Source: Armatimonadota bacterium
GTDB lineage: Bacteria > Bacteroidota > Ignavibacteria > OLB7
Direction of reading: 5' to 3'
Assembly (NCBI GenBank): GCA_020850315.1
Contig: JADZEY010000027.1
Span: 1 to 52,044 of the forward strand
DNA length: 52,044 nucleotides
In this document: positions 1-52,044 of the stretch, one piece after another
How positions within the stretch are numbered: position 1 is the first letter of the stretch
Layout: every line of letters begins with the position of its first letter
Made by a program: the position numbers and the translations under genes
Notes under the pieces: model-generated
Told to the model about the DNA's origin: nothing
Databases searched by the model: none
Seen by the model: only the letters and a program-made list of their open reading frames with translations

Positions 1-1703
1 CCCCGCATGATTCCGTACTGGCCCGGAATCCACGGCTTTCGGATCGGTTTTTTTCTTCCTTCAATCTCTATCCCAATCTCCTTCCCTTCAATGCTCCAGA
101 CTAATAGTGAGTTGGTTTGCTGCACGGTGGCTCCGTTGGGGAGCAGAAGCCGTTTCCATGTTACGCCGCCATCCTTCGATTGCATCCGAAATTCTTCCGT
201 TGGCTTGCCTGATGTTTCATCCAGCTGGCTTCCCATCAGCGCGTAGAGCGTGGTTCCGGTGGCGGTAAATTCCGTGGCGTTGCTATCCAGTTTTACCCGT
301 TTCCAGACGCTATCGCGGACAGCTTTTCGGTAGATCGCTCCATCGTTCATCTTCACCACAACGCCAAGATTATTGGCAACGCTGAGGGTCATTTCCCCTT
401 CTGGCAATTGGACATCCCACCAACCGGTTCCTTGGCTGTGGCTTATCAGCAGGATGTTTTGGAACCCATTCCCCACCGTTTCCACAATGATGATGCTATC
501 GGCAAACCACCATTTGTTTGGATAGGATTCTGTGGGGAAATAGGTGAGGTCCCAGGAGCGGCCGCTATCGAATGAGTTGAAAAGAATTTGCGCGCTGGAG
601 GCCCCGAACAACACCCCCGACGGAGCGACCATCCCCATGTTGATGCAGCCGAACAACGCGCTGTCGCGGCTGTCGTCGAACAGGGCGAAGGAGGCCGATG
701 ATGAAGGGGCCAGAGCACAGGCCGCACGATTCCAGATTGCGCCGCCATCGCGCGAGACCGCCAGCGAATCCACCGTGCGAACAATCATCACATCCCGATC
801 CCAGAACCAGTTGCCGATGTTCGGCGGCAGCAGGGAATCCACCACCACCCAATCGCTGTTCTGGCTGATGGAGGTGGCGTAGTAGGTGTGTCCCGTGCCA
901 TCCATGTCGTGGCCGGAAGCAAGGTAGAGGTGGGTGTCAATGGAGAGAAGTTGGAACTCATCGGTGATGAATCGGCGCGATTGCCAGCTACGCCCGGCGG
1001 TTTCGGAGAAATAGAGGCTATCGCCACAGGCCACGGTCAAAAATCCGCCGGAGATCAACGGGGTGCTGCAATCGGCCACGGGGGGGACGAAGGGCTGCCA
1101 TGTTGCGCCGTCATCGCGTGAGATCAGCGCGCCGGAGCGTGAGCTTGTGAGAAGGACAACGCCCGGCGCAGCATCAACAGCGGCAATCGGGCCCCAAGTG
1201 CTATCGGAAGGGAGGGGGAGTTCTTCAAAGAAGATGCCGGCATCGGTGGTGCGAAGCAACTGGCCATTAGTGGTCATCAGAAACCATGCCGAGCCAGTGG
1301 TGACGATGCGCTGGACACCAATCCCCACAAGCTCTTCCAGAATCTGCCATGTTTGGCCGTCGTCAGTGGAGCGGTAAATGGGGTAAGGATTTCCATCATC
1401 ATCAGCCCAGGAGGGTGAGTTCGGGACTGCCAGAATTGCGCCGTTGCCCGCAACGATTGTGCGGAGGAAAGGGCTCCAGAGGAACTCCACTTCCTCCCAC
1501 GTTTCACCAAGATCGGTTGAGCGGTACAGCCCAAACCGTTCCGATTCCTGGCCTATCAGCGTTCCGGTTTCGTGGTTGATTGCAAGATCAACAAAATGGA
1601 GGGAAGTGGAATCCTGTGGCTGGGCCAGCACCGGGGCCGCAACTACCGATAGCAGCAAGCAGAAGGACAGCCGCCCAAGCAGGCAACGAAGCGGAAATGG
1701 CAT
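1..1703 (-). CDS. Secreted BNR/YCF48-like repeat protein, 3' end outside window
   Basis: The frame stays open from about 1724 to the window edge, so about 567 residues are visible and the C-terminus is missing. I prefer the ATG at 1703, because it gives a compact signal peptide (MPFPLRCLLGRLSF..., cleaved near VLAQ); an in-frame ATG at 1724 adds seven residues. The body repeats the BNR/sortilin pattern S-x-D-x-G-x-x-W (STDLGETW, STDDGQTW, SRDDGATW, SRDGGAIW), which forms beta-propeller blades. No enzymatic residue is apparent. Other BNR proteins in this window end in a T9SS sorting domain, so the missing end may carry one; this is inference. It is the last gene of the leftward block, and a TACTTTTG -7 element lies 65-90 bases upstream. 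Confidence 0.85.
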   Translation of the reverse strand, partial: MPFPLRCLLGRLSFCLLLSVVAAPVLAQPQDSTSLHFVDLAINHETGTLIGQESERFGLYRSTDLGETWEEVEFLWSPFLRTIVAGNGAILAVPNSPSWADDDGNPYPIYRSTDDGQTWQILEELVGIGVQRIVTTGSAWFLMTTNGQLLRTTDAGIFFEELPLPSDSTWGPIAAVDAAPGVVLLTSSRSGALISRDDGATWQPFVPPVADCSTPLISGGFLTVACGDSLYFSETAGRSWQSRRFITDEFQLLSIDTHLYLASGHDMDGTGHTYYATSISQNSDWVVVDSLLPPNIGNWFWDRDVMIVRTVDSLAVSRDGGAIWNRAACALAPSSSASFALFDDSRDSALFGCINMGMVAPSGVLFGASSAQILFNSFDSGRSWDLTYFPTESYPNKWWFADSIIIVETVGNGFQNILLISHSQGTGWWDVQLPEGEMTLSVANNLGVVVKMNDGAIYRKAVRDSVWKRVKLDSNATEFTATGTTLYALMGSQLDETSGKPTEEFRMQSKDGGVTWKRLLLPNGATVQQTNSLLVWSIEGKEIGIEIEGRKKPIRKPWIPGQYGIMR

Positions 1704-1788
1704 AGCGATAGAGAGAGGGAGCATGAAGAAAACGTTGGAGAGCTTCTCGTGGGGCGGATTGACAGCTACCGTGCCGGGAAGCAGAGCG

Positions 1789-1796
1789 CAAAAGTA
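1789..1796 (-). promoter_or_regulatory. Bacteroidota-type -7 element for the BNR gene
   Basis: The minus strand reads TACTTTTG, an exact match to TAnnTTTG. A TTG at 1812-1814 (plus CAA) is only 15 bases upstream of it, shorter than the usual 19-20, so the -33 element is doubtful. Confidence 0.45.
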
Positions 1797-1861
1797 TTAC
1801 TCTTTCTGCCACAAGCATCGCCACAGCCGCTTTTTATCCGCACAATACTCCCTCTCTCTCC

Positions 1862-3415
1862 CTACCACGCCCACGTTCCGCTGATGATTGGGGCGGGGAT
1901 GATTGTTGCGTCTGAGCGTTGCCCGGTGGGAAGATTTAGGTTCAACCCCACGTCAACAGCAAAGCGATTGTTGAACCAGCGGAGAGCAATCCCCAACGGC
2001 AAGTAATCGGAATCTTGCAGCCAGTATCCTTCGGCCACTCCCTTCCAGTTCCGGCCAATTCGGTAATCCATTCCGCCGCCAAAGATCAGCGCCGAGCGGT
2101 CGAATGGAGCTTCGTAGTTAGGGGTGTGATGCCGCCATGAATATGCGACCGACAGGGTGGCGCGGCTGTCGTCGTCGCCAACGCTGAACGATAGATAGGG
2201 GGATGCCGCCACGATTGCGGAAATGTCACTTTCTGAGTATTGCCCCTGCACGCCAATCGCGCCCCGCACCACTCCGGACCTAATCACTTCATACCGTCCA
2301 CCCGCCGATGCCGTCAGCGAGTAGTTGATGAATGATGGAACGTACAACGCCCCAGCAAGCAGCGTCAATCGGTCAACGGGGGCGTATCCAGCAAGCCACC
2401 CCGCGCCGTCGTAGTTGGCAACAAACCCTTCCCCTTCCTCAATCGAACGCCCGGTGGGCCCCAGGATCAGGCGGTGCGCCGCAGGGTCCACAATAACCGG
2501 AGCCAGGCCGGGCGTGGCCAACGATTGTGGCGGGGTGATGGAGTTCTTCCGCTCGGCAATCGCCAACGGTTCTGGTGGTTGCAGTTGCGGTGCGGGCGTG
2601 GCCACCGCAAGCCGCACGGCTGGGGTGTCGGGTGGTTTTATTGGAGTAGGGCGTGGCTGTGGTCGCGGGCGCGGGCGCGGGGGAATGGGGCGAGGAGGGG
2701 TTGGGGGAAGAACCGTGGGGGCTGCCACCCGCACGTAAGCTGTGTCGGCAACGATGTAGTTGCTGAATCCCCCCGCCGGTTGGTCGCGGCGCAGATAGAC
2801 CAGCATCGGCACTTTGTGCAGCCCCGGGCGATGTGATTTGAAGCAGACTTGGTAGCGATACGTGAAGTCTTCGGGGAGCGTCACTGGCGGTTTCCGTTGC
2901 AGAAATTTGATAGTGAACAGGGGGGAGGGGCTAACAATCGAATCCACCACAAACGCGCGGTTCTCGGTGATGACGTGAAACTCGCGGCAAGCAATCTGGC
3001 CTGGCTGCACGTGGCCAAAATCTTCGCGGCTGATCCTCCATTCGTATTCGGTGGCGATCACAAGCTCCTCGGTTCTTCCGCTGCAATCGGTCACGCGAAG
3101 GTGAAGCGAGACGCTTCGGCTGACGGTTTTCACTTGGGCGATAAACTGGGCAGTGGTGGCGCAGCGGGCAAAAATTGGACTGGTGATAATCCGCAAATCG
3201 CGCGATTCCTGCCCGGTGACAAACGGCCCCCAAACCCCGGCTTGGCGGCGTTCAACTTTCATCACCCCACGTGGGGCACGGATGGTGAGAACATTCAGTC
3301 CGGTGTAGAATACGGTGGGATAGATAGAAATCTGCGCTGATGTTTGCTCCGCCGCGCCGGCCCAAATGGTGGCAAGCAGAAGAAGCAGAAGGTGATATGG
3401 GGCAGTAGCGCGCAT
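1862..3415 (-). CDS. Secreted protein with Pro/Arg-rich linker and C-terminal beta-barrel-like domain
   Basis: 517 residues, family not recognised. An N-terminal signal peptide (LLLLLLATIWAGAAEQTSAQ) is followed by a beta-rich region of about 210 residues with a few cysteines. Next comes a Pro/Arg-rich linker at about 240-275 (RPIPPRPRPRPQPRPTP). The last 220 residues are rich in alternating aromatic and polar residues and glycine and end in an aromatic residue (GTWAW), as outer-membrane beta-barrels often do. I infer an outer-membrane protein with a periplasmic N-terminal domain and a flexible linker. It starts 38 bases after the preceding leftward gene, so the two are probably co-transcribed. 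The domain order parallels that of the anti-sigma protein at 4511-5857. Confidence 0.8.
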   Translation of the reverse strand: MRATAPYHLLLLLLATIWAGAAEQTSAQISIYPTVFYTGLNVLTIRAPRGVMKVERRQAGVWGPFVTGQESRDLRIITSPIFARCATTAQFIAQVKTVSRSVSLHLRVTDCSGRTEELVIATEYEWRISREDFGHVQPGQIACREFHVITENRAFVVDSIVSPSPLFTIKFLQRKPPVTLPEDFTYRYQVCFKSHRPGLHKVPMLVYLRRDQPAGGFSNYIVADTAYVRVAAPTVLPPTPPRPIPPRPRPRPQPRPTPIKPPDTPAVRLAVATPAPQLQPPEPLAIAERKNSITPPQSLATPGLAPVIVDPAAHRLILGPTGRSIEEGEGFVANYDGAGWLAGYAPVDRLTLLAGALYVPSFINYSLTASAGGRYEVIRSGVVRGAIGVQGQYSESDISAIVAASPYLSFSVGDDDSRATLSVAYSWRHHTPNYEAPFDRSALIFGGGMDYRIGRNWKGVAEGYWLQDSDYLPLGIALRWFNNRFAVDVGLNLNLPTGQRSDATIIPAPIISGTWAW

Positions 3416-3453
3416 TGGGCGGCAAAGAAGTTCGCGGAAAATAGCATCGGGAA

Positions 3454-4389
3454 TCAGAAACGATAACCCAATCCCAAAAACGCCCCTTGCAACGCAAGCG
3501 TGTTAGCGCCCAGCAGCCGGACGTTGTAGCGGCCGTTGATGGATAGGTCATCGCCGATAGATACGAAGGCACCAGCAGATATTGCAAGGTAATTTTCGCG
3601 ATCAATCGTCAGAAATTTTCCGGTTCCACCATCAATCCGCTGCTGTGCTTCGGTGCTGCCGGCTGCCCCGGCGTAGAATGCACGCGCGGGGGAGGCAACG
3701 TCGCCAGTGCTAATCACACCTTGTGCCGCCACAAAAACCCCGGTCCCTTCCACCCGCGAGAACCCGACTTCGGCATTGATGATGACCTCATCCAACGGTT
3801 CTTCATCGCGCCAGTTGTAGGCAACGCTCCCCTTCAGCCATGTTTCCTCCATTGCAACGCCAACATGGGCGGCGGTGGTTGCTTGGAAGTATCCATCGCT
3901 CAGAAACGTGGGGTGGTTGGGGTCATCGTAAATCCCCTGATGAAACCCTGGGGGGATTTTCAGCATGGTGCTGACCGAAGTTTGGACGCTTCCACTGGTG
4001 ATCTGGTAGGTTCCGCCAAGCCCAAGCCAGACCGGCGCGAAGATGCTGCGATCCGGGAATCGTTCCTTGCTGTGGATGCGGAAGTATCCAAAGGGGAACT
4101 CGGCGTTCAATTCCAGGCCATCCATCACTCCATAGTCGGCAGTGATGCCAAAGGTGGTGGCCACGAACGAGGTCTGCAGCGTGTCGAATCGCTGCTGGTG
4201 TCCGTCGGCGTTGTAGTATCCTTCGGCGCTTCCCGAACCCCCGTAAATGCTGACAGACCCCTTCCCCGATGGGAGCAGAAATGATCCCCCGGCATCAGCC
4301 GCAGGCGCCGAAAAAAACAGGAGAATAACCGCTGCCAGAAGCAACGATGAAGCACGCAATGGTGAGTTTGGCAAAACTGAGCTTGGCAT
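3454..4389 (-). CDS. Outer-membrane beta-barrel protein, transporter-like
   Basis: About 311 residues from the ATG at 4389. A longer in-frame start at 4461 adds 24 residues that do not look like a signal sequence, while MPSSVLPNSPLRASSLLLAAV gives a normal signal peptide cleaved near APAADAGG. The mature protein is Gly- and aromatic-rich with alternating beta strands (SVSIYGGSGSAEGYY, GLELNAEFPFGYFRI, WLGLGGTYQITSG) and ends LGLGYRF, a typical C-terminal aromatic for BAM-dependent barrels. It resembles transporter-type or phenol-degradation-type outer-membrane proteins, but its substrate cannot be told. A hairpin at 4437-4473 separates it from the anti-sigma gene, so it may have its own promoter. 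Confidence 0.8.
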   Translation of the reverse strand: MPSSVLPNSPLRASSLLLAAVILLFFSAPAADAGGSFLLPSGKGSVSIYGGSGSAEGYYNADGHQQRFDTLQTSFVATTFGITADYGVMDGLELNAEFPFGYFRIHSKERFPDRSIFAPVWLGLGGTYQITSGSVQTSVSTMLKIPPGFHQGIYDDPNHPTFLSDGYFQATTAAHVGVAMEETWLKGSVAYNWRDEEPLDEVIINAEVGFSRVEGTGVFVAAQGVISTGDVASPARAFYAGAAGSTEAQQRIDGGTGKFLTIDRENYLAISAGAFVSIGDDLSINGRYNVRLLGANTLALQGAFLGLGYRF

Positions 4390-4436
4390 AGCAGAGATGG
4401 ATAAGTAAGAACGTGAATGCTGGCGTGAAAATATGG

Positions 4437-4473
4437 GAAGCGCCGGTCTTACACCCTGCAAGAACGGCGCTTC
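4437..4473 (-). terminator. Hairpin after the anti-sigma gene
   Basis: Arms GAAGCGCCG (4437-4445) and CGGCGCTTC (4465-4473) are perfectly complementary. An inner TCTT/AAGA pairing shortens the loop, and an AT-rich stretch follows on the minus strand. It begins about 38 bases after the stop of the leftward anti-sigma gene, so it probably ends or attenuates the sigma/anti-sigma transcript. Confidence 0.6.
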
Positions 4474-4510
4474 TACGGTTGCTCAAAAATTATGGAGTAG
4501 GCTCAGAGGA

Positions 4511-5857
4511 TTAGAAACCGGTTTCAATGCCGTAATACACCCCGTAATTCAGGCTGTTCTGGCCGTGGTTTGTCGTGATTGTGTACAGCCCCGCGCTCCC
4601 AATCCCTGCGGTTAGAGTGACGTTGGCGGAGGGGGAGTAGGCCAGATATGCCCGCAGATTTCCCAGCAGGGCGTTATCGGTTGCGCCAACCGTGACGCGG
4701 CCACAAATATCCATCGAGCGAGAGACCGGGAAACGGCGGTCGTAGAACACCGCGCCGTAGGTGACGCTCCGTTCCGGGTCCTGCTGTGTTGATTCGGTCT
4801 CTTCGGGAATTGGCGCACTAAACCGTGGGCCGGCTGGCCCTTTTGCCCCTGCGGTCGGATCACCCACCGAGCCTTTTGCAAATCCACCATTACCCCCGCC
4901 CGAAAATCCCGTTGGCTGATGGAAGGTGGAGGCTCCCATCTCCACACCAACACGGGTTTCCTTGCTGATGCTGAAGGCAAAGTAGTAGGTGTTCTGCATC
5001 AGCGCGCTGGGGGTTGGCAGTTTATCCACGTTTCCGGAACCGAGCGTCACCCCAACAGCAAACAGGCGGTTTCCCGGGGTAGGTGGCGGGGCAACCGGTG
5101 GCGTATCAATCCCATGTGGCGGCGGGGCGATTGCACCGCTTCCCGATTCGCTGTTGCTGCTTGGCAAGGCTGCCGGGGGGATTGTCCCCAGCGGTGAAAC
5201 GCGGGGTGATCTATCGGCCAATGGCGGCAGGGGCTGCTCGGTTGTTTTCGGTGCGGAATTATCGCTAACCGCAGCGGCAAGCTCAACATCGGATGCTGCT
5301 GCGCTGCCGCGTTCGGCTGGTGTGGTTGGCATCACCGCAGCGGCAATGCGCTGGTTTTCTGCCGGGGCCTTCCGTCCCCATTTGTGGGTTCGGGTTGCTC
5401 GGCTGCGGTTTCGGCTGGCATCATCTGCTGCTACTTGCGTTGCATTTGGAGTTGCTGGAGCAACTTGAGTTAGCTGGCCACCCCCTTGATGTTCCCAGAG
5501 TAACGTTGGCGTAAGTGCCAGCATTGTGGTTAGCCAAACGGCAACCAACGCACCGGCCGCAACCCGAAACGGGAGCATAACCCTGCGGCGTTTTGGTTCA
5601 TTGTGAAAAATTGGAGGGATTGGTTGGGGCTTTTGCAAGCCAGCAAACCTTGCGGCAACGGCAGCGCGTGTCTGTTCGCTTAATGGCGAAGGCGGGTTCA
5701 GCCGCAGAAGGTCGTCGTGGATATGGGAGCGAATCTCTAGAGTGTGGCGCAGATCCGCCATCCGATCAGGAACCTCCAGCAATTGTTGCAGCTGCTGAAG
5801 TTCCTTACTGGAGATTGTTCCATCCAGGTATTTATTGATAAGTCGTTCAAAGTTCAT
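4511..5857 (-). CDS. Anti-sigma factor fused to an outer-membrane beta-barrel-like domain (Dma-like)
   Basis: 448 residues. Residues 1-90 are a soluble helical region starting MNFERLINKYLDGTISSKEL, like the cytoplasmic part of FecR-type and related anti-sigma factors. Residues 95-121 form one transmembrane helix (MLPFRVAAGALVAVWLTTML) preceded by KRRR, which predicts a cytoplasmic N-terminus. Residues 122-262 are a Pro/Ala/Ser/Thr-rich disordered linker. Residues 263-448 have beta-barrel character (RLFAVGVTLGSG, TYYFAFSISKETRVGVEMG, LNYGVYYGIETGF) and end in Phe. The gene overlaps the upstream ECF sigma gene by 11 bases. The order cytoplasmic domain, inner-membrane helix, periplasmic linker, C-terminal barrel matches the dual-membrane-spanning anti-sigma factors (Dma) known in Bacteroides. 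The role assigned here is inference from architecture and context. Confidence 0.8.
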   Translation of the reverse strand: MNFERLINKYLDGTISSKELQQLQQLLEVPDRMADLRHTLEIRSHIHDDLLRLNPPSPLSEQTRAAVAARFAGLQKPQPIPPIFHNEPKRRRVMLPFRVAAGALVAVWLTTMLALTPTLLWEHQGGGQLTQVAPATPNATQVAADDASRNRSRATRTHKWGRKAPAENQRIAAAVMPTTPAERGSAAASDVELAAAVSDNSAPKTTEQPLPPLADRSPRVSPLGTIPPAALPSSNSESGSGAIAPPPHGIDTPPVAPPPTPGNRLFAVGVTLGSGNVDKLPTPSALMQNTYYFAFSISKETRVGVEMGASTFHQPTGFSGGGNGGFAKGSVGDPTAGAKGPAGPRFSAPIPEETESTQQDPERSVTYGAVFYDRRFPVSRSMDICGRVTVGATDNALLGNLRAYLAYSPSANVTLTAGIGSAGLYTITTNHGQNSLNYGVYYGIETGF

Positions 5858-6407
5858 GGTCGTTCACCACTGGGTAGAGTATTGTGCGAAGCATTTTGCG
5901 GGCGCGGAAAATCCGGATCTTAACCGTTGCAATCGAGGCGTTGATGATCTCCGCAATTTCTTGGTAGGAGTAGCCATCGTACTCGTACAGCACAATGGCT
6001 TCCCGGTAATCATGCGGCAGTTTGTTCAAGGCTGCGGCAACTTGTTCGTACAGAACGACATCGCGGATTTCGGCTTCGGTGACATTTGCGTCCGAGGTTT
6101 CGAACGGGACGGTGGTCTTTCGGTTGCGCTTCATGTTTAAGCAAACGTTCCGCACTATCGTGAAGAACCAAACCATGAAGTTCCGTCCGTCGTAGCTTTG
6201 GCGATGCTGGTACAGCCGCATAAACGCTTCTTGGAAAGCATCATGAGCCTGATCTTCATCCATCAGCACCTTCATGCAATAGACATAGACCTTCCGCTCA
6301 TACCGGTAGAACAGGGCGTTGAATGCCTCAACATTCCCTTCCTTCGCCTGCATGAACAAGTCGTTGTCTGGCAGTTCCGATTTCCGTATGGTCGTTGTTG
6401 CTCCCAT
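5847..6407 (-). CDS. ECF-family RNA polymerase sigma factor
   Basis: 186 residues, normal for an ECF (group 4) sigma factor. Region 2 covers about residues 17-95, with core-binding and -10-recognition segments (LFYRYERKVYVYCMKVL, DAFQEAFMRLY, WFFTIVRNVCLNMKR). A short linker leads to region 4 at about 125-180 (LNKLPHDYREAIVLYEYDG, then the HTH YSYQEIAEIINASIATVKIR). The start at 6407 gives a full region 2. The stop lies inside the next gene, giving an 11-base overlap, so translational coupling with the anti-sigma partner is expected. Likely targets are the envelope-protein genes immediately downstream; this is inference. Confidence 0.95.
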   Translation of the reverse strand: MGATTTIRKSELPDNDLFMQAKEGNVEAFNALFYRYERKVYVYCMKVLMDEDQAHDAFQEAFMRLYQHRQSYDGRNFMVWFFTIVRNVCLNMKRNRKTTVPFETSDANVTEAEIRDVVLYEQVAAALNKLPHDYREAIVLYEYDGYSYQEIAEIINASIATVKIRIFRARKMLRTILYPVVNDHEL

Positions 6408-6511
6408 TGGTTAGGGGGAACATACACAACAGCAAAACAATAGTTACCGGAAAAAACTGGGTTGTACGTCATCCCACCCGCCCCGCCCCTGTTCCGACAT
6501 ACAGCGTAACC

Positions 6512-6542
6512 TTGCATATCGGGTGGGAGGGGTCTATCTTTG
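6512..6542 (+). promoter_or_regulatory. lon promoter, TTG-N20-TATCTTTG
   Basis: TTG (6512-6514), a 20-base spacer and TATCTTTG (6535-6542) match the Bacteroidota housekeeping promoter TTG-N19/20-TAnnTTTG. Transcription should start near 6548-6550, four to six bases before the ATG at 6554. This makes a near-leaderless mRNA and rules out the longer in-frame start at 6395. Confidence 0.65.
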
Positions 6543-6553
6543 CCGCCTTACTT

Positions 6554-9106
<2,553 letters not shown>

Positions 9107-9264
9107 GCCTTCGGGCCCCGCTTTGGCTTCTTAAACTCAGGCATAGGCATTCGGTCATAGCCCCGCCAACACAAAAAAAACAGGGCACAAGGGGGGAGGG
9201 TGATTGTGTTGGATTTCTTGCCATATTTGCCAATAACCGTTTGACTTCTTTCAGGACGTTTGCC

Positions 9265-9651
9265 ATGAAGCTACACCTTCTACGCTGGTTGATGCCGATG
9301 CTGTTGGGGATTGCCCTACTGGGCCAGCCCCTTCATGCCCAGGACACCGACGACATCATCGAAAAACTGCGGCTGACGCAAACGCAGCGCGACCAAGTGA
9401 AAAAGCTGCGTGAAGCGTTCCGCAAGGAAACAGAGCCAATACGGGCCGACATCAACCGCCTGCTGGAAGAAGAGAAGGCGCTGAAAAAAGCAGCCAAAGT
9501 GAACACCGAGCAGCTGAAAACAGTCCTGAAGCAACGGGCCGATAAAGAAGTGGAGCTTTCGCTGGCACTGACAACGTTTGTTCAAAACCTTGAAGCGTTG
9601 TTTACCCCAGAACAGCTGAAACAGTGGCGGGCGTTAAAAGAAGGGAAGTGA
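9265..9651 (+). CDS. Small periplasmic Spy/CpxP-like helical protein
   Basis: 128 residues from the ATG at 9265. The signal peptide [20 protein letters not shown] ends near QPLHAQD. The mature protein is almost entirely charged amphipathic helix and has the LTxxQ signature ([14 protein letters not shown]) near its start and a second related segment ([13 protein letters not shown]) at its end, as in the Spy/CpxP family of periplasmic chaperones and zinc-resistance-associated proteins. A role in envelope stress is inferred from the family. An in-frame TTG at 9241 would add eight residues ahead of the signal peptide and is unlikely. A strong hairpin follows 20 bases after the stop. Confidence 0.8.
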
Positions 9652-9951
9652 AATCATAAATACCCGTAACCACAGCAACGCTGCCAAAACGGAGGTCATC
9701 AGCACCCTCAGTTTTGGCAGCGTTGCTGTTGTATTGCGGGAACGTTGTTCATCAATCGGACCATCTGCGTACTTCCCCATATACTCCTTTACCCCTTCCT
9801 CTCCCATTTTCTCGATTTCTGCAGCCCGCTTCTTTTGCTGCTCGGTAAACGTGTTATCCAGTGAGTCCAGTTTGTTAGCAACAGCTATGGAATTGCTGGA
9901 TTGGCAAGAGAAGAGGCATCCGTGAACCACAAAACCCCCACTTCCTTTCAT
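9634..9951 (-). CDS. Possible small lipoprotein with charged helix
   Basis: About 105 residues. The N-terminus MKGSGGFVVHGCLFSCQSSN contains a possible lipobox (LFSC) but only a weak hydrophobic core. The middle is a convincing charged helix (FTEQQKKRAAEIEKMGEEGV). The C-terminal 30 residues are translated from the large inverted repeat at 9672-9729 and run past the end of the facing gene, so the true end is doubtful. A TACTTTTG -7 element at 9975-9982 (minus) supports transcription. I do not recognise the family. Confidence 0.45.
   Translation of the reverse strand: MKGSGGFVVHGCLFSCQSSNSIAVANKLDSLDNTFTEQQKKRAAEIEKMGEEGVKEYMGKYADGPIDEQRSRNTTATLPKLRVLMTSVLAALLWLRVFMISLPFF
9672..9729. terminator. 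Perfect 19-bp inverted repeat, probable bidirectional terminator
   Basis: Arm 9672-9690 (ACAGCAACGCTGCCAAAAC) is the exact reverse complement of 9711-9729, with a 20-base loop. It starts 20 bases after the stop of the Spy-like gene. There is no clear T-run on either side, so it may act as an mRNA-stabilising hairpin rather than a classical terminator. Confidence 0.6.
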
Positions 9952-9974
9952 CACAGCAATAGCTGAGTTGCGGG

Positions 9975-9982
9975 CAAAAGTA
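9975..9982 (-). promoter_or_regulatory. -7 element TACTTTTG ahead of the small lipoprotein ORF
   Basis: The minus strand reads TACTTTTG, an exact TAnnTTTG match about 25 bases upstream of the ATG at 9951. The nearest TTG is 16 bases upstream of it, slightly close for a -33 element. Confidence 0.4.
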
Positions 9983-10154
9983 CGCCTTTCTCAGGGTGCA
10001 ATCATGCTGTCCAGCTGCAAGTTTTTGGCAGGCTTGCGCAAGCGTAACCACAGGGCAACGGTTTCGTGACCAAAATGGAATTATTTTTTTGAAGTAGGTG
10101 ATTGTTCAGCAACTGAACACCACGGGAACAACAGATCACATTGATGAACAGACC

Positions 10155-13100
10155 ATGAACATTGCTGCTTCCTACCGCAATCGGCTTCCACTTCTTGCTG
10201 CCTTGTCACTTTTGCTTTCTGCCGGCCATCTTTGGGCTCAGCAAAGCCCATTTTTCCCCCAGCTATCTGCTGCTAAGCCCGATAGCGAAAAGGAGGAAGA
10301 GGCGTACAATCCACTGCGAAACAGCTACTGGCACAACGCCAACCCAGAAGGCTACTGGAACGCCTACCAGCAGATGCTGGCGATGCCGACCGAAGCCGAA
10401 ATGGAGCGGCCAAACGAAAAAGGGGGAGTCCTATCTGGCGGAAGAAGCTGGGTCCCGATTGGCCCCACCGGTTGGGCCACCATCCGGGGTGATGCTGTGC
10501 GGCGGACGCAAGGGCGCATCCGTTGCATCCGTTGGTGGCAGAACCCAGCAACGCTGCAATGGGGGCCGGTGATCGGCGCGTCCAGCGGTGGTATCTATTT
10601 CCGCTGGCGGCGCACTGCTTCTTCCCCGTGGCGGTGGCGAAACATGGGGAAAAATCTTCCTAACCCATCGGTTGGCGCGTTTCTGATCCATCCCGCAGAC
10701 TTCCGCCAAGTGATTGCTGGAACCGGTGATTGGGCCCGCTACGCCGGGGCCGGAATTTTCCGCACCGCCGACGGCGGCGAGACGTGGACCCGCGCCACAA
10801 TCACCGGAAGTTTTGGCGAAACGCTTACCCCACGCGCCGTTACCGGAATGGAGTATGCAATCATCAACGACGCATCGGGAACCCGGCTTGACACTACCAC
10901 CATCTACGCCTCCACTGATCTTGGCTTCCTGAAATCCAGCGATGGCGGCGCAACATGGCAGCGTAAAACCGTGGTGAGCGGTGTTCCGCAAATCGCCCTA
11001 AACTCCATGGCTGCCGACCGCCGCAACCCGGGGGTGATCTACGTGGCAAGCACACTTGTTCCTGGGGTAAGCGGACTTCCTCCTGTCGGTCGGTTTGGGG
11101 TGTACAAATCCACCGACGGCGGCGAACGCTGGAACCCGGCGAACAACGGCCTGCTTCCCCCAAACGCATTAGGTGCAAGCCTTGCGCTGGCGATTGCCCC
11201 ATCCAACAGCGCAATCTTGTACGCGGCAATCAGCGATACATCAGCCGGTGCGGGCGGTATCTACCGCTCGGCCAACAGCGGTGGGCGTTGGGATAGTGTC
11301 TGCTCAAAAGCGAATCTTATGGGGTATATGCGAAACGGGCAAGGCATTCATGTAAACTGCATTGCCGTCCACCCGCAAAATCCAAACACCGTGTATGCGG
11401 GGTCGGTGGGGCTGATGAAATCAACAAACGCTGGCGGAAATTGGACCGGAATAGATGGTGGGCATGATGATTATCTGTTCGTCTCGTTCGACCCCAGCAG
11501 CAGCAATCTTCTGTGGATCGGCAACGATGGCGGCATCTTCAACCGGAACGAAACCAGCGGCGCGATCAGTGTGGATATTCCGTTCTTGGGGAACTCACCG
11601 TTGCAATCCTACGGCTTAGATATTGGATGGAGCGATGGCGGATTTATGGTCAGCGGCACGCAAGATAATGGCACGCTTCGCACGCTGAGTATCGCCCGCG
11701 AAACCACCAACGGCGTGGTTGCCAACTGGGAACACACCTACGGCGGCGATGGGCCGGATGACATTTCCATCCATCCAACGGACCCCAATGTGGTGTATGC
11801 CAACTCGTGGGTGGGGCCGGGGAATTTCCCCCGCTGGAGGATCACCGAGCGCGGAACCAACTTCACCGAGACCTCTAACGGAATGTCCATGGTTTGGATG
11901 AACCCCATCACCATGAACAAGCTAAACACCAACCAAGCTTTCACTGCCGACACTGCTTGGCTGTACTACCACGACCCAACCGCCAACCGCTGGCGGCGCG
12001 CCACCACCGCCCCGCGCGACTACGCAATCGCAACCGACGGCAGTGCGCGGCGGATCGCCATGAACGTCGGAACCGGCGCAGCCGTCACCGCCTACGTGAC
12101 GTTTTGGACTACTGCTTCCACCGTGAAAATCTACGAGGGCGCGCCCGGCAGCATGACCCGCCGCACCGTCCAGATGCCCGGACGCGAACCCGTGCACACC
12201 GTTGTTGCCGATCGCTGGGATCCAAATACCGCTTACGCATTCACTGGGTTCGGCCCCGGCCAGCCTGCTAAAATTTACCGCACCACCAACCGCGGCGTTC
12301 GTTGGGACAGCATTGATGGAGACCTGCCGGAGACAATCAATTATTGGGATGTTGAACGGAATCCATCCAACCCAAATATGCTCTACATTTCCAGCGATAT
12401 TGGTGTGTTCAAAACACGCAATGGTGGAAGCACGTGGTATCCATTGCAGCAGGGGCTTCCAGTGGTTGGGGTGAACCAGATGGTGTATGCTCCAAGTGCC
12501 GACGGCAACAACCGATTTGACACACTCCGCGTTTCCACTTTCGGCTATGGCTTCTACGAGCGGTTGCTGGATGTTGACGACCCGCGTTGGATTGATTTCA
12601 CGCCGATTATCTCACGCATTAATTTGGACGACTTGCTGCTGCGCCGCATTATCTTCACCGGAATTGCCTCCACCGGAAGCACAATGGTGGCCACTGCCGA
12701 CAGCGGAATTATTGCCCGCACCAGCAACAGCGGGCGTTCGTGGGCGATTATCGAAGGGGTATCCAAATACCGAATAAACGCCGTTGCCGCGCGCGACTGC
12801 ACCTACATTGGGGTGGGGCAATATGGCTCCATAATCCGCTCCGTTGATAACGGGATCCATTGGCAACCGGTGCAAACCGCAACACAAGTTGATCTGCACA
12901 CTGTTTTTATGCTGGATGCATTACGTGGCTGGGCAGCAGGTGATATTGGCGTAATTCTGCGGACTGAAGATGGGGGAGAAAACTGGTATCCGCTAACGCA
13001 AGAAAAAGATGGAGAGATGTTCACTGATATTAATTTCTCCGATCAATACAACGGGTTTGCTGTCGGGTTGGATAATAATTACAAGCCACCAATTCCAATT

Positions 13101-13895
13101 CTGAAACGGACAGCGGATGGTGGAAAAACATGGGAATACGTGCAGGATAATCTGCTAAGCCAATTTCCTGAAATAACCAAAATTGCGTTGCTGGATGGAA
13201 AAACTGGATTTGCAATTGGAGCTAACGGATTGCTTGCAAAAACAAGCGACGGAGGGGCATCATGGGAACAGAAAAAGACCGGATTTCAAAAAACATTTTT
13301 TGATTTCCATTTTAATTCCACAAACGATAGCGGCTGGGTAAGCGGCCCGGAAGGACTGATGTTACTGACCACTGATGGCGGCGAGACATGGGATCAGGAA
13401 GAAACAACAGTGGGAATTGATTTAATAGCAATGGCCGCCGGCGAAGGGACGTTGGTTGCCGTGGGCGACAGCGCAATGGCGGTTCGGGCCGAATATATCC
13501 TTCCCCCTGCCGAAGGTGGCCGCGATTACCGCGACACCACACGTGGTCCCGATGGTCATGAAACCCGCAAGGACACCGTTACCACTGGAATTAGAAACGA
13601 AGCACGTATACATAATAGCGGCTACGCGCTGCTTCCGGCAATTCCAAACCCATTTAGTGGTATCACCGAATTTGTCTGCATAATTCCGATAACAACGGAA
13701 TTGCGTGTGGAGATTTTTGACGCGCTTGGGCAGCGTGTTCGGTTACTTGACGAAGGAGAAACAGAACCCGGCCTGCACGAATATCTGTGGGACGGAACCA
13801 ACGATGCAGGAACCGATCTCCCCGGCGGCCTTTATTTCTGCAGAATGACTACGCCGGGAGGAGTGCTGGCGCAGCGGATGATGATGGTGAGGTAG
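10155..13895 (+). CDS. Large secreted BNR/YCF48 beta-propeller protein with T9SS sorting domain
   Basis: About 1246 residues from the ATG at 10155; upstream in-frame starts give no signal sequence. The signal peptide runs through LPLLAALSLLLSAGHLWAQQ. The body carries many BNR blades (TADGGETW, SSDGGATW, STDGGERW, KTRNGGSTW, RTEDGGENW, TTDGGETW), probably two consecutive propellers. The last 90 residues form a T9SS type A sorting domain: IPNPFSG, beta strands TELRVEIFDALGQRVRLL, and the final GLYFCRM...RMMMVR. It is expected to cross the outer membrane by T9SS and be surface-attached or released. Codon use becomes visibly AT-richer at about 12.9-13.45 kb, inside the second propeller. Its ligand is unknown. 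Confidence 0.93.
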   Translation: MNIAASYRNRLPLLAALSLLLSAGHLWAQQSPFFPQLSAAKPDSEKEEEAYNPLRNSYWHNANPEGYWNAYQQMLAMPTEAEMERPNEKGGVLSGGRSWVPIGPTGWATIRGDAVRRTQGRIRCIRWWQNPATLQWGPVIGASSGGIYFRWRRTASSPWRWRNMGKNLPNPSVGAFLIHPADFRQVIAGTGDWARYAGAGIFRTADGGETWTRATITGSFGETLTPRAVTGMEYAIINDASGTRLDTTTIYASTDLGFLKSSDGGATWQRKTVVSGVPQIALNSMAADRRNPGVIYVASTLVPGVSGLPPVGRFGVYKSTDGGERWNPANNGLLPPNALGASLALAIAPSNSAILYAAISDTSAGAGGIYRSANSGGRWDSVCSKANLMGYMRNGQGIHVNCIAVHPQNPNTVYAGSVGLMKSTNAGGNWTGIDGGHDDYLFVSFDPSSSNLLWIGNDGGIFNRNETSGAISVDIPFLGNSPLQSYGLDIGWSDGGFMVSGTQDNGTLRTLSIARETTNGVVANWEHTYGGDGPDDISIHPTDPNVVYANSWVGPGNFPRWRITERGTNFTETSNGMSMVWMNPITMNKLNTNQAFTADTAWLYYHDPTANRWRRATTAPRDYAIATDGSARRIAMNVGTGAAVTAYVTFWTTASTVKIYEGAPGSMTRRTVQMPGREPVHTVVADRWDPNTAYAFTGFGPGQPAKIYRTTNRGVRWDSIDGDLPETINYWDVERNPSNPNMLYISSDIGVFKTRNGGSTWYPLQQGLPVVGVNQMVYAPSADGNNRFDTLRVSTFGYGFYERLLDVDDPRWIDFTPIISRINLDDLLLRRIIFTGIASTGSTMVATADSGIIARTSNSGRSWAIIEGVSKYRINAVAARDCTYIGVGQYGSIIRSVDNGIHWQPVQTATQVDLHTVFMLDALRGWAAGDIGVILRTEDGGENWYPLTQEKDGEMFTDINFSDQYNGFAVGLDNNYKPPIPILKRTADGGKTWEYVQDNLLSQFPEITKIALLDGKTGFAIGANGLLAKTSDGGASWEQKKTGFQKTFFDFHFNSTNDSGWVSGPEGLMLLTTDGGETWDQEETTVGIDLIAMAAGEGTLVAVGDSAMAVRAEYILPPAEGGRDYRDTTRGPDGHETRKDTVTTGIRNEARIHNSGYALLPAIPNPFSGITEFVCIIPITTELRVEIFDALGQRVRLLDEGETEPGLHEYLWDGTNDAGTDLPGGLYFCRMTTPGGVLAQRMMMVR

Positions 13896-14002
13896 ATAGG
13901 GGAAATATATTCGGATAAACGGAGTTTGCGAAAAACTCAATCGTTGATGGTGGGGATTATGCAGATATCTGAGTAGCAAAGGCTGGAACAGTAGATAAAC
14001 AA

Positions 14003-14036
14003 CAAGGCTTGGCAGCTCTCTTTGTGCCAAGCCTTG
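14003..14036. terminator. Hairpin between convergent genes
   Basis: CAAGGCTTGGCA (14003-14014) and TGCCAAGCCTTG (14025-14036) form a perfect 12-bp stem with a 10-base loop. It lies between the convergent BNR gene and the repeat lipoprotein gene, with a T-rich stretch on the right side. Confidence 0.75.
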
Positions 14037-14061
14037 CTGCTTCTTCAATCGCTGATGATGT

Positions 14062-15837
14062 TTATTCCTTCACCATCACCACTGTTTTCTCTAACCGTTT
14101 GCACTCGCCGTAGCTAATTTCAAACGTCTGGGTTTTGTAGCCAGTTTTGCTGAAGGTTAATGCGTAGTTGCTGTAGCCACAAATCTGCTCCAACACTACG
14201 CTTCCTTCGCCAGATGTTGTCCCTTCGGCAACAACGGTTCCCCCGTTCTTTATCGTCACCGTCACTCCGTTTAACCAAGCTCCGTTTGCCTTCACTCGTG
14301 CGCTTAACGAGGCGGTGCAGCAGCTATCGGTGGATGGTTTGTTCGGCTTGCTTAAGGTGATGGTTTCCTCAATCGCTTGGTTGCAGCCAACGCCAATCTC
14401 AAGCACTTTCTTGGTGTAGCCTTCGCGCTCAATAAAAAGGCCATACTCGGCATCGCATAGCTCGTTCAGAATAACCTGGCCATTGCTGTTTGTCTTTCCG
14501 GTCCGAACCACCGCGCCGGCTTTGGTCAGTTTTACTGCTGCGTTGGCAATCACGTTGTTGGTTGCCGAATCGCGCACAATCAGGGTGATAGAGCCACGGC
14601 AACATGTGTCGCCGCCGCCGGTGGTGCTGTTGGAACGGATTACCCTGGTGGTTATCACGGTGTCGTTGCAGTCAAGCTCGGCAACAAACTCAATCCCCTT
14701 GTAGCCATCGCGCAGAATGCTGAGTGAGTAGCGGCCAGCGCAAAGCGATCCAAGCGTCACGGTTCCGCTGCTGCCAGTGGTTTCGTACTTCACCAGTTTT
14801 CCATCTTTCCATGCTTTCACCATCGCGCCGGATAATCCCGAACCGGAAGCTGAGTCGTTGACCGTGACGACGATTGCGCCGTTGCAGCAGGAGTCATTCT
14901 CTGCCGGATTTTTCACCAGCAATCGCTCGACGGTGACGGTATCGCTGCACTCCATTGTGGTGGAAAATTCCACCACACGGTGGCCTTCGCGGGCAATGCG
15001 CACCTCGTAATTCCCCGCGCAGACTTCGCGGAATATTCCTCCGTCGCCGCTGGAGATTACTTTCCGCCCTTCCACTCCAGTTTTGTTGATGCGAATTTCT
15101 GCGCCAGTAATCACCAACCCTGTTGCCGAATCTTTCGGAAGAATTGTTAGCACCCCGTTGCAGCAGCTATCCTTCGTTTGTGGCTTATCGCCTTCGCTCC
15201 GCAGAAGCTCGGCCGTCACCATCAGCGTGTCGCATTCGCCTAACGTCAGGGTCTGCTCCAGCACGCGGTAGCCAGCTTTATAGACCCGCAGGGCGTAGGT
15301 TGCTTCCGGCAGCGAACCAAATTCGGCAACGCCGTTGGTGTCGGTTTGGGTTTTGGTTCGGAGCGATTCGCCGCGGCTAATTTTAACATCTGCGCCAGCG
15401 ATTGTGGCCCCGGTGGAGTCGTCCACCACTGTCACCACAATGCTGCCGCAACTGCTGTCGTTGGCGGTCATCGTAACGCTGATGCCGGTTGGCCCGCCGG
15501 CCAGCGCGATTGCAGCGGAAAGCTCTTGTGCAGCAACCCGGAAATCGCTGTGGTTGATGCGGAGTTGCAATCCTTTCAGGTCGTCGGGAAGGTTAGCCAG
15601 CAGGAATGCACCGTCGTCGGTGGTAGTGTCCGCAGCAATCCGTGTGTTCGCGCTGTTGATAATTTCAACAACCGCATTCGGGATAATCAGCCCGCTTGGA
15701 TCTTTCACCAGGCCGTTAATGGTGGTGTTGCCGCTCGGGATATCCGTGGGAGTGTTCTCCGAACAAGCAGCAACAATGAACGCCAGAAGAAGGGCAACAA
15801 TCGTCCAGCAACGAGTTTGAAAAAGAGGGAAGTTCAT
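14062..15837 (-). CDS. Lipoprotein of tandem Cys-paired carboxypeptidase-regulatory-like repeats
   Basis: 591 residues. The signal peptide ends in a lipobox (FIVAACSE), so the protein is lipid-anchored. It then has about six Ig-like repeats of roughly 90-95 residues, each resembling carboxypeptidase regulatory-like/CNA-B folds (for example NGLVKDPSGLIIPNAVVEI, GADVKISRGESLRT, GAMVKAWKDGKLV, NAAVKLTKAGAVV). Repeats 2-6 open with a paired-cysteine motif (DSSCGS, then DSCCNG, DSCCNG, DTCCRG, DSCCTA). Most carry a Cys near the middle (EVCAGNYE, SLCAGRYS, ELCDAEYG, QICGYSNY) and one near the end (GECDT, ECSDT, DCNDT, GCNQA, GECKR). The regular spacing suggests disulfides within or between repeats. 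No catalytic motif is visible; a structural or adhesive envelope role is inferred. Confidence 0.88.
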   Translation of the reverse strand: MNFPLFQTRCWTIVALLLAFIVAACSENTPTDIPSGNTTINGLVKDPSGLIIPNAVVEIINSANTRIAADTTTDDGAFLLANLPDDLKGLQLRINHSDFRVAAQELSAAIALAGGPTGISVTMTANDSSCGSIVVTVVDDSTGATIAGADVKISRGESLRTKTQTDTNGVAEFGSLPEATYALRVYKAGYRVLEQTLTLGECDTLMVTAELLRSEGDKPQTKDSCCNGVLTILPKDSATGLVITGAEIRINKTGVEGRKVISSGDGGIFREVCAGNYEVRIAREGHRVVEFSTTMECSDTVTVERLLVKNPAENDSCCNGAIVVTVNDSASGSGLSGAMVKAWKDGKLVKYETTGSSGTVTLGSLCAGRYSLSILRDGYKGIEFVAELDCNDTVITTRVIRSNSTTGGGDTCCRGSITLIVRDSATNNVIANAAVKLTKAGAVVRTGKTNSNGQVILNELCDAEYGLFIEREGYTKKVLEIGVGCNQAIEETITLSKPNKPSTDSCCTASLSARVKANGAWLNGVTVTIKNGGTVVAEGTTSGEGSVVLEQICGYSNYALTFSKTGYKTQTFEISYGECKRLEKTVVMVKE

Positions 15838-16023
15838 GGGAAACTACCGTTGATTTGGAAGGGAACTGCCAGATACGTTAGCAGCGGAAGGAATCGGCGA
15901 TTAGCCGCCGTGCCGCTTCAACACAGCCAACGAAACCAAGTTACAGAGGGGGGGGGAAGGGAGCCGCATACCGCAGCTCACGCCTTGCGTCATCGCTTGG
16001 ATACGGCCACCAATCACCCCACG

Positions 16024-18990
16024 TCAATCACTATAGACCACTACCCGCTCCACCGCCCGTTGCGTTAAGGTTTGCAGGGTTAGCGTGTACAGCCCGGCGG
16101 GAAGGCCCTGTAGGTCAATAGTGGTGATGTAGGTTCCGGGGTTCACAACGCCATCTATCAACAGCAGCGCGGGGCGGCCTAACGGGTCGGTCAGGAGCAA
16201 TCGGGTGCGGCCTGGTTCAAGGATGCTGTACTCCAGTTCGGCACTTGCGGCGGCTGGGTTTGGGCGGACTGGTTTCAGCCCGAACGAGCCGCTGGCATCA
16301 ATCAGCCGTGTCCCTCCTTCGGCGCAAATTTCCGCAAGCTGGAACAGGCCATCTTCCACCGTTGTTGCCACGCTGCCGCGATCCCACATCAAACTTTCCA
16401 GCCGCAGCGGGGTGCTGGTTGCGTTCCCCAGTGTGGCAATAAACTCAAGCTCGGTTAATGCCCCTCCGGTTGTTGCCCCTTTGGAGCTTCCTTTCACCGT
16501 GATGATTCTATCCATGCCGTTCACCGTGCCAACCGGGGTGCTGCCAACCGGATGAAGCAATGTTCTGTTGAAGCGAATGGTGGCGGTGAACTGTGCCACG
16601 CAGCTTCGTGCAAGGTTGTTTTGCAAGCGGACCTCAATCGGAATTTTAACCCGTTCCCCAGCCACCGCTTGCACTGTTGGCAACCCGATTGTTGCCGATG
16701 CTGCTTCCCCAGCCGTCACCTCCACCGTGGCTGATGTTTGCTTGCAGCTGAACCCGTTTGTTGCCGTGACGGCGTAGCTGCCGGAGCTTCGCACGGTGAT
16801 TGTTTGGGAGGTCTCACCATTCGTCCACAAGTAGCTATCGAATCCTGCGCCCGCATCCAGCACCACGCTGTCGCCGTCGCAAAACGAGAGCGGACCGCTG
16901 GCAGTAATCACTGGGTTGGGGGAGGGATGCACCATCACCTCCACTGGCGTAGCCGCCCCTTCGCAATTCCCCGAGCCAACCGTCAGGCCGTAGCTTCCGC
17001 CACTGCGGACAACAATGCTGGCAGTGGTATCTCCATTGGTCCAGCGGTAGCGTTGGAAGCCCGATGGAGCCGAAAGAAGGACGCTATCACCCTCGCAAAA
17101 AATGGTGGGGCCGTTGGGGGTGATTGTTGGGTTCAGTTGCGACAACACCGTGACTTGAACCGGCGCAGAAGTGGCAACGCAGCCCAGCGTATCGGTGACG
17201 GTGGCGGTGTAATCACCAGCGGTGCTGACGGTGATGGAGCGGCCACGGGCGTTGTTGCTCCATTGGTAGTCGGCAAAGTTTCCGTTCACTGTCAGGGTGA
17301 TGCTATCGCCGGCGCAGAGCACCACTGGGCCGCTGGGGGTGATTGTTGGCGTTGCAATCTGGTTGATCCGTACCCGAATGGAGTCGGTTCCGGTGCAGCC
17401 GTTGGTATCGGTTCCGGTGACGTAGTAGGTGATGTCGGCTGCTGGGGTGGCAACGGGATCGGGGCAGGTGGCGCAGCTTAACCCGTCGGTTGGTGTCCAG
17501 ACGTAGCTTGCCCCCTGCGTTGCCCGCAAGGCAAGTGGTTTCCCGAAGCAGATGGTGGTGTCCGGCCCGGCATCAATCGCCGGGCTTGGCAGCACTTTCA
17601 CGGTGATAGATTTCCCCAGCACATCAACGCCGTTTTGGTTGGTGACGGTTAGGGTGATTGTGTGATCGCCCGGTTGATCGAAGCAAATGGTTCCCGGATC
17701 CTTGCTACCGGAAGCCGAAGGCGTTCCCCCTGCGGCGCGCCATTGCCACGATGTTGGTTCGTTGCGGCTGCGGTCGGTGGGGCGCACACACCCGCCAAGG
17801 CAGATGGTGGTGTCGTCCAGCGAGAAATCAGCGATTGGGAGCTTGCATCCGGCGGGGTTGTTCGATAGGGCATCAATGTTGTTTGGCAGCCCCAACCCAC
17901 CGATTCTTCCCCCAAGCGGGACGGCGGTTCCGTTGTATCCGCACGCCAGCCCTGCGGCGTTCGGGTTCTCGACCGCCGCAAGGAAGGAGACGTTGTTGCG
18001 GGTGATGTAGAGCTTTCCGTCCGGCCCAATCTGCGCGGTTCCAAGCTGTGGGTCGTTGCTGATATAAGTTTTTGTGGAAATGATAGTTCCCAAATCCCCA
18101 CTGCTTAGGTCGTACTGGTAGAACCCTTCGTTGCTGCTGCCGGAGCGGATGATGTAGAGTTTGGAGTTGTCGGGGCTGAAGCTGGCTCCGTACTCACGTT
18201 GCTCGGCGGGAAGGTCGCCGATAAACCCCACTTCTCCGGTCAGAGCATTGAACGACAGCAAGTCAACAGCCGAGCTTCGGGTGGTTGTGGCTCCCAGATA
18301 CTCGCCGCTGATAACTGCCACCAGTTTTGTGCCATCGGGTGAGGCTTTCAGATAGCCAACTTTTCCGGTTTTATCAGGGTGGATGCTTCCTACTTTGGAG
18401 ATCACCGGCGTGCTTGGTGTTCCGCTGCGGTCCACCAGCCAGGCGTAGAACCAGTTGTTGTTTACTCCATGGGCAATCACCCAAACGTCGCATCCGTTGC
18501 TGTGGGTGACAGCCACCAATTTTTCGGTGGTGGGGATCAGCAACTGGCGATTGCGGAAGACGAGGTCGCCATATCCGACATCAAGGCTCATATCCACCAG
18601 TCCGTACTCAATCCCCTGGTCGTCATCCTCTTTGTCGTCGGCAGTGAAAATTAGGTAGCGGAGTGAGTCGTTCGGAAGCGGGACAATCAGCGCGGATTGG
18701 GTGGTGTTGGTGCTTCCATGCAGCACAAACGCGCCGTTGGGCATGTACTGATGAAGGCGGTTCCAGACGCTGATGCCGTCAGTGTAGAACAGCAGTTCGC
18801 CGGTGGTGGGGTTGCAGATGCTTGCTGGGCCTTCTGGTTGGATCATCTGCCCATCGGTTCTGGCCACCGGTGTTCCGCCGTTGAAGTCAACGCCGATGCG
18901 GTCGCCAAAATACCAGACGTTGTATTGCTTCTGGGCTTGGGCCGCTGTGGCAGCCACCAATGCAAAAAACAGGGGTAGAAAGAAGCGCAT
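16024..18990 (-). CDS. Large secreted PKD/Ig-like protein with cohesin-like and T9SS domains
   Basis: About 988 residues from the ATG at 18990, which opens the signal peptide MRFFLPLFFALVAATAAQAQ; the longer start at 19050 adds a non-signal leader. Residues about 25-390 form a beta-propeller-like region, as in many Bacteroidota gliding/PKD proteins. A PKD domain follows (PIADFSLDDTTICLGGC to GDHTITLTVTNQNG). Then come repeated Ig-like modules that open with a GP..CxGDS motif (LCAGDSITL, FCEGDSVLL, FCDGDSVVL). At about 765-885 is a cohesin-like module (VQAVAGERVKIPIEVRL, FTATIRFNRTLLHP). The end is a T9SS sorting domain (LKPVRPNPAAASAELEYSI, LPAGLYTLTLQT, ending VVVYSD). It is predicted to be exported to the surface. 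Confidence 0.92.
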   Translation of the reverse strand: MRFFLPLFFALVAATAAQAQKQYNVWYFGDRIGVDFNGGTPVARTDGQMIQPEGPASICNPTTGELLFYTDGISVWNRLHQYMPNGAFVLHGSTNTTQSALIVPLPNDSLRYLIFTADDKEDDDQGIEYGLVDMSLDVGYGDLVFRNRQLLIPTTEKLVAVTHSNGCDVWVIAHGVNNNWFYAWLVDRSGTPSTPVISKVGSIHPDKTGKVGYLKASPDGTKLVAVISGEYLGATTTRSSAVDLLSFNALTGEVGFIGDLPAEQREYGASFSPDNSKLYIIRSGSSNEGFYQYDLSSGDLGTIISTKTYISNDPQLGTAQIGPDGKLYITRNNVSFLAAVENPNAAGLACGYNGTAVPLGGRIGGLGLPNNIDALSNNPAGCKLPIADFSLDDTTICLGGCVRPTDRSRNEPTSWQWRAAGGTPSASGSKDPGTICFDQPGDHTITLTVTNQNGVDVLGKSITVKVLPSPAIDAGPDTTICFGKPLALRATQGASYVWTPTDGLSCATCPDPVATPAADITYYVTGTDTNGCTGTDSIRVRINQIATPTITPSGPVVLCAGDSITLTVNGNFADYQWSNNARGRSITVSTAGDYTATVTDTLGCVATSAPVQVTVLSQLNPTITPNGPTIFCEGDSVLLSAPSGFQRYRWTNGDTTASIVVRSGGSYGLTVGSGNCEGAATPVEVMVHPSPNPVITASGPLSFCDGDSVVLDAGAGFDSYLWTNGETSQTITVRSSGSYAVTATNGFSCKQTSATVEVTAGEAASATIGLPTVQAVAGERVKIPIEVRLQNNLARSCVAQFTATIRFNRTLLHPVGSTPVGTVNGMDRIITVKGSSKGATTGGALTELEFIATLGNATSTPLRLESLMWDRGSVATTVEDGLFQLAEICAEGGTRLIDASGSFGLKPVRPNPAAASAELEYSILEPGRTRLLLTDPLGRPALLLIDGVVNPGTYITTIDLQGLPAGLYTLTLQTLTQRAVERVVVYSD

Positions 18991-19050
18991 AGGGAGCGTG
19001 AGGATAGAGTGTTCAGAGATTGATTGCCGCAGTGTTCGCTGCCCCTGCAA

Positions 19051-19535
19051 GGTATCGGTTTACGGGGGATTGCAGCAAGCCCCTGTTCGTTCCCCGTCGG
19101 CCACCCGCATTGGGTGCGAGCAATTGGCTGCTGCTGGCTCATATAAAGTTAGCGAACAAGTCGCCCCAACGGAGCATCGTATGCCAACAACTACTTCAAA
19201 CATCCTGAAGGGGCAGGATAGAGCGTAGCTGGATTCCAGAGATTCTGTTCATGAAACGTGGTGGCTCTCGTTGGAGTTGGCGGTGTATGGTTTGAGTAGG
19301 GGTGGTTACTATTAGGTCGCCCTTTCAGGGATTGGTTTGGATGTACACGATAGGGCGTTACTCCAGGCTTTGGTGGTGCGCTCCGTTGTATCTGGGGCGT
19401 AGTCAGGTGCGTTGCGACACCCTTAGCTGCGCCATTGGCTCTCGCTTTCGTGGGAATGATACCGAAAGGGTTCTTGCAAACCATTTCCATTGGAATGAGT
19501 CCGGATGCAGCAAACACCAACCGCTGCATCCAGAT
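19051..19535. repeat. Gene-free gap with degenerate intergenic repeat, copy A
   Basis: No gene is supported here. Bases 19140-19192 (GGCTCATATAAAGTTAGCGA...) align at roughly 75-80 percent with 23190-23242. A second block near 19360-19420 (GGGCGTTACTCC, GGCTTTGGTGG, CTGGGGCGTAG) resembles 23248-23305. Near 19438 a short segment (CTCGCTTTCGTGGGAATGAT) looks like the widespread RFRGND-type palindromic repeat. The gap appears to hold decayed dispersed repeats. Confidence 0.55.
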
Positions 19536-21791
19536 TTATTTATGGACAATGATCTTGTGGCTGACAGTTCGATTATTGACCGTAGCAGTTATGAAATACG
19601 TCCCTGATGATAGGGTGGAAGTCTCCAATATCCCCTCCCAACCAAATGCTGACCTTTTTATTTGGCCATCTACATTTAGCACTTCTTGACCAAGAACATC
19701 CATAACCCGCAATGTTATGGAAGAGGTGTTTGTTCCGGAAACCGTTATCCTTACTTGATCGCCCCAATGAGTAATACTGGGGAATACCTGCAATTCCATA
19801 TCTGTGGTGGTCGTAGTAGGTGCATCAACATTGCTGAGACGTTCTGGAAATTCACGGCGAAGAATTACTCCATATCCTGTAATTATCACCGTTCGTTGGT
19901 CAGGAAGTAATTCAATATTGAGGAAATCTACATTTTTATCAGTCGAAAAATTATACGGCCAAGCCCGCTCTGATTTCCATGTTTTCCCGCTATCGGTTGT
20001 CACATAAATTGAAGCATGATTGCCAACAGCATATCCTAATGCAGGATTGAAAAACTGAATATCAACCAATATGCCATCCTCAGTAATTGTTGAATCCCAC
20101 GTTTTGCCACCGTCGGTTGTCCGGTAGAGTATCCCTTCTTTTTGCGAAGGTCCAACAGCAGAATGTCGTCCAGTAACAAATCCATGATGTTTGTCAATAA
20201 AATAAAATCCTGAAATCCTTCTCTCATCGCCAATCGTTTCCAATATTGGCTGCCATGTCTTTCCACTATCATCACTACGATAAATACGATCAGCATCTGC
20301 TCGGGAGCCAAAGCAAAACAGAGTTTTTTCGGAAATAATGAAGATATTGCCAATAAGCGATGGCCAATTTAGCGATGTAGATTTCCATGTTAATCCTCCA
20401 TCCGTTGTTTTGTAGAGTAAAGCATCTGCTGAAAAAAAACCTAATAATGGAGTGATAAATCTAAAATCCCAAAGCCGATGATAGTCGCGATCAATTTTTA
20501 CATTAAATGATTCCCAGCTGTTTCCTGCGTTAGTAGTACGATAAAATTCATAATAATTATTATCTCCAGCCATGATCCCTGTTTTTGTATCGAAAAAATG
20601 TGCTTTAAGGAAATTAGTTGCATACACCCAGCCATAATACTTCCACGTTATACCACGGTCGGTGCTTCGTAACCATGCTGCATTAAACAGTGTGTTCGGT
20701 ATTACTCCAGTATCCTTGTCAGCAAAGGCTACATTTATCATCCGTGCATCACCATAGTTTGGAATAGTGATAATTGCATTGGAAATAGCACTCCATGTTT
20801 TCCCAACATCCTTGCTTTGTGCTACCGTCCCCAGTGTCCCACCTGCTATCACCACTCCTGAACTATCTATGGCAATATCCAAAAGATACATCGGGGCAGT
20901 AGCTGCAATGGTCTGTGGCGTTGATGCCACCCATGTTTTTCCGCTATCAACCGTGCGGGCAAGAATCGTATTCTTTGCGGAGGTCACGAATCCACTAATC
21001 ACAATCACTGTTGTTGGATCGGCCATTGCAAGGTTTACTGGTACGGTGCTGGCAGGAAGCGGCGAACAAGAAATCCACGTTTCTCCAGAATTTGTTGTGC
21101 GCATCACAACCCCTTGCTCCGAACAGATAAATCCATACACTGAATCGCTAAACGCCACTCCTATCCAGCGCTGATTGGTATCCTGATGGACGATGCTCCA
21201 TATGGTTCCACTATCACTGCTTTTATACACTCGCCCGCTATCGCCGATAATAAAACCCAATCTAGGGCTTGGAAACGCCACGCGACGTATCACTCGTTGT
21301 GGAATCGTGGCTACGCGCTCCCAATCAAGCCCCCGATTGTTTGTTCGCATTATTCCACCGTCGGCAGCAATGATATATCCTGTGCTCTCCGATGCAGCAA
21401 CGACTGTGTAATAATTCTGCTTACCAGATAGAGAAGGTACTGGTTTCCACATCATACCTCCATCGTTTGTTCGGATAACGGTTCCGCTATCTCCTATGGC
21501 AATTCCTTCTTCTTCGGTAAATAATGCTACGCTATAAAGGTTTTTTCGTGTTCCGCTGTTTGGCAACTGCCACGTTGCTCCTTTATCGCTTGAGCGTAGC
21601 ATCTCTCCATACGCACCAACGGTCAGGATGATGGAACCACGCATAGCCACGCCATACATATCTACTCCTACACGATGCCATTGAGCGACGATTGTAGAAG
21701 TAGCCAAGAAAATCATTAGACAGACAATGTTGCCTTGCCTCCGTTGTGCAACGAAGGCAAGACAAGCATAAAAACAACTGAGTATTATCAT
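19536..21791 (-). CDS. Secreted BNR/YCF48-like protein with T9SS sorting domain (AT-rich)
   Basis: 751 residues. A signal/anchor-like hydrophobic N-terminus (NIVCLMIFLATSTIVAQW) leads into about 600 residues of YCF48/BNR blades (SSDKGATW, RTNDGGMMW, SSDSGTIW, RTTNSGETW, KTTDGGLTW, RSDDSGKTW, TTDSGKTW). The last 85 residues are a T9SS type A sorting domain (MELQVFPSITHWGDQVRI, LRVMDVLGQEVLNVDGQ, LSSGTYFITA, ending IIVHK). Its ATG overlaps the stop of the upstream gene by 4 bases (ATGA), so the two are translationally coupled. Codons are clearly AT-richer than in the other BNR genes here, suggesting different ancestry or transfer. Function beyond surface display is unknown. Confidence 0.92.
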   Translation of the reverse strand: MIILSCFYACLAFVAQRRQGNIVCLMIFLATSTIVAQWHRVGVDMYGVAMRGSIILTVGAYGEMLRSSDKGATWQLPNSGTRKNLYSVALFTEEEGIAIGDSGTVIRTNDGGMMWKPVPSLSGKQNYYTVVAASESTGYIIAADGGIMRTNNRGLDWERVATIPQRVIRRVAFPSPRLGFIIGDSGRVYKSSDSGTIWSIVHQDTNQRWIGVAFSDSVYGFICSEQGVVMRTTNSGETWISCSPLPASTVPVNLAMADPTTVIVISGFVTSAKNTILARTVDSGKTWVASTPQTIAATAPMYLLDIAIDSSGVVIAGGTLGTVAQSKDVGKTWSAISNAIITIPNYGDARMINVAFADKDTGVIPNTLFNAAWLRSTDRGITWKYYGWVYATNFLKAHFFDTKTGIMAGDNNYYEFYRTTNAGNSWESFNVKIDRDYHRLWDFRFITPLLGFFSADALLYKTTDGGLTWKSTSLNWPSLIGNIFIISEKTLFCFGSRADADRIYRSDDSGKTWQPILETIGDERRISGFYFIDKHHGFVTGRHSAVGPSQKEGILYRTTDGGKTWDSTITEDGILVDIQFFNPALGYAVGNHASIYVTTDSGKTWKSERAWPYNFSTDKNVDFLNIELLPDQRTVIITGYGVILRREFPERLSNVDAPTTTTTDMELQVFPSITHWGDQVRITVSGTNTSSITLRVMDVLGQEVLNVDGQIKRSAFGWEGILETSTLSSGTYFITATVNNRTVSHKIIVHK

Positions 21792-22759
21792 TTTTGTTGT
21801 TGTCGGGTGCGAGTAGTGTTCTGTGAGTTTTTTTGCTTCTGACGAGAACCCTTTGAGGGGGGCTGGGTTACAACCCTCTGCTTTGTTTGTTGAGCAGTAT
21901 TGCTTTTTTGTTCTGATTGAATTTTCTCCGACATTGCTGGGCTACCGCCAATTATTCCATTGCCTGTGGTGTCACACGGTGGCAACGGAGGGTTTGGTGG
22001 AGGCGGTGGGCCTGGGCATACAGGATAGCAGCCGTAGATAGGAACGTTTGTGATTTTACATTCTTCGGTATAAACCGAGGCGACAAGGTGCGGTTTTACC
22101 TTATAAGTTGTGCTATCAATGCTATCGCAACAGACATGATAGACATCTATACATACGCCATCAACCCCACAATCAACAGCACGATAGGAAAGGATGCTAT
22201 CGTTTTCATCATAAACAGGAAATGTTCTAAAACAGGATTTCCATGAAGTTCGCCATTCTGGATATAATGCTGGACAAGGGCACTCAGGATGTGCTTCACA
22301 AAGGGGATTACAGAGCATTGTGCATGGGAAGCATTGCGGGTTTGCCTTCATTAGTTCGAGTCCTATTTGCCTCATTTCTTGTGCAGTTAATGTACAAGTG
22401 TCATCTAAATCAGTAATCGCCTTTATTAAAAATTGCGATTTGGGCCCCAAAGTATCTAAAGGATCAGGAAAACAATAGTGAACTGTGAATGTATCAGGTT
22501 TGTTGATATCTGGCCGACATCGTAATGGTAACGTAATTCTGATAGTGTCCGTAAGCCAACCAAATCCACACCAATAGGGTGATTTAAATTTGATAGTATC
22601 AGTAGTATCACAACCGATATACGGTTCGGGGAATGGCGATTTGGGCAACGGTGCTGCTACGGAGGAATAGGTCCAAACAATCCAGAGTACGCAAGCTGGC
22701 ACACAGATATAAGCCCAATACCTGTGCAGGATGTGGCGAAAACGCGGTAACCGATTCAT
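21788..22759 (-). CDS. Cys-rich exported protein with Pro-rich and Gln/Lys-rich tail
   Basis: 323 residues, not recognised. It begins with a basic segment and one hydrophobic stretch (YWAYICVPACVLWIVWTYSS), a signal anchor or uncleaved signal. The body has more than 20 cysteines in short clusters (NPQCFPCTMLCNPLCEAHPE, CPCPALYPEW, VYHVCCDSIDS, YGCYPVCPGP), which suggests many disulfides or metal binding outside the cytoplasm. A Pro run (PPPPPNPPLPPC) separates it from a disordered basic Gln/Lys/Ser tail of about 70 residues. It is the first gene of a two-gene operon with the BNR/T9SS gene (4-base overlap) and is preceded by an AGGTGA ribosome site. It may be a partner of the BNR protein; that is inference from coupling only. 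Confidence 0.85.
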   Translation of the reverse strand: MNRLPRFRHILHRYWAYICVPACVLWIVWTYSSVAAPLPKSPFPEPYIGCDTTDTIKFKSPYWCGFGWLTDTIRITLPLRCRPDINKPDTFTVHYCFPDPLDTLGPKSQFLIKAITDLDDTCTLTAQEMRQIGLELMKANPQCFPCTMLCNPLCEAHPECPCPALYPEWRTSWKSCFRTFPVYDENDSILSYRAVDCGVDGVCIDVYHVCCDSIDSTTYKVKPHLVASVYTEECKITNVPIYGCYPVCPGPPPPPNPPLPPCDTTGNGIIGGSPAMSEKIQSEQKSNTAQQTKQRVVTQPPSKGSRQKQKNSQNTTRTRQQQK

Positions 22760-22797
22760 GCAATCACCTTTAATGAGTTGTGGTTATGAAGGAATAT

Positions 22798-22816
22798 GAA
22801 GCATAGGCTATGCTTC
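22798..22816. promoter_or_regulatory. Perfect palindrome, candidate operator
   Basis: GAAGCATAGGCTATGCTTC has perfect 9-base arms around a single central base. It lies just downstream of the predicted start of the leftward operon and 83 bases before the XRE regulator gene, a suitable site for repression by a dimeric HTH protein. It could instead be a small attenuator hairpin. Confidence 0.5.
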
Positions 22817-22833
22817 ACGGGGGGCAGACAGGG

Positions 22834-22864
22834 TAAAGATAATTATACTGCTGACAACGGTCAA
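22834..22864 (-). promoter_or_regulatory. Promoter of the Cys-rich/BNR operon, TTG-N20-TATCTTTA
   Basis: On the minus strand TTG (22864-22862) is followed after exactly 20 bases by TATCTTTA (22841-22834). This is one base off TAnnTTTG and has the same spacing as the lon promoter. The predicted start near 22827 lies just before the palindrome. Confidence 0.55.
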
Positions 22865-22898
22865 CATTTTTTTTCACCTGTGCCAATAGCTTTTTGGT

Positions 22899-23183
22899 AT
22901 GGGGAAGCAACGGCGGCCAAGCGGCCGTGATGAGGCAGTTCCCGGCTTAGAACAGGCTCTTAGTAATATCATTAAAGAGCATCGTCAAGCTAAAGGGGTG
23001 TCTCAGCAAGAGTTATCGTATCGGACGGGGCTTGATCGGTCGTTCATTTACCTGATAGAAACAGGGATGAGGCGACCTTCTGTTGCTACCCTTTTTTTGA
23101 TTGCCAGTGCTCTGGGTGTCTATCCTTCCCAACTTATTCAAGAGCTTGAACGCAGAGTAAACATGGATGATATTGGAGCTTAA
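22899..23183 (+). CDS. XRE-family HTH transcriptional regulator
   Basis: 94 residues, a minimal single-domain Cro/C1-type regulator. The HTH spans about residues 20-75: LSNIIKEHRQAKGVSQQELS, then YRTGLDRSFIYLIETGMRRP (recognition helix), then SVATLFLIASALGVYPSQLI. There is no sensor or protease domain. It is transcribed away from the Cys-rich/BNR operon across a 139-base region containing the palindrome at 22798-22816, so I infer that it controls that operon and perhaps itself. Similar small XRE proteins accompany restriction-modification systems and mobile elements. No methylase or nuclease is present here. Confidence 0.92.
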   Translation: MGKQRRPSGRDEAVPGLEQALSNIIKEHRQAKGVSQQELSYRTGLDRSFIYLIETGMRRPSVATLFLIASALGVYPSQLIQELERRVNMDDIGA

Positions 23184-23534
23184 GAATTTTGGCTCATCTT
23201 AAAGTTGGCGAGCACGTTACTCCAATGGTGTATCCTATGCCAGATTAGGGCGACACTTTGGGCTTTCGTGGTTCGGCCTCGTTGCGTCTGGGCGTAGAGT
23301 ATTGTTCAGTTATTCCAGTACTTAACTTAGAAGCCGTTTGGATTTTCTCCGGAGCAATTGCGTATGGGGCGAATCACCGCCGGAACCGCTGTTTTGGAGC
23401 CAGTATCGGTGCAAAATTCATGGGCGTTACCCAGGCAAATGGTTAAAAAATCGTAGAACCTCTTGGATAATTCCTTCATGCACTGCTTACCACGCTCCCA
23501 TTTCTCAATCCCAAACAGCTTCTTAGATCACTTC
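23184..23534. repeat. Gene-free gap with degenerate intergenic repeat, copy B
   Basis: No gene is supported. Bases 23190-23242 (GGCTCATCTTAAAGTTGGCG...) match 19140-19192 in the same orientation with scattered substitutions, and 23248-23305 (GGGCGACACTTTGGGCTTTC, CGTCTGGGCGTAG) resembles a second block of copy A. The two copies bracket the AT-rich cassette. Confidence 0.5.
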
Positions 23535-24596
23535 CTATTTCTTCTTCCCTTTTTTTTTCCCCCCTTTTGGCGGCGTTGTTGCCGGAAACAGTTTTTTGAT
23601 TGCTGAATTTTTGCTGGCGCGCCCAAGCTCCGCCGCCGATACTCCATCGCTGGCCTTCACCAAGGGGTCGGCGTTTAGCCGGAGGAGCTCGCGGCAGGTT
23701 GCTTCAAACCCGGCGGCAATCGCGTGATGGAGCGGGGTGCGCCCAGCTTTATCGGTGGCGTTGATGTTTGCCCCAGCATTTGCCAAGCCAGCAACCGCCG
23801 ATGCCAATCCTGCCGATACCGTGGTGTGAAGTGGCGTTGCGCCGTTGGTGTCGGGTGCGTTCACGTTTGCGTTGCGGGCAACAAGCAACCGAACAACGGA
23901 ATCGTTGCGGGCATAGTGAAGCGCCGTTCGCGCCAGATTGTCGCGCTTGTTCGGGTCGAACCCTTTTTCTACCAACTGCTGCACCGCTTGCGGCGTGTTG
24001 GCTGCGGCCCAATGGAGTGCGGTGTGGCCAGTGTTATCCTTTGCTCCCAAGTCGGCACCACGTTCAATGAACCAACCCACCATTGCTGCCGAACCGGATC
24101 GCGCCGCGCGCAGCAGCGGTGTCATCCCCTCGTGATCCCGAAGCTCCAGTTTTGCAAATTTTTCGTACAGCATCTCCGCCAATCCGGGCCGCCCACGCTC
24201 GGCAATGTAATGGAGCGGTGCCGAGCCGGTTTTGTCCTGGTCATCCAGTGGGATATGGTAGCGAGTAAGCAGCCGTGCAATTTCTGAGTGGGCAACAAAG
24301 TGGAGCGGGGTCATGCCGTTGTTTGCAACCGCTTTGGGGTTGGCATCGTGGTCCAGAAGGTAGCGGGTCATGCCAATCTGCGTTGTGCGGACCGCGTGGT
24401 GCAGCGGGGTTAGCCCTTCGGAATCGGGGTGGTTCACCTCATCCGGCTGAGTCTTCAGGATAGCCCGAACAGCATCAATATCCTCCTTCTTCACAGCATC
24501 AATAATCGCTTGTGCCAACGCCCCTTCCGATGCCGCAAGTATCAGCGCGATCAGAAGCAAGCAGAACCGAGTGGTTGTTGTTTTCGTGGTAGTCAA
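23535..24596 (-). CDS. Exported ankyrin-repeat protein
   Basis: 353 residues. A signal peptide (FCLLLIALILAASEGALAQ) is followed by about nine ankyrin repeats carrying the G-x-TPLHxA signature (SEGLTPLHHAV, NNGMTPLHFVA, KTGSAPLHYIA, NTGHTALHWAA, TNGATPLHTTV, KAGRTPLHHAI). The C-terminus is a disordered Lys/Gly-rich tail (PPKGGKKKGKKK). Bacterial exported ankyrin proteins usually bind proteins in the periplasm or at the surface, and some protect against oxidants; nothing here identifies a partner. It lies 134 bases downstream of a second, shorter ankyrin protein in the same orientation, probably a paralogue. Confidence 0.9.
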   Translation of the reverse strand: MTTTKTTTTRFCLLLIALILAASEGALAQAIIDAVKKEDIDAVRAILKTQPDEVNHPDSEGLTPLHHAVRTTQIGMTRYLLDHDANPKAVANNGMTPLHFVAHSEIARLLTRYHIPLDDQDKTGSAPLHYIAERGRPGLAEMLYEKFAKLELRDHEGMTPLLRAARSGSAAMVGWFIERGADLGAKDNTGHTALHWAAANTPQAVQQLVEKGFDPNKRDNLARTALHYARNDSVVRLLVARNANVNAPDTNGATPLHTTVSAGLASAVAGLANAGANINATDKAGRTPLHHAIAAGFEATCRELLRLNADPLVKASDGVSAAELGRASKNSAIKKLFPATTPPKGGKKKGKKK

Positions 24597-24730
24597 CAGA
24601 GGTTGTGCAAGGTTAGTGGAACAATCAAAACCACAAGGGTGCAGAAGCGGTTGTTCCTTTTGGCGATTGCTTCCTTGCGCCCCTATGGTTTCGTATTTCT
24701 GTCTGAATTTTCTTCCCCTTCTGCGTAACT

Positions 24731-25495
24731 CTACTTCGCCCCCTGCAACACAGCTTGGCGGAACGCCCGAATCTGCTGCATATCCACCGTGAAGCCGTCG
24801 GCAGCTTTAATTGTTGGATCGGCTCCGGCGGCAATCAACGCTTCGGCAAGCTCCATCCGCACGCTAAACCCAGCAAAGTGAAGCGGGGTGAACCCATACC
24901 ATTTCTCCACTGCGTTCAGATCGGCACCGTAGCTGGCCAGCAGCTTGGCCATATCGGCGCGGTTGCCGGACCAGGTCTCGTGAAGCGGGGTGATCTGCTG
25001 CACCTTCGATCGGGCGTTGACGTTGGCCCCATGTTGCAGCAGAAGCTCGGCATTGGTCAGCGTTCCGCGAAGCGCGGCCCAATGGAGTGGCGTTAGTCCG
25101 TCGTTGGTTGCGGCGTTGGGGCTAGCGCGGCGGGCAAGCAAGTGGCGGATCACAAGCTCATGATCATTCTGGACGGCAAGGTACAACGGCGTTGCGCCGA
25201 AGGTATCGCGAGCATCAACGGCAGCTTTGTTCGATAGCAGGAAGGTGACAACATCAATGCGCCCTTCGGCGGCGGCGGCGTGCAGCGGTGTGCGCCCGCT
25301 GGCATCGGCTTGGTTGATGGATGCTTTGTTGATAGCCGCCATCTGCTGGACGGTGGCAAGATCCCCGGCGGCGGCAGCGTGGTGGATAGATTGTGTGGCC
25401 GATTGCCCGGCAGCGGTTGCTAATCCGCACAGGGCGATTGCCCCGGTCATCAATGCTTGGCGCAGCATGTTGTTCGTTCTGTTGGTCATGCTCAT
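24731..25495 (-). CDS. Exported ankyrin-repeat protein, paralogue of neighbour
   Basis: 254 residues from the ATG at 25495 (or 25489). The frame is open back to 25936, but that extension lies antisense to the epimerase gene and does not look like protein, while the chosen start gives a signal peptide (MLRQALMTGAIALCGLATAA, then GQS). About six ankyrin repeats follow (ASGRTPLHAAA, TFGATPLYLAV, NDGLTPLHWAA, VQQITPLHETW, WYGFTPLHFAG). It probably shares a transcript with the ankyrin gene 134 bases downstream. Its likely role is a periplasmic protein-binding scaffold; the partner is unknown. Confidence 0.9.
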   Translation of the reverse strand: MSMTNRTNNMLRQALMTGAIALCGLATAAGQSATQSIHHAAAAGDLATVQQMAAINKASINQADASGRTPLHAAAAEGRIDVVTFLLSNKAAVDARDTFGATPLYLAVQNDHELVIRHLLARRASPNAATNDGLTPLHWAALRGTLTNAELLLQHGANVNARSKVQQITPLHETWSGNRADMAKLLASYGADLNAVEKWYGFTPLHFAGFSVRMELAEALIAAGADPTIKAADGFTVDMQQIRAFRQAVLQGAK

Positions 25496-25669
25496 CTTCT
25501 CGGAAATTGTGTTTGTTGGACGTTTTCGGTTGGCCGCCCTTTGTAAACTCGCGCTTCTGCGGGTTGAATGCAATAGCCGGAAAAATTTTCTGCAACCCGT
25601 ATTGCTTCGGGGCGTAGCGGCCAGCCCAATTCTGCACCTTCCAACATAAACCACATTTCCAATTTCACA

Positions 25670-26671
25670 ATGGACCTTCTCATCATTGGCGGAAGCATCT
25701 TTCTTGGCAAACATCTCACCCAGCAAGCGATTGCGCGGGGCCACTCCGTCACGCTCTTCAACCGGGGAATCCACAACCCCGACTTGTTCCCAGAAGCGGA
25801 AAAAATCAAAGGGGATCGCAACAGCGATTGCTCCCTTCTTGCCGGGCGGAAGTGGGATGCAGTGATTGACACTTGCGGATCGTTCCCCCGGCAAATCCGG
25901 ATGGTGATGGATGCGGTTGCGGGGAATATCGGCCATTATACCTTCATCTCAAGCATCAGCGCGTTCAGCGATTTCAGCAAGCCGGGGATGGATGAAACCG
26001 GACCCGTTGGCACACTGGAAGATGAGACAGTGGAGGAAGTGACGTTTGAAAACTACGGCCCGCTGAAAGTCCTGTGCGAACGTGCCGTTACCGAAGCAAT
26101 GCCTGGGCGCGCGCTGAACATCCGCCCCGGGCTGATCGTTGGGCGCGATGACTGGAGCGACCGATTCAGCTACTGGCCCCGCCGGATTGCTGGTGGCGGG
26201 GAAGTGCTGGTCCCCGGAAAACCGGAAGCCCCAGTCCAGATTATTGATGTGGAAGACCTTGCCGCATGGACGTTGACAATGGCCGAGCAAGGGAGCAGCG
26301 GGCTGTACAGTGCCACCGGCCCCGATCATGAATTGACGATGGCTGATGTTGTGGAAGCGTGCAAGAACGCCAGCGGAAGCGATGCGGCCTTTACTTGGAT
26401 CCCGGATGATTTTTTGCTTGCTGAACAGGTAGGCCAATGGATGGAGCTTCCGCTCTGGATTGCCGAAGACCCCGCAATGGCCGGTTTTTCGCAAGTGGAT
26501 TGCGGGCGTGCAATCCGCGACGGCCTACGGTTCCGCCCCCTTTCCGAAACCGTTCGTGCAGTGCTGGAGTGGAGCGCGACGCTTCCACCAGACCGCCAAC
26601 CCCGCGCCGGAATGGCCCGCGAACGTGAGCGTGAGTTGCTGGCGAAGTGGAAGGAAGGGAAGGCTGAGTAA
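25670..26671 (+). CDS. NAD-dependent epimerase/reductase (extended SDR)
   Basis: 333 residues. The N-terminal Rossmann motif is GGSIFLG (residues 7-13), a variant of GxxGxxG. The catalytic pair is YxxxK at Tyr129/Lys133 (NYGPLK), preceded by a Ser-rich strand (YTFISSISAFSD). This fits atypical extended SDRs of the NAD-dependent epimerase/dehydratase family, which act on nucleotide sugars or isoprenoid-like substrates; the substrate cannot be assigned. The start follows an A-rich leader without a clear ribosome site. It is divergent from the ankyrin pair and convergent with the PgpH-like gene. Confidence 0.9.
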   Translation: MDLLIIGGSIFLGKHLTQQAIARGHSVTLFNRGIHNPDLFPEAEKIKGDRNSDCSLLAGRKWDAVIDTCGSFPRQIRMVMDAVAGNIGHYTFISSISAFSDFSKPGMDETGPVGTLEDETVEEVTFENYGPLKVLCERAVTEAMPGRALNIRPGLIVGRDDWSDRFSYWPRRIAGGGEVLVPGKPEAPVQIIDVEDLAAWTLTMAEQGSSGLYSATGPDHELTMADVVEACKNASGSDAAFTWIPDDFLLAEQVGQWMELPLWIAEDPAMAGFSQVDCGRAIRDGLRFRPLSETVRAVLEWSATLPPDRQPRAGMARERERELLAKWKEGKAE

Positions 26672-26788
26672 CTCACCTTACGCAGAGCCATGCTGGAGTC
26701 CGGGGGGCGCGAGTATCGGCTGGCTCAGGCTGTGTGTACTCTGTGTTCTGCTTCATCGGGGCGCGGCTACCTGCCCGCCGCGGTTGTT

Positions 26789-29095
26789 TCACGACAACGA
26801 TTCGTTGTCATGGCCGCCGGTATCTAAATTTCCGAACGCGTCGTCAATGTAGGGGATTACGGGATCCTGCTGGGCGGCGCGTTTTGTTTTCTGCACAACC
26901 TCTTCTGCTGGGGGCGTTGCTGGCTTGTCGGTTTTATACTGAACCCGTGGGTGGCTCATGCCGATCAAGTTTTTTAGGAACGCGGTTTTGATTCGGTTCA
27001 GGTCCGCCAGCGTCAGCTCGCAGTGGTCCAGCTGGCCCTCGCTGAATCGCTTCTTGATAATCCGGTCAATCGTCTCCTCGATAGCTTTTGGCGTTGGGTT
27101 TGGCAGTGCGCGTGTTGTGGCTTCCACTGCGTCGGCCAGCATCACAATGGCGGTCTCGCGCGAGTGTGGTAATGGGCCTGGGTAGCGGAAATCTTCCTCG
27201 GCAACATCGGGGTTGGTTTCCTTTGCTTTGTCGTAGAAGTATTGGATCAGTGTGGTTCCGTGGTGCATGGGGATGAAGTCGGCAATGCGTCGGGGCAGTT
27301 TGTACTGGCGTGCAAGCTCCATTCCGGCAAGCACGTGTTCGCGGATCATTCGTGCGGACATCTCCGGCTTGATTCGATCATGTTTGTTCCCCATCTGCAT
27401 CTGATTTTCCACGAAGTACTCTGCGCGCCCAATTTTGCCGACATCGTGGAAGTAGCTTCCAACTTTTGCCATCAGTGGGTTGGCATTGATTGCCACCGCC
27501 GCACTTTCTGCCAGCCGAGCAATGGTGAGGGTGTGTTGGTAGGTTCCCGGGGCTTTGTCGGCAAGGGCACGCAGCAGTGGGTGGTTAAGGTCGTCGTACT
27601 CCAGCAGCTTCAGATCGGTGGCAACGTTGAACAGGTTCTCAATCAACAAGATCACCCCAAATGTGAGTACTGGCGAGATGACGGCGTTGATTGCCGCAAA
27701 CCCCAACTGCAATGACATATCGGCGATGGAGTCGGCACGTTCCAGGCCCAACGCCAGAATGGCAATGGTGTAGCCAAGCATGGAGAAAGCGATGGAGCGG
27801 AACAACTGAGTGCGGCTTTTAATATCACGCACGGTGAAAATTGCCAGCACCCCGGCAGCCAGCCCAGCAATCGCAATCGTGAAGTCGTTTCCGCGAATCC
27901 CCGCCACCATCAACACCGCAATCACCAGCCAACGGAAGGCGGTTCGGGAATCGAACAGGATGGAGATGATAATGGCGAAGAAGGGGAGCAGGATCAGGAA
28001 CTCTATCGGCAGCGTGCTGCGGATCATCATGGTGACAAACGCCATCAGCCCAATCAGCAACAGCAATGCGCAGATGATGCCAAGCTGCAAGTTGTCGTGG
28101 AAGATGCGGGGGCGATAGCTTGTTAGGAACAGGGTCCCCATCCCGATAAGGATGACCATGTACAGCAGGTTCCCCCCAATCTGCCGCAGGGGTTTCTGGT
28201 CAACCTCACGCAGTTGCAACGACCGTTGGTAGCTTCCCAACTTCAGTGCGGTTGCTTCGGTGATTTCGCTTCCGGTGGCAACAATCAACTCTCCTTCGGC
28301 CACAATGCCCTGCGTCATCGGGACGCTGGCAATGGCGTTTCGGTGCGCTTCTTCGGTTAGCCGAGGGTCGTAGTGGTACGTTGGCTGATATACTGAGATG
28401 AAGATATCCACCGCAAAGGCTGCTTCTTCTGGCAGTAGTGTGCGTGCCAGGCTGGCCTCCACCACTTGCAACGCGCTTAGGCTGTCGTACAGCGTGCTGA
28501 TCGGCAGTGCTTCTTCATACACTTCGCTTCGGCGGATCAACAAACGTTCCTGTGGAATTTCCGCTTTGTTGGTGCTGATGATTCCTGTGCTGTACGGGGC
28601 GTTCACCCCGCCCACCAGCGCATCGGCAATTCGGGTCAGCATCGGAAGGCGCGCATCGCCAAGGGGAAGTTGGGCAAGGAAATTTTTGGAGCGATCGGAC
28701 AAGAAGGTTGGCGGGGAAGAGCTTGCGGTAATGGCCGCCACCGTTTTTCGCAATGTGTCATCCATCCGGGCCAGCGTGAGCCCCGTGGGAACATAGACCG
28801 GAAGCGCGCTGTCGGCTGCCCGTTTCACGTCGCGCTGGTACTCCTTCTCCTGCTTGTACAACGGAAACGCAAACGGTGCGCGGATGGTGTCGCCATACCA
28901 AATCGAGCCAACTTCGTAGCGATCCTGCACCAGCGACGACCCCGGAAACAGCAAAGCAATGGCCACCGTGGTGGCAGCAAGCAGCCCGTAACGAACCCAC
29001 GGATTCCACCGCAACGCCCCGCTTCCCCCCGCCCCTTGCGGATGGTCGCCATGCTTACGCTGCTGGAATAACACTTTGCGCTGATGCTCGGACAT
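26789..29095 (-). CDS. 7TM-HD phosphodiesterase, PgpH/YqfF-like (c-di-AMP hydrolase candidate)
   Basis: 768 residues from the ATG at 29095; the TTG at 29128 adds only 11 residues. After a cytoplasmic N-terminus and one transmembrane helix (YGLLAATTVAIALLF) comes an extracytoplasmic 7TMR-HDED-type region. Seven transmembrane helices follow at about 320-480 (LLYMVILIGMGTLFLT, LGIICALLLLIGLMAFV, FLILLPFFAIIISILF). The HD domain carries the metal ligands near residues 523 (GTYQHTLTIARL) and 548 (SYFHDVGKIGRAEYF). Characterised PgpH proteins hydrolyse c-di-AMP to pApA at the inner membrane. No diadenylate cyclase gene is in the window. A 10-base G tract lies 41-50 bases upstream. Confidence 0.93.
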   Translation of the reverse strand: MSEHQRKVLFQQRKHGDHPQGAGGSGALRWNPWVRYGLLAATTVAIALLFPGSSLVQDRYEVGSIWYGDTIRAPFAFPLYKQEKEYQRDVKRAADSALPVYVPTGLTLARMDDTLRKTVAAITASSSPPTFLSDRSKNFLAQLPLGDARLPMLTRIADALVGGVNAPYSTGIISTNKAEIPQERLLIRRSEVYEEALPISTLYDSLSALQVVEASLARTLLPEEAAFAVDIFISVYQPTYHYDPRLTEEAHRNAIASVPMTQGIVAEGELIVATGSEITEATALKLGSYQRSLQLREVDQKPLRQIGGNLLYMVILIGMGTLFLTSYRPRIFHDNLQLGIICALLLLIGLMAFVTMMIRSTLPIEFLILLPFFAIIISILFDSRTAFRWLVIAVLMVAGIRGNDFTIAIAGLAAGVLAIFTVRDIKSRTQLFRSIAFSMLGYTIAILALGLERADSIADMSLQLGFAAINAVISPVLTFGVILLIENLFNVATDLKLLEYDDLNHPLLRALADKAPGTYQHTLTIARLAESAAVAINANPLMAKVGSYFHDVGKIGRAEYFVENQMQMGNKHDRIKPEMSARMIREHVLAGMELARQYKLPRRIADFIPMHHGTTLIQYFYDKAKETNPDVAEEDFRYPGPLPHSRETAIVMLADAVEATTRALPNPTPKAIEETIDRIIKKRFSEGQLDHCELTLADLNRIKTAFLKNLIGMSHPRVQYKTDKPATPPAEEVVQKTKRAAQQDPVIPYIDDAFGNLDTGGHDNESLS

Positions 29096-29194
29096 ATCGG
29101 TCGTCGTAAATCGGTTGTCGGGAAACAATGTGGGAGGGGGGGGGGAGAAAGTTGATAAGAGAAATGACTATCCATCTTCCCTTGCTGCGGGTTC

Positions 29195-30130
29195 CTACCG
29201 TGAGCGTTGCCGTTGTTGCGATTGCTGCTGGTGCGGCGTGCTCTGCAGTCCACGTGCCTCCATCAAGGTTTCTAAAAAATCATCAATGCCGTCATCAAGG
29301 CAGGAGCGGTTGGTGACGTAGTCGGCAATCTGTTTTAACTCCGGCACGGCGTTCTGCATGGCCACCGCAAACCCAGCTTTGCGGCAAAGCTCGACATCGT
29401 TGTAGTAATCGCCAATGGCAATCACCTGCTTCATGGATATTCCCAGCGAAGCGGCCACTTGGTCGGCAGCGGTTTGCTTGTTTGCATTGCGGGGTCGGGC
29501 CTCCAGAAGCCACGATTGCTGGCGCGAACGCGATTGGTACAGCCGCACTTTCAACTCCCCTTTGTTCATCTTTGCTTCAATGTAATTATACACAGCGTTC
29601 ACGCTGTGATATCCGCCGGTTGCAATCACTTCGATAATCGGCTGCTGCACCATCGCTGCCGAATCCACCGATTGGGTGTTGATGTTCCAATGGTGATGCT
29701 GCACCGGAAGAGCCATGTCGGCATCGGAAACAAACAGACAACCCGGCGTGACCGCACAGAAATTCGCTTCGATGGTTTGCTCAATCTCCTCCAGAATATC
29801 GCGGGCAAATTCCTGGTCGAACGGCGCGGTGAACATTGGGGATGATTGATGCGGAAGGGAGACCATTGCTCCATCCAAGGAGATAACGGGAGTGTCAAGG
29901 TGAAGCAAATCGGCGTAGGGTTCGGCGGCGTGGTGGTGGCGGCGGGTTGCCAGAATAAACTGGATACCCACCGCACGCAAGGCGGCAATCATCTGCGATG
30001 TTGCCGCGCCAATCATCTCATCACGGTTCAGCAACGTCCCGTCAAGGTCGCAGACGATGGCGCGCGCGTTCAGCAATCGGCGGTCGTGTGTTCCGCTGCC
30101 AAACAATTTGTTGGTGATAGTTTTCAGCAT
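29195..30130 (-). CDS. HAD-superfamily Cof-type sugar phosphatase
   Basis: 311 residues from the ATG at 30130; a longer frame to 30280 adds a non-conserved leader. HAD motif I is CDLDGTLLNRD (nucleophile Asp28, acid Asp30), motif II lies around FILATRR, and motif IV is IGDYYNDVELCRKAG near residue 240. The large C2-type cap between motifs II and III marks the Cof/YbiV class of cytoplasmic phosphatases acting on sugar phosphates or related metabolites. The Gln/Arg-rich tail (STPHQQQSQQRQRSR) is unusual. It lies downstream of and divergent from ilvE. Confidence 0.93.
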   Translation of the reverse strand: MLKTITNKLFGSGTHDRRLLNARAIVCDLDGTLLNRDEMIGAATSQMIAALRAVGIQFILATRRHHHAAEPYADLLHLDTPVISLDGAMVSLPHQSSPMFTAPFDQEFARDILEEIEQTIEANFCAVTPGCLFVSDADMALPVQHHHWNINTQSVDSAAMVQQPIIEVIATGGYHSVNAVYNYIEAKMNKGELKVRLYQSRSRQQSWLLEARPRNANKQTAADQVAASLGISMKQVIAIGDYYNDVELCRKAGFAVAMQNAVPELKQIADYVTNRSCLDDGIDDFLETLMEARGLQSTPHQQQSQQRQRSR

Positions 30131-30320
30131 ACAGGAAGTTGTTGATGCAGGACGGAGCTTGTTGGGAATCGCTAAATTTTGGACGTTTTCGGCGATTACA
30201 AACGGCACGTGCAAAGTTGTTTGCCGGGGCGGAAAACTACGCCCTATATGCCTATATTTACAACGCCTCTTCTTGACCAATCCACCTTTTCCTACTCAGG
30301 TTTTTGCTTCAGGAGTCATC

Positions 30321-31466
30321 ATGCAGATAGCCACGCACCGCACAACTCAACCAAAAACCATGCCCGACGCAGGGGCGTTGGGGTTCGGCAAGCACTTTGC
30401 CGACCACATGTTCCTGATGGATCATTCCCCAGAATCGGGATGGCATTCCCCCCGGATTGCCCCGCACAAACCGTTCCTTCTGGATCCCGCCAATTTAACT
30501 CTGCACTACGGCCAGTCAATCTTCGAAGGGCTGAAAGCGTTTACCCGGCCCGATGGCTCGGTCTATATCTTCCGCTTGCTGGATCACATGGATCGCTTCG
30601 TCCGCTCGGCAGAACGGCTGGGGATGCCGCTGTTCCACCCAAGCGATGTTGCCGAAGCCATTGAAGCACTGGTAGATATTGACCGCACTTGGGTCCCCAA
30701 ACAACGCGGAACCGCACTCTACATCCGCCCCACGCTGATTGCTGCCGATAATGTCTTGGGCGTTCGCCCTGCCGACCATTACCTGATGTATGTGATCTGC
30801 TCGCCAGTGGGAAGCTACTACTCCAAAGGTACGGCTCCAACACGCATCTACGTTGAGGAGACTTATTCGCGCGCGTCGCTTGGTGGGTTGGGGGAAGCAA
30901 AAACCGCCGCTAATTACGCTGCGTCGTTGCTTGCAGCCGAGGAATCGAAGGCTAAAGGATTTGACCAAGTGCTCTGGCTGGATGCAAAAGAACACCGGTT
31001 TGTTGAGGAGGTGGGAACCATGAACATCTTCTTTGTGATAGATGACATCCTGATTACCCCCCCCTTGGATGGAACTATTCTAGACGGCATCACACGCCGA
31101 ACAGTGATTGACCTTGCCCGCCAGTGGCACCTCCATTTCCAAGAACGCCCAGTTACTATGGATGAAGTTGTGGAAGCCAGCCGCGCCGGAACCTTACAGG
31201 AAGTGTTCGGCAGCGGAACCGCCGCAACAATTTCACCAGTGGGCGAACTGAACTACAAGGGGGAAGCACTGGTTATCAACGAACGGCCCAACTCCATCCG
31301 CCAGCGGATGTACGACACGATCACCGGAATCCAATACGGCGAAGTTCCCGACACCCACAACTGGCTGACCAGGGTGGAACCCCACGCCACAACAACCAAC
31401 GGCAACGGACACGACTACGCTCCCCCAGAAGCAAACGAAGTAGGGATGATGAGGGAGAAGGCGTAA
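30321..31466 (+). CDS. ilvE: Branched-chain amino acid aminotransferase
   Basis: 381 residues from the ATG at 30321, which follows AGGAG at 30311-30315; the open frame reaches back to 30057 but that part overlaps the divergent HAD gene. It is a fold-IV PLP aminotransferase that converts branched-chain 2-oxo acids and glutamate to Val, Leu and Ile. The PLP lysine is Lys194 (GLGEAKTAANYAASL). Other family segments are LHYGQSIFEGLKAF, TALYIRPTLIAAD, FVEEVGTMNIFFV and EVFGSGTAATISPV. The length and motifs fit the ilvE class II (eukaryote-like) group. The last 30 residues are a low-complexity tail. Confidence 0.96.
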   Translation: MQIATHRTTQPKTMPDAGALGFGKHFADHMFLMDHSPESGWHSPRIAPHKPFLLDPANLTLHYGQSIFEGLKAFTRPDGSVYIFRLLDHMDRFVRSAERLGMPLFHPSDVAEAIEALVDIDRTWVPKQRGTALYIRPTLIAADNVLGVRPADHYLMYVICSPVGSYYSKGTAPTRIYVEETYSRASLGGLGEAKTAANYAASLLAAEESKAKGFDQVLWLDAKEHRFVEEVGTMNIFFVIDDILITPPLDGTILDGITRRTVIDLARQWHLHFQERPVTMDEVVEASRAGTLQEVFGSGTAATISPVGELNYKGEALVINERPNSIRQRMYDTITGIQYGEVPDTHNWLTRVEPHATTTNGNGHDYAPPEANEVGMMREKA

Positions 31467-31488
31467 ACAAACAGTAGAGCAGAGCTCA

Positions 31489-31842
31489 ATGATACCCCAC
31501 CGAACAACGGCAATCGCAAATGCTGAAACCGAACTGCAAGATGCTGTGGCGGCAATGCAGATTGGCAACACGGGGCGGGCGCGGGTATCGGCACGGCGAG
31601 CTGTGGGGGCGTTTCTGCAGGGGGTTGCTGGGTTATTGGAAGCAGATCCGGGTTCTCACGCAATGGCAAACCTTCGCTGGGTGGAGTCGCATCCCGGGCT
31701 GCCGGATGAAATTCGTGCCGCCGCTGCGCGTCTTCTTGCCGGCCCACGAACACTGGCCGAAGGGGGCGTGGCTTCGCAGGACCCGGTGAACGATGCGCGA
31801 ACCGTCATTGACGGCCTTCAACAGACCCTCCGCTTGGCATAG
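31489..31842 (+). CDS. Small helical protein of unknown function
   Basis: 117 residues, predicted all-helical and soluble, with no signal peptide. A central segment rich in Arg and Ala (GNTGRARVSARRAVGAFLQG) suggests a nucleic-acid-binding or helical-bundle protein; I have no firm family name. The start 23 bases after the ilvE stop suggests an operon with ilvE. dsbD begins 66 bases downstream and could continue it. Confidence 0.7.
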   Translation: MIPHRTTAIANAETELQDAVAAMQIGNTGRARVSARRAVGAFLQGVAGLLEADPGSHAMANLRWVESHPGLPDEIRAAAARLLAGPRTLAEGGVASQDPVNDARTVIDGLQQTLRLA

Positions 31843-31908
31843 CGAACCTCGGTACAACCTCACGCAGCATTCAATAAGCATTCTCCTTCCCAAACCAGAT
31901 AGACCTCT

Positions 31909-33993
31909 ATGAAACGCTATCGCATACTCTCGCTTGCCTTTGCGCTGTTGACCCTAACCACCGTTGCCACGCTGGCGCAAGTCAACAAGAACGTCACGTG
32001 GAAAGTGCTGACACCAACCCTGAAAGGGAAACCGGGGGAGGTTGTGAACGTGAAGCTGCAAGCCACGCTGGTTCCGAAGGAGCACCTGTACTCCACCAAA
32101 ACCGCAGGGGCTTCCCCAACGGAGTTCACCGTTGGCGAGAAGGGGATGTTTGCGCTGAACGGTGGCGTGCGTGCCGACCGTAAGCCGATACGTGCGTATG
32201 ATGAAAATTTTGAGGACACCACGGAGTTCTGGGAGAAAGGGGTGACGTTCACCGTGCCGGTGAAGATTGCCAAAAATGCTGAAGATGGGAAAGCCGAAGG
32301 ATGGGTGAATGTCAATTTTATGACCTGCAACGACGCGCGCTGCATTCCGCCAACCGATGTGAAGCTAACGTTCAATGTGGAGGTAGCGCAGGACACCGCC
32401 AGCAAGACTGATACTGCGGTTGCTCCGCCAGTTGCCAGCACTGACACTGCCGCATCCGACACTGCTGCAGTTGCCCAAGCAACCCCCACCGCTGGCGATA
32501 GCGCAGGAACCCCCGCAACCGGAAACCAGAAACAGGAAGGGGGCAACGCTGCAACCGCAGAAGCCACCGAGCAAGAAGGGCTGTTGGGATACCTGATCCG
32601 TGCGTTCCTTGCGGGGCTTGGTTCGTTGCTGACCCCCTGCGTCTATCCGATGATCCCGATTACCGTCTCCTTCTTCACCAAACGGACCCAAACCACCCGC
32701 CGCCGTTCCGTCCGCGACGCAACCACCTACGCGCTGGGCATTATCCTGACGTTTACCGGGCTTGGCTTTTTGGTCTCGTTGATTTTTGGCGCGACCGGCG
32801 TGAACGACATCGCGACCAACCCGCTCGTGAACATGATTATTGCGGGCATCTTCATCGCGCTGGCACTTAGCCTGTTCGGGATGTTCGAAATCCAGATACC
32901 AACCTCGGTGCTGAACCGATTGAACCGCACCGCCAACGAACAAGGCAACAGCATCGGCGGAATTCTGCTGATGGGCTTGGTGTTTACCCTCACGTCGTTC
33001 ACCTGCACGGTTCCGTTTGTTGGCTCGGTGCTGTTTGGTGTGACGCAAGGGGAGTGGCTGTGGCCGTTGATGGGAATGGCTGCGTTCAGCTTCGCGTTCT
33101 CCATCCCGTTTTTCCTGTTGGCACTGTTCCCTGCGCTGATGAAATCGCTGCCGAAATCGGGTGGCTGGCTGAACTCGGTGAAAGTGGTGATGGGCTTTCT
33201 GGAGCTTGCCTTCGCCTTCAAATTCCTTTCCAACGTGGATCTGTACTACAGCTCCGGCATTCTTACCCGAGAAATCTTTTTGGCGTTGTGGGTGGCCATT
33301 GCAATCATCACCACCATGTATCTGCTTGGGCGGTTCCAGCTTCCGCACGATTCTCCGGTGGATCGCATTGGCCCGATGCGTGCGGTGATTGCTGTTGGGT
33401 TCTTGGCGGTTGGGCTCTGGTTCGGCACCGGTCTGTTTGGCGGGCGGCTGGGGGATATTGACGCATTCATCCCGCCGCAAGAATACCCGGGCAAGGGGAA
33501 CACTTCCATGCTGGCGATTGTCACCGAGGATGTGATCAACGCAATGCCAACCGCTGCGGCCAACACTACCGCCACCGCCGGCGAACAAACGCACGAAGTG
33601 AGCGGGGTGAAGTGGATTGAAGACGATTTCGACAAAGCCATGAAGCTCTCGCGCGAGACGGGGAAACCGCTGTTTATTGACTTCACCGGAATTTTCTGCA
33701 CCAACTGCCGATGGATGGAGAAAAACATGTTCCCACGCCAGGATGTGAAAACGCTGATGAGCAACTACGTGCTGGTGCAGCTTTATACCGACCGCAAGGA
33801 CGAAGCCAGCAAACGGAATCGGGAGCTGCTGATTGGCCGATTCAAAACATTCACCCTCCCCTACTACGCCCTGATCACCCCCGATGACAAAGTGATAGCT
33901 ACCATGGGGGTTGATAGCCGCCCCGTGCCGGAGGAGTTCATCGGCTTCCTGAAAAAAGGATTGACGGGGAAGGAAGGGATTGCGCAGAAGTGA
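31909..33993 (+). CDS. dsbD: Thiol:disulfide interchange protein DsbD
   Basis: 694 residues. The signal peptide is MKRYRILSLAFALLTLTTVA. The periplasmic alpha-like domain has the cysteine pair Cys140/Cys145 (MTCNDARCIPP). A Thr/Ala-rich linker leads to the transmembrane reductase core, whose cysteines are Cys244 (LLTPCVYPMIPIT) and Cys366 (TSFTCTVPFVGS). The C-terminal thioredoxin-like domain has CxxC at Cys597/Cys600 (GIFCTNCRWMEKN). All six redox cysteines are present. DsbD carries electrons from cytoplasmic thioredoxin to periplasmic partners (DsbC/DsbG-type, cytochrome c maturation, peroxidases). It ends facing the phospholipase D-like gene. Confidence 0.95.
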   Translation: MKRYRILSLAFALLTLTTVATLAQVNKNVTWKVLTPTLKGKPGEVVNVKLQATLVPKEHLYSTKTAGASPTEFTVGEKGMFALNGGVRADRKPIRAYDENFEDTTEFWEKGVTFTVPVKIAKNAEDGKAEGWVNVNFMTCNDARCIPPTDVKLTFNVEVAQDTASKTDTAVAPPVASTDTAASDTAAVAQATPTAGDSAGTPATGNQKQEGGNAATAEATEQEGLLGYLIRAFLAGLGSLLTPCVYPMIPITVSFFTKRTQTTRRRSVRDATTYALGIILTFTGLGFLVSLIFGATGVNDIATNPLVNMIIAGIFIALALSLFGMFEIQIPTSVLNRLNRTANEQGNSIGGILLMGLVFTLTSFTCTVPFVGSVLFGVTQGEWLWPLMGMAAFSFAFSIPFFLLALFPALMKSLPKSGGWLNSVKVVMGFLELAFAFKFLSNVDLYYSSGILTREIFLALWVAIAIITTMYLLGRFQLPHDSPVDRIGPMRAVIAVGFLAVGLWFGTGLFGGRLGDIDAFIPPQEYPGKGNTSMLAIVTEDVINAMPTAAANTTATAGEQTHEVSGVKWIEDDFDKAMKLSRETGKPLFIDFTGIFCTNCRWMEKNMFPRQDVKTLMSNYVLVQLYTDRKDEASKRNRELLIGRFKTFTLPYYALITPDDKVIATMGVDSRPVPEEFIGFLKKGLTGKEGIAQK

Positions 33994-34020
33994 TGACGCA
34001 ACAGTGAGATAATCATCCGA

Positions 34021-35424
34021 TTACCGCACCAGCCAGAGTATGGTTGGTTGCCCTGTGGTGTTGATCCGCGCAACGTAGCTTCCGCTTGCCACGTTGGCTG
34101 CGTCCCACTGGACTATCGGCTGGCCTGGCTCTAGAAGGAATGTGGCGATTGTCCGCCCCACAAGGTCGCTGATTGTCAGCGTGGTTTCCTGCTGCACCCC
34201 TTCGGCAGCAAGGGCGACACTGCTGTTGAACGGATTGGGGTAGGCACGCAGACTGATGGAGTTATCAGTAGAATATGGATTGCTGGCAAGGGCCGGCAGA
34301 AACAGATTGATCCCCCCCACCTCCCTGTAGCGCGCTCCGAACTCCTGCAGAAACTGGTTGGCAATTGCTGCATCGTAGATAATCGCTGTGTTTTCATCGT
34401 TGCGCGTTTCGGCGCTGAACGTGAAGTTGTGCGAACCAGTCACCACCGCCGGATCGGTTCCCCCGCTAACTGGAAGAGCATTCACCACCGCGTACTTGTG
34501 GTGAAACATCCCCGGCTGCTGCCAATCGAACGCTTCGGCAAACGATTGCAGCACCCCGAACTGGCTCCCTTGATCTTCCACATTATCCACAATACAGCGG
34601 ATATCGAGTCCACTATCCTTTTGGCGGCGAAGCGTGGTTGCAAACTGGCCGTAGGTGAAGGTGAGGTTCGCGGTGTAGATGGAGGTTCGGGCTGCCAGCA
34701 GTGCATCGTTGATGTGGGAAGCGGTTTGGTCGCTGGGGCTGAAGTAGATGTCAATGCGGCTTCCGCCAACGGTGAACGTGTGCGGCGTGTTGTCAGCTTT
34801 TTCCGCGCCGAACCTTGCAGCGTCTGCATTCGGCGTGTCGCTTTGGCCTCCCCACATCTCCTCGAACTCCTTCAAGTATGCCGCCGTCACCGCCGAGTCG
34901 CGAATGACCACCAGGTTGTTGGGGTCGTCGCGGGTTTGGGTGAATGTTGCATTCCAGCTTCCCATCAGCGTCACTGGGTGCGCACCAGCCGGGGCATTGG
35001 GGCGGGCATCAATCGCAAGAAATTTGTTGTGCATCAGCGGCTGCGGCTGGCCCGATGGCGCGGTGGGATTAGCAAACAACGGGATCCCCGCCGCCGCAAG
35101 CTGCTGGAACGCTGTTCCGTTTTTGTTTTCAACGTGGCCAATCACCCTAACCTTCACCCCACGCTTGTGGGCGGCAATCAGCGCATCCACCACCGACCAG
35201 ACGTTCAGGTTGTACATCGCTATATCCACCGATGTTGTTGCTTTGCCAATCTCCTGCGCGGCAATCATTCCCAAGTCAACGTTCCCCGCTGCCACGTTGC
35301 CGGGGGGATACGCCAGCGTGGCATCCACCGACTTGTTGAAGTAGATGGAGATTGGGGGCGAAGTCTGGGCCGCAACCGCAAGGGGAAGCGACAGAAACAT
35401 TACCAAAAAAAGAATGTTGTTCAT
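34021..35424 (-). CDS. Secreted phospholipase D-like protein with T9SS sorting domain
   Basis: 467 residues. The signal peptide is MNNILFLVMFLSLPLAVAAQ. Two PLD/HKD modules are present. The first has a full motif, His132-x-Lys134-x4-Asp139 (HNKFLAID), with the GSWNAT segment after it. The second is His308-x-Lys310-x4-Asn315 (HHKYAVVN), an HKN variant with Asp replaced, followed by TGSHNFTFSAE. The C-terminal 80 residues are a T9SS sorting domain (LRAYPNPFNSSVALAAEG, LTISDLVGRTIATFLL, VASGSYVARI, ending LWLVR). It probably cleaves phosphodiesters (phospholipid or nucleic acid) outside the cell. The Asn substitution may lower activity; this is inference. Confidence 0.92.
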   Translation of the reverse strand: MNNILFLVMFLSLPLAVAAQTSPPISIYFNKSVDATLAYPPGNVAAGNVDLGMIAAQEIGKATTSVDIAMYNLNVWSVVDALIAAHKRGVKVRVIGHVENKNGTAFQQLAAAGIPLFANPTAPSGQPQPLMHNKFLAIDARPNAPAGAHPVTLMGSWNATFTQTRDDPNNLVVIRDSAVTAAYLKEFEEMWGGQSDTPNADAARFGAEKADNTPHTFTVGGSRIDIYFSPSDQTASHINDALLAARTSIYTANLTFTYGQFATTLRRQKDSGLDIRCIVDNVEDQGSQFGVLQSFAEAFDWQQPGMFHHKYAVVNALPVSGGTDPAVVTGSHNFTFSAETRNDENTAIIYDAAIANQFLQEFGARYREVGGINLFLPALASNPYSTDNSISLRAYPNPFNSSVALAAEGVQQETTLTISDLVGRTIATFLLEPGQPIVQWDAANVASGSYVARINTTGQPTILWLVR

Positions 35425-35526
35425 TGGGCAGTAGCGTTGTGATTGTTGATGTGTGCTGCATTTGCCAACCCCCGCGCAAAACTACAACCGCACACACTGA
35501 ATTGTTCCCGTCTGGATTGCTCCCGT

Positions 35527-36981
35527 TCAGCGTGTTCCGGTCTTCATCGCCCTCTGGATCTCTTCTTGCAGCCAGCGCAGATACAGGTAGCCGCTGTACT
35601 CTGGCGCGCGTGCCGTCACCCCTTGCATCTGCTGCTGGACGCTGGCCAACGCACGATTCAGCATCTGCTTATCGGTGCTGTCGGCAATGGCCACAAAGAA
35701 GGTGCGGAACAGCGCAACCACCTCCTTCTCCTTCGGATAAAGCAGCGCATCCTTGTGGCGGGTGAAGTAGTCGTTAAAGTTGCGTGTTTCGCGAATCGCG
35801 CTTTCAAGGTCGCCGCGCAGATAGGGGATAATCAGATAGAGGAACCGGAAATAGTGATACTCCGACTCGGGCCGTTGTGTGATTGCCGGGGGAATTGCCG
35901 CAAACGCTTGATCCGGTTGCCGAAGAAAAATGTGGCAGAAACAGCGCAACACCTCGAACCGAAAATAGACCTTTGGGCGATCCTTGATAATCGGGTGATA
36001 TTCCTGAATCAATGCCAGTACTTGCTCAAATTCTTGCAGCTTCATCAGCGTGCTGGCGTGGTTGAACAGCATATCGGGCGGGGGGGAAAGCTGGTTGGCG
36101 CGGATAAACTCCAACGCCGATTGGAACACCCCGTTGGCTTCGGAATACCGTTGCTCCACCAACAAACTGGAAGCAAGGATTGCAAATCCCCACACGGTGT
36201 GATCGGGGAAGATGTTGGCCACCATTCCAATGTGTGTTGCGGCGTTGCGGGCGTGTTCCACCCGCGCTTCCCCCAGCGATTGATGCGCACGGCTGGCTTG
36301 CTCGTAAAACTCAATAAATGGGGTGGTGATGCCGCCAAACTCAGCATCGCTTCCAACCGCTGTTGCTGGCATTGGCTTCCCCATTGCCCCCAGCGTTTGC
36401 TGACACACCACACGGTTGTGTTGGTTGATGGCAACGTCACTCCGGTAGATCAGCTTCAGGTTGGAAAGATTCTCCACCATTGCCTTGTGTGCTTGCTCCA
36501 TCCGCTCGGGGGTGATCTCGCAGTACAGCATCAAATGCTCGTGGCGCAGATCGTTGATAAGCCGTGCGTTGGCGTAATCCATCCGTTGGATTGCTTCGGA
36601 ATACGCACGCGGCAACTCTTCTTCAAACTCCGGAAGCAACCGCCGATGCAGCAAGGCGCGCAGCAGAAATTGAGCCCGCAGTGAAGGGCTTCGCCGAAGC
36701 TCCCGTTCTTGCTCCCATTGCACCAACATCTCTTGGATTTTCTCACTTAGCAGCCGCAGCTCATTCCGCAAAAGGTAGTCCTCCTTGCGGGTCCATTGGC
36801 GGCCAAACAGTTGCTGGAACAGGTGATTTTTATCAGCAGTTTCCTCCTTTTTTCGCAGCTGTTTCAGCAGGGCGTACAGCCCTTTTGTTGCTGGGCGTTT
36901 TACCGTGCCGATCGCATCATCAAGTTGCCGCAGTTCCGCTGCCGACAACGAAGCAAGAAGCCGTTCCGCTCGCGAAGTCAT
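35527..36981 (-). CDS. Large soluble alpha-helical protein, TPR-like
   Basis: 484 residues, no signal peptide and no transmembrane segment. The sequence is entirely helical with many charged and hydrophobic heptads (LLASLSAAELRQLDDAIGTV, NHLFQQLFGRQWTRKEDYL, YFRFEVLRCFCHIFLRQPDQ). The second half has degenerate TPR/SEL-like spacing (YSEANGVFQSALEFIRANQL, FEQVLALIQEYHPII). I recognise no enzyme motif. A cytoplasmic scaffold is likely. It is a single gene; a gap with repeats follows upstream. Confidence 0.8.
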   Translation of the reverse strand: MTSRAERLLASLSAAELRQLDDAIGTVKRPATKGLYALLKQLRKKEETADKNHLFQQLFGRQWTRKEDYLLRNELRLLSEKIQEMLVQWEQERELRRSPSLRAQFLLRALLHRRLLPEFEEELPRAYSEAIQRMDYANARLINDLRHEHLMLYCEITPERMEQAHKAMVENLSNLKLIYRSDVAINQHNRVVCQQTLGAMGKPMPATAVGSDAEFGGITTPFIEFYEQASRAHQSLGEARVEHARNAATHIGMVANIFPDHTVWGFAILASSLLVEQRYSEANGVFQSALEFIRANQLSPPPDMLFNHASTLMKLQEFEQVLALIQEYHPIIKDRPKVYFRFEVLRCFCHIFLRQPDQAFAAIPPAITQRPESEYHYFRFLYLIIPYLRGDLESAIRETRNFNDYFTRHKDALLYPKEKEVVALFRTFFVAIADSTDKQMLNRALASVQQQMQGVTARAPEYSGYLYLRWLQEEIQRAMKTGTR

Positions 36982-37377
36982 AGGACTACTGGTTGAAGAA
37001 GTTGAAGGGAACCGAAAAGGCGGGGTTTGCTGAAGGGAGCAAAAAATAGGGATGTGCCAGCAATTACCAGCTGACCTTACGCAAAGCCAAGGTCAGTTGT
37101 CAGTGGTCAGTTGCAAAGAGGGTCATTGGTCATTAGTCATTGGTCGCTGACCTTAGGCAGAATTTGGATAGTGAACAGTTGGCCGTTCAGTGGCTCCACT
37201 GATACCCTTCGACAGGCTCAGGACAGGCTTCGACGGGGTTCAGCAGGAGCGGAGGGTGTTGTCAGGTGGAACGCCCAGATACTGCAATCACCAAGCCCCA
37301 GCATGATTCCGCGGAAGGTGAGTTAACCGCACACCCCGAACTACTCACCTGTGCAGCGCATGACGAACGCTGGCGGA
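36982..37377. repeat. Gene-free gap with intergenic repeat clusters
   Basis: No gene is supported. At 37073-37155 a GGTCA/TGGTCATT motif is repeated many times, bounded by CTGACCTTACGCA at 37073 and CTGACCTTAGGCA at 37147. A sister of CTGACCTTACGCA (CTCACCTTACGCAGAGCCA) follows the epimerase gene at 26672. At 37205-37255 is the widespread CCCTTCGACAGGCTCAGGAC-type repeat, with a related copy at 39296-39325. Confidence 0.6.
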
Positions 37378-37860
37378 TTATTTCTCGAACTTCTGCCGAA
37401 TATCCCGCACGGCTCCAAGCAGCGTTTTGATCTCTGGCAGTTCGGCTCCATACTCGAACGTCACGCGGCGCACGGTTCCTTTCTGCTCAATCTCAATCCA
37501 TTCCGCACCGCCATCGGCGCAATCGGGGCAGCCGATGATGGTGTCAAGTTTGGCGAACGCTGCGTACTCATTGGCAACCGCTTGCTGCAACGCCAGCCAC
37601 TGGTTGTGGGGGATGGTGTCGGCGAACAAACTATCGGGAAGCCCGCCGCCGCCGCGCCCCCATGAACGCTTGATATACAGCAGGTTGGTGCTGTCAATTT
37701 GCAGGCTGCGAAGGCAGTAGCCAGCACACATTCCAAAGGAGGTTCCGTTGCGGACGATCACCTTCCCGCTGGCTGCGGTGGGGTTGGTTAATTGCTCATC
37801 GCGGCAGCCGCCAATTGCCGTGGCTATCAGGATTCCGAACAGCAGAATAAGGGTTTTCAT
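37378..37860 (-). CDS. Small lipoprotein with conserved-looking Cys motifs
   Basis: 160 residues. The N-terminal signal peptide ends in a lipobox (ATAIGGC). The start follows GGAG seven bases upstream on the minus strand. Two motifs stand out: GTSFGMCAGYCLRSLQID and IIGCPDCADGGAEWIEIEQK, giving four cysteines that could form two disulfides. A final beta-strand segment (TVRRVTFEYGAELPEIKTLL) precedes the helix. It resembles small Bacteroidota lipoproteins of unknown function. The lipid anchor predicts attachment to the inner or outer membrane. Confidence 0.8.
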   Translation of the reverse strand: MKTLILLFGILIATAIGGCRDEQLTNPTAASGKVIVRNGTSFGMCAGYCLRSLQIDSTNLLYIKRSWGRGGGGLPDSLFADTIPHNQWLALQQAVANEYAAFAKLDTIIGCPDCADGGAEWIEIEQKGTVRRVTFEYGAELPEIKTLLGAVRDIRQKFEK

Positions 37861-38402
37861 TGCTATCTCCTGGCTTGTGAAAAAAAGGGGGTAAGGTCAA
37901 ACGCCCTGCAACGATCCCGCGCTGGCGTGTGGCCGGATGAAGACACCTCAAATCAGGAGAGGTGACACCAGGCAAGCGAAAATATCTTCGGAACGGCTGA
38001 TCTATACGTAGCGTGCGCCAATCTCTTTTTCTTCCCTCTGTGCTCTCTGTGCCTCTGTGGTTCCTCCTCTTGACCGTGGAAGAAGAAAAAAACCACAGAG
38101 ACACAGAGGACACAGAGTTGGGGAAGAAGAGAGAAGACCCGGCTGATCAATGTTTAGCGTGCGTCAATGCCCCTCATCTCTCTTTCTTCCCTCTGTGCTC
38201 TCTGTGCCTCTGTGGTTCCTCCTCTTGACCGGGGAAGAAGAGAGAAGACCCGGCTGATCAATGTTTAGCGTGCGTCAATGCCCCTCATCTCTTTTTCTTC
38301 CCTCTGTGCTCTCTGTGCCTCTGTGGTTCCTCCTCTTGACCGGGGAAGAAGAGAGAATATCTGGCTCATCACGATTCCCATCCTCAATTCGTCACCGTCT
38401 GC
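37861..38402. repeat. Gap with 111-bp tandem repeat and CTCTGTG hairpin
   Basis: No gene is supported. One unit at 38152-38262 is repeated from 38263 to about 38355 with a period of 111 bases. A diverged copy at about 38008-38079 differs by a 44-base insertion. Inside it, 38036-38062 (CTCTGTGCTCTCTGTGCCTC...) and 38091-38117 (AACCACAGAGACACAGAGGA...) are reverse complements at 24 of 27 positions. CTCTGTG...AACCACAGAG repeats are known to be widely dispersed in bacterial intergenic DNA. Confidence 0.8.
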
Positions 38403-39209
38403 ATGAAGAGCCTGCATTGCATCCGTTACGGCGATGGATCCCCGATTCTGTTTGTGCATGGCAACCCATCCACCCACACGCTGTGGCGACCGCTGACCGA
38501 GCGGCTGGCGGATAGCTTTACCGTGATTGCAATAGATCTGCCCGGTTTTGGAGCCAGCGGCTCACCCCTTCACCCAACAGAGTTTCGGTTGCAGCAGATG
38601 GCCGCCAGCGTTGCCCATTTTTGCCGCGAACATCACTTGCATCGGTTCCACTTAGTTGGGCATTCGTTTGGCGCGGCGGTAAGTGCCACGCTTGCAACGT
38701 TGCAGCCAGAGATGGTGTTATCGCTTGCCTTGATTACCCCGTTAGGCTTGCGCACCCCTCCGGTTGGGCGGTTGGCAACGATTGGGTGGCTTCGCCGGGC
38801 GGCTGTCTTGCTGTGGCCACGGCTTCCGGTACGCATCAAGGGGATGCTGGCAAAGGGGGGGGCTCGGCTAAGTTATGGTCCGGCATACCACCCGATCCGT
38901 GCCGCAGAAATTGCCCAAGAAGCCCAACGCCACGACCTTCCCCGCAGCATGAGCCTGCTGATGATGGAAGCCGATTTGCAGGAATACCGCAACACTCTGC
39001 GGAACCTTCAGCAGTTGCAGCCGATGCCACTGTTGCTGGTTGGTGCGGGGGAAGATCGGATTGTCCCTTTTGCGCAATTCCAGCAAGTGGCTGCGTTGCT
39101 TCCCCGCGCCCAACGCCACATCTTCCCCGATTCCGGCCACGTCCCAATGTGGCAGTATCCCGCCGAGCTTGAGCAACTGCTGCGGGAGCATCTGGCCAAA
39201 CGTGATTAG
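38403..39209 (+). CDS. Alpha/beta-fold hydrolase
   Basis: 268 residues. It has the complete alpha/beta-hydrolase layout: oxyanion-side HGNPS near residue 19, nucleophile Ser88 in GHSFGA, Asp218 in GAGEDRIVP and His246 in DSGHVPMW. The Arg-rich cap region (WLRRAAVLLWPRLPVRI) lies between. Such enzymes cleave esters, lactones or C-C bonds of small metabolites; the substrate cannot be told. There is no signal peptide, so it is cytoplasmic. Its promoter must lie in or just after the 111-bp repeat block. Confidence 0.92.
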   Translation: MKSLHCIRYGDGSPILFVHGNPSTHTLWRPLTERLADSFTVIAIDLPGFGASGSPLHPTEFRLQQMAASVAHFCREHHLHRFHLVGHSFGAAVSATLATLQPEMVLSLALITPLGLRTPPVGRLATIGWLRRAAVLLWPRLPVRIKGMLAKGGARLSYGPAYHPIRAAEIAQEAQRHDLPRSMSLLMMEADLQEYRNTLRNLQQLQPMPLLLVGAGEDRIVPFAQFQQVAALLPRAQRHIFPDSGHVPMWQYPAELEQLLREHLAKRD

Positions 39210-39426
39210 CCGTTGGTGATGCTTGCAAGTAGATCTGAGTAGGCACAGATTTCCAGCCAGAGCTTTCCGAACCCGTGCGCAGTTTCAGGTGAAGATGCTT
39301 CGACAAGCTCAGCATGAGCGGGGGAGTGAATTCCCCCGTCGGTGCCAGCAATCAGCGACGAAGCGACCTCACGAATTTCTGGGAGGCCATAGAACAGACT
39401 ACCCTACCCGATACCGCCTCAGTTTC
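39210..39426. other. Gap upstream of the Pho array
   Basis: No gene is supported. A widespread TGCTTCGACAAGCTCAGCAT-type intergenic repeat lies at 39296-39325. Nothing else stands out before the array that starts at 39427. Confidence 0.5.
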
Positions 39427-39482
39427 TTAACATTCCCGTAACACTGGCATCACACAGCCATAACACTCCGCTAATAATTTTG
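39427..39482 (+). promoter_or_regulatory. Candidate Pho box: five hexamers at 11-bp period plus -7 element
   Basis: Hexamers TTAACA (39427), GTAACA (39438), ATCACA (39449), ATAACA (39460) and CTAATA (39471) recur every 11 bases. This is the repeat length used by PhoB/PhoP-type regulators, and TTAACA-like repeats at this period are the known B. subtilis PhoP pattern. TAATTTTG (39475-39482) is an exact TAnnTTTG -7 element, but no TTG stands at -33, as expected for an activator-dependent promoter. The genes behind it are porin, pst and phoU. Confidence 0.65.
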
Positions 39483-39581
39483 CGTTTGCTGGAGATGCAG
39501 AGCAGGCTGTGGTAACGGCCGATACCATCCAACAGCCAGCATCCCTCCAGCCATTTCCGACACAAACCCAAAAACCAAAGA

Positions 39582-40919
39582 ATGGGAACATTGATACGCA
39601 AGTTTTTGGTGCTATCTGCCCTTGCCGGACTTAGCATTGGCATTGCACACGCACAACAAGAAGGGGATGGAACAGAACCAACATCGCCAGAAGAAGTGCA
39701 GGGTGATGTGGAGACGATAAAGGAACGGATGGACCTTGCCGAAGGGACGCTTGAGAAGCTAACTCAGCTGAAAATCTCTGGTTATATCCAAGCCGAGTGG
39801 CAGCATTTTGACCAAACCACCAGCCCGCAAGGGCGTGCACTGTTCAGCGACCCACGGCGCAATGCTTTTCTGATACGCCGTGGCCGCATCAAATTCCAGC
39901 ATCGCTCCAGCTGGCTAACTGCGGTTCTGTATCCCGACATCAGCGAGCGTGGGGTTGTGCTGAAGGAGGCATATGTGGATTTCGGTTTGCTTCCCGACAA
40001 CGAACTGAACATCACCGTTGGCTCCTTCAATCGCCCTAATTATGAGGTTGAGATATCCTCCAGCAACCGCGAATCCACCGAACGCGCGCAAGTCACCCGT
40101 GCATTCTACCCCGATGAGCGCGACTTGGGATTGATGGCCACCTACTATCCAACGATTGCCGAATCGTTCACACCAAAGCTGCAAGTTGGATTGTTCAATG
40201 GTGGTGGTGCAACTGCTGCATCGGAAGTGGACCCCTACAAGGATATCATTGCCCGCCTCACGTTCCCGCTTCCGTTGGGAGCCGAGTCCCCGGTTCAGAT
40301 TGATCTTGGCGCGTCGCTGTACCACGGCGGAATCCCCGTGGCGACCGACTCGCTGCTGGAAACCGTAGATGGCAAAACCAAGCTGGTGTTCAACGATGCC
40401 ACCGGCGATTTGCGTGGCTTGGGGAACCGGAAAAATTTCAACGTAGAAGGGCAAATCTTCCTTGATCTGCTTCCGATTGGTGGAACAATCATCAAAGGGG
40501 AAGTGATGACCGGAAGCCGCCCAACCGCCGGAACCGCAGCAACCTCGGCATCGGTAGGAATCACCAAAGGAAGCGATGGAAAGGATAGCATCCGAATCGT
40601 TCCCGGGGCCGCCGCAAAGCCGGTGCAAGTCCGCAATCAAATGGGCTACTACGGCTATTTCATCCAGAACTTCGGCAGCAGTGCCCAGCTTGCCCTGAAG
40701 TATGATTACTTCGACCGAAACACCGACATGGAGGGCGCGCAAGTGACCTCCTCCGGGGATGTAGCCGTGGGGGTGCTTGGGTTTGGTGGAAGCGTCTTTG
40801 TGGGGAACGCCCGCATCACGCTGTGGCATGAGATTCCCACCACTGAACAAGACTCCTTCGGCGGCGCGGAAGATCTGAAGGACAACAAAACAACCGTTCG
40901 CTTCCAGTACAAATTCTAA
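39582..40919 (+). CDS. Phosphate-selective porin (OprO/OprP-like)
   Basis: 445 residues. The signal peptide is MGTLIRKFLVLSALAGLSIG, cleaved near AHAQQ. A short coiled coil (VETIKERMDLAEGTLEKLTQ) precedes the beta-barrel, as in trimeric OprO/OprP porins. Barrel strands include LKISGYIQAEWQHFD, RRGRIKFQHRSSWLTAV and ending KTTVRFQYKF, with a C-terminal Phe. The porin would let phosphate or polyphosphate cross the outer membrane. It heads the phosphate block, with the Pho-like array ahead of it and pstS 46 bases downstream. Confidence 0.93.
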   Translation: MGTLIRKFLVLSALAGLSIGIAHAQQEGDGTEPTSPEEVQGDVETIKERMDLAEGTLEKLTQLKISGYIQAEWQHFDQTTSPQGRALFSDPRRNAFLIRRGRIKFQHRSSWLTAVLYPDISERGVVLKEAYVDFGLLPDNELNITVGSFNRPNYEVEISSSNRESTERAQVTRAFYPDERDLGLMATYYPTIAESFTPKLQVGLFNGGGATAASEVDPYKDIIARLTFPLPLGAESPVQIDLGASLYHGGIPVATDSLLETVDGKTKLVFNDATGDLRGLGNRKNFNVEGQIFLDLLPIGGTIIKGEVMTGSRPTAGTAATSASVGITKGSDGKDSIRIVPGAAAKPVQVRNQMGYYGYFIQNFGSSAQLALKYDYFDRNTDMEGAQVTSSGDVAVGVLGFGGSVFVGNARITLWHEIPTTEQDSFGGAEDLKDNKTTVRFQYKF

Positions 40920-40965
40920 CCCAACCGAAACCAGATTATTCCCAGATACCTTCTCTACAACAACA

Positions 40966-41796
40966 ATGCGCAAAAAACTGACTTTCCTGTTGACGCTTAT
41001 CACCGCCTGCATTGGCCTGTATGCCTTCATGCCGGTGGATGTTATCACCGTGAAAGGCTCGGACACCATGGTGATCCTTGCACAGAAATGGGCCGAGACC
41101 TATCAATCCAAAAACTCTGGCGTTTCCATCCGCGTCACCGGCGGGGGATCGGGAACCGGGATTTCGGCACTGATTAACGGAACCACCGACATCTGCAACT
41201 CATCCCGCCCAATGACCAAAACCGAAAAGCAACAGCTGAAAAACCGCTACGGATCGCCAGGCGTGGAAGTCCGCGTTGCAAAGGATGGCATCACCATCTA
41301 CGTCCATCCCTCCAACGGCGTTTCCAAACTTTCCATCGGCCAGCTGAAAGGGATTTACATGGGAACCATCACCAACTGGAGCCAAGTTGGTGGGAAGAAC
41401 GCTCGCATCATCGTCTATGGCCGCGAGAATAGTTCGGGGACGTATGCCTTCTTTAAGGAGCACGTGCTGGGCGGCTACGATTTCGGCGGAAGCGTCCAGA
41501 CCCTTCCGGGAACAGCCGCAGTGGTGAACGCCGTTGCCAAGGATCCGAACGGTATCGGCTACGGTGGGTTTGGGTATGCTAAAGGGATTAAGGTTTGCCA
41601 AGTGAGCACCACCGACGGCGGCGCAGGGATTATGCCATCGGATCAGACCATCAACAACGGATCGTATCCCATCAGCCGCTACCTGTACATCTATCTGAAA
41701 AATCGCCCAACCGGCGCGCTGAAATCCTACGTGGATTGGATCATCTCCGCCGAAGGTCAATCCGTCGTGAAAAAAACTGGATACTTCCCGCTGTAA
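40966..41796 (+). CDS. pstS: Phosphate ABC transporter substrate-binding protein PstS
   Basis: 276 residues, with an N-terminal signal peptide (RKKLTFLLTLITACIGLYAF). Phosphate-binding segments are VKGSDTM near the N-terminus, GGGSGTGISALINGTTDICN and GRENSSGTYAFFKE. It is smaller than E. coli PstS (about 346 residues), as in the compact PstS class. No lipobox is seen, so it should be a soluble periplasmic protein. It is separated from pstC by 254 bases holding a strong hairpin. Confidence 0.95.
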   Translation: MRKKLTFLLTLITACIGLYAFMPVDVITVKGSDTMVILAQKWAETYQSKNSGVSIRVTGGGSGTGISALINGTTDICNSSRPMTKTEKQQLKNRYGSPGVEVRVAKDGITIYVHPSNGVSKLSIGQLKGIYMGTITNWSQVGGKNARIIVYGRENSSGTYAFFKEHVLGGYDFGGSVQTLPGTAAVVNAVAKDPNGIGYGGFGYAKGIKVCQVSTTDGGAGIMPSDQTINNGSYPISRYLYIYLKNRPTGALKSYVDWIISAEGQSVVKKTGYFPL

Positions 41797-41850
41797 AAAA
41801 ATCGGGAGGAGGGGGGATGAGAGAGTTCTGTATCACCATTGCAGCAATGG

Positions 41851-41882
41851 GCATGGCTTGGCTGGGCAAGGCCAAGCTGTGC
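41851..41882 (+). other. Hairpin between pstS and pstC
   Basis: A 12-bp stem (7 bp perfect GCTTGGC/GCCAAGC, extended by two G-U wobbles and GCA/TGC) closes an 8-base loop. It lacks a T-run, so it more likely protects the pstS 3' end or attenuates transcription into pstC than fully terminates. Confidence 0.55.
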
Positions 41883-41939
41883 CGTTGTGGTGGGGGCAGA
41901 AAAAAGTCAGAAACGACAGCCTTTGCAATCTGTGCCAAC

Positions 41940-41995
41940 TAAGAGTTCGTAACCGTTCAAAAGCCGTTCGGCAACTGATGTTTGCTGTACTTTTG
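41940..41995 (+). promoter_or_regulatory. Second candidate promoter ahead of pstC
   Basis: TACTTTTG (41988-41995) is an exact TAnnTTTG element 56 bases before the pstC ATG. Upstream GTTC repeats start at 41945, 41955 and 41966 (spacing 10 and 11). No good TTG -33 exists. The repeats differ from the TAACA array, so relation to it is uncertain. Confidence 0.45.
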
Positions 41996-42050
41996 CGACC
42001 GCCGCTACCGGGGGTGCTTCCAGTAGCCACAACAACCGACTTTCCATTTC

Positions 42051-43304
42051 ATGCAGTCTGAACAACCAGAACCGAGCAACCAACCCCGACCAGCTTCCGA
42101 TGCTGAGGATCAGCCCGTGGCCGCTCGGCTGGTTGCTGCGCAGCATCCCCCGCTCACCCAAAAAAAACGCCGAATCGGCGAGCGGTTGATTGAGCTTGGG
42201 ATCTACTCCGTCTCGGCAACCTCCATCATCTTCATCTTCCTGATCTTCCTGTTTGTTTTCCGCGAAGCATCACCAATCTTCTTTGGCGGAGCGGACGGAG
42301 GGAAGAAGGATACGGCTGTGGCAACCGCACCAGCTACTGGGCCAACTACTCCACCAATCATCAGCAACACCACAGCCGATGACACCGCCGAGCTTGAGTC
42401 GGAGCAGTACAACCCCGAAGCGGAAGCACTTCCCACGCCGCAGCCAACGGCCTCCAATCCGCCCCCTGCAACACCCCAAGATGATGCCGAGCGCGCCCGG
42501 AAAATTGTTGGGGAAGGCTATCCAATTCTGGAGCATGAGTCGCCGGTGAACGTCAGCTACTTGGCCTACGATAATTGGCAACCGAACTCGGAGCATCCAC
42601 GCTACGGCATTTATCCAATTATTGTCGGCACGCTAAAAACCACGATTGTGGCAATGCTGTTCGCTGTTCCGCTGGCAATTCTTGCGGCGATGTACACTGC
42701 CTTTTTCGCGCCAAAATGGATCCGCGAAACACTGAAACCAGCCATTGAGTTGCTTGCCGGAATCCCCTCGGTGGTGCTCGGCTTTTTCTGCTTGATGACC
42801 GTCGCCAGCGTTGTCCAAACCCTTTTCGGTCTCGATTTTCGATTGAACTCCATTGTTGGCGGTATCGGGCTTGGGCTGGCGGTTATCCCAATCGTTTATA
42901 CCATCTGCGACGACGCATTGCGTGCGGTTCCGGGATCGCTTCGCGAAGCATCGCTGGCGGTGGGGGCAAGCGAGTGGCAAACGGCCTACCGGGTGATGCT
43001 TCCGGCGGCAACGCCAGGGATTTTTGCGGCAATTTTGCTTGGCATCGGTCGCGCTTTTGGCGAAACAATGATTGCACTGATGGCCACCGGAAACGCCGGA
43101 ACATTTAGCTGGAGTTTCACCGAACCAGTGCGCACATTTGCCGCAACCATCGGTGCAGAAATGGGGGAAGTAGTGTTCGGTTCTCCCCATTATCAAGTGC
43201 TATTTTTCTTGGGTGTTTTGCTCTTCATTTTCTCGTTCATCATCAACTTCATCACGGAGTTTTATGTGAAGGAACGGCTCATCAAAAAATTCCGGGGGGC
43301 GTAA
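42051..43304 (+). CDS. pstC: Phosphate ABC transporter permease PstC, with large insert
   Basis: 417 residues, about 100 longer than E. coli PstC (319). TM1 is at about 51-71 (YSVSATSIIFIFLIFLFVF). Residues about 80-160 are a Pro/Thr/Ala-rich periplasmic insert with no TM. The usual core then resumes (YGIYPIIVGTLKTTIVAML, LLAGIPSVVLGFF) with the EAA-like loop LREASLAVGASEWQTAYRVM that contacts PstB. The N-terminus is a Pro/Gln-rich extension. pstA starts 4 bases after the stop. Confidence 0.93.
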   Translation: MQSEQPEPSNQPRPASDAEDQPVAARLVAAQHPPLTQKKRRIGERLIELGIYSVSATSIIFIFLIFLFVFREASPIFFGGADGGKKDTAVATAPATGPTTPPIISNTTADDTAELESEQYNPEAEALPTPQPTASNPPPATPQDDAERARKIVGEGYPILEHESPVNVSYLAYDNWQPNSEHPRYGIYPIIVGTLKTTIVAMLFAVPLAILAAMYTAFFAPKWIRETLKPAIELLAGIPSVVLGFFCLMTVASVVQTLFGLDFRLNSIVGGIGLGLAVIPIVYTICDDALRAVPGSLREASLAVGASEWQTAYRVMLPAATPGIFAAILLGIGRAFGETMIALMATGNAGTFSWSFTEPVRTFAATIGAEMGEVVFGSPHYQVLFFLGVLLFIFSFIINFITEFYVKERLIKKFRGA

Positions 43305-43307
43305 GCA

Positions 43308-44441
43308 ATGGCCAAGAACAAAACAATTTTTCATGGCGAGCGGGGAAGCATCGTAGGCTTTTTTGCCACGGGGCTTCCGCTGGTAGCGGTTGTCATTGTG
43401 CTGCTGTTTATTGTGGTGATCGTCGGCAATTTCATCATCACCGGATCGGGTTATCTTAGTTGGGAATTTTTAACCGATTCCCCACGCAACATGAACACCG
43501 AAGGGGGAATTTTTCCGGCTATTTACGGAACTGTCCTCCTGGTGTTGATTATGACCCTTGCAGCGGTTCCGGTCGGGACCATCACGGCACTCTATTTAAC
43601 TGAGTATGCAAAGCGAACCTCCATTTTTGCGCGTGTTATTCGCTTTGCGGTGAACACGTTGGCTGGCATTCCATCCATTGTTTTTGGGCTGTTCGGTTTG
43701 GGCTTTTTTATCCAAACCGTCGGGAGCCAGATAGACGCTGCCCGCTACAGCGCAAAAATGGATGATTTGCGGACGGTGCTGGCTGTGAGCTCATCGCCGC
43801 TGGTGGCTGGCAAGCAAGCAACCATCAACGATATTAAAGTATTTCTGCAGAACAATGAGTTCGATTGGGAAGCGCAACTGCGCGAGTTAGATGCCTACCC
43901 AGAAGGAACCGTTGCCGCTGTAAATACCGATAGAGTAGTGGAATATCTTTCCGGCAAAAAAGAATTGGAATGGGGCAAGCCATCGCTTATCTGGGCCGCG
44001 CTCACGCTGGCATTGCTGACGCTTCCGGTGGTAATCGTTTCGGTGGAAGAAGCCTTGCGAACAGTACCTCGGGAAATCAGGGAAGCCAGTTTAGCGCTGG
44101 GTGCAACCCGCTGGGAAACAATCTGGCGAATCGTTCTCCCAAATTGTGTCCCCGGAATTTTAACAGGATCAATTTTAGCAGTTAGCCGTGGCGCGGGTGA
44201 GGTTGCACCGATTTTATTTACGGGTGCGGTGTACTCCTTGCAGGAACTGCCGTCGTCGCTTAGCGACCAGTTTATGCACTTGGGTTATCACCTCTATATT
44301 CTTGCCACCCAGTCGCCCGATGTTGATGCTACCCGACCGTTGCAGTACGCCACAACGTTGGTGCTGCTTGGCCTAACATTGGCGTTAAACCTCACAGCAA
44401 TCATGCTCCGCTCACGATTGCGGAAGCGGAAAATGGTGTGA
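43308..44441 (+). CDS. pstA: Phosphate ABC transporter permease PstA, with insertion
   Basis: 377 residues, about 80 longer than E. coli PstA (296). The usual core is seen (GGIFPAIYGTVLLVLIMTLA, NTLAGIPSIVFGLFGLGFFI) and the EAA-like loop REIREASLALGATRWETIWR. Residues about 138-225 insert a mostly soluble region (QIDAARYSAKMDDLRTVLAV, NDIKVFLQNNEFDWEAQLRE) into the extracytoplasmic loop between TM3 and TM4. The gap to pstB is 80 bases and holds a run of ACTGACTACTG-like repeats. Confidence 0.93.
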   Translation: MAKNKTIFHGERGSIVGFFATGLPLVAVVIVLLFIVVIVGNFIITGSGYLSWEFLTDSPRNMNTEGGIFPAIYGTVLLVLIMTLAAVPVGTITALYLTEYAKRTSIFARVIRFAVNTLAGIPSIVFGLFGLGFFIQTVGSQIDAARYSAKMDDLRTVLAVSSSPLVAGKQATINDIKVFLQNNEFDWEAQLRELDAYPEGTVAAVNTDRVVEYLSGKKELEWGKPSLIWAALTLALLTLPVVIVSVEEALRTVPREIREASLALGATRWETIWRIVLPNCVPGILTGSILAVSRGAGEVAPILFTGAVYSLQELPSSLSDQFMHLGYHLYILATQSPDVDATRPLQYATTLVLLGLTLALNLTAIMLRSRLRKRKMV

Positions 44442-44521
44442 TGAAGACGTTCAACCGCAAGCTGTGGATTTTCAAACTGGCCGATTCCAAATTACTAACT
44501 ACCGATTACTGACTACTGTCC

Positions 44522-45289
44522 ATGAAGAAAGAAGAAATCACAAAAATCCATACAAATAACTTATCGCTGTATTATGGCGATAAGCAAGCACTGAAAGACA
44601 TCTCAATGGCGATGTACGCTAATAAAGTGACAGCGTTTATCGGCCCATCGGGATGCGGAAAAAGCACGTTTATCCGTTCGCTCAATCGGATGAATGATTT
44701 GATTGAAGGGGTGCGAATTACTGGTGAAGTAAAAATTGAGGATGTGAATATCTACGCTCCGGAAGTGAGCGTTGTGAATTTGCGAAAGCGGGTGGGAATG
44801 GTTTTCCAGAAATCGAACCCATTCCCAAAATCTATTTATGAAAACATCGCCTACGGGCCAAGAATTAACGGCATCACCGACAAAGCTCAGCTTGATGATA
44901 TTGTTGAGCAAAGCCTGAAAGGTGCGGCACTGTGGAATGAAAGCAAGGATCGCTTGGCAGCATCGGCATTGTCGCTATCGGGAGGGCAGCAGCAGCGGTT
45001 GTGCATTGCCCGTGCCATTGCTGTCAACCCCGATATTTTGCTGATGGACGAGCCTTGTTCGGCACTGGATCCAATATCAACCAGCAAGGTTGAGGAGCTT
45101 ATTTTGGAGTTGAAGGAGAACTACACCATCGTGATTGTCACCCACAGTATGCAGCAGGCCGCGCGCGTCAGCGATTACACAGCCTTCTTTTATGTTGGCG
45201 AGCTGATTGAATTTGGCCCAACCCGTGATATTTTTACCAACCCGAAGAAAAAACAGACCGAAGATTATATCACCGGGCGGTTTGGATAG
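44522..45289 (+). CDS. pstB: Phosphate ABC transporter ATPase PstB
   Basis: 255 residues, normal for PstB. Walker A is GPSGCGKST, the signature is LSGGQQQR, Walker B is [13 protein letters not shown] and the H-loop is VTHSMQQ. A Q-loop segment ([20 protein letters not shown]) matches the PstB type. It hydrolyses ATP to drive phosphate through PstC/PstA. Confidence 0.98.
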
Positions 45290-45314
45290 CAGGGAGGTAG
45301 AGCAGAAGAAGGAA

Positions 45315-46067
45315 ATGTCGAAAAAACAAATACTGAACAGAGAAAACAGCATGATTAAAACATTCGAGGATCAGCTTGATAAACTTCGCACCCGCATCAT
45401 TAAAATGGGGAGCTTGGTGGATGAGCAGGTGGAGTACGCCTTCCGTTCGCTGGTTGAGTGGGACACTGCAATGGCGCGGTTGGTGATGGATCGCGACAGC
45501 AAAGTTGATAAACTTGATTTTAAGATTGAGAAACAGTGCCAACGAATTTTTGCATTGCAGCAGCCAGTTGCGCGCGACCTTCGGTTGATTATGGCCGCTT
45601 TAAAAATCAATAGCGACCTTGAGCGGATGGGGGATCTTGCGTTCAACGTTGCGCGTGCTGTGGAGGGATTGCTTCCGTTCCGCACGTTTGTTGAGCAGTT
45701 GGACCTCTCGCAGCTGACCGAGGCGGTGCACACCATGGTGAAGTTGACCATTGACAGCTTCGTCAACAACGACCCTGAACTGGCCATCACCACCATGAAA
45801 AGTGATATGCGGGTGGATCAGTATGAAGCCCGATTAAATCGCCGTATTGTGGAGATGATGAAGCAGAATCCAGAATTTATTGAAGGGGGGGCAATGCTGA
45901 TTGTGTTGCTGCGAAATATGGAGCGGCTTGCCGATCACGCAACCAACATTGCCGAAGATGTGATCTTTTTCACCGAAGCAAAAATTGTCCGTAACCGCTT
46001 CGATTCCGAAGCGTTCGACGCGCTGCAACGTGATCTGCATGGGGAAGAAGGGAATGATGATGAATAA
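45315..46067 (+). CDS. phoU: Phosphate signalling protein PhoU
   Basis: 250 residues from the ATG at 45315, preceded by AAGGAA; a longer frame to 45207 would overlap pstB. PhoU has two three-helix repeats with metal-binding motifs: SDLERMGDLAFNVARA in the first repeat and RNMERLADHATNIAED in the second. It links Pst transport activity to the PhoR-like kinase. No phoB or phoR gene is in the window. Confidence 0.96.
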   Translation: MSKKQILNRENSMIKTFEDQLDKLRTRIIKMGSLVDEQVEYAFRSLVEWDTAMARLVMDRDSKVDKLDFKIEKQCQRIFALQQPVARDLRLIMAALKINSDLERMGDLAFNVARAVEGLLPFRTFVEQLDLSQLTEAVHTMVKLTIDSFVNNDPELAITTMKSDMRVDQYEARLNRRIVEMMKQNPEFIEGGAMLIVLLRNMERLADHATNIAEDVIFFTEAKIVRNRFDSEAFDALQRDLHGEEGNDDE

Positions 46068-46093
46068 TTGAGAATTGAGGTATTTATTCCGAA

Positions 46094-46127
46094 AACGCCG
46101 CTTGGTGGTTTGTTGCCAAGCGGCGTT
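46094..46127. terminator. Terminator after phoU
   Basis: AACGCCGCTTGG (46094-46105) and CCAAGCGGCGTT (46116-46127) form a perfect 12-bp stem with a 10-base loop, followed by a T-rich tail (GTTGTTTTG). It ends the pst/phoU transcript and may also serve the facing Rof-like gene. Confidence 0.8.
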
Positions 46128-46138
46128 GTTGTTTTGGG

Positions 46139-46384
46139 TTAGCAATGCCCCTCAAACGCTTTTCCATCAACGTTTACCAGATGATCCAGCCGGATTTCCT
46201 CGCCGGATGATAGCTGCAAAAACTCCTGCGCCTTGCGCGAAAAAACATCGGTGATTGTGGCGGTTGCCTGATGCTCGGTTCCGTCCGAATCCCGCCAGAT
46301 GATTTGCACAGCGCGCCGCAGCGTTGCCAGCGCAAGCAGTTCGTCGTGAAGTGAGCAGGAAATTGGGCTATAATGCGTTTCCAT
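46139..46384 (-). CDS. Rof-like Rho-binding antiterminator
   Basis: 81 residues from the ATG at 46384; a longer start at 46429 adds a leader. It matches the Rof/YaeO layout: HYSPISCSLHDELLALATLR near the N-terminus, then ITDVFSRKAQEFLQL, then EEIRLDHLVNVDGKAF. Rof binds Rho and blocks its RNA loading, so it changes Rho-dependent termination. The family is small and rarely annotated outside enterobacteria, so homology rests on motif order. A hairpin follows the phoU side. Confidence 0.75.
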   Translation of the reverse strand: METHYSPISCSLHDELLALATLRRAVQIIWRDSDGTEHQATATITDVFSRKAQEFLQLSSGEEIRLDHLVNVDGKAFEGHC

Positions 46385-46444
46385 TGTGATTTTTTTTGAT
46401 TGGAGTTTCCCCGTTATTTGCACAAGCAAAGATCGGTATTGTTG

Positions 46445-46490
46445 GCAAGAAAACTACCAGAGCGATTCGCCGCCCTGGTAGTTTTCTTGC
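46445..46490 (-). terminator. Hairpin after the DUF4249 gene
   Basis: GCAAGAAAACTACCAG (46445-46460) and CTGGTAGTTTTCTTGC (46475-46490) are perfect 16-bp arms with a 14-base loop. It begins nine bases after the stop of the leftward lipoprotein gene and ends its operon. Confidence 0.8.
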
Positions 46491-46498
46491 GTGCGTTC

Positions 46499-47344
46499 TC
46501 ACCACTGCACTTCCGTCACCGTGCGTGCAAAAAAGGTTCCGATTCCATCGCCGCTGACGTTCCATGCAATTGCACGATCCTGGCTGCCAAATGGGTTGTC
46601 GCTATCCTCGGCAAACATATTGTTGTAGTAGCTGTTGAAAAAATTATAATAGCCTTGCTCCCAAGCATACACCATGAAGCTGCCATGATAATTCTCCCCC
46701 GATGGCTTTACGCTGTAGTAGTTCCCCACTTTCAGATGCACCTTGTTATCGTGGTTGGCATCGGTCGAGCGGCGGATAGGATCGGGATAGTTCGTGTAGG
46801 AGCGCATCTCCCGCGTGCCTCCAGTTAGGCCATACTCGATGCTGTACACGGCACCGGGCATCGGCTGGATCAGTGCTTCCAGTGCATACATCGTTGATCC
46901 ATCATCATACGTTCCGGCAATGTTCCAGGCTATCGTGTCAACCGTGGGTTGCTGCGCGGGGGCTACGGTTGTTGCCGTTGCGGTTTTTCCGCGCCACGTT
47001 GCGTTCAGCGTGTAGCGGACACCGGACTTCACCACCAAACCCGTTGCTTGGTATTCTCCGCGACCGGAATGCGTTAATGGATACTTCGTCCCTTCGGCCT
47101 CGATATACCCCTGTACGTCGGCCAGTTCAACAACCGAATGGATGGAGCCAGAATCGTTGTGAACGTAGTTCACCGGCAGCGTCCGTGTGAAGCGAATCCC
47201 TTCGGCAGGTTGGCCCGCAGTTAGCACGCCGCGCACCACCATCCGCTCCACGTACGGAAGCCCATCGGGCGAAATTTCTTCTTCGCAGGCCGTGGCCCCC
47301 ACCGCAAGGATTGCGGCAATGGCAAACAGAGCGATGCGGTTCAT
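46499..47344 (-). CDS. DUF4249 lipoprotein, TonB-receptor partner
   Basis: 281 residues from the ATG at 47344 (MNRIALFAIAAILAVGATAC); the upstream ATG at 47398 adds a non-signal leader. The lipobox is ATAC followed by acidic EEEI. The mature part is a beta-rich DUF4249-type domain (LPVNYVHNDSGSIHSV, TGGTREMRSYTNYPDPI). DUF4249 genes typically lie next to TonB receptors in Bacteroidota, where the lipoprotein is likely a surface partner of the receptor. It is 91 bases downstream of the receptor on the same strand. Confidence 0.88.
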   Translation of the reverse strand: MNRIALFAIAAILAVGATACEEEISPDGLPYVERMVVRGVLTAGQPAEGIRFTRTLPVNYVHNDSGSIHSVVELADVQGYIEAEGTKYPLTHSGRGEYQATGLVVKSGVRYTLNATWRGKTATATTVAPAQQPTVDTIAWNIAGTYDDGSTMYALEALIQPMPGAVYSIEYGLTGGTREMRSYTNYPDPIRRSTDANHDNKVHLKVGNYYSVKPSGENYHGSFMVYAWEQGYYNFFNSYYNNMFAEDSDNPFGSQDRAIAWNVSGDGIGTFFARTVTEVQW

Positions 47345-47435
47345 GCTGTTGGAGATGCGATCTATGATGCTTGTTGAGTAGTTGTTCATTGGTATCACCG
47401 TGTTGATTCAGAGTTGTTGATTCAGCGTTTCTGGT

Positions 47436-49859
47436 TTAGAATTTGCAGCTTAGTCCCACTGTCAGCAGTGTTGGGAACAGCGTTATCCGTTGTAGCGTAT
47501 GCTTCTGGTAGCGCGCTCCTGTGGCCTCGTTTTGCACCGATTCCTTATCAACCGATTGCGAAAAAACGTTCTGGCGGTTGTAGGCGTTGTACACGTTCAG
47601 CGAAAGGGTGAATGGCAGATTGAACCACTGGTACTTGTGCGAGAAATTCAAATCCAGCTTGTGGAATGCTGGCAGCCGGTATCCATTCCGTTCGCTGAAG
47701 TCGTAGCGGCTTTCCGGGGCGTAGGAGTCTGGCTCTTCGCGATCATAGATGAGTTGCCCTTGCGGAACCGTGACCCCCTGGCCGGTGGCGTACACCCAGG
47801 TTGCTCCAACTTCCCACGAGTCGCTCAGTTCGTAGGTGGCAACCACCGAGATGTCGTGGCGGCGGTCAAACCGGGGGTAGAATGTTTTCCCACGGTTCAG
47901 GTCTGCGAACGTCCGGTCGGTCCAGGAGAGGGTGTAGCCGATCCATCCGGTGAAGTCGCCAACTTGTTTGTTCAGGAAGAACTCAACTCCGTACGCCTTC
48001 CCCGATCCGACCGCGAACGAGCTTTCCAGCGGGGCAAGCAGCGAGAAGGAAGCAGTGTCCTTGAACTCCAACAGGTTGTTCATGGTTTTGTAGTAGCCTT
48101 CCACGCTCAGCAGAACTTCGTTATCGAACAGGCGCGTTTCAACGCCGGCAGCAATCTGCTGGGACGTTGCTGGTTGGATGGTGGAGGTTGCTGGGAACCA
48201 GATGTCGGTTGGAAGCGCAACATCGTTCCGCGTAATCATGTGCAGATATTGGTTGTGAGCCGAGTATCCCCCCCGCGCCGTGATGTTATCCGTGATGGAG
48301 TATGCCAGCGAGGCCCGTGGCTCAAGGCGCAGATAGCCGCCGTTGCTGAAGTAGCTTGCGCGTGCCCCGATGTTGGCTTGCAGCCGTGGCGTAATCTGCC
48401 ATTCGTCTTGCAGGAAGAAACCACCTTCAAGGCTGCTCATCGTTGCGGGGTTGGCCCCGATCTTCTCAAACTCATTCAGAGCATCGGTAGCGTTGGCATT
48501 GAACAGGTGGTTGGTGGCCTCGAACCCAGTTTTGATGATGTGATCTTCCCCGGCAAATATCTGTGCTTCGCCACGCAGCGCCAGGTCGCGGATTTGGCTA
48601 GAGGTTTTGAATCCGCTGGTTGGGGAACCTTTGAATAGCTCCATCAAGGTTGTGGAGCAATCGTAGTTGGTGAAGATTGCCGAAAAATTGGTGAACATCG
48701 TTGGGGAGATGATGTGCGACCAGCGAAGGTTGGCCGTGGCGTTCCCCCAATTCAGCAGAAGCTGATCCGTTCCGCGCGGGTCGGTCTTGAAGTCATCGCG
48801 CCCGAAGTACCCGCTAACGAACAGGTGATCCGATTCCGACAGCCGCCAGTTCATCTTCCCGTTCAGATCGTAGAAGTAGTAATCGGGAACGTCTTCTGGG
48901 CTTCCGGCCAGCTTCATCACAAGGTCCATGTACATCCGGCGGCCCGACACCATGAACGTGATGTCGTCGCTGATGGGCCCTTCCACCGTCAGGCGCGAGT
49001 TCAGCAGGCTGATGCCGGCGGCTCCGCTGAATTTCTCCTTGGTTCCTTCCCGCATCGTCATATCCACAACGCCCGATAGCCGCCCGCCGTACTCAGCTGG
49101 GAATACCCCTTTCATCACTTTCACATCGCGGATTGCATCGCTGTTGAAGGTGCTAAGGAAGCCGCCAATGTGGGATGGATTATAGACCGTGGCACCATCC
49201 AACAAAATCAAGTTCTGATCCGGCGAGCCACCCCGGATGTACAGCCCGCTGCTGATCTCGCTTCCGGCCTTGATCCCCGGCAGCAGTTGCAAGGTCCGCA
49301 TGATGTCCGGCTCGCCACCAAGCGACGGAAGTTTTTGCGACAACTGCGGGTCAATGGCAACGGTGCTGATTGTGGCATCGTAGCGGCGCTCTGTCACCAC
49401 CACTTCCCGCCCCATCAATTGCTTCGGCTGCAAGCAGATGTTCAGCCGTGCGCTGTCGGGGCCGAAGCTGATGCGGCATTCGGTTGCTGCGGTGCCAGTT
49501 GCTGCGGTGTCAGTTGCTGCGGTGCCGGGGGCTTCGGCCTCCAACAATCTTGGCGATCCCACTTCTGGGATCAGAAGAGATTCGGTGCGTTGCTGCGAGC
49601 CAATGCTGCGGGCAACAAGGCGGTAACGCCCAGGCGCAACCTTGGGGATGGAGTAGAACCCAAAGCGGTTGCTAATGCCGCCGCGTGCCGGCTTCGTGGA
49701 GTCGGACTCCCGAAACAGTGCTACCGTTGCGCCGGTGATTGCTTCGCCGCTGTTGGCTTCGGTGACTGTGCCGGAGATGGTGACGCTTTGGGCGGCTGCG
49801 GCTGTTGTCCCTATCAGTAGCAGCAGTGCAGCTATCATCAGTGAATATGAGCGGTTCAT
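47436..49859 (-). CDS. TonB-dependent receptor with N-terminal carboxypeptidase-regulatory-like domain
   Basis: 807 residues. The signal peptide is MNRSYSLMIAALLLLIGTTA. A CarboxypepD_reg-like domain (VTISGTVTEANSGEAITGAT, GFYSIPKVAPGRYRLVARSI) is followed by a Thr/Ala linker from a 15-base repeat (49483-49527). The plug is at about 150-260 (LPSLGGEPDIMRTLQLLPGI, GLYIRGGSPDQNLILLDGAT, FNSDAIRDVKVMKGVFPAEY). A 22-stranded barrel follows and ends TVGLSCKF. No SusD gene is adjacent; instead DUF4249 follows. The substrate is unknown. Confidence 0.95.
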   Translation of the reverse strand: MNRSYSLMIAALLLLIGTTAAAAQSVTISGTVTEANSGEAITGATVALFRESDSTKPARGGISNRFGFYSIPKVAPGRYRLVARSIGSQQRTESLLIPEVGSPRLLEAEAPGTAATDTAATGTAATECRISFGPDSARLNICLQPKQLMGREVVVTERRYDATISTVAIDPQLSQKLPSLGGEPDIMRTLQLLPGIKAGSEISSGLYIRGGSPDQNLILLDGATVYNPSHIGGFLSTFNSDAIRDVKVMKGVFPAEYGGRLSGVVDMTMREGTKEKFSGAAGISLLNSRLTVEGPISDDITFMVSGRRMYMDLVMKLAGSPEDVPDYYFYDLNGKMNWRLSESDHLFVSGYFGRDDFKTDPRGTDQLLLNWGNATANLRWSHIISPTMFTNFSAIFTNYDCSTTLMELFKGSPTSGFKTSSQIRDLALRGEAQIFAGEDHIIKTGFEATNHLFNANATDALNEFEKIGANPATMSSLEGGFFLQDEWQITPRLQANIGARASYFSNGGYLRLEPRASLAYSITDNITARGGYSAHNQYLHMITRNDVALPTDIWFPATSTIQPATSQQIAAGVETRLFDNEVLLSVEGYYKTMNNLLEFKDTASFSLLAPLESSFAVGSGKAYGVEFFLNKQVGDFTGWIGYTLSWTDRTFADLNRGKTFYPRFDRRHDISVVATYELSDSWEVGATWVYATGQGVTVPQGQLIYDREEPDSYAPESRYDFSERNGYRLPAFHKLDLNFSHKYQWFNLPFTLSLNVYNAYNRQNVFSQSVDKESVQNEATGARYQKHTLQRITLFPTLLTVGLSCKF
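49483..49527 (-). repeat. 15-bp tandem repeat in the receptor gene
   Basis: Three consecutive 15-base units (GTTGCTGCGGTGCCA with one or two changes) encode the linker GTAATDTAATGTAAT between the N-terminal domain and the plug. In-frame gain or loss would change linker length by five residues. Confidence 0.8.
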
Positions 49860-50823
49860 GGTTGTTCGTCGTTAACAGTGAAGTTCAGTTCTGCCCTGTG
49901 GCATTTTTAATTCACTACGAACATGGTACCAGGCCCCAGCAAAGGCACTACTGAAAAACTACGGACTGTGAAGGGTGAAGAGTGAAGGGTGAAGAATGAA
50001 GATTCTCACAAGCTCACGCTACATTGCTCTCGGTCATCCCTTCGGTGATCCCTTACTCCCTCGAAGATGCCGATTCAATCGGTACGCCCTCTCCCAGACT
50101 GGTGTCGCTACTGTTTCGACGGCGGCCTTCGGTGGGAGAGGGAGCTAAGAAAGGGTGAGGGATGCAATCGGGGAAGTTCTCCGAATCTCACCACGGTCAT
50201 TGCGAGGAGTCTTCGCGGTGCTTCCTCGCTTCGGTTCTTGTCGAAGACCCCGGCCCTTCGGGGCAATGACGGGGGGGGAAGGGAAGTAAGACGGCATGTG
50301 CGTGAGGTCAGTTAATAAGCATCCTCTCCACCAAAACTTATTGCTGGCTGCGCGGCAAAGGATTATCAACTCTTGAGGAGAAATGTGGAGATGTTCAGCG
50401 TTGTTATTTGGTTCATCAATCTTTCTCAATCACATCAATTCCCAATAAAACCTGCCCCAAAATTTACATTGTTGAGAATATAGCGTAACAGTTATACTCG
50501 CGTGCATTGAAATTGCAAAACCCTACCTCTGCTAGGCCTTGTAGATGCACTTTACAGGCCTACAGGTTCTATCTTTACCTCAATCAGATCAGGGTAAACA
50601 GAAATAACAGTACAAATGCTTTTGCAAATTGCATGATATCGAGGTTATTTTTACTGACAACAGCCACGTAATATACCATCCCCCCCCCTCCAGTCAAGGG
50701 TAATCTTTCTGCATTGTGCTGGCTTTCTGCTCTCCGTATCGTTGCACCGTTCCTTCAGCGAACGCCCCGATTATCACTCGGGTTCACGCTTCATTCAATC
50801 ATCACACCAGAGGAGAAACCATC
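49860..50823. other. Long gene-free gap with several intergenic repeats
   Basis: No gene is supported over 960 bases. At 49968-50002 a 7-base unit (GTGAAGG/GTGAAGA) is repeated five times. At 50196-50270 is a GTCATTGCGAGGAG...GCAATGAC repeat with 8-base inverted ends, a widely dispersed type. Beyond about 50.4 kb the DNA becomes AT-rich, with C9 at 50680-50688 and a TATCTTTA element near 50570 that has no TTG at the usual distance. Confidence 0.55.
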
Positions 50824-51384
50824 ATGGGCTGCAACTGCAACGATCCCGTCAATTCTTGGTACGACTGGGCACATCAGATGCCTGTCAATATTCTAGACCT
50901 TGTCGCCATCGCACAGTTAGGCGGGCTACCCGGAGTATTTCTGAGCAGCGCCAGTTTCAACACACCGCCAGTGGCATGGACAGCCAGCGGCATTGCCTAC
51001 AGCGGCGAGCCGGTGGTGGCTGCGCTGGCAACCGACAGCGGGTTAGCCATCAACAATGCGAATCGCTATAATTTCAGCCACGAGCAACGGAACCAGAGCG
51101 CGTTATTGGCACCGCCACTGCAAAAAGTGATCTTTGCGCGAGCGGGAACAGAATGGGAGAACTTGATTACGTTAGCGTTTGGCGGGGTGACGTACACCGA
51201 CCTCCAGTTAAGTTTCCGCGACAACGCCGGAACGCGTGGCGATGCACAGGAGACAATACCGGTGATAAGCTGGACGGGGTCGTTTACTGGAAATCAACAG
51301 CTTGGGTTGGTATTCAAGCAGCCGGGTCAAGTGTCGTTAATGTTGCGGGCAATTAACGCCGCAGGCGATTGGAGCGCAATTTGA
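50824..51384 (+). CDS. Unrecognised protein with CxC start and strong ribosome site
   Basis: 186 residues from the ATG at 50824; AGGAG at 50811-50815 decides this start over 50716. It begins MGCNCNDPVNSWYDWAHQMP and has no signal peptide. The middle has hydrophobic beta-like segments (FNTPPVAWTASGIAYSGEPV, NLITLAFGGVTYTDLQLSFR) and the end is NAAGDWSAI. I do not recognise the family. A second strongly primed gene follows after 112 bases, so the two may form an operon. Confidence 0.7.
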   Translation: MGCNCNDPVNSWYDWAHQMPVNILDLVAIAQLGGLPGVFLSSASFNTPPVAWTASGIAYSGEPVVAALATDSGLAINNANRYNFSHEQRNQSALLAPPLQKVIFARAGTEWENLITLAFGGVTYTDLQLSFRDNAGTRGDAQETIPVISWTGSFTGNQQLGLVFKQPGQVSLMLRAINAAGDWSAI

Positions 51385-51496
51385 AATGGAGATAATTATT
51401 AGATAATCAGCGAACCTTATGACAACTACGAATTGCATAGTAGCTGTCTTTCTATCTCCTATCAATCCATCACTATTTCAGCAGCAGGAGGATACG

Positions 51497-51976
51497 ATGA
51501 TTCGCCCAACTAACCGCAGCCTACCGTTTGATTTTGGTCCATTACTTGGCCCACTTGCTCCCCCTACCGATCCCCCAAGCAATCCACCGCCGCCAGACAA
51601 TCCGTTTGGAGGACCGAATGATCCCATCAAAGCGCAAGACCCAAAAGACAGAATCCCTTTTGATGGGCCAATTAAGCCAAAGCCTATCAAAGGAGGGTTG
51701 TTACTGCCAAACGATCCAGTTCAGGCACAGAACCCAAAAGATAAGATACAGATCGAATATGCTCGCTGTAGCCCAGATGATTTTGTAGTAATTGTTAATG
51801 GGCCATACCAAGACGATGGTTGGTATCAAAGAAAAGATACTGCCCCGCGGCCTCCATTTTCATCAGGAATAGTTTTCTTCGTTAACTGGGAGAATAGAAG
51901 ACGATATTTCATTCCTATGTTATACTCACGTGCTTTGAGTTTGCGAAATTCGGGGAATATGGAAATTCAGGGTTAG
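51497..51976 (+). CDS. Unrecognised proline-rich protein with internal repeats
   Basis: 159 residues from the ATG at 51497, preceded by AGGAGGA at 51486-51492; a start at 51419 adds 26 residues. The N-terminal half is Pro-rich and disordered (GPLLGPLAPPTDPPSNPPPP) with two near-identical blocks (PNDPIKAQDPKDRI, PNDPVQAQNPKDKI). The C-terminal half looks folded (DDFVVIVNGPYQDDGWYQRK, IVFFVNWENRRRYFIPMLYS). There is no signal peptide and no known family. The repeat followed by a folded end might fit a leader/carrier or binding protein; this is speculation. Confidence 0.7.
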   Translation: MIRPTNRSLPFDFGPLLGPLAPPTDPPSNPPPPDNPFGGPNDPIKAQDPKDRIPFDGPIKPKPIKGGLLLPNDPVQAQNPKDKIQIEYARCSPDDFVVIVNGPYQDDGWYQRKDTAPRPPFSSGIVFFVNWENRRRYFIPMLYSRALSLRNSGNMEIQG

Positions 51977-52044
51977 AAGACTCTCTAACTCTGCTTTGTA
52001 GTTCTTGATGTTCTTGAAAAATTTCAGTATCGCCTCCCGAAATC

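Follow-up and report, generated by a model that had tools for sequence, protein, structure and literature searches.

An array of 11-bp Pho-box-like repeats at fixed distance from a Bacteroidota-type −7 element upstream of a porin-pstSCAB-phoU operon

The window analyzed here, a stretch of 52,044 nucleotides, carries on its forward strand an operon for phosphate uptake. It opens with an outer membrane porin of 445 amino acids that is putatively OprO/OprP-like (39582 to 40919), followed by the phosphate-binding protein gene pstS (40966 to 41796; TIGR02136 above the cut-off), the permease genes pstC (42051 to 43304) and pstA (43308 to 44441), the ATPase gene pstB (44522 to 45289; 79% identity in family relatives), and phoU (45315 to 46067; TIGR02135 above the cut-off and two matches to PF01895). 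The first-pass annotation had named these genes a phosphate-type porin, pstSCAB, and phoU, and open reading frames, profiles, and a gene order conserved in relatives, pstC and pstA included, bear this out for pstSCAB and phoU. The porin itself has no Pfam match, PF07396 is matched by 2 of the 11 members of its family, and the family profile matches OprO weakly (E value of 0.0016). A structural model of medium confidence (pLDDT 66) predicts a barrel, and its Foldseek matches in the PDB include OprP at rank 3 as well as OprO, among many porins; a predicted fold of this kind is unable to tell OprP from other porins. The genome encodes no alkaline phosphatase of the PF00245 family. It does have a second pstS-like gene (G000:C123:7293-8045, L037), 55% identical to the first, which lacks both pstCAB neighbors and the repeats described below and is also present in the family relatives.

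Upstream of the porin, on the same strand, four hexamers follow each other at exact 11-bp steps: TTAACA (39427 to 39432), GTAACA (39438 to 39443), ATCACA (39449 to 39454), and ATAACA (39460 to 39465). Unit 1 reads CTTAACA in context, and the others have the form (G/A)TAACA except for TCACA in unit 3; TTAACA is the prevailing form of the unit in relatives. The array thus has more than the two direct repeats of a conserved core expected at least of a Pho box, and it fits the TTAAC or TTTAACA core of the cyanobacterial and Riemerella type. It is followed by TAATTTTG (39475 to 39482), an exact TAnnTTTG, the −7 element of the Bacteroidota primary sigma factor, whose TA lies 14 bp from the start of TAACA in unit 4. 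When the entire window was scanned without any consensus (four copies, period 11, five columns), position 39428 was the sole place scoring 19 of 20. The intergenic region was then permuted 5000 times, and none of the permutations matched this score at period 11, nor did any of 2000 permutations when all periods from 8 to 14 were allowed.

The array had initially been described as five repeats ending beside an exact TAnnTTTG, on a promoter marked by the lack of a −33 element. The five hexamers, with starts at 39427, 39438, 39449, 39460, and 39471, and the adjoining element are indeed present. However, the last hexamer, CTAATA (39471 to 39476), shares bases with the −7 element and lacks conservation, reading CCAATA, CCGATA, and CCAATA in relatives, in which only the TA belonging to the −7 element is kept. 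We therefore count four units, not five. No TTG lies near −33 in the window promoter, as had been said, but this does not set the promoter apart, since no −33 motif was identifiable in the published F. johnsoniae analysis quoted in PMC7366714.

The combination of repeats and −7 element is rare in the genome. TAACA N6 TAACA N9 TAnnTTTG, with at most two mismatches allowed, occurs once in 4.24 Mb, at the porin-pst promoter. In each of three relatives the pattern likewise has a single site, again at the promoter of porin-pst, with one phytase-like gene in addition in one of them (G002). Among further places in the genome of the window there were no convincing targets, the weak matches being one inside an open reading frame and one before an unrelated open reading frame. 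No Rfam match for a leader RNA element was found within the window. A sigma-70 promoter was considered as well; the single weak match (9/12) overlaps the array and was judged irrelevant. Separately, TTCGACAAGCTCAGCATGAGC at 39299 to 39319, 108 bp upstream of the box, is a 21-bp repeat dispersed through the genome, where it has 73 copies (at most two mismatches), compared to 0 for the reversed control.

Among named genomes, those nearest to the genome of the window are bins of uncultured Chlorobiota/Bacteroidetes; most of the wider class carries the label Ignavibacteria. When the regions upstream of the porin were aligned across the four genomes of the family, as had been proposed at the outset, the 11-bp phase proved to be conserved: a single island stands out between diverged flanks, consisting of the four units and TAnnTTTG at identical spacing in all four genomes. 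TTAACA of unit 1, GTAA of unit 2, and CATAA at unit 4 are invariant within it, and unit 3 is GTAACA in two relatives. The two more distant genomes of this footprint have porins of 55 to 59% identity.

Across the class, we scored the box and −7 element jointly, using a score built from the motif of the window itself; the test of phase was not tuned to the other genomes. Both elements, in the register of the window, precede 18 of 27 pst operons at a joint score of at least 16 of 21, which none of 200 dinucleotide shuffles reached. A score of 16 was likewise reached by none of 14 stand-alone pstS genes, including the second pstS of the window genome on contig 123. A clear box is absent from the other 9 of the 27 class pst operons, among them all four that belong to one family. 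A scan of 61 class genomes found 28 sites with the pattern in phase, 7 of them exact, compared to 9 sites for the reversed pattern, 10 when the spacer was lengthened by 3 bp, and 11 when it was shortened by 3 bp; several of the shorter-spacer matches are true arrays in which the next repeat imitates TAnnTTTG. Two genomes of one family (L153 and L160) have arrays of degenerate TTAACG/TTAACA units, and there TAGCTTTG lies one base farther away, at offset 15.

The identity of the downstream gene played no part in defining the pattern. The genes behind the in-phase sites of the class are largely those of phosphate starvation. They include pstS (three sites), phoB-phoR (three species), 5′-nucleotidase (four), the porin of a pst operon and another Porin_O_P-like porin, alkaline phosphatase, type I phosphodiesterase, PAP2 phosphatase, and metallophosphoesterase. 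A Pho regulon is composed in this way, and the box thus lies upstream of pst and other phosphate starvation genes, as a Pho box should. In three species of one family, an in-phase box (L120, L122, and L124 at 1501-1534) precedes an ArsC-like low-molecular-weight phosphatase gene, which suggests that arsenate handling is under Pho control there. In L124, the ArsC-like gene is followed by an ArsR-like gene.

The spacing between repeats and −7 element can be followed beyond the class. Arrays upstream of Bacteroidota pst loci were chosen solely for their repeats (a match at 13 or more of 15 positions), blind to the promoter, and TAnnTTTG (at least 5 of 6) was then scored at offsets of 5 to 40 from the last TAACA start to the TA. 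It was found at offset 14, the spacing of the window, in 20 of the 50 arrays and at offset 25, that is, 14 plus 11 or one repeat farther, in 7 more; every other offset had between 0 and 2. The phase-locked examples include Mariniphaga, Stygiobacter, and Flavobacterium, the last with F. glycines, whose box lies in L242. Outside identified Bacteroidota, TAnnTTTG at offset 14 accompanied none of six arrays, a small sample (Calditrichaeota, Chitinivibrionales, Fibrobacteres, Zixibacteria, and one unassigned bin). This would be expected of a −7 element that belongs to the sigma factor of Bacteroidota. The pst loci L193, L200, and L255 (Calditrichaeota, Fibrobacteres, and Zixibacteria) have 11-bp TAACA arrays of this sort, without TAnnTTTG at the Bacteroidota offset. 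In one family, the box before phoBR keeps the phase and has TAATTTTA, but behind the array upstream of pstS (L062, L063, and L064) a −7-like element stands at a different offset; spacing may therefore vary between promoters of one regulon.

The footprint, the class loci, and the phase lock agree with the first-pass annotation in its main point, a Pho-box-like 11-bp array working with a Bacteroidota −7 element. Its suggestion of a lineage-specific box did not survive the comparison, since the same layout spans Ignavibacteria, Bacteroidales, and Flavobacterium and a TTAAC core is known from elsewhere (PMC9603813, PMC1906773).

A candidate for the regulator is encoded on another contig. The window genome has four OmpR-family regulators, and one of them (G000:C25:9235-9930) reaches 256.5 bits on the NCBIfam Bacteroidota PhoB model, just under the cut-off of 270, compared to 154 to 166 for its three paralogues. 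The gene beside it encodes a kinase of PhoR/PnpS-like type that likewise stays under the cut-offs, so that the genome has an adjacent pair of a PhoB-type regulator and a PhoR-type kinase, both short of the curated thresholds. The candidate is 48 to 53% identical to the PhoBs encoded beside the pst loci of relatives (best among the loci compared), compared to 33 to 35% to its paralogues, and it shares with those PhoBs the recognition helix RT(V/I)DVHI...R, its own being of the RTVDVHI type. In its DNA-binding domain it matches E. coli PhoB with an E value of about 1e-18. The promoter of the candidate's own gene has no clear box.

Could a different regulator read the array? Given the three further OmpR-family regulators in the genome, one can envision an ArcA-, RprY-, or OmpR-like protein at these sites, with the link to phosphate being indirect; ArcA reads similar TTAA-type repeats, and the Riemerella PhoP motif was noted as resembling the E. 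coli ArcA motif (PMC9603813). The three paralogues, however, fall far behind on the PhoB model, and in relatives it is mostly phosphate genes, phoB-phoR itself among them, that stand behind the same box in the same phase. We consider this explanation quite improbable. It is also conceivable that PhoB, once bound here, represses the operon or has a dual role, as unit 4 lies about 26 bp before the start predicted from the sequence, where polymerase contacts DNA. Such a role seems very unlikely, given that the pst operons of E. coli and B. fragilis are activated by PhoB (PMC3547664) and that an activator contacting sigma would be expected to keep a constant distance from the −7 element.

At the far end of the scale is an ordinary constitutive TAnnTTTG promoter that happens to lie below a chance or AT-rich repeat. 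In favor of it are the completeness of the −7 element and the many promoters of Bacteroidota that function without a detectable −33 element (PMC7366714). A chance repeat is nevertheless hard to reconcile with the permutations, with the uniqueness of the array in the genome, with its base-for-base conservation in relatives, and with a phase lock that is phylum wide. The conserved footprint of the array already contradicts this explanation, and we give it next to no weight.

Judging from its sequence, the array is very likely a binding array for PhoB. We are confident, short of certainty, in reading it together with TAnnTTTG as a Pho box through which PhoB would activate porin-pstSCAB-phoU at a sigma-ABfr promoter that needs no −33 element. 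We infer that the signal is low phosphate, upon which PhoR would phosphorylate PhoB. Phosphorylated PhoB would then bind the four (T/G/A)TAACA repeats on one face of the helix. Two Pho-box units bind one tandem PhoB dimer, and thus four units would suit two dimers arranged head to tail. The bound protein may recruit to the adjoining TAnnTTTG an RNA polymerase that carries the primary sigma factor of Bacteroidota, taking over the work of the −33 element and turning on the operon; the fixed 14-bp distance is what a contact between PhoB and sigma would require. By analogy with F. psychrophilum, in which TAnnTTTG spans −12 to −5 (PMC9723704), transcription is predicted to start near 39487. The leader should then be about 95 nucleotides long and the TAACA units should start at −26, −37, −48, and −59, so that the array would cover the −33 region. 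The simplest reading is that the activator stands in for the contact with the upstream part of the promoter, a role that PhoB has in E. coli.

Whether Bacteroidota in general share one geometry, with PhoB on 11-bp TTAACA repeats replacing the −33 contact of their unusual primary sigma factor and with the last repeat 2 to 3 bp nearer to the −7 element than the E. coli box is to the −10, seems to us evenly balanced. If they do, activator-dependent initiation by sigma-ABfr would follow one rule throughout the phylum. The action of activators with the Bacteroidota sigma factor is little explored, and the phase lock offers a concrete spacing for its study; we regard this fixed spacing to the −7 element as the part most worth taking further. 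A recognizable box also makes Pho regulons predictable from sequence in Bacteroidota, much of which is uncultured, and supplies ready-made low-phosphate promoters for the genetics of Flavobacterium and Bacteroides.

Repeats of this general kind have relatives in several phyla. The PhoP box of Bacillus subtilis consists of TTAACA-like 6-mers at a spacing of about 11 bp, at a Firmicute sigma-A promoter. Pho boxes as 11-nucleotide direct repeats are textbook knowledge (PMC4415409), and those of E. coli, 8-bp boxes with 3-bp linkers placed just before the −10 (PMC1906773, PMC4415409), resemble the window array in lying upstream of the pst operon, at the place of the upstream promoter element. They differ in their core, CTGTCAT rather than the TAACA of the window, in their partner, TATAAT rather than TAnnTTTG, and in the distance from the last box to the TA, about 10 bp (PMC1906773) compared to about 7 bp in the window. 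The cyanobacterial SphR box, with at least three tandem CTTAACCT and 3-bp linkers (PMC1906773), shares TTAAC at 11-bp steps but belongs to another phylum and promoter class and has no fixed coupling to TAnnTTTG. Within Bacteroidota, the PhoPR system of Riemerella anatipestifer is induced by phosphate starvation, and TTTAACA are the most conserved bases of its PhoP motif from DAP-seq; the accessible part of that report (PMC9603813) gives the motif, without an 11-bp multi-unit array or a spacing to the −7 element. In Bacteroides fragilis, PhoB is required for expression of pstC at low phosphate and binds the pst promoter in vitro; the probe was 512 bp, and the text of the paper gives no box sequence (PMC3547664). 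We found no published Bacteroidota Pho-box consensus or operator with a defined spacing to TAnnTTTG in the open-access literature, which is weak evidence of absence. As far as could be found, then, a Pho box of this general kind was already known, and what is new is the phase-locked coupling of its repeats to TAnnTTTG.
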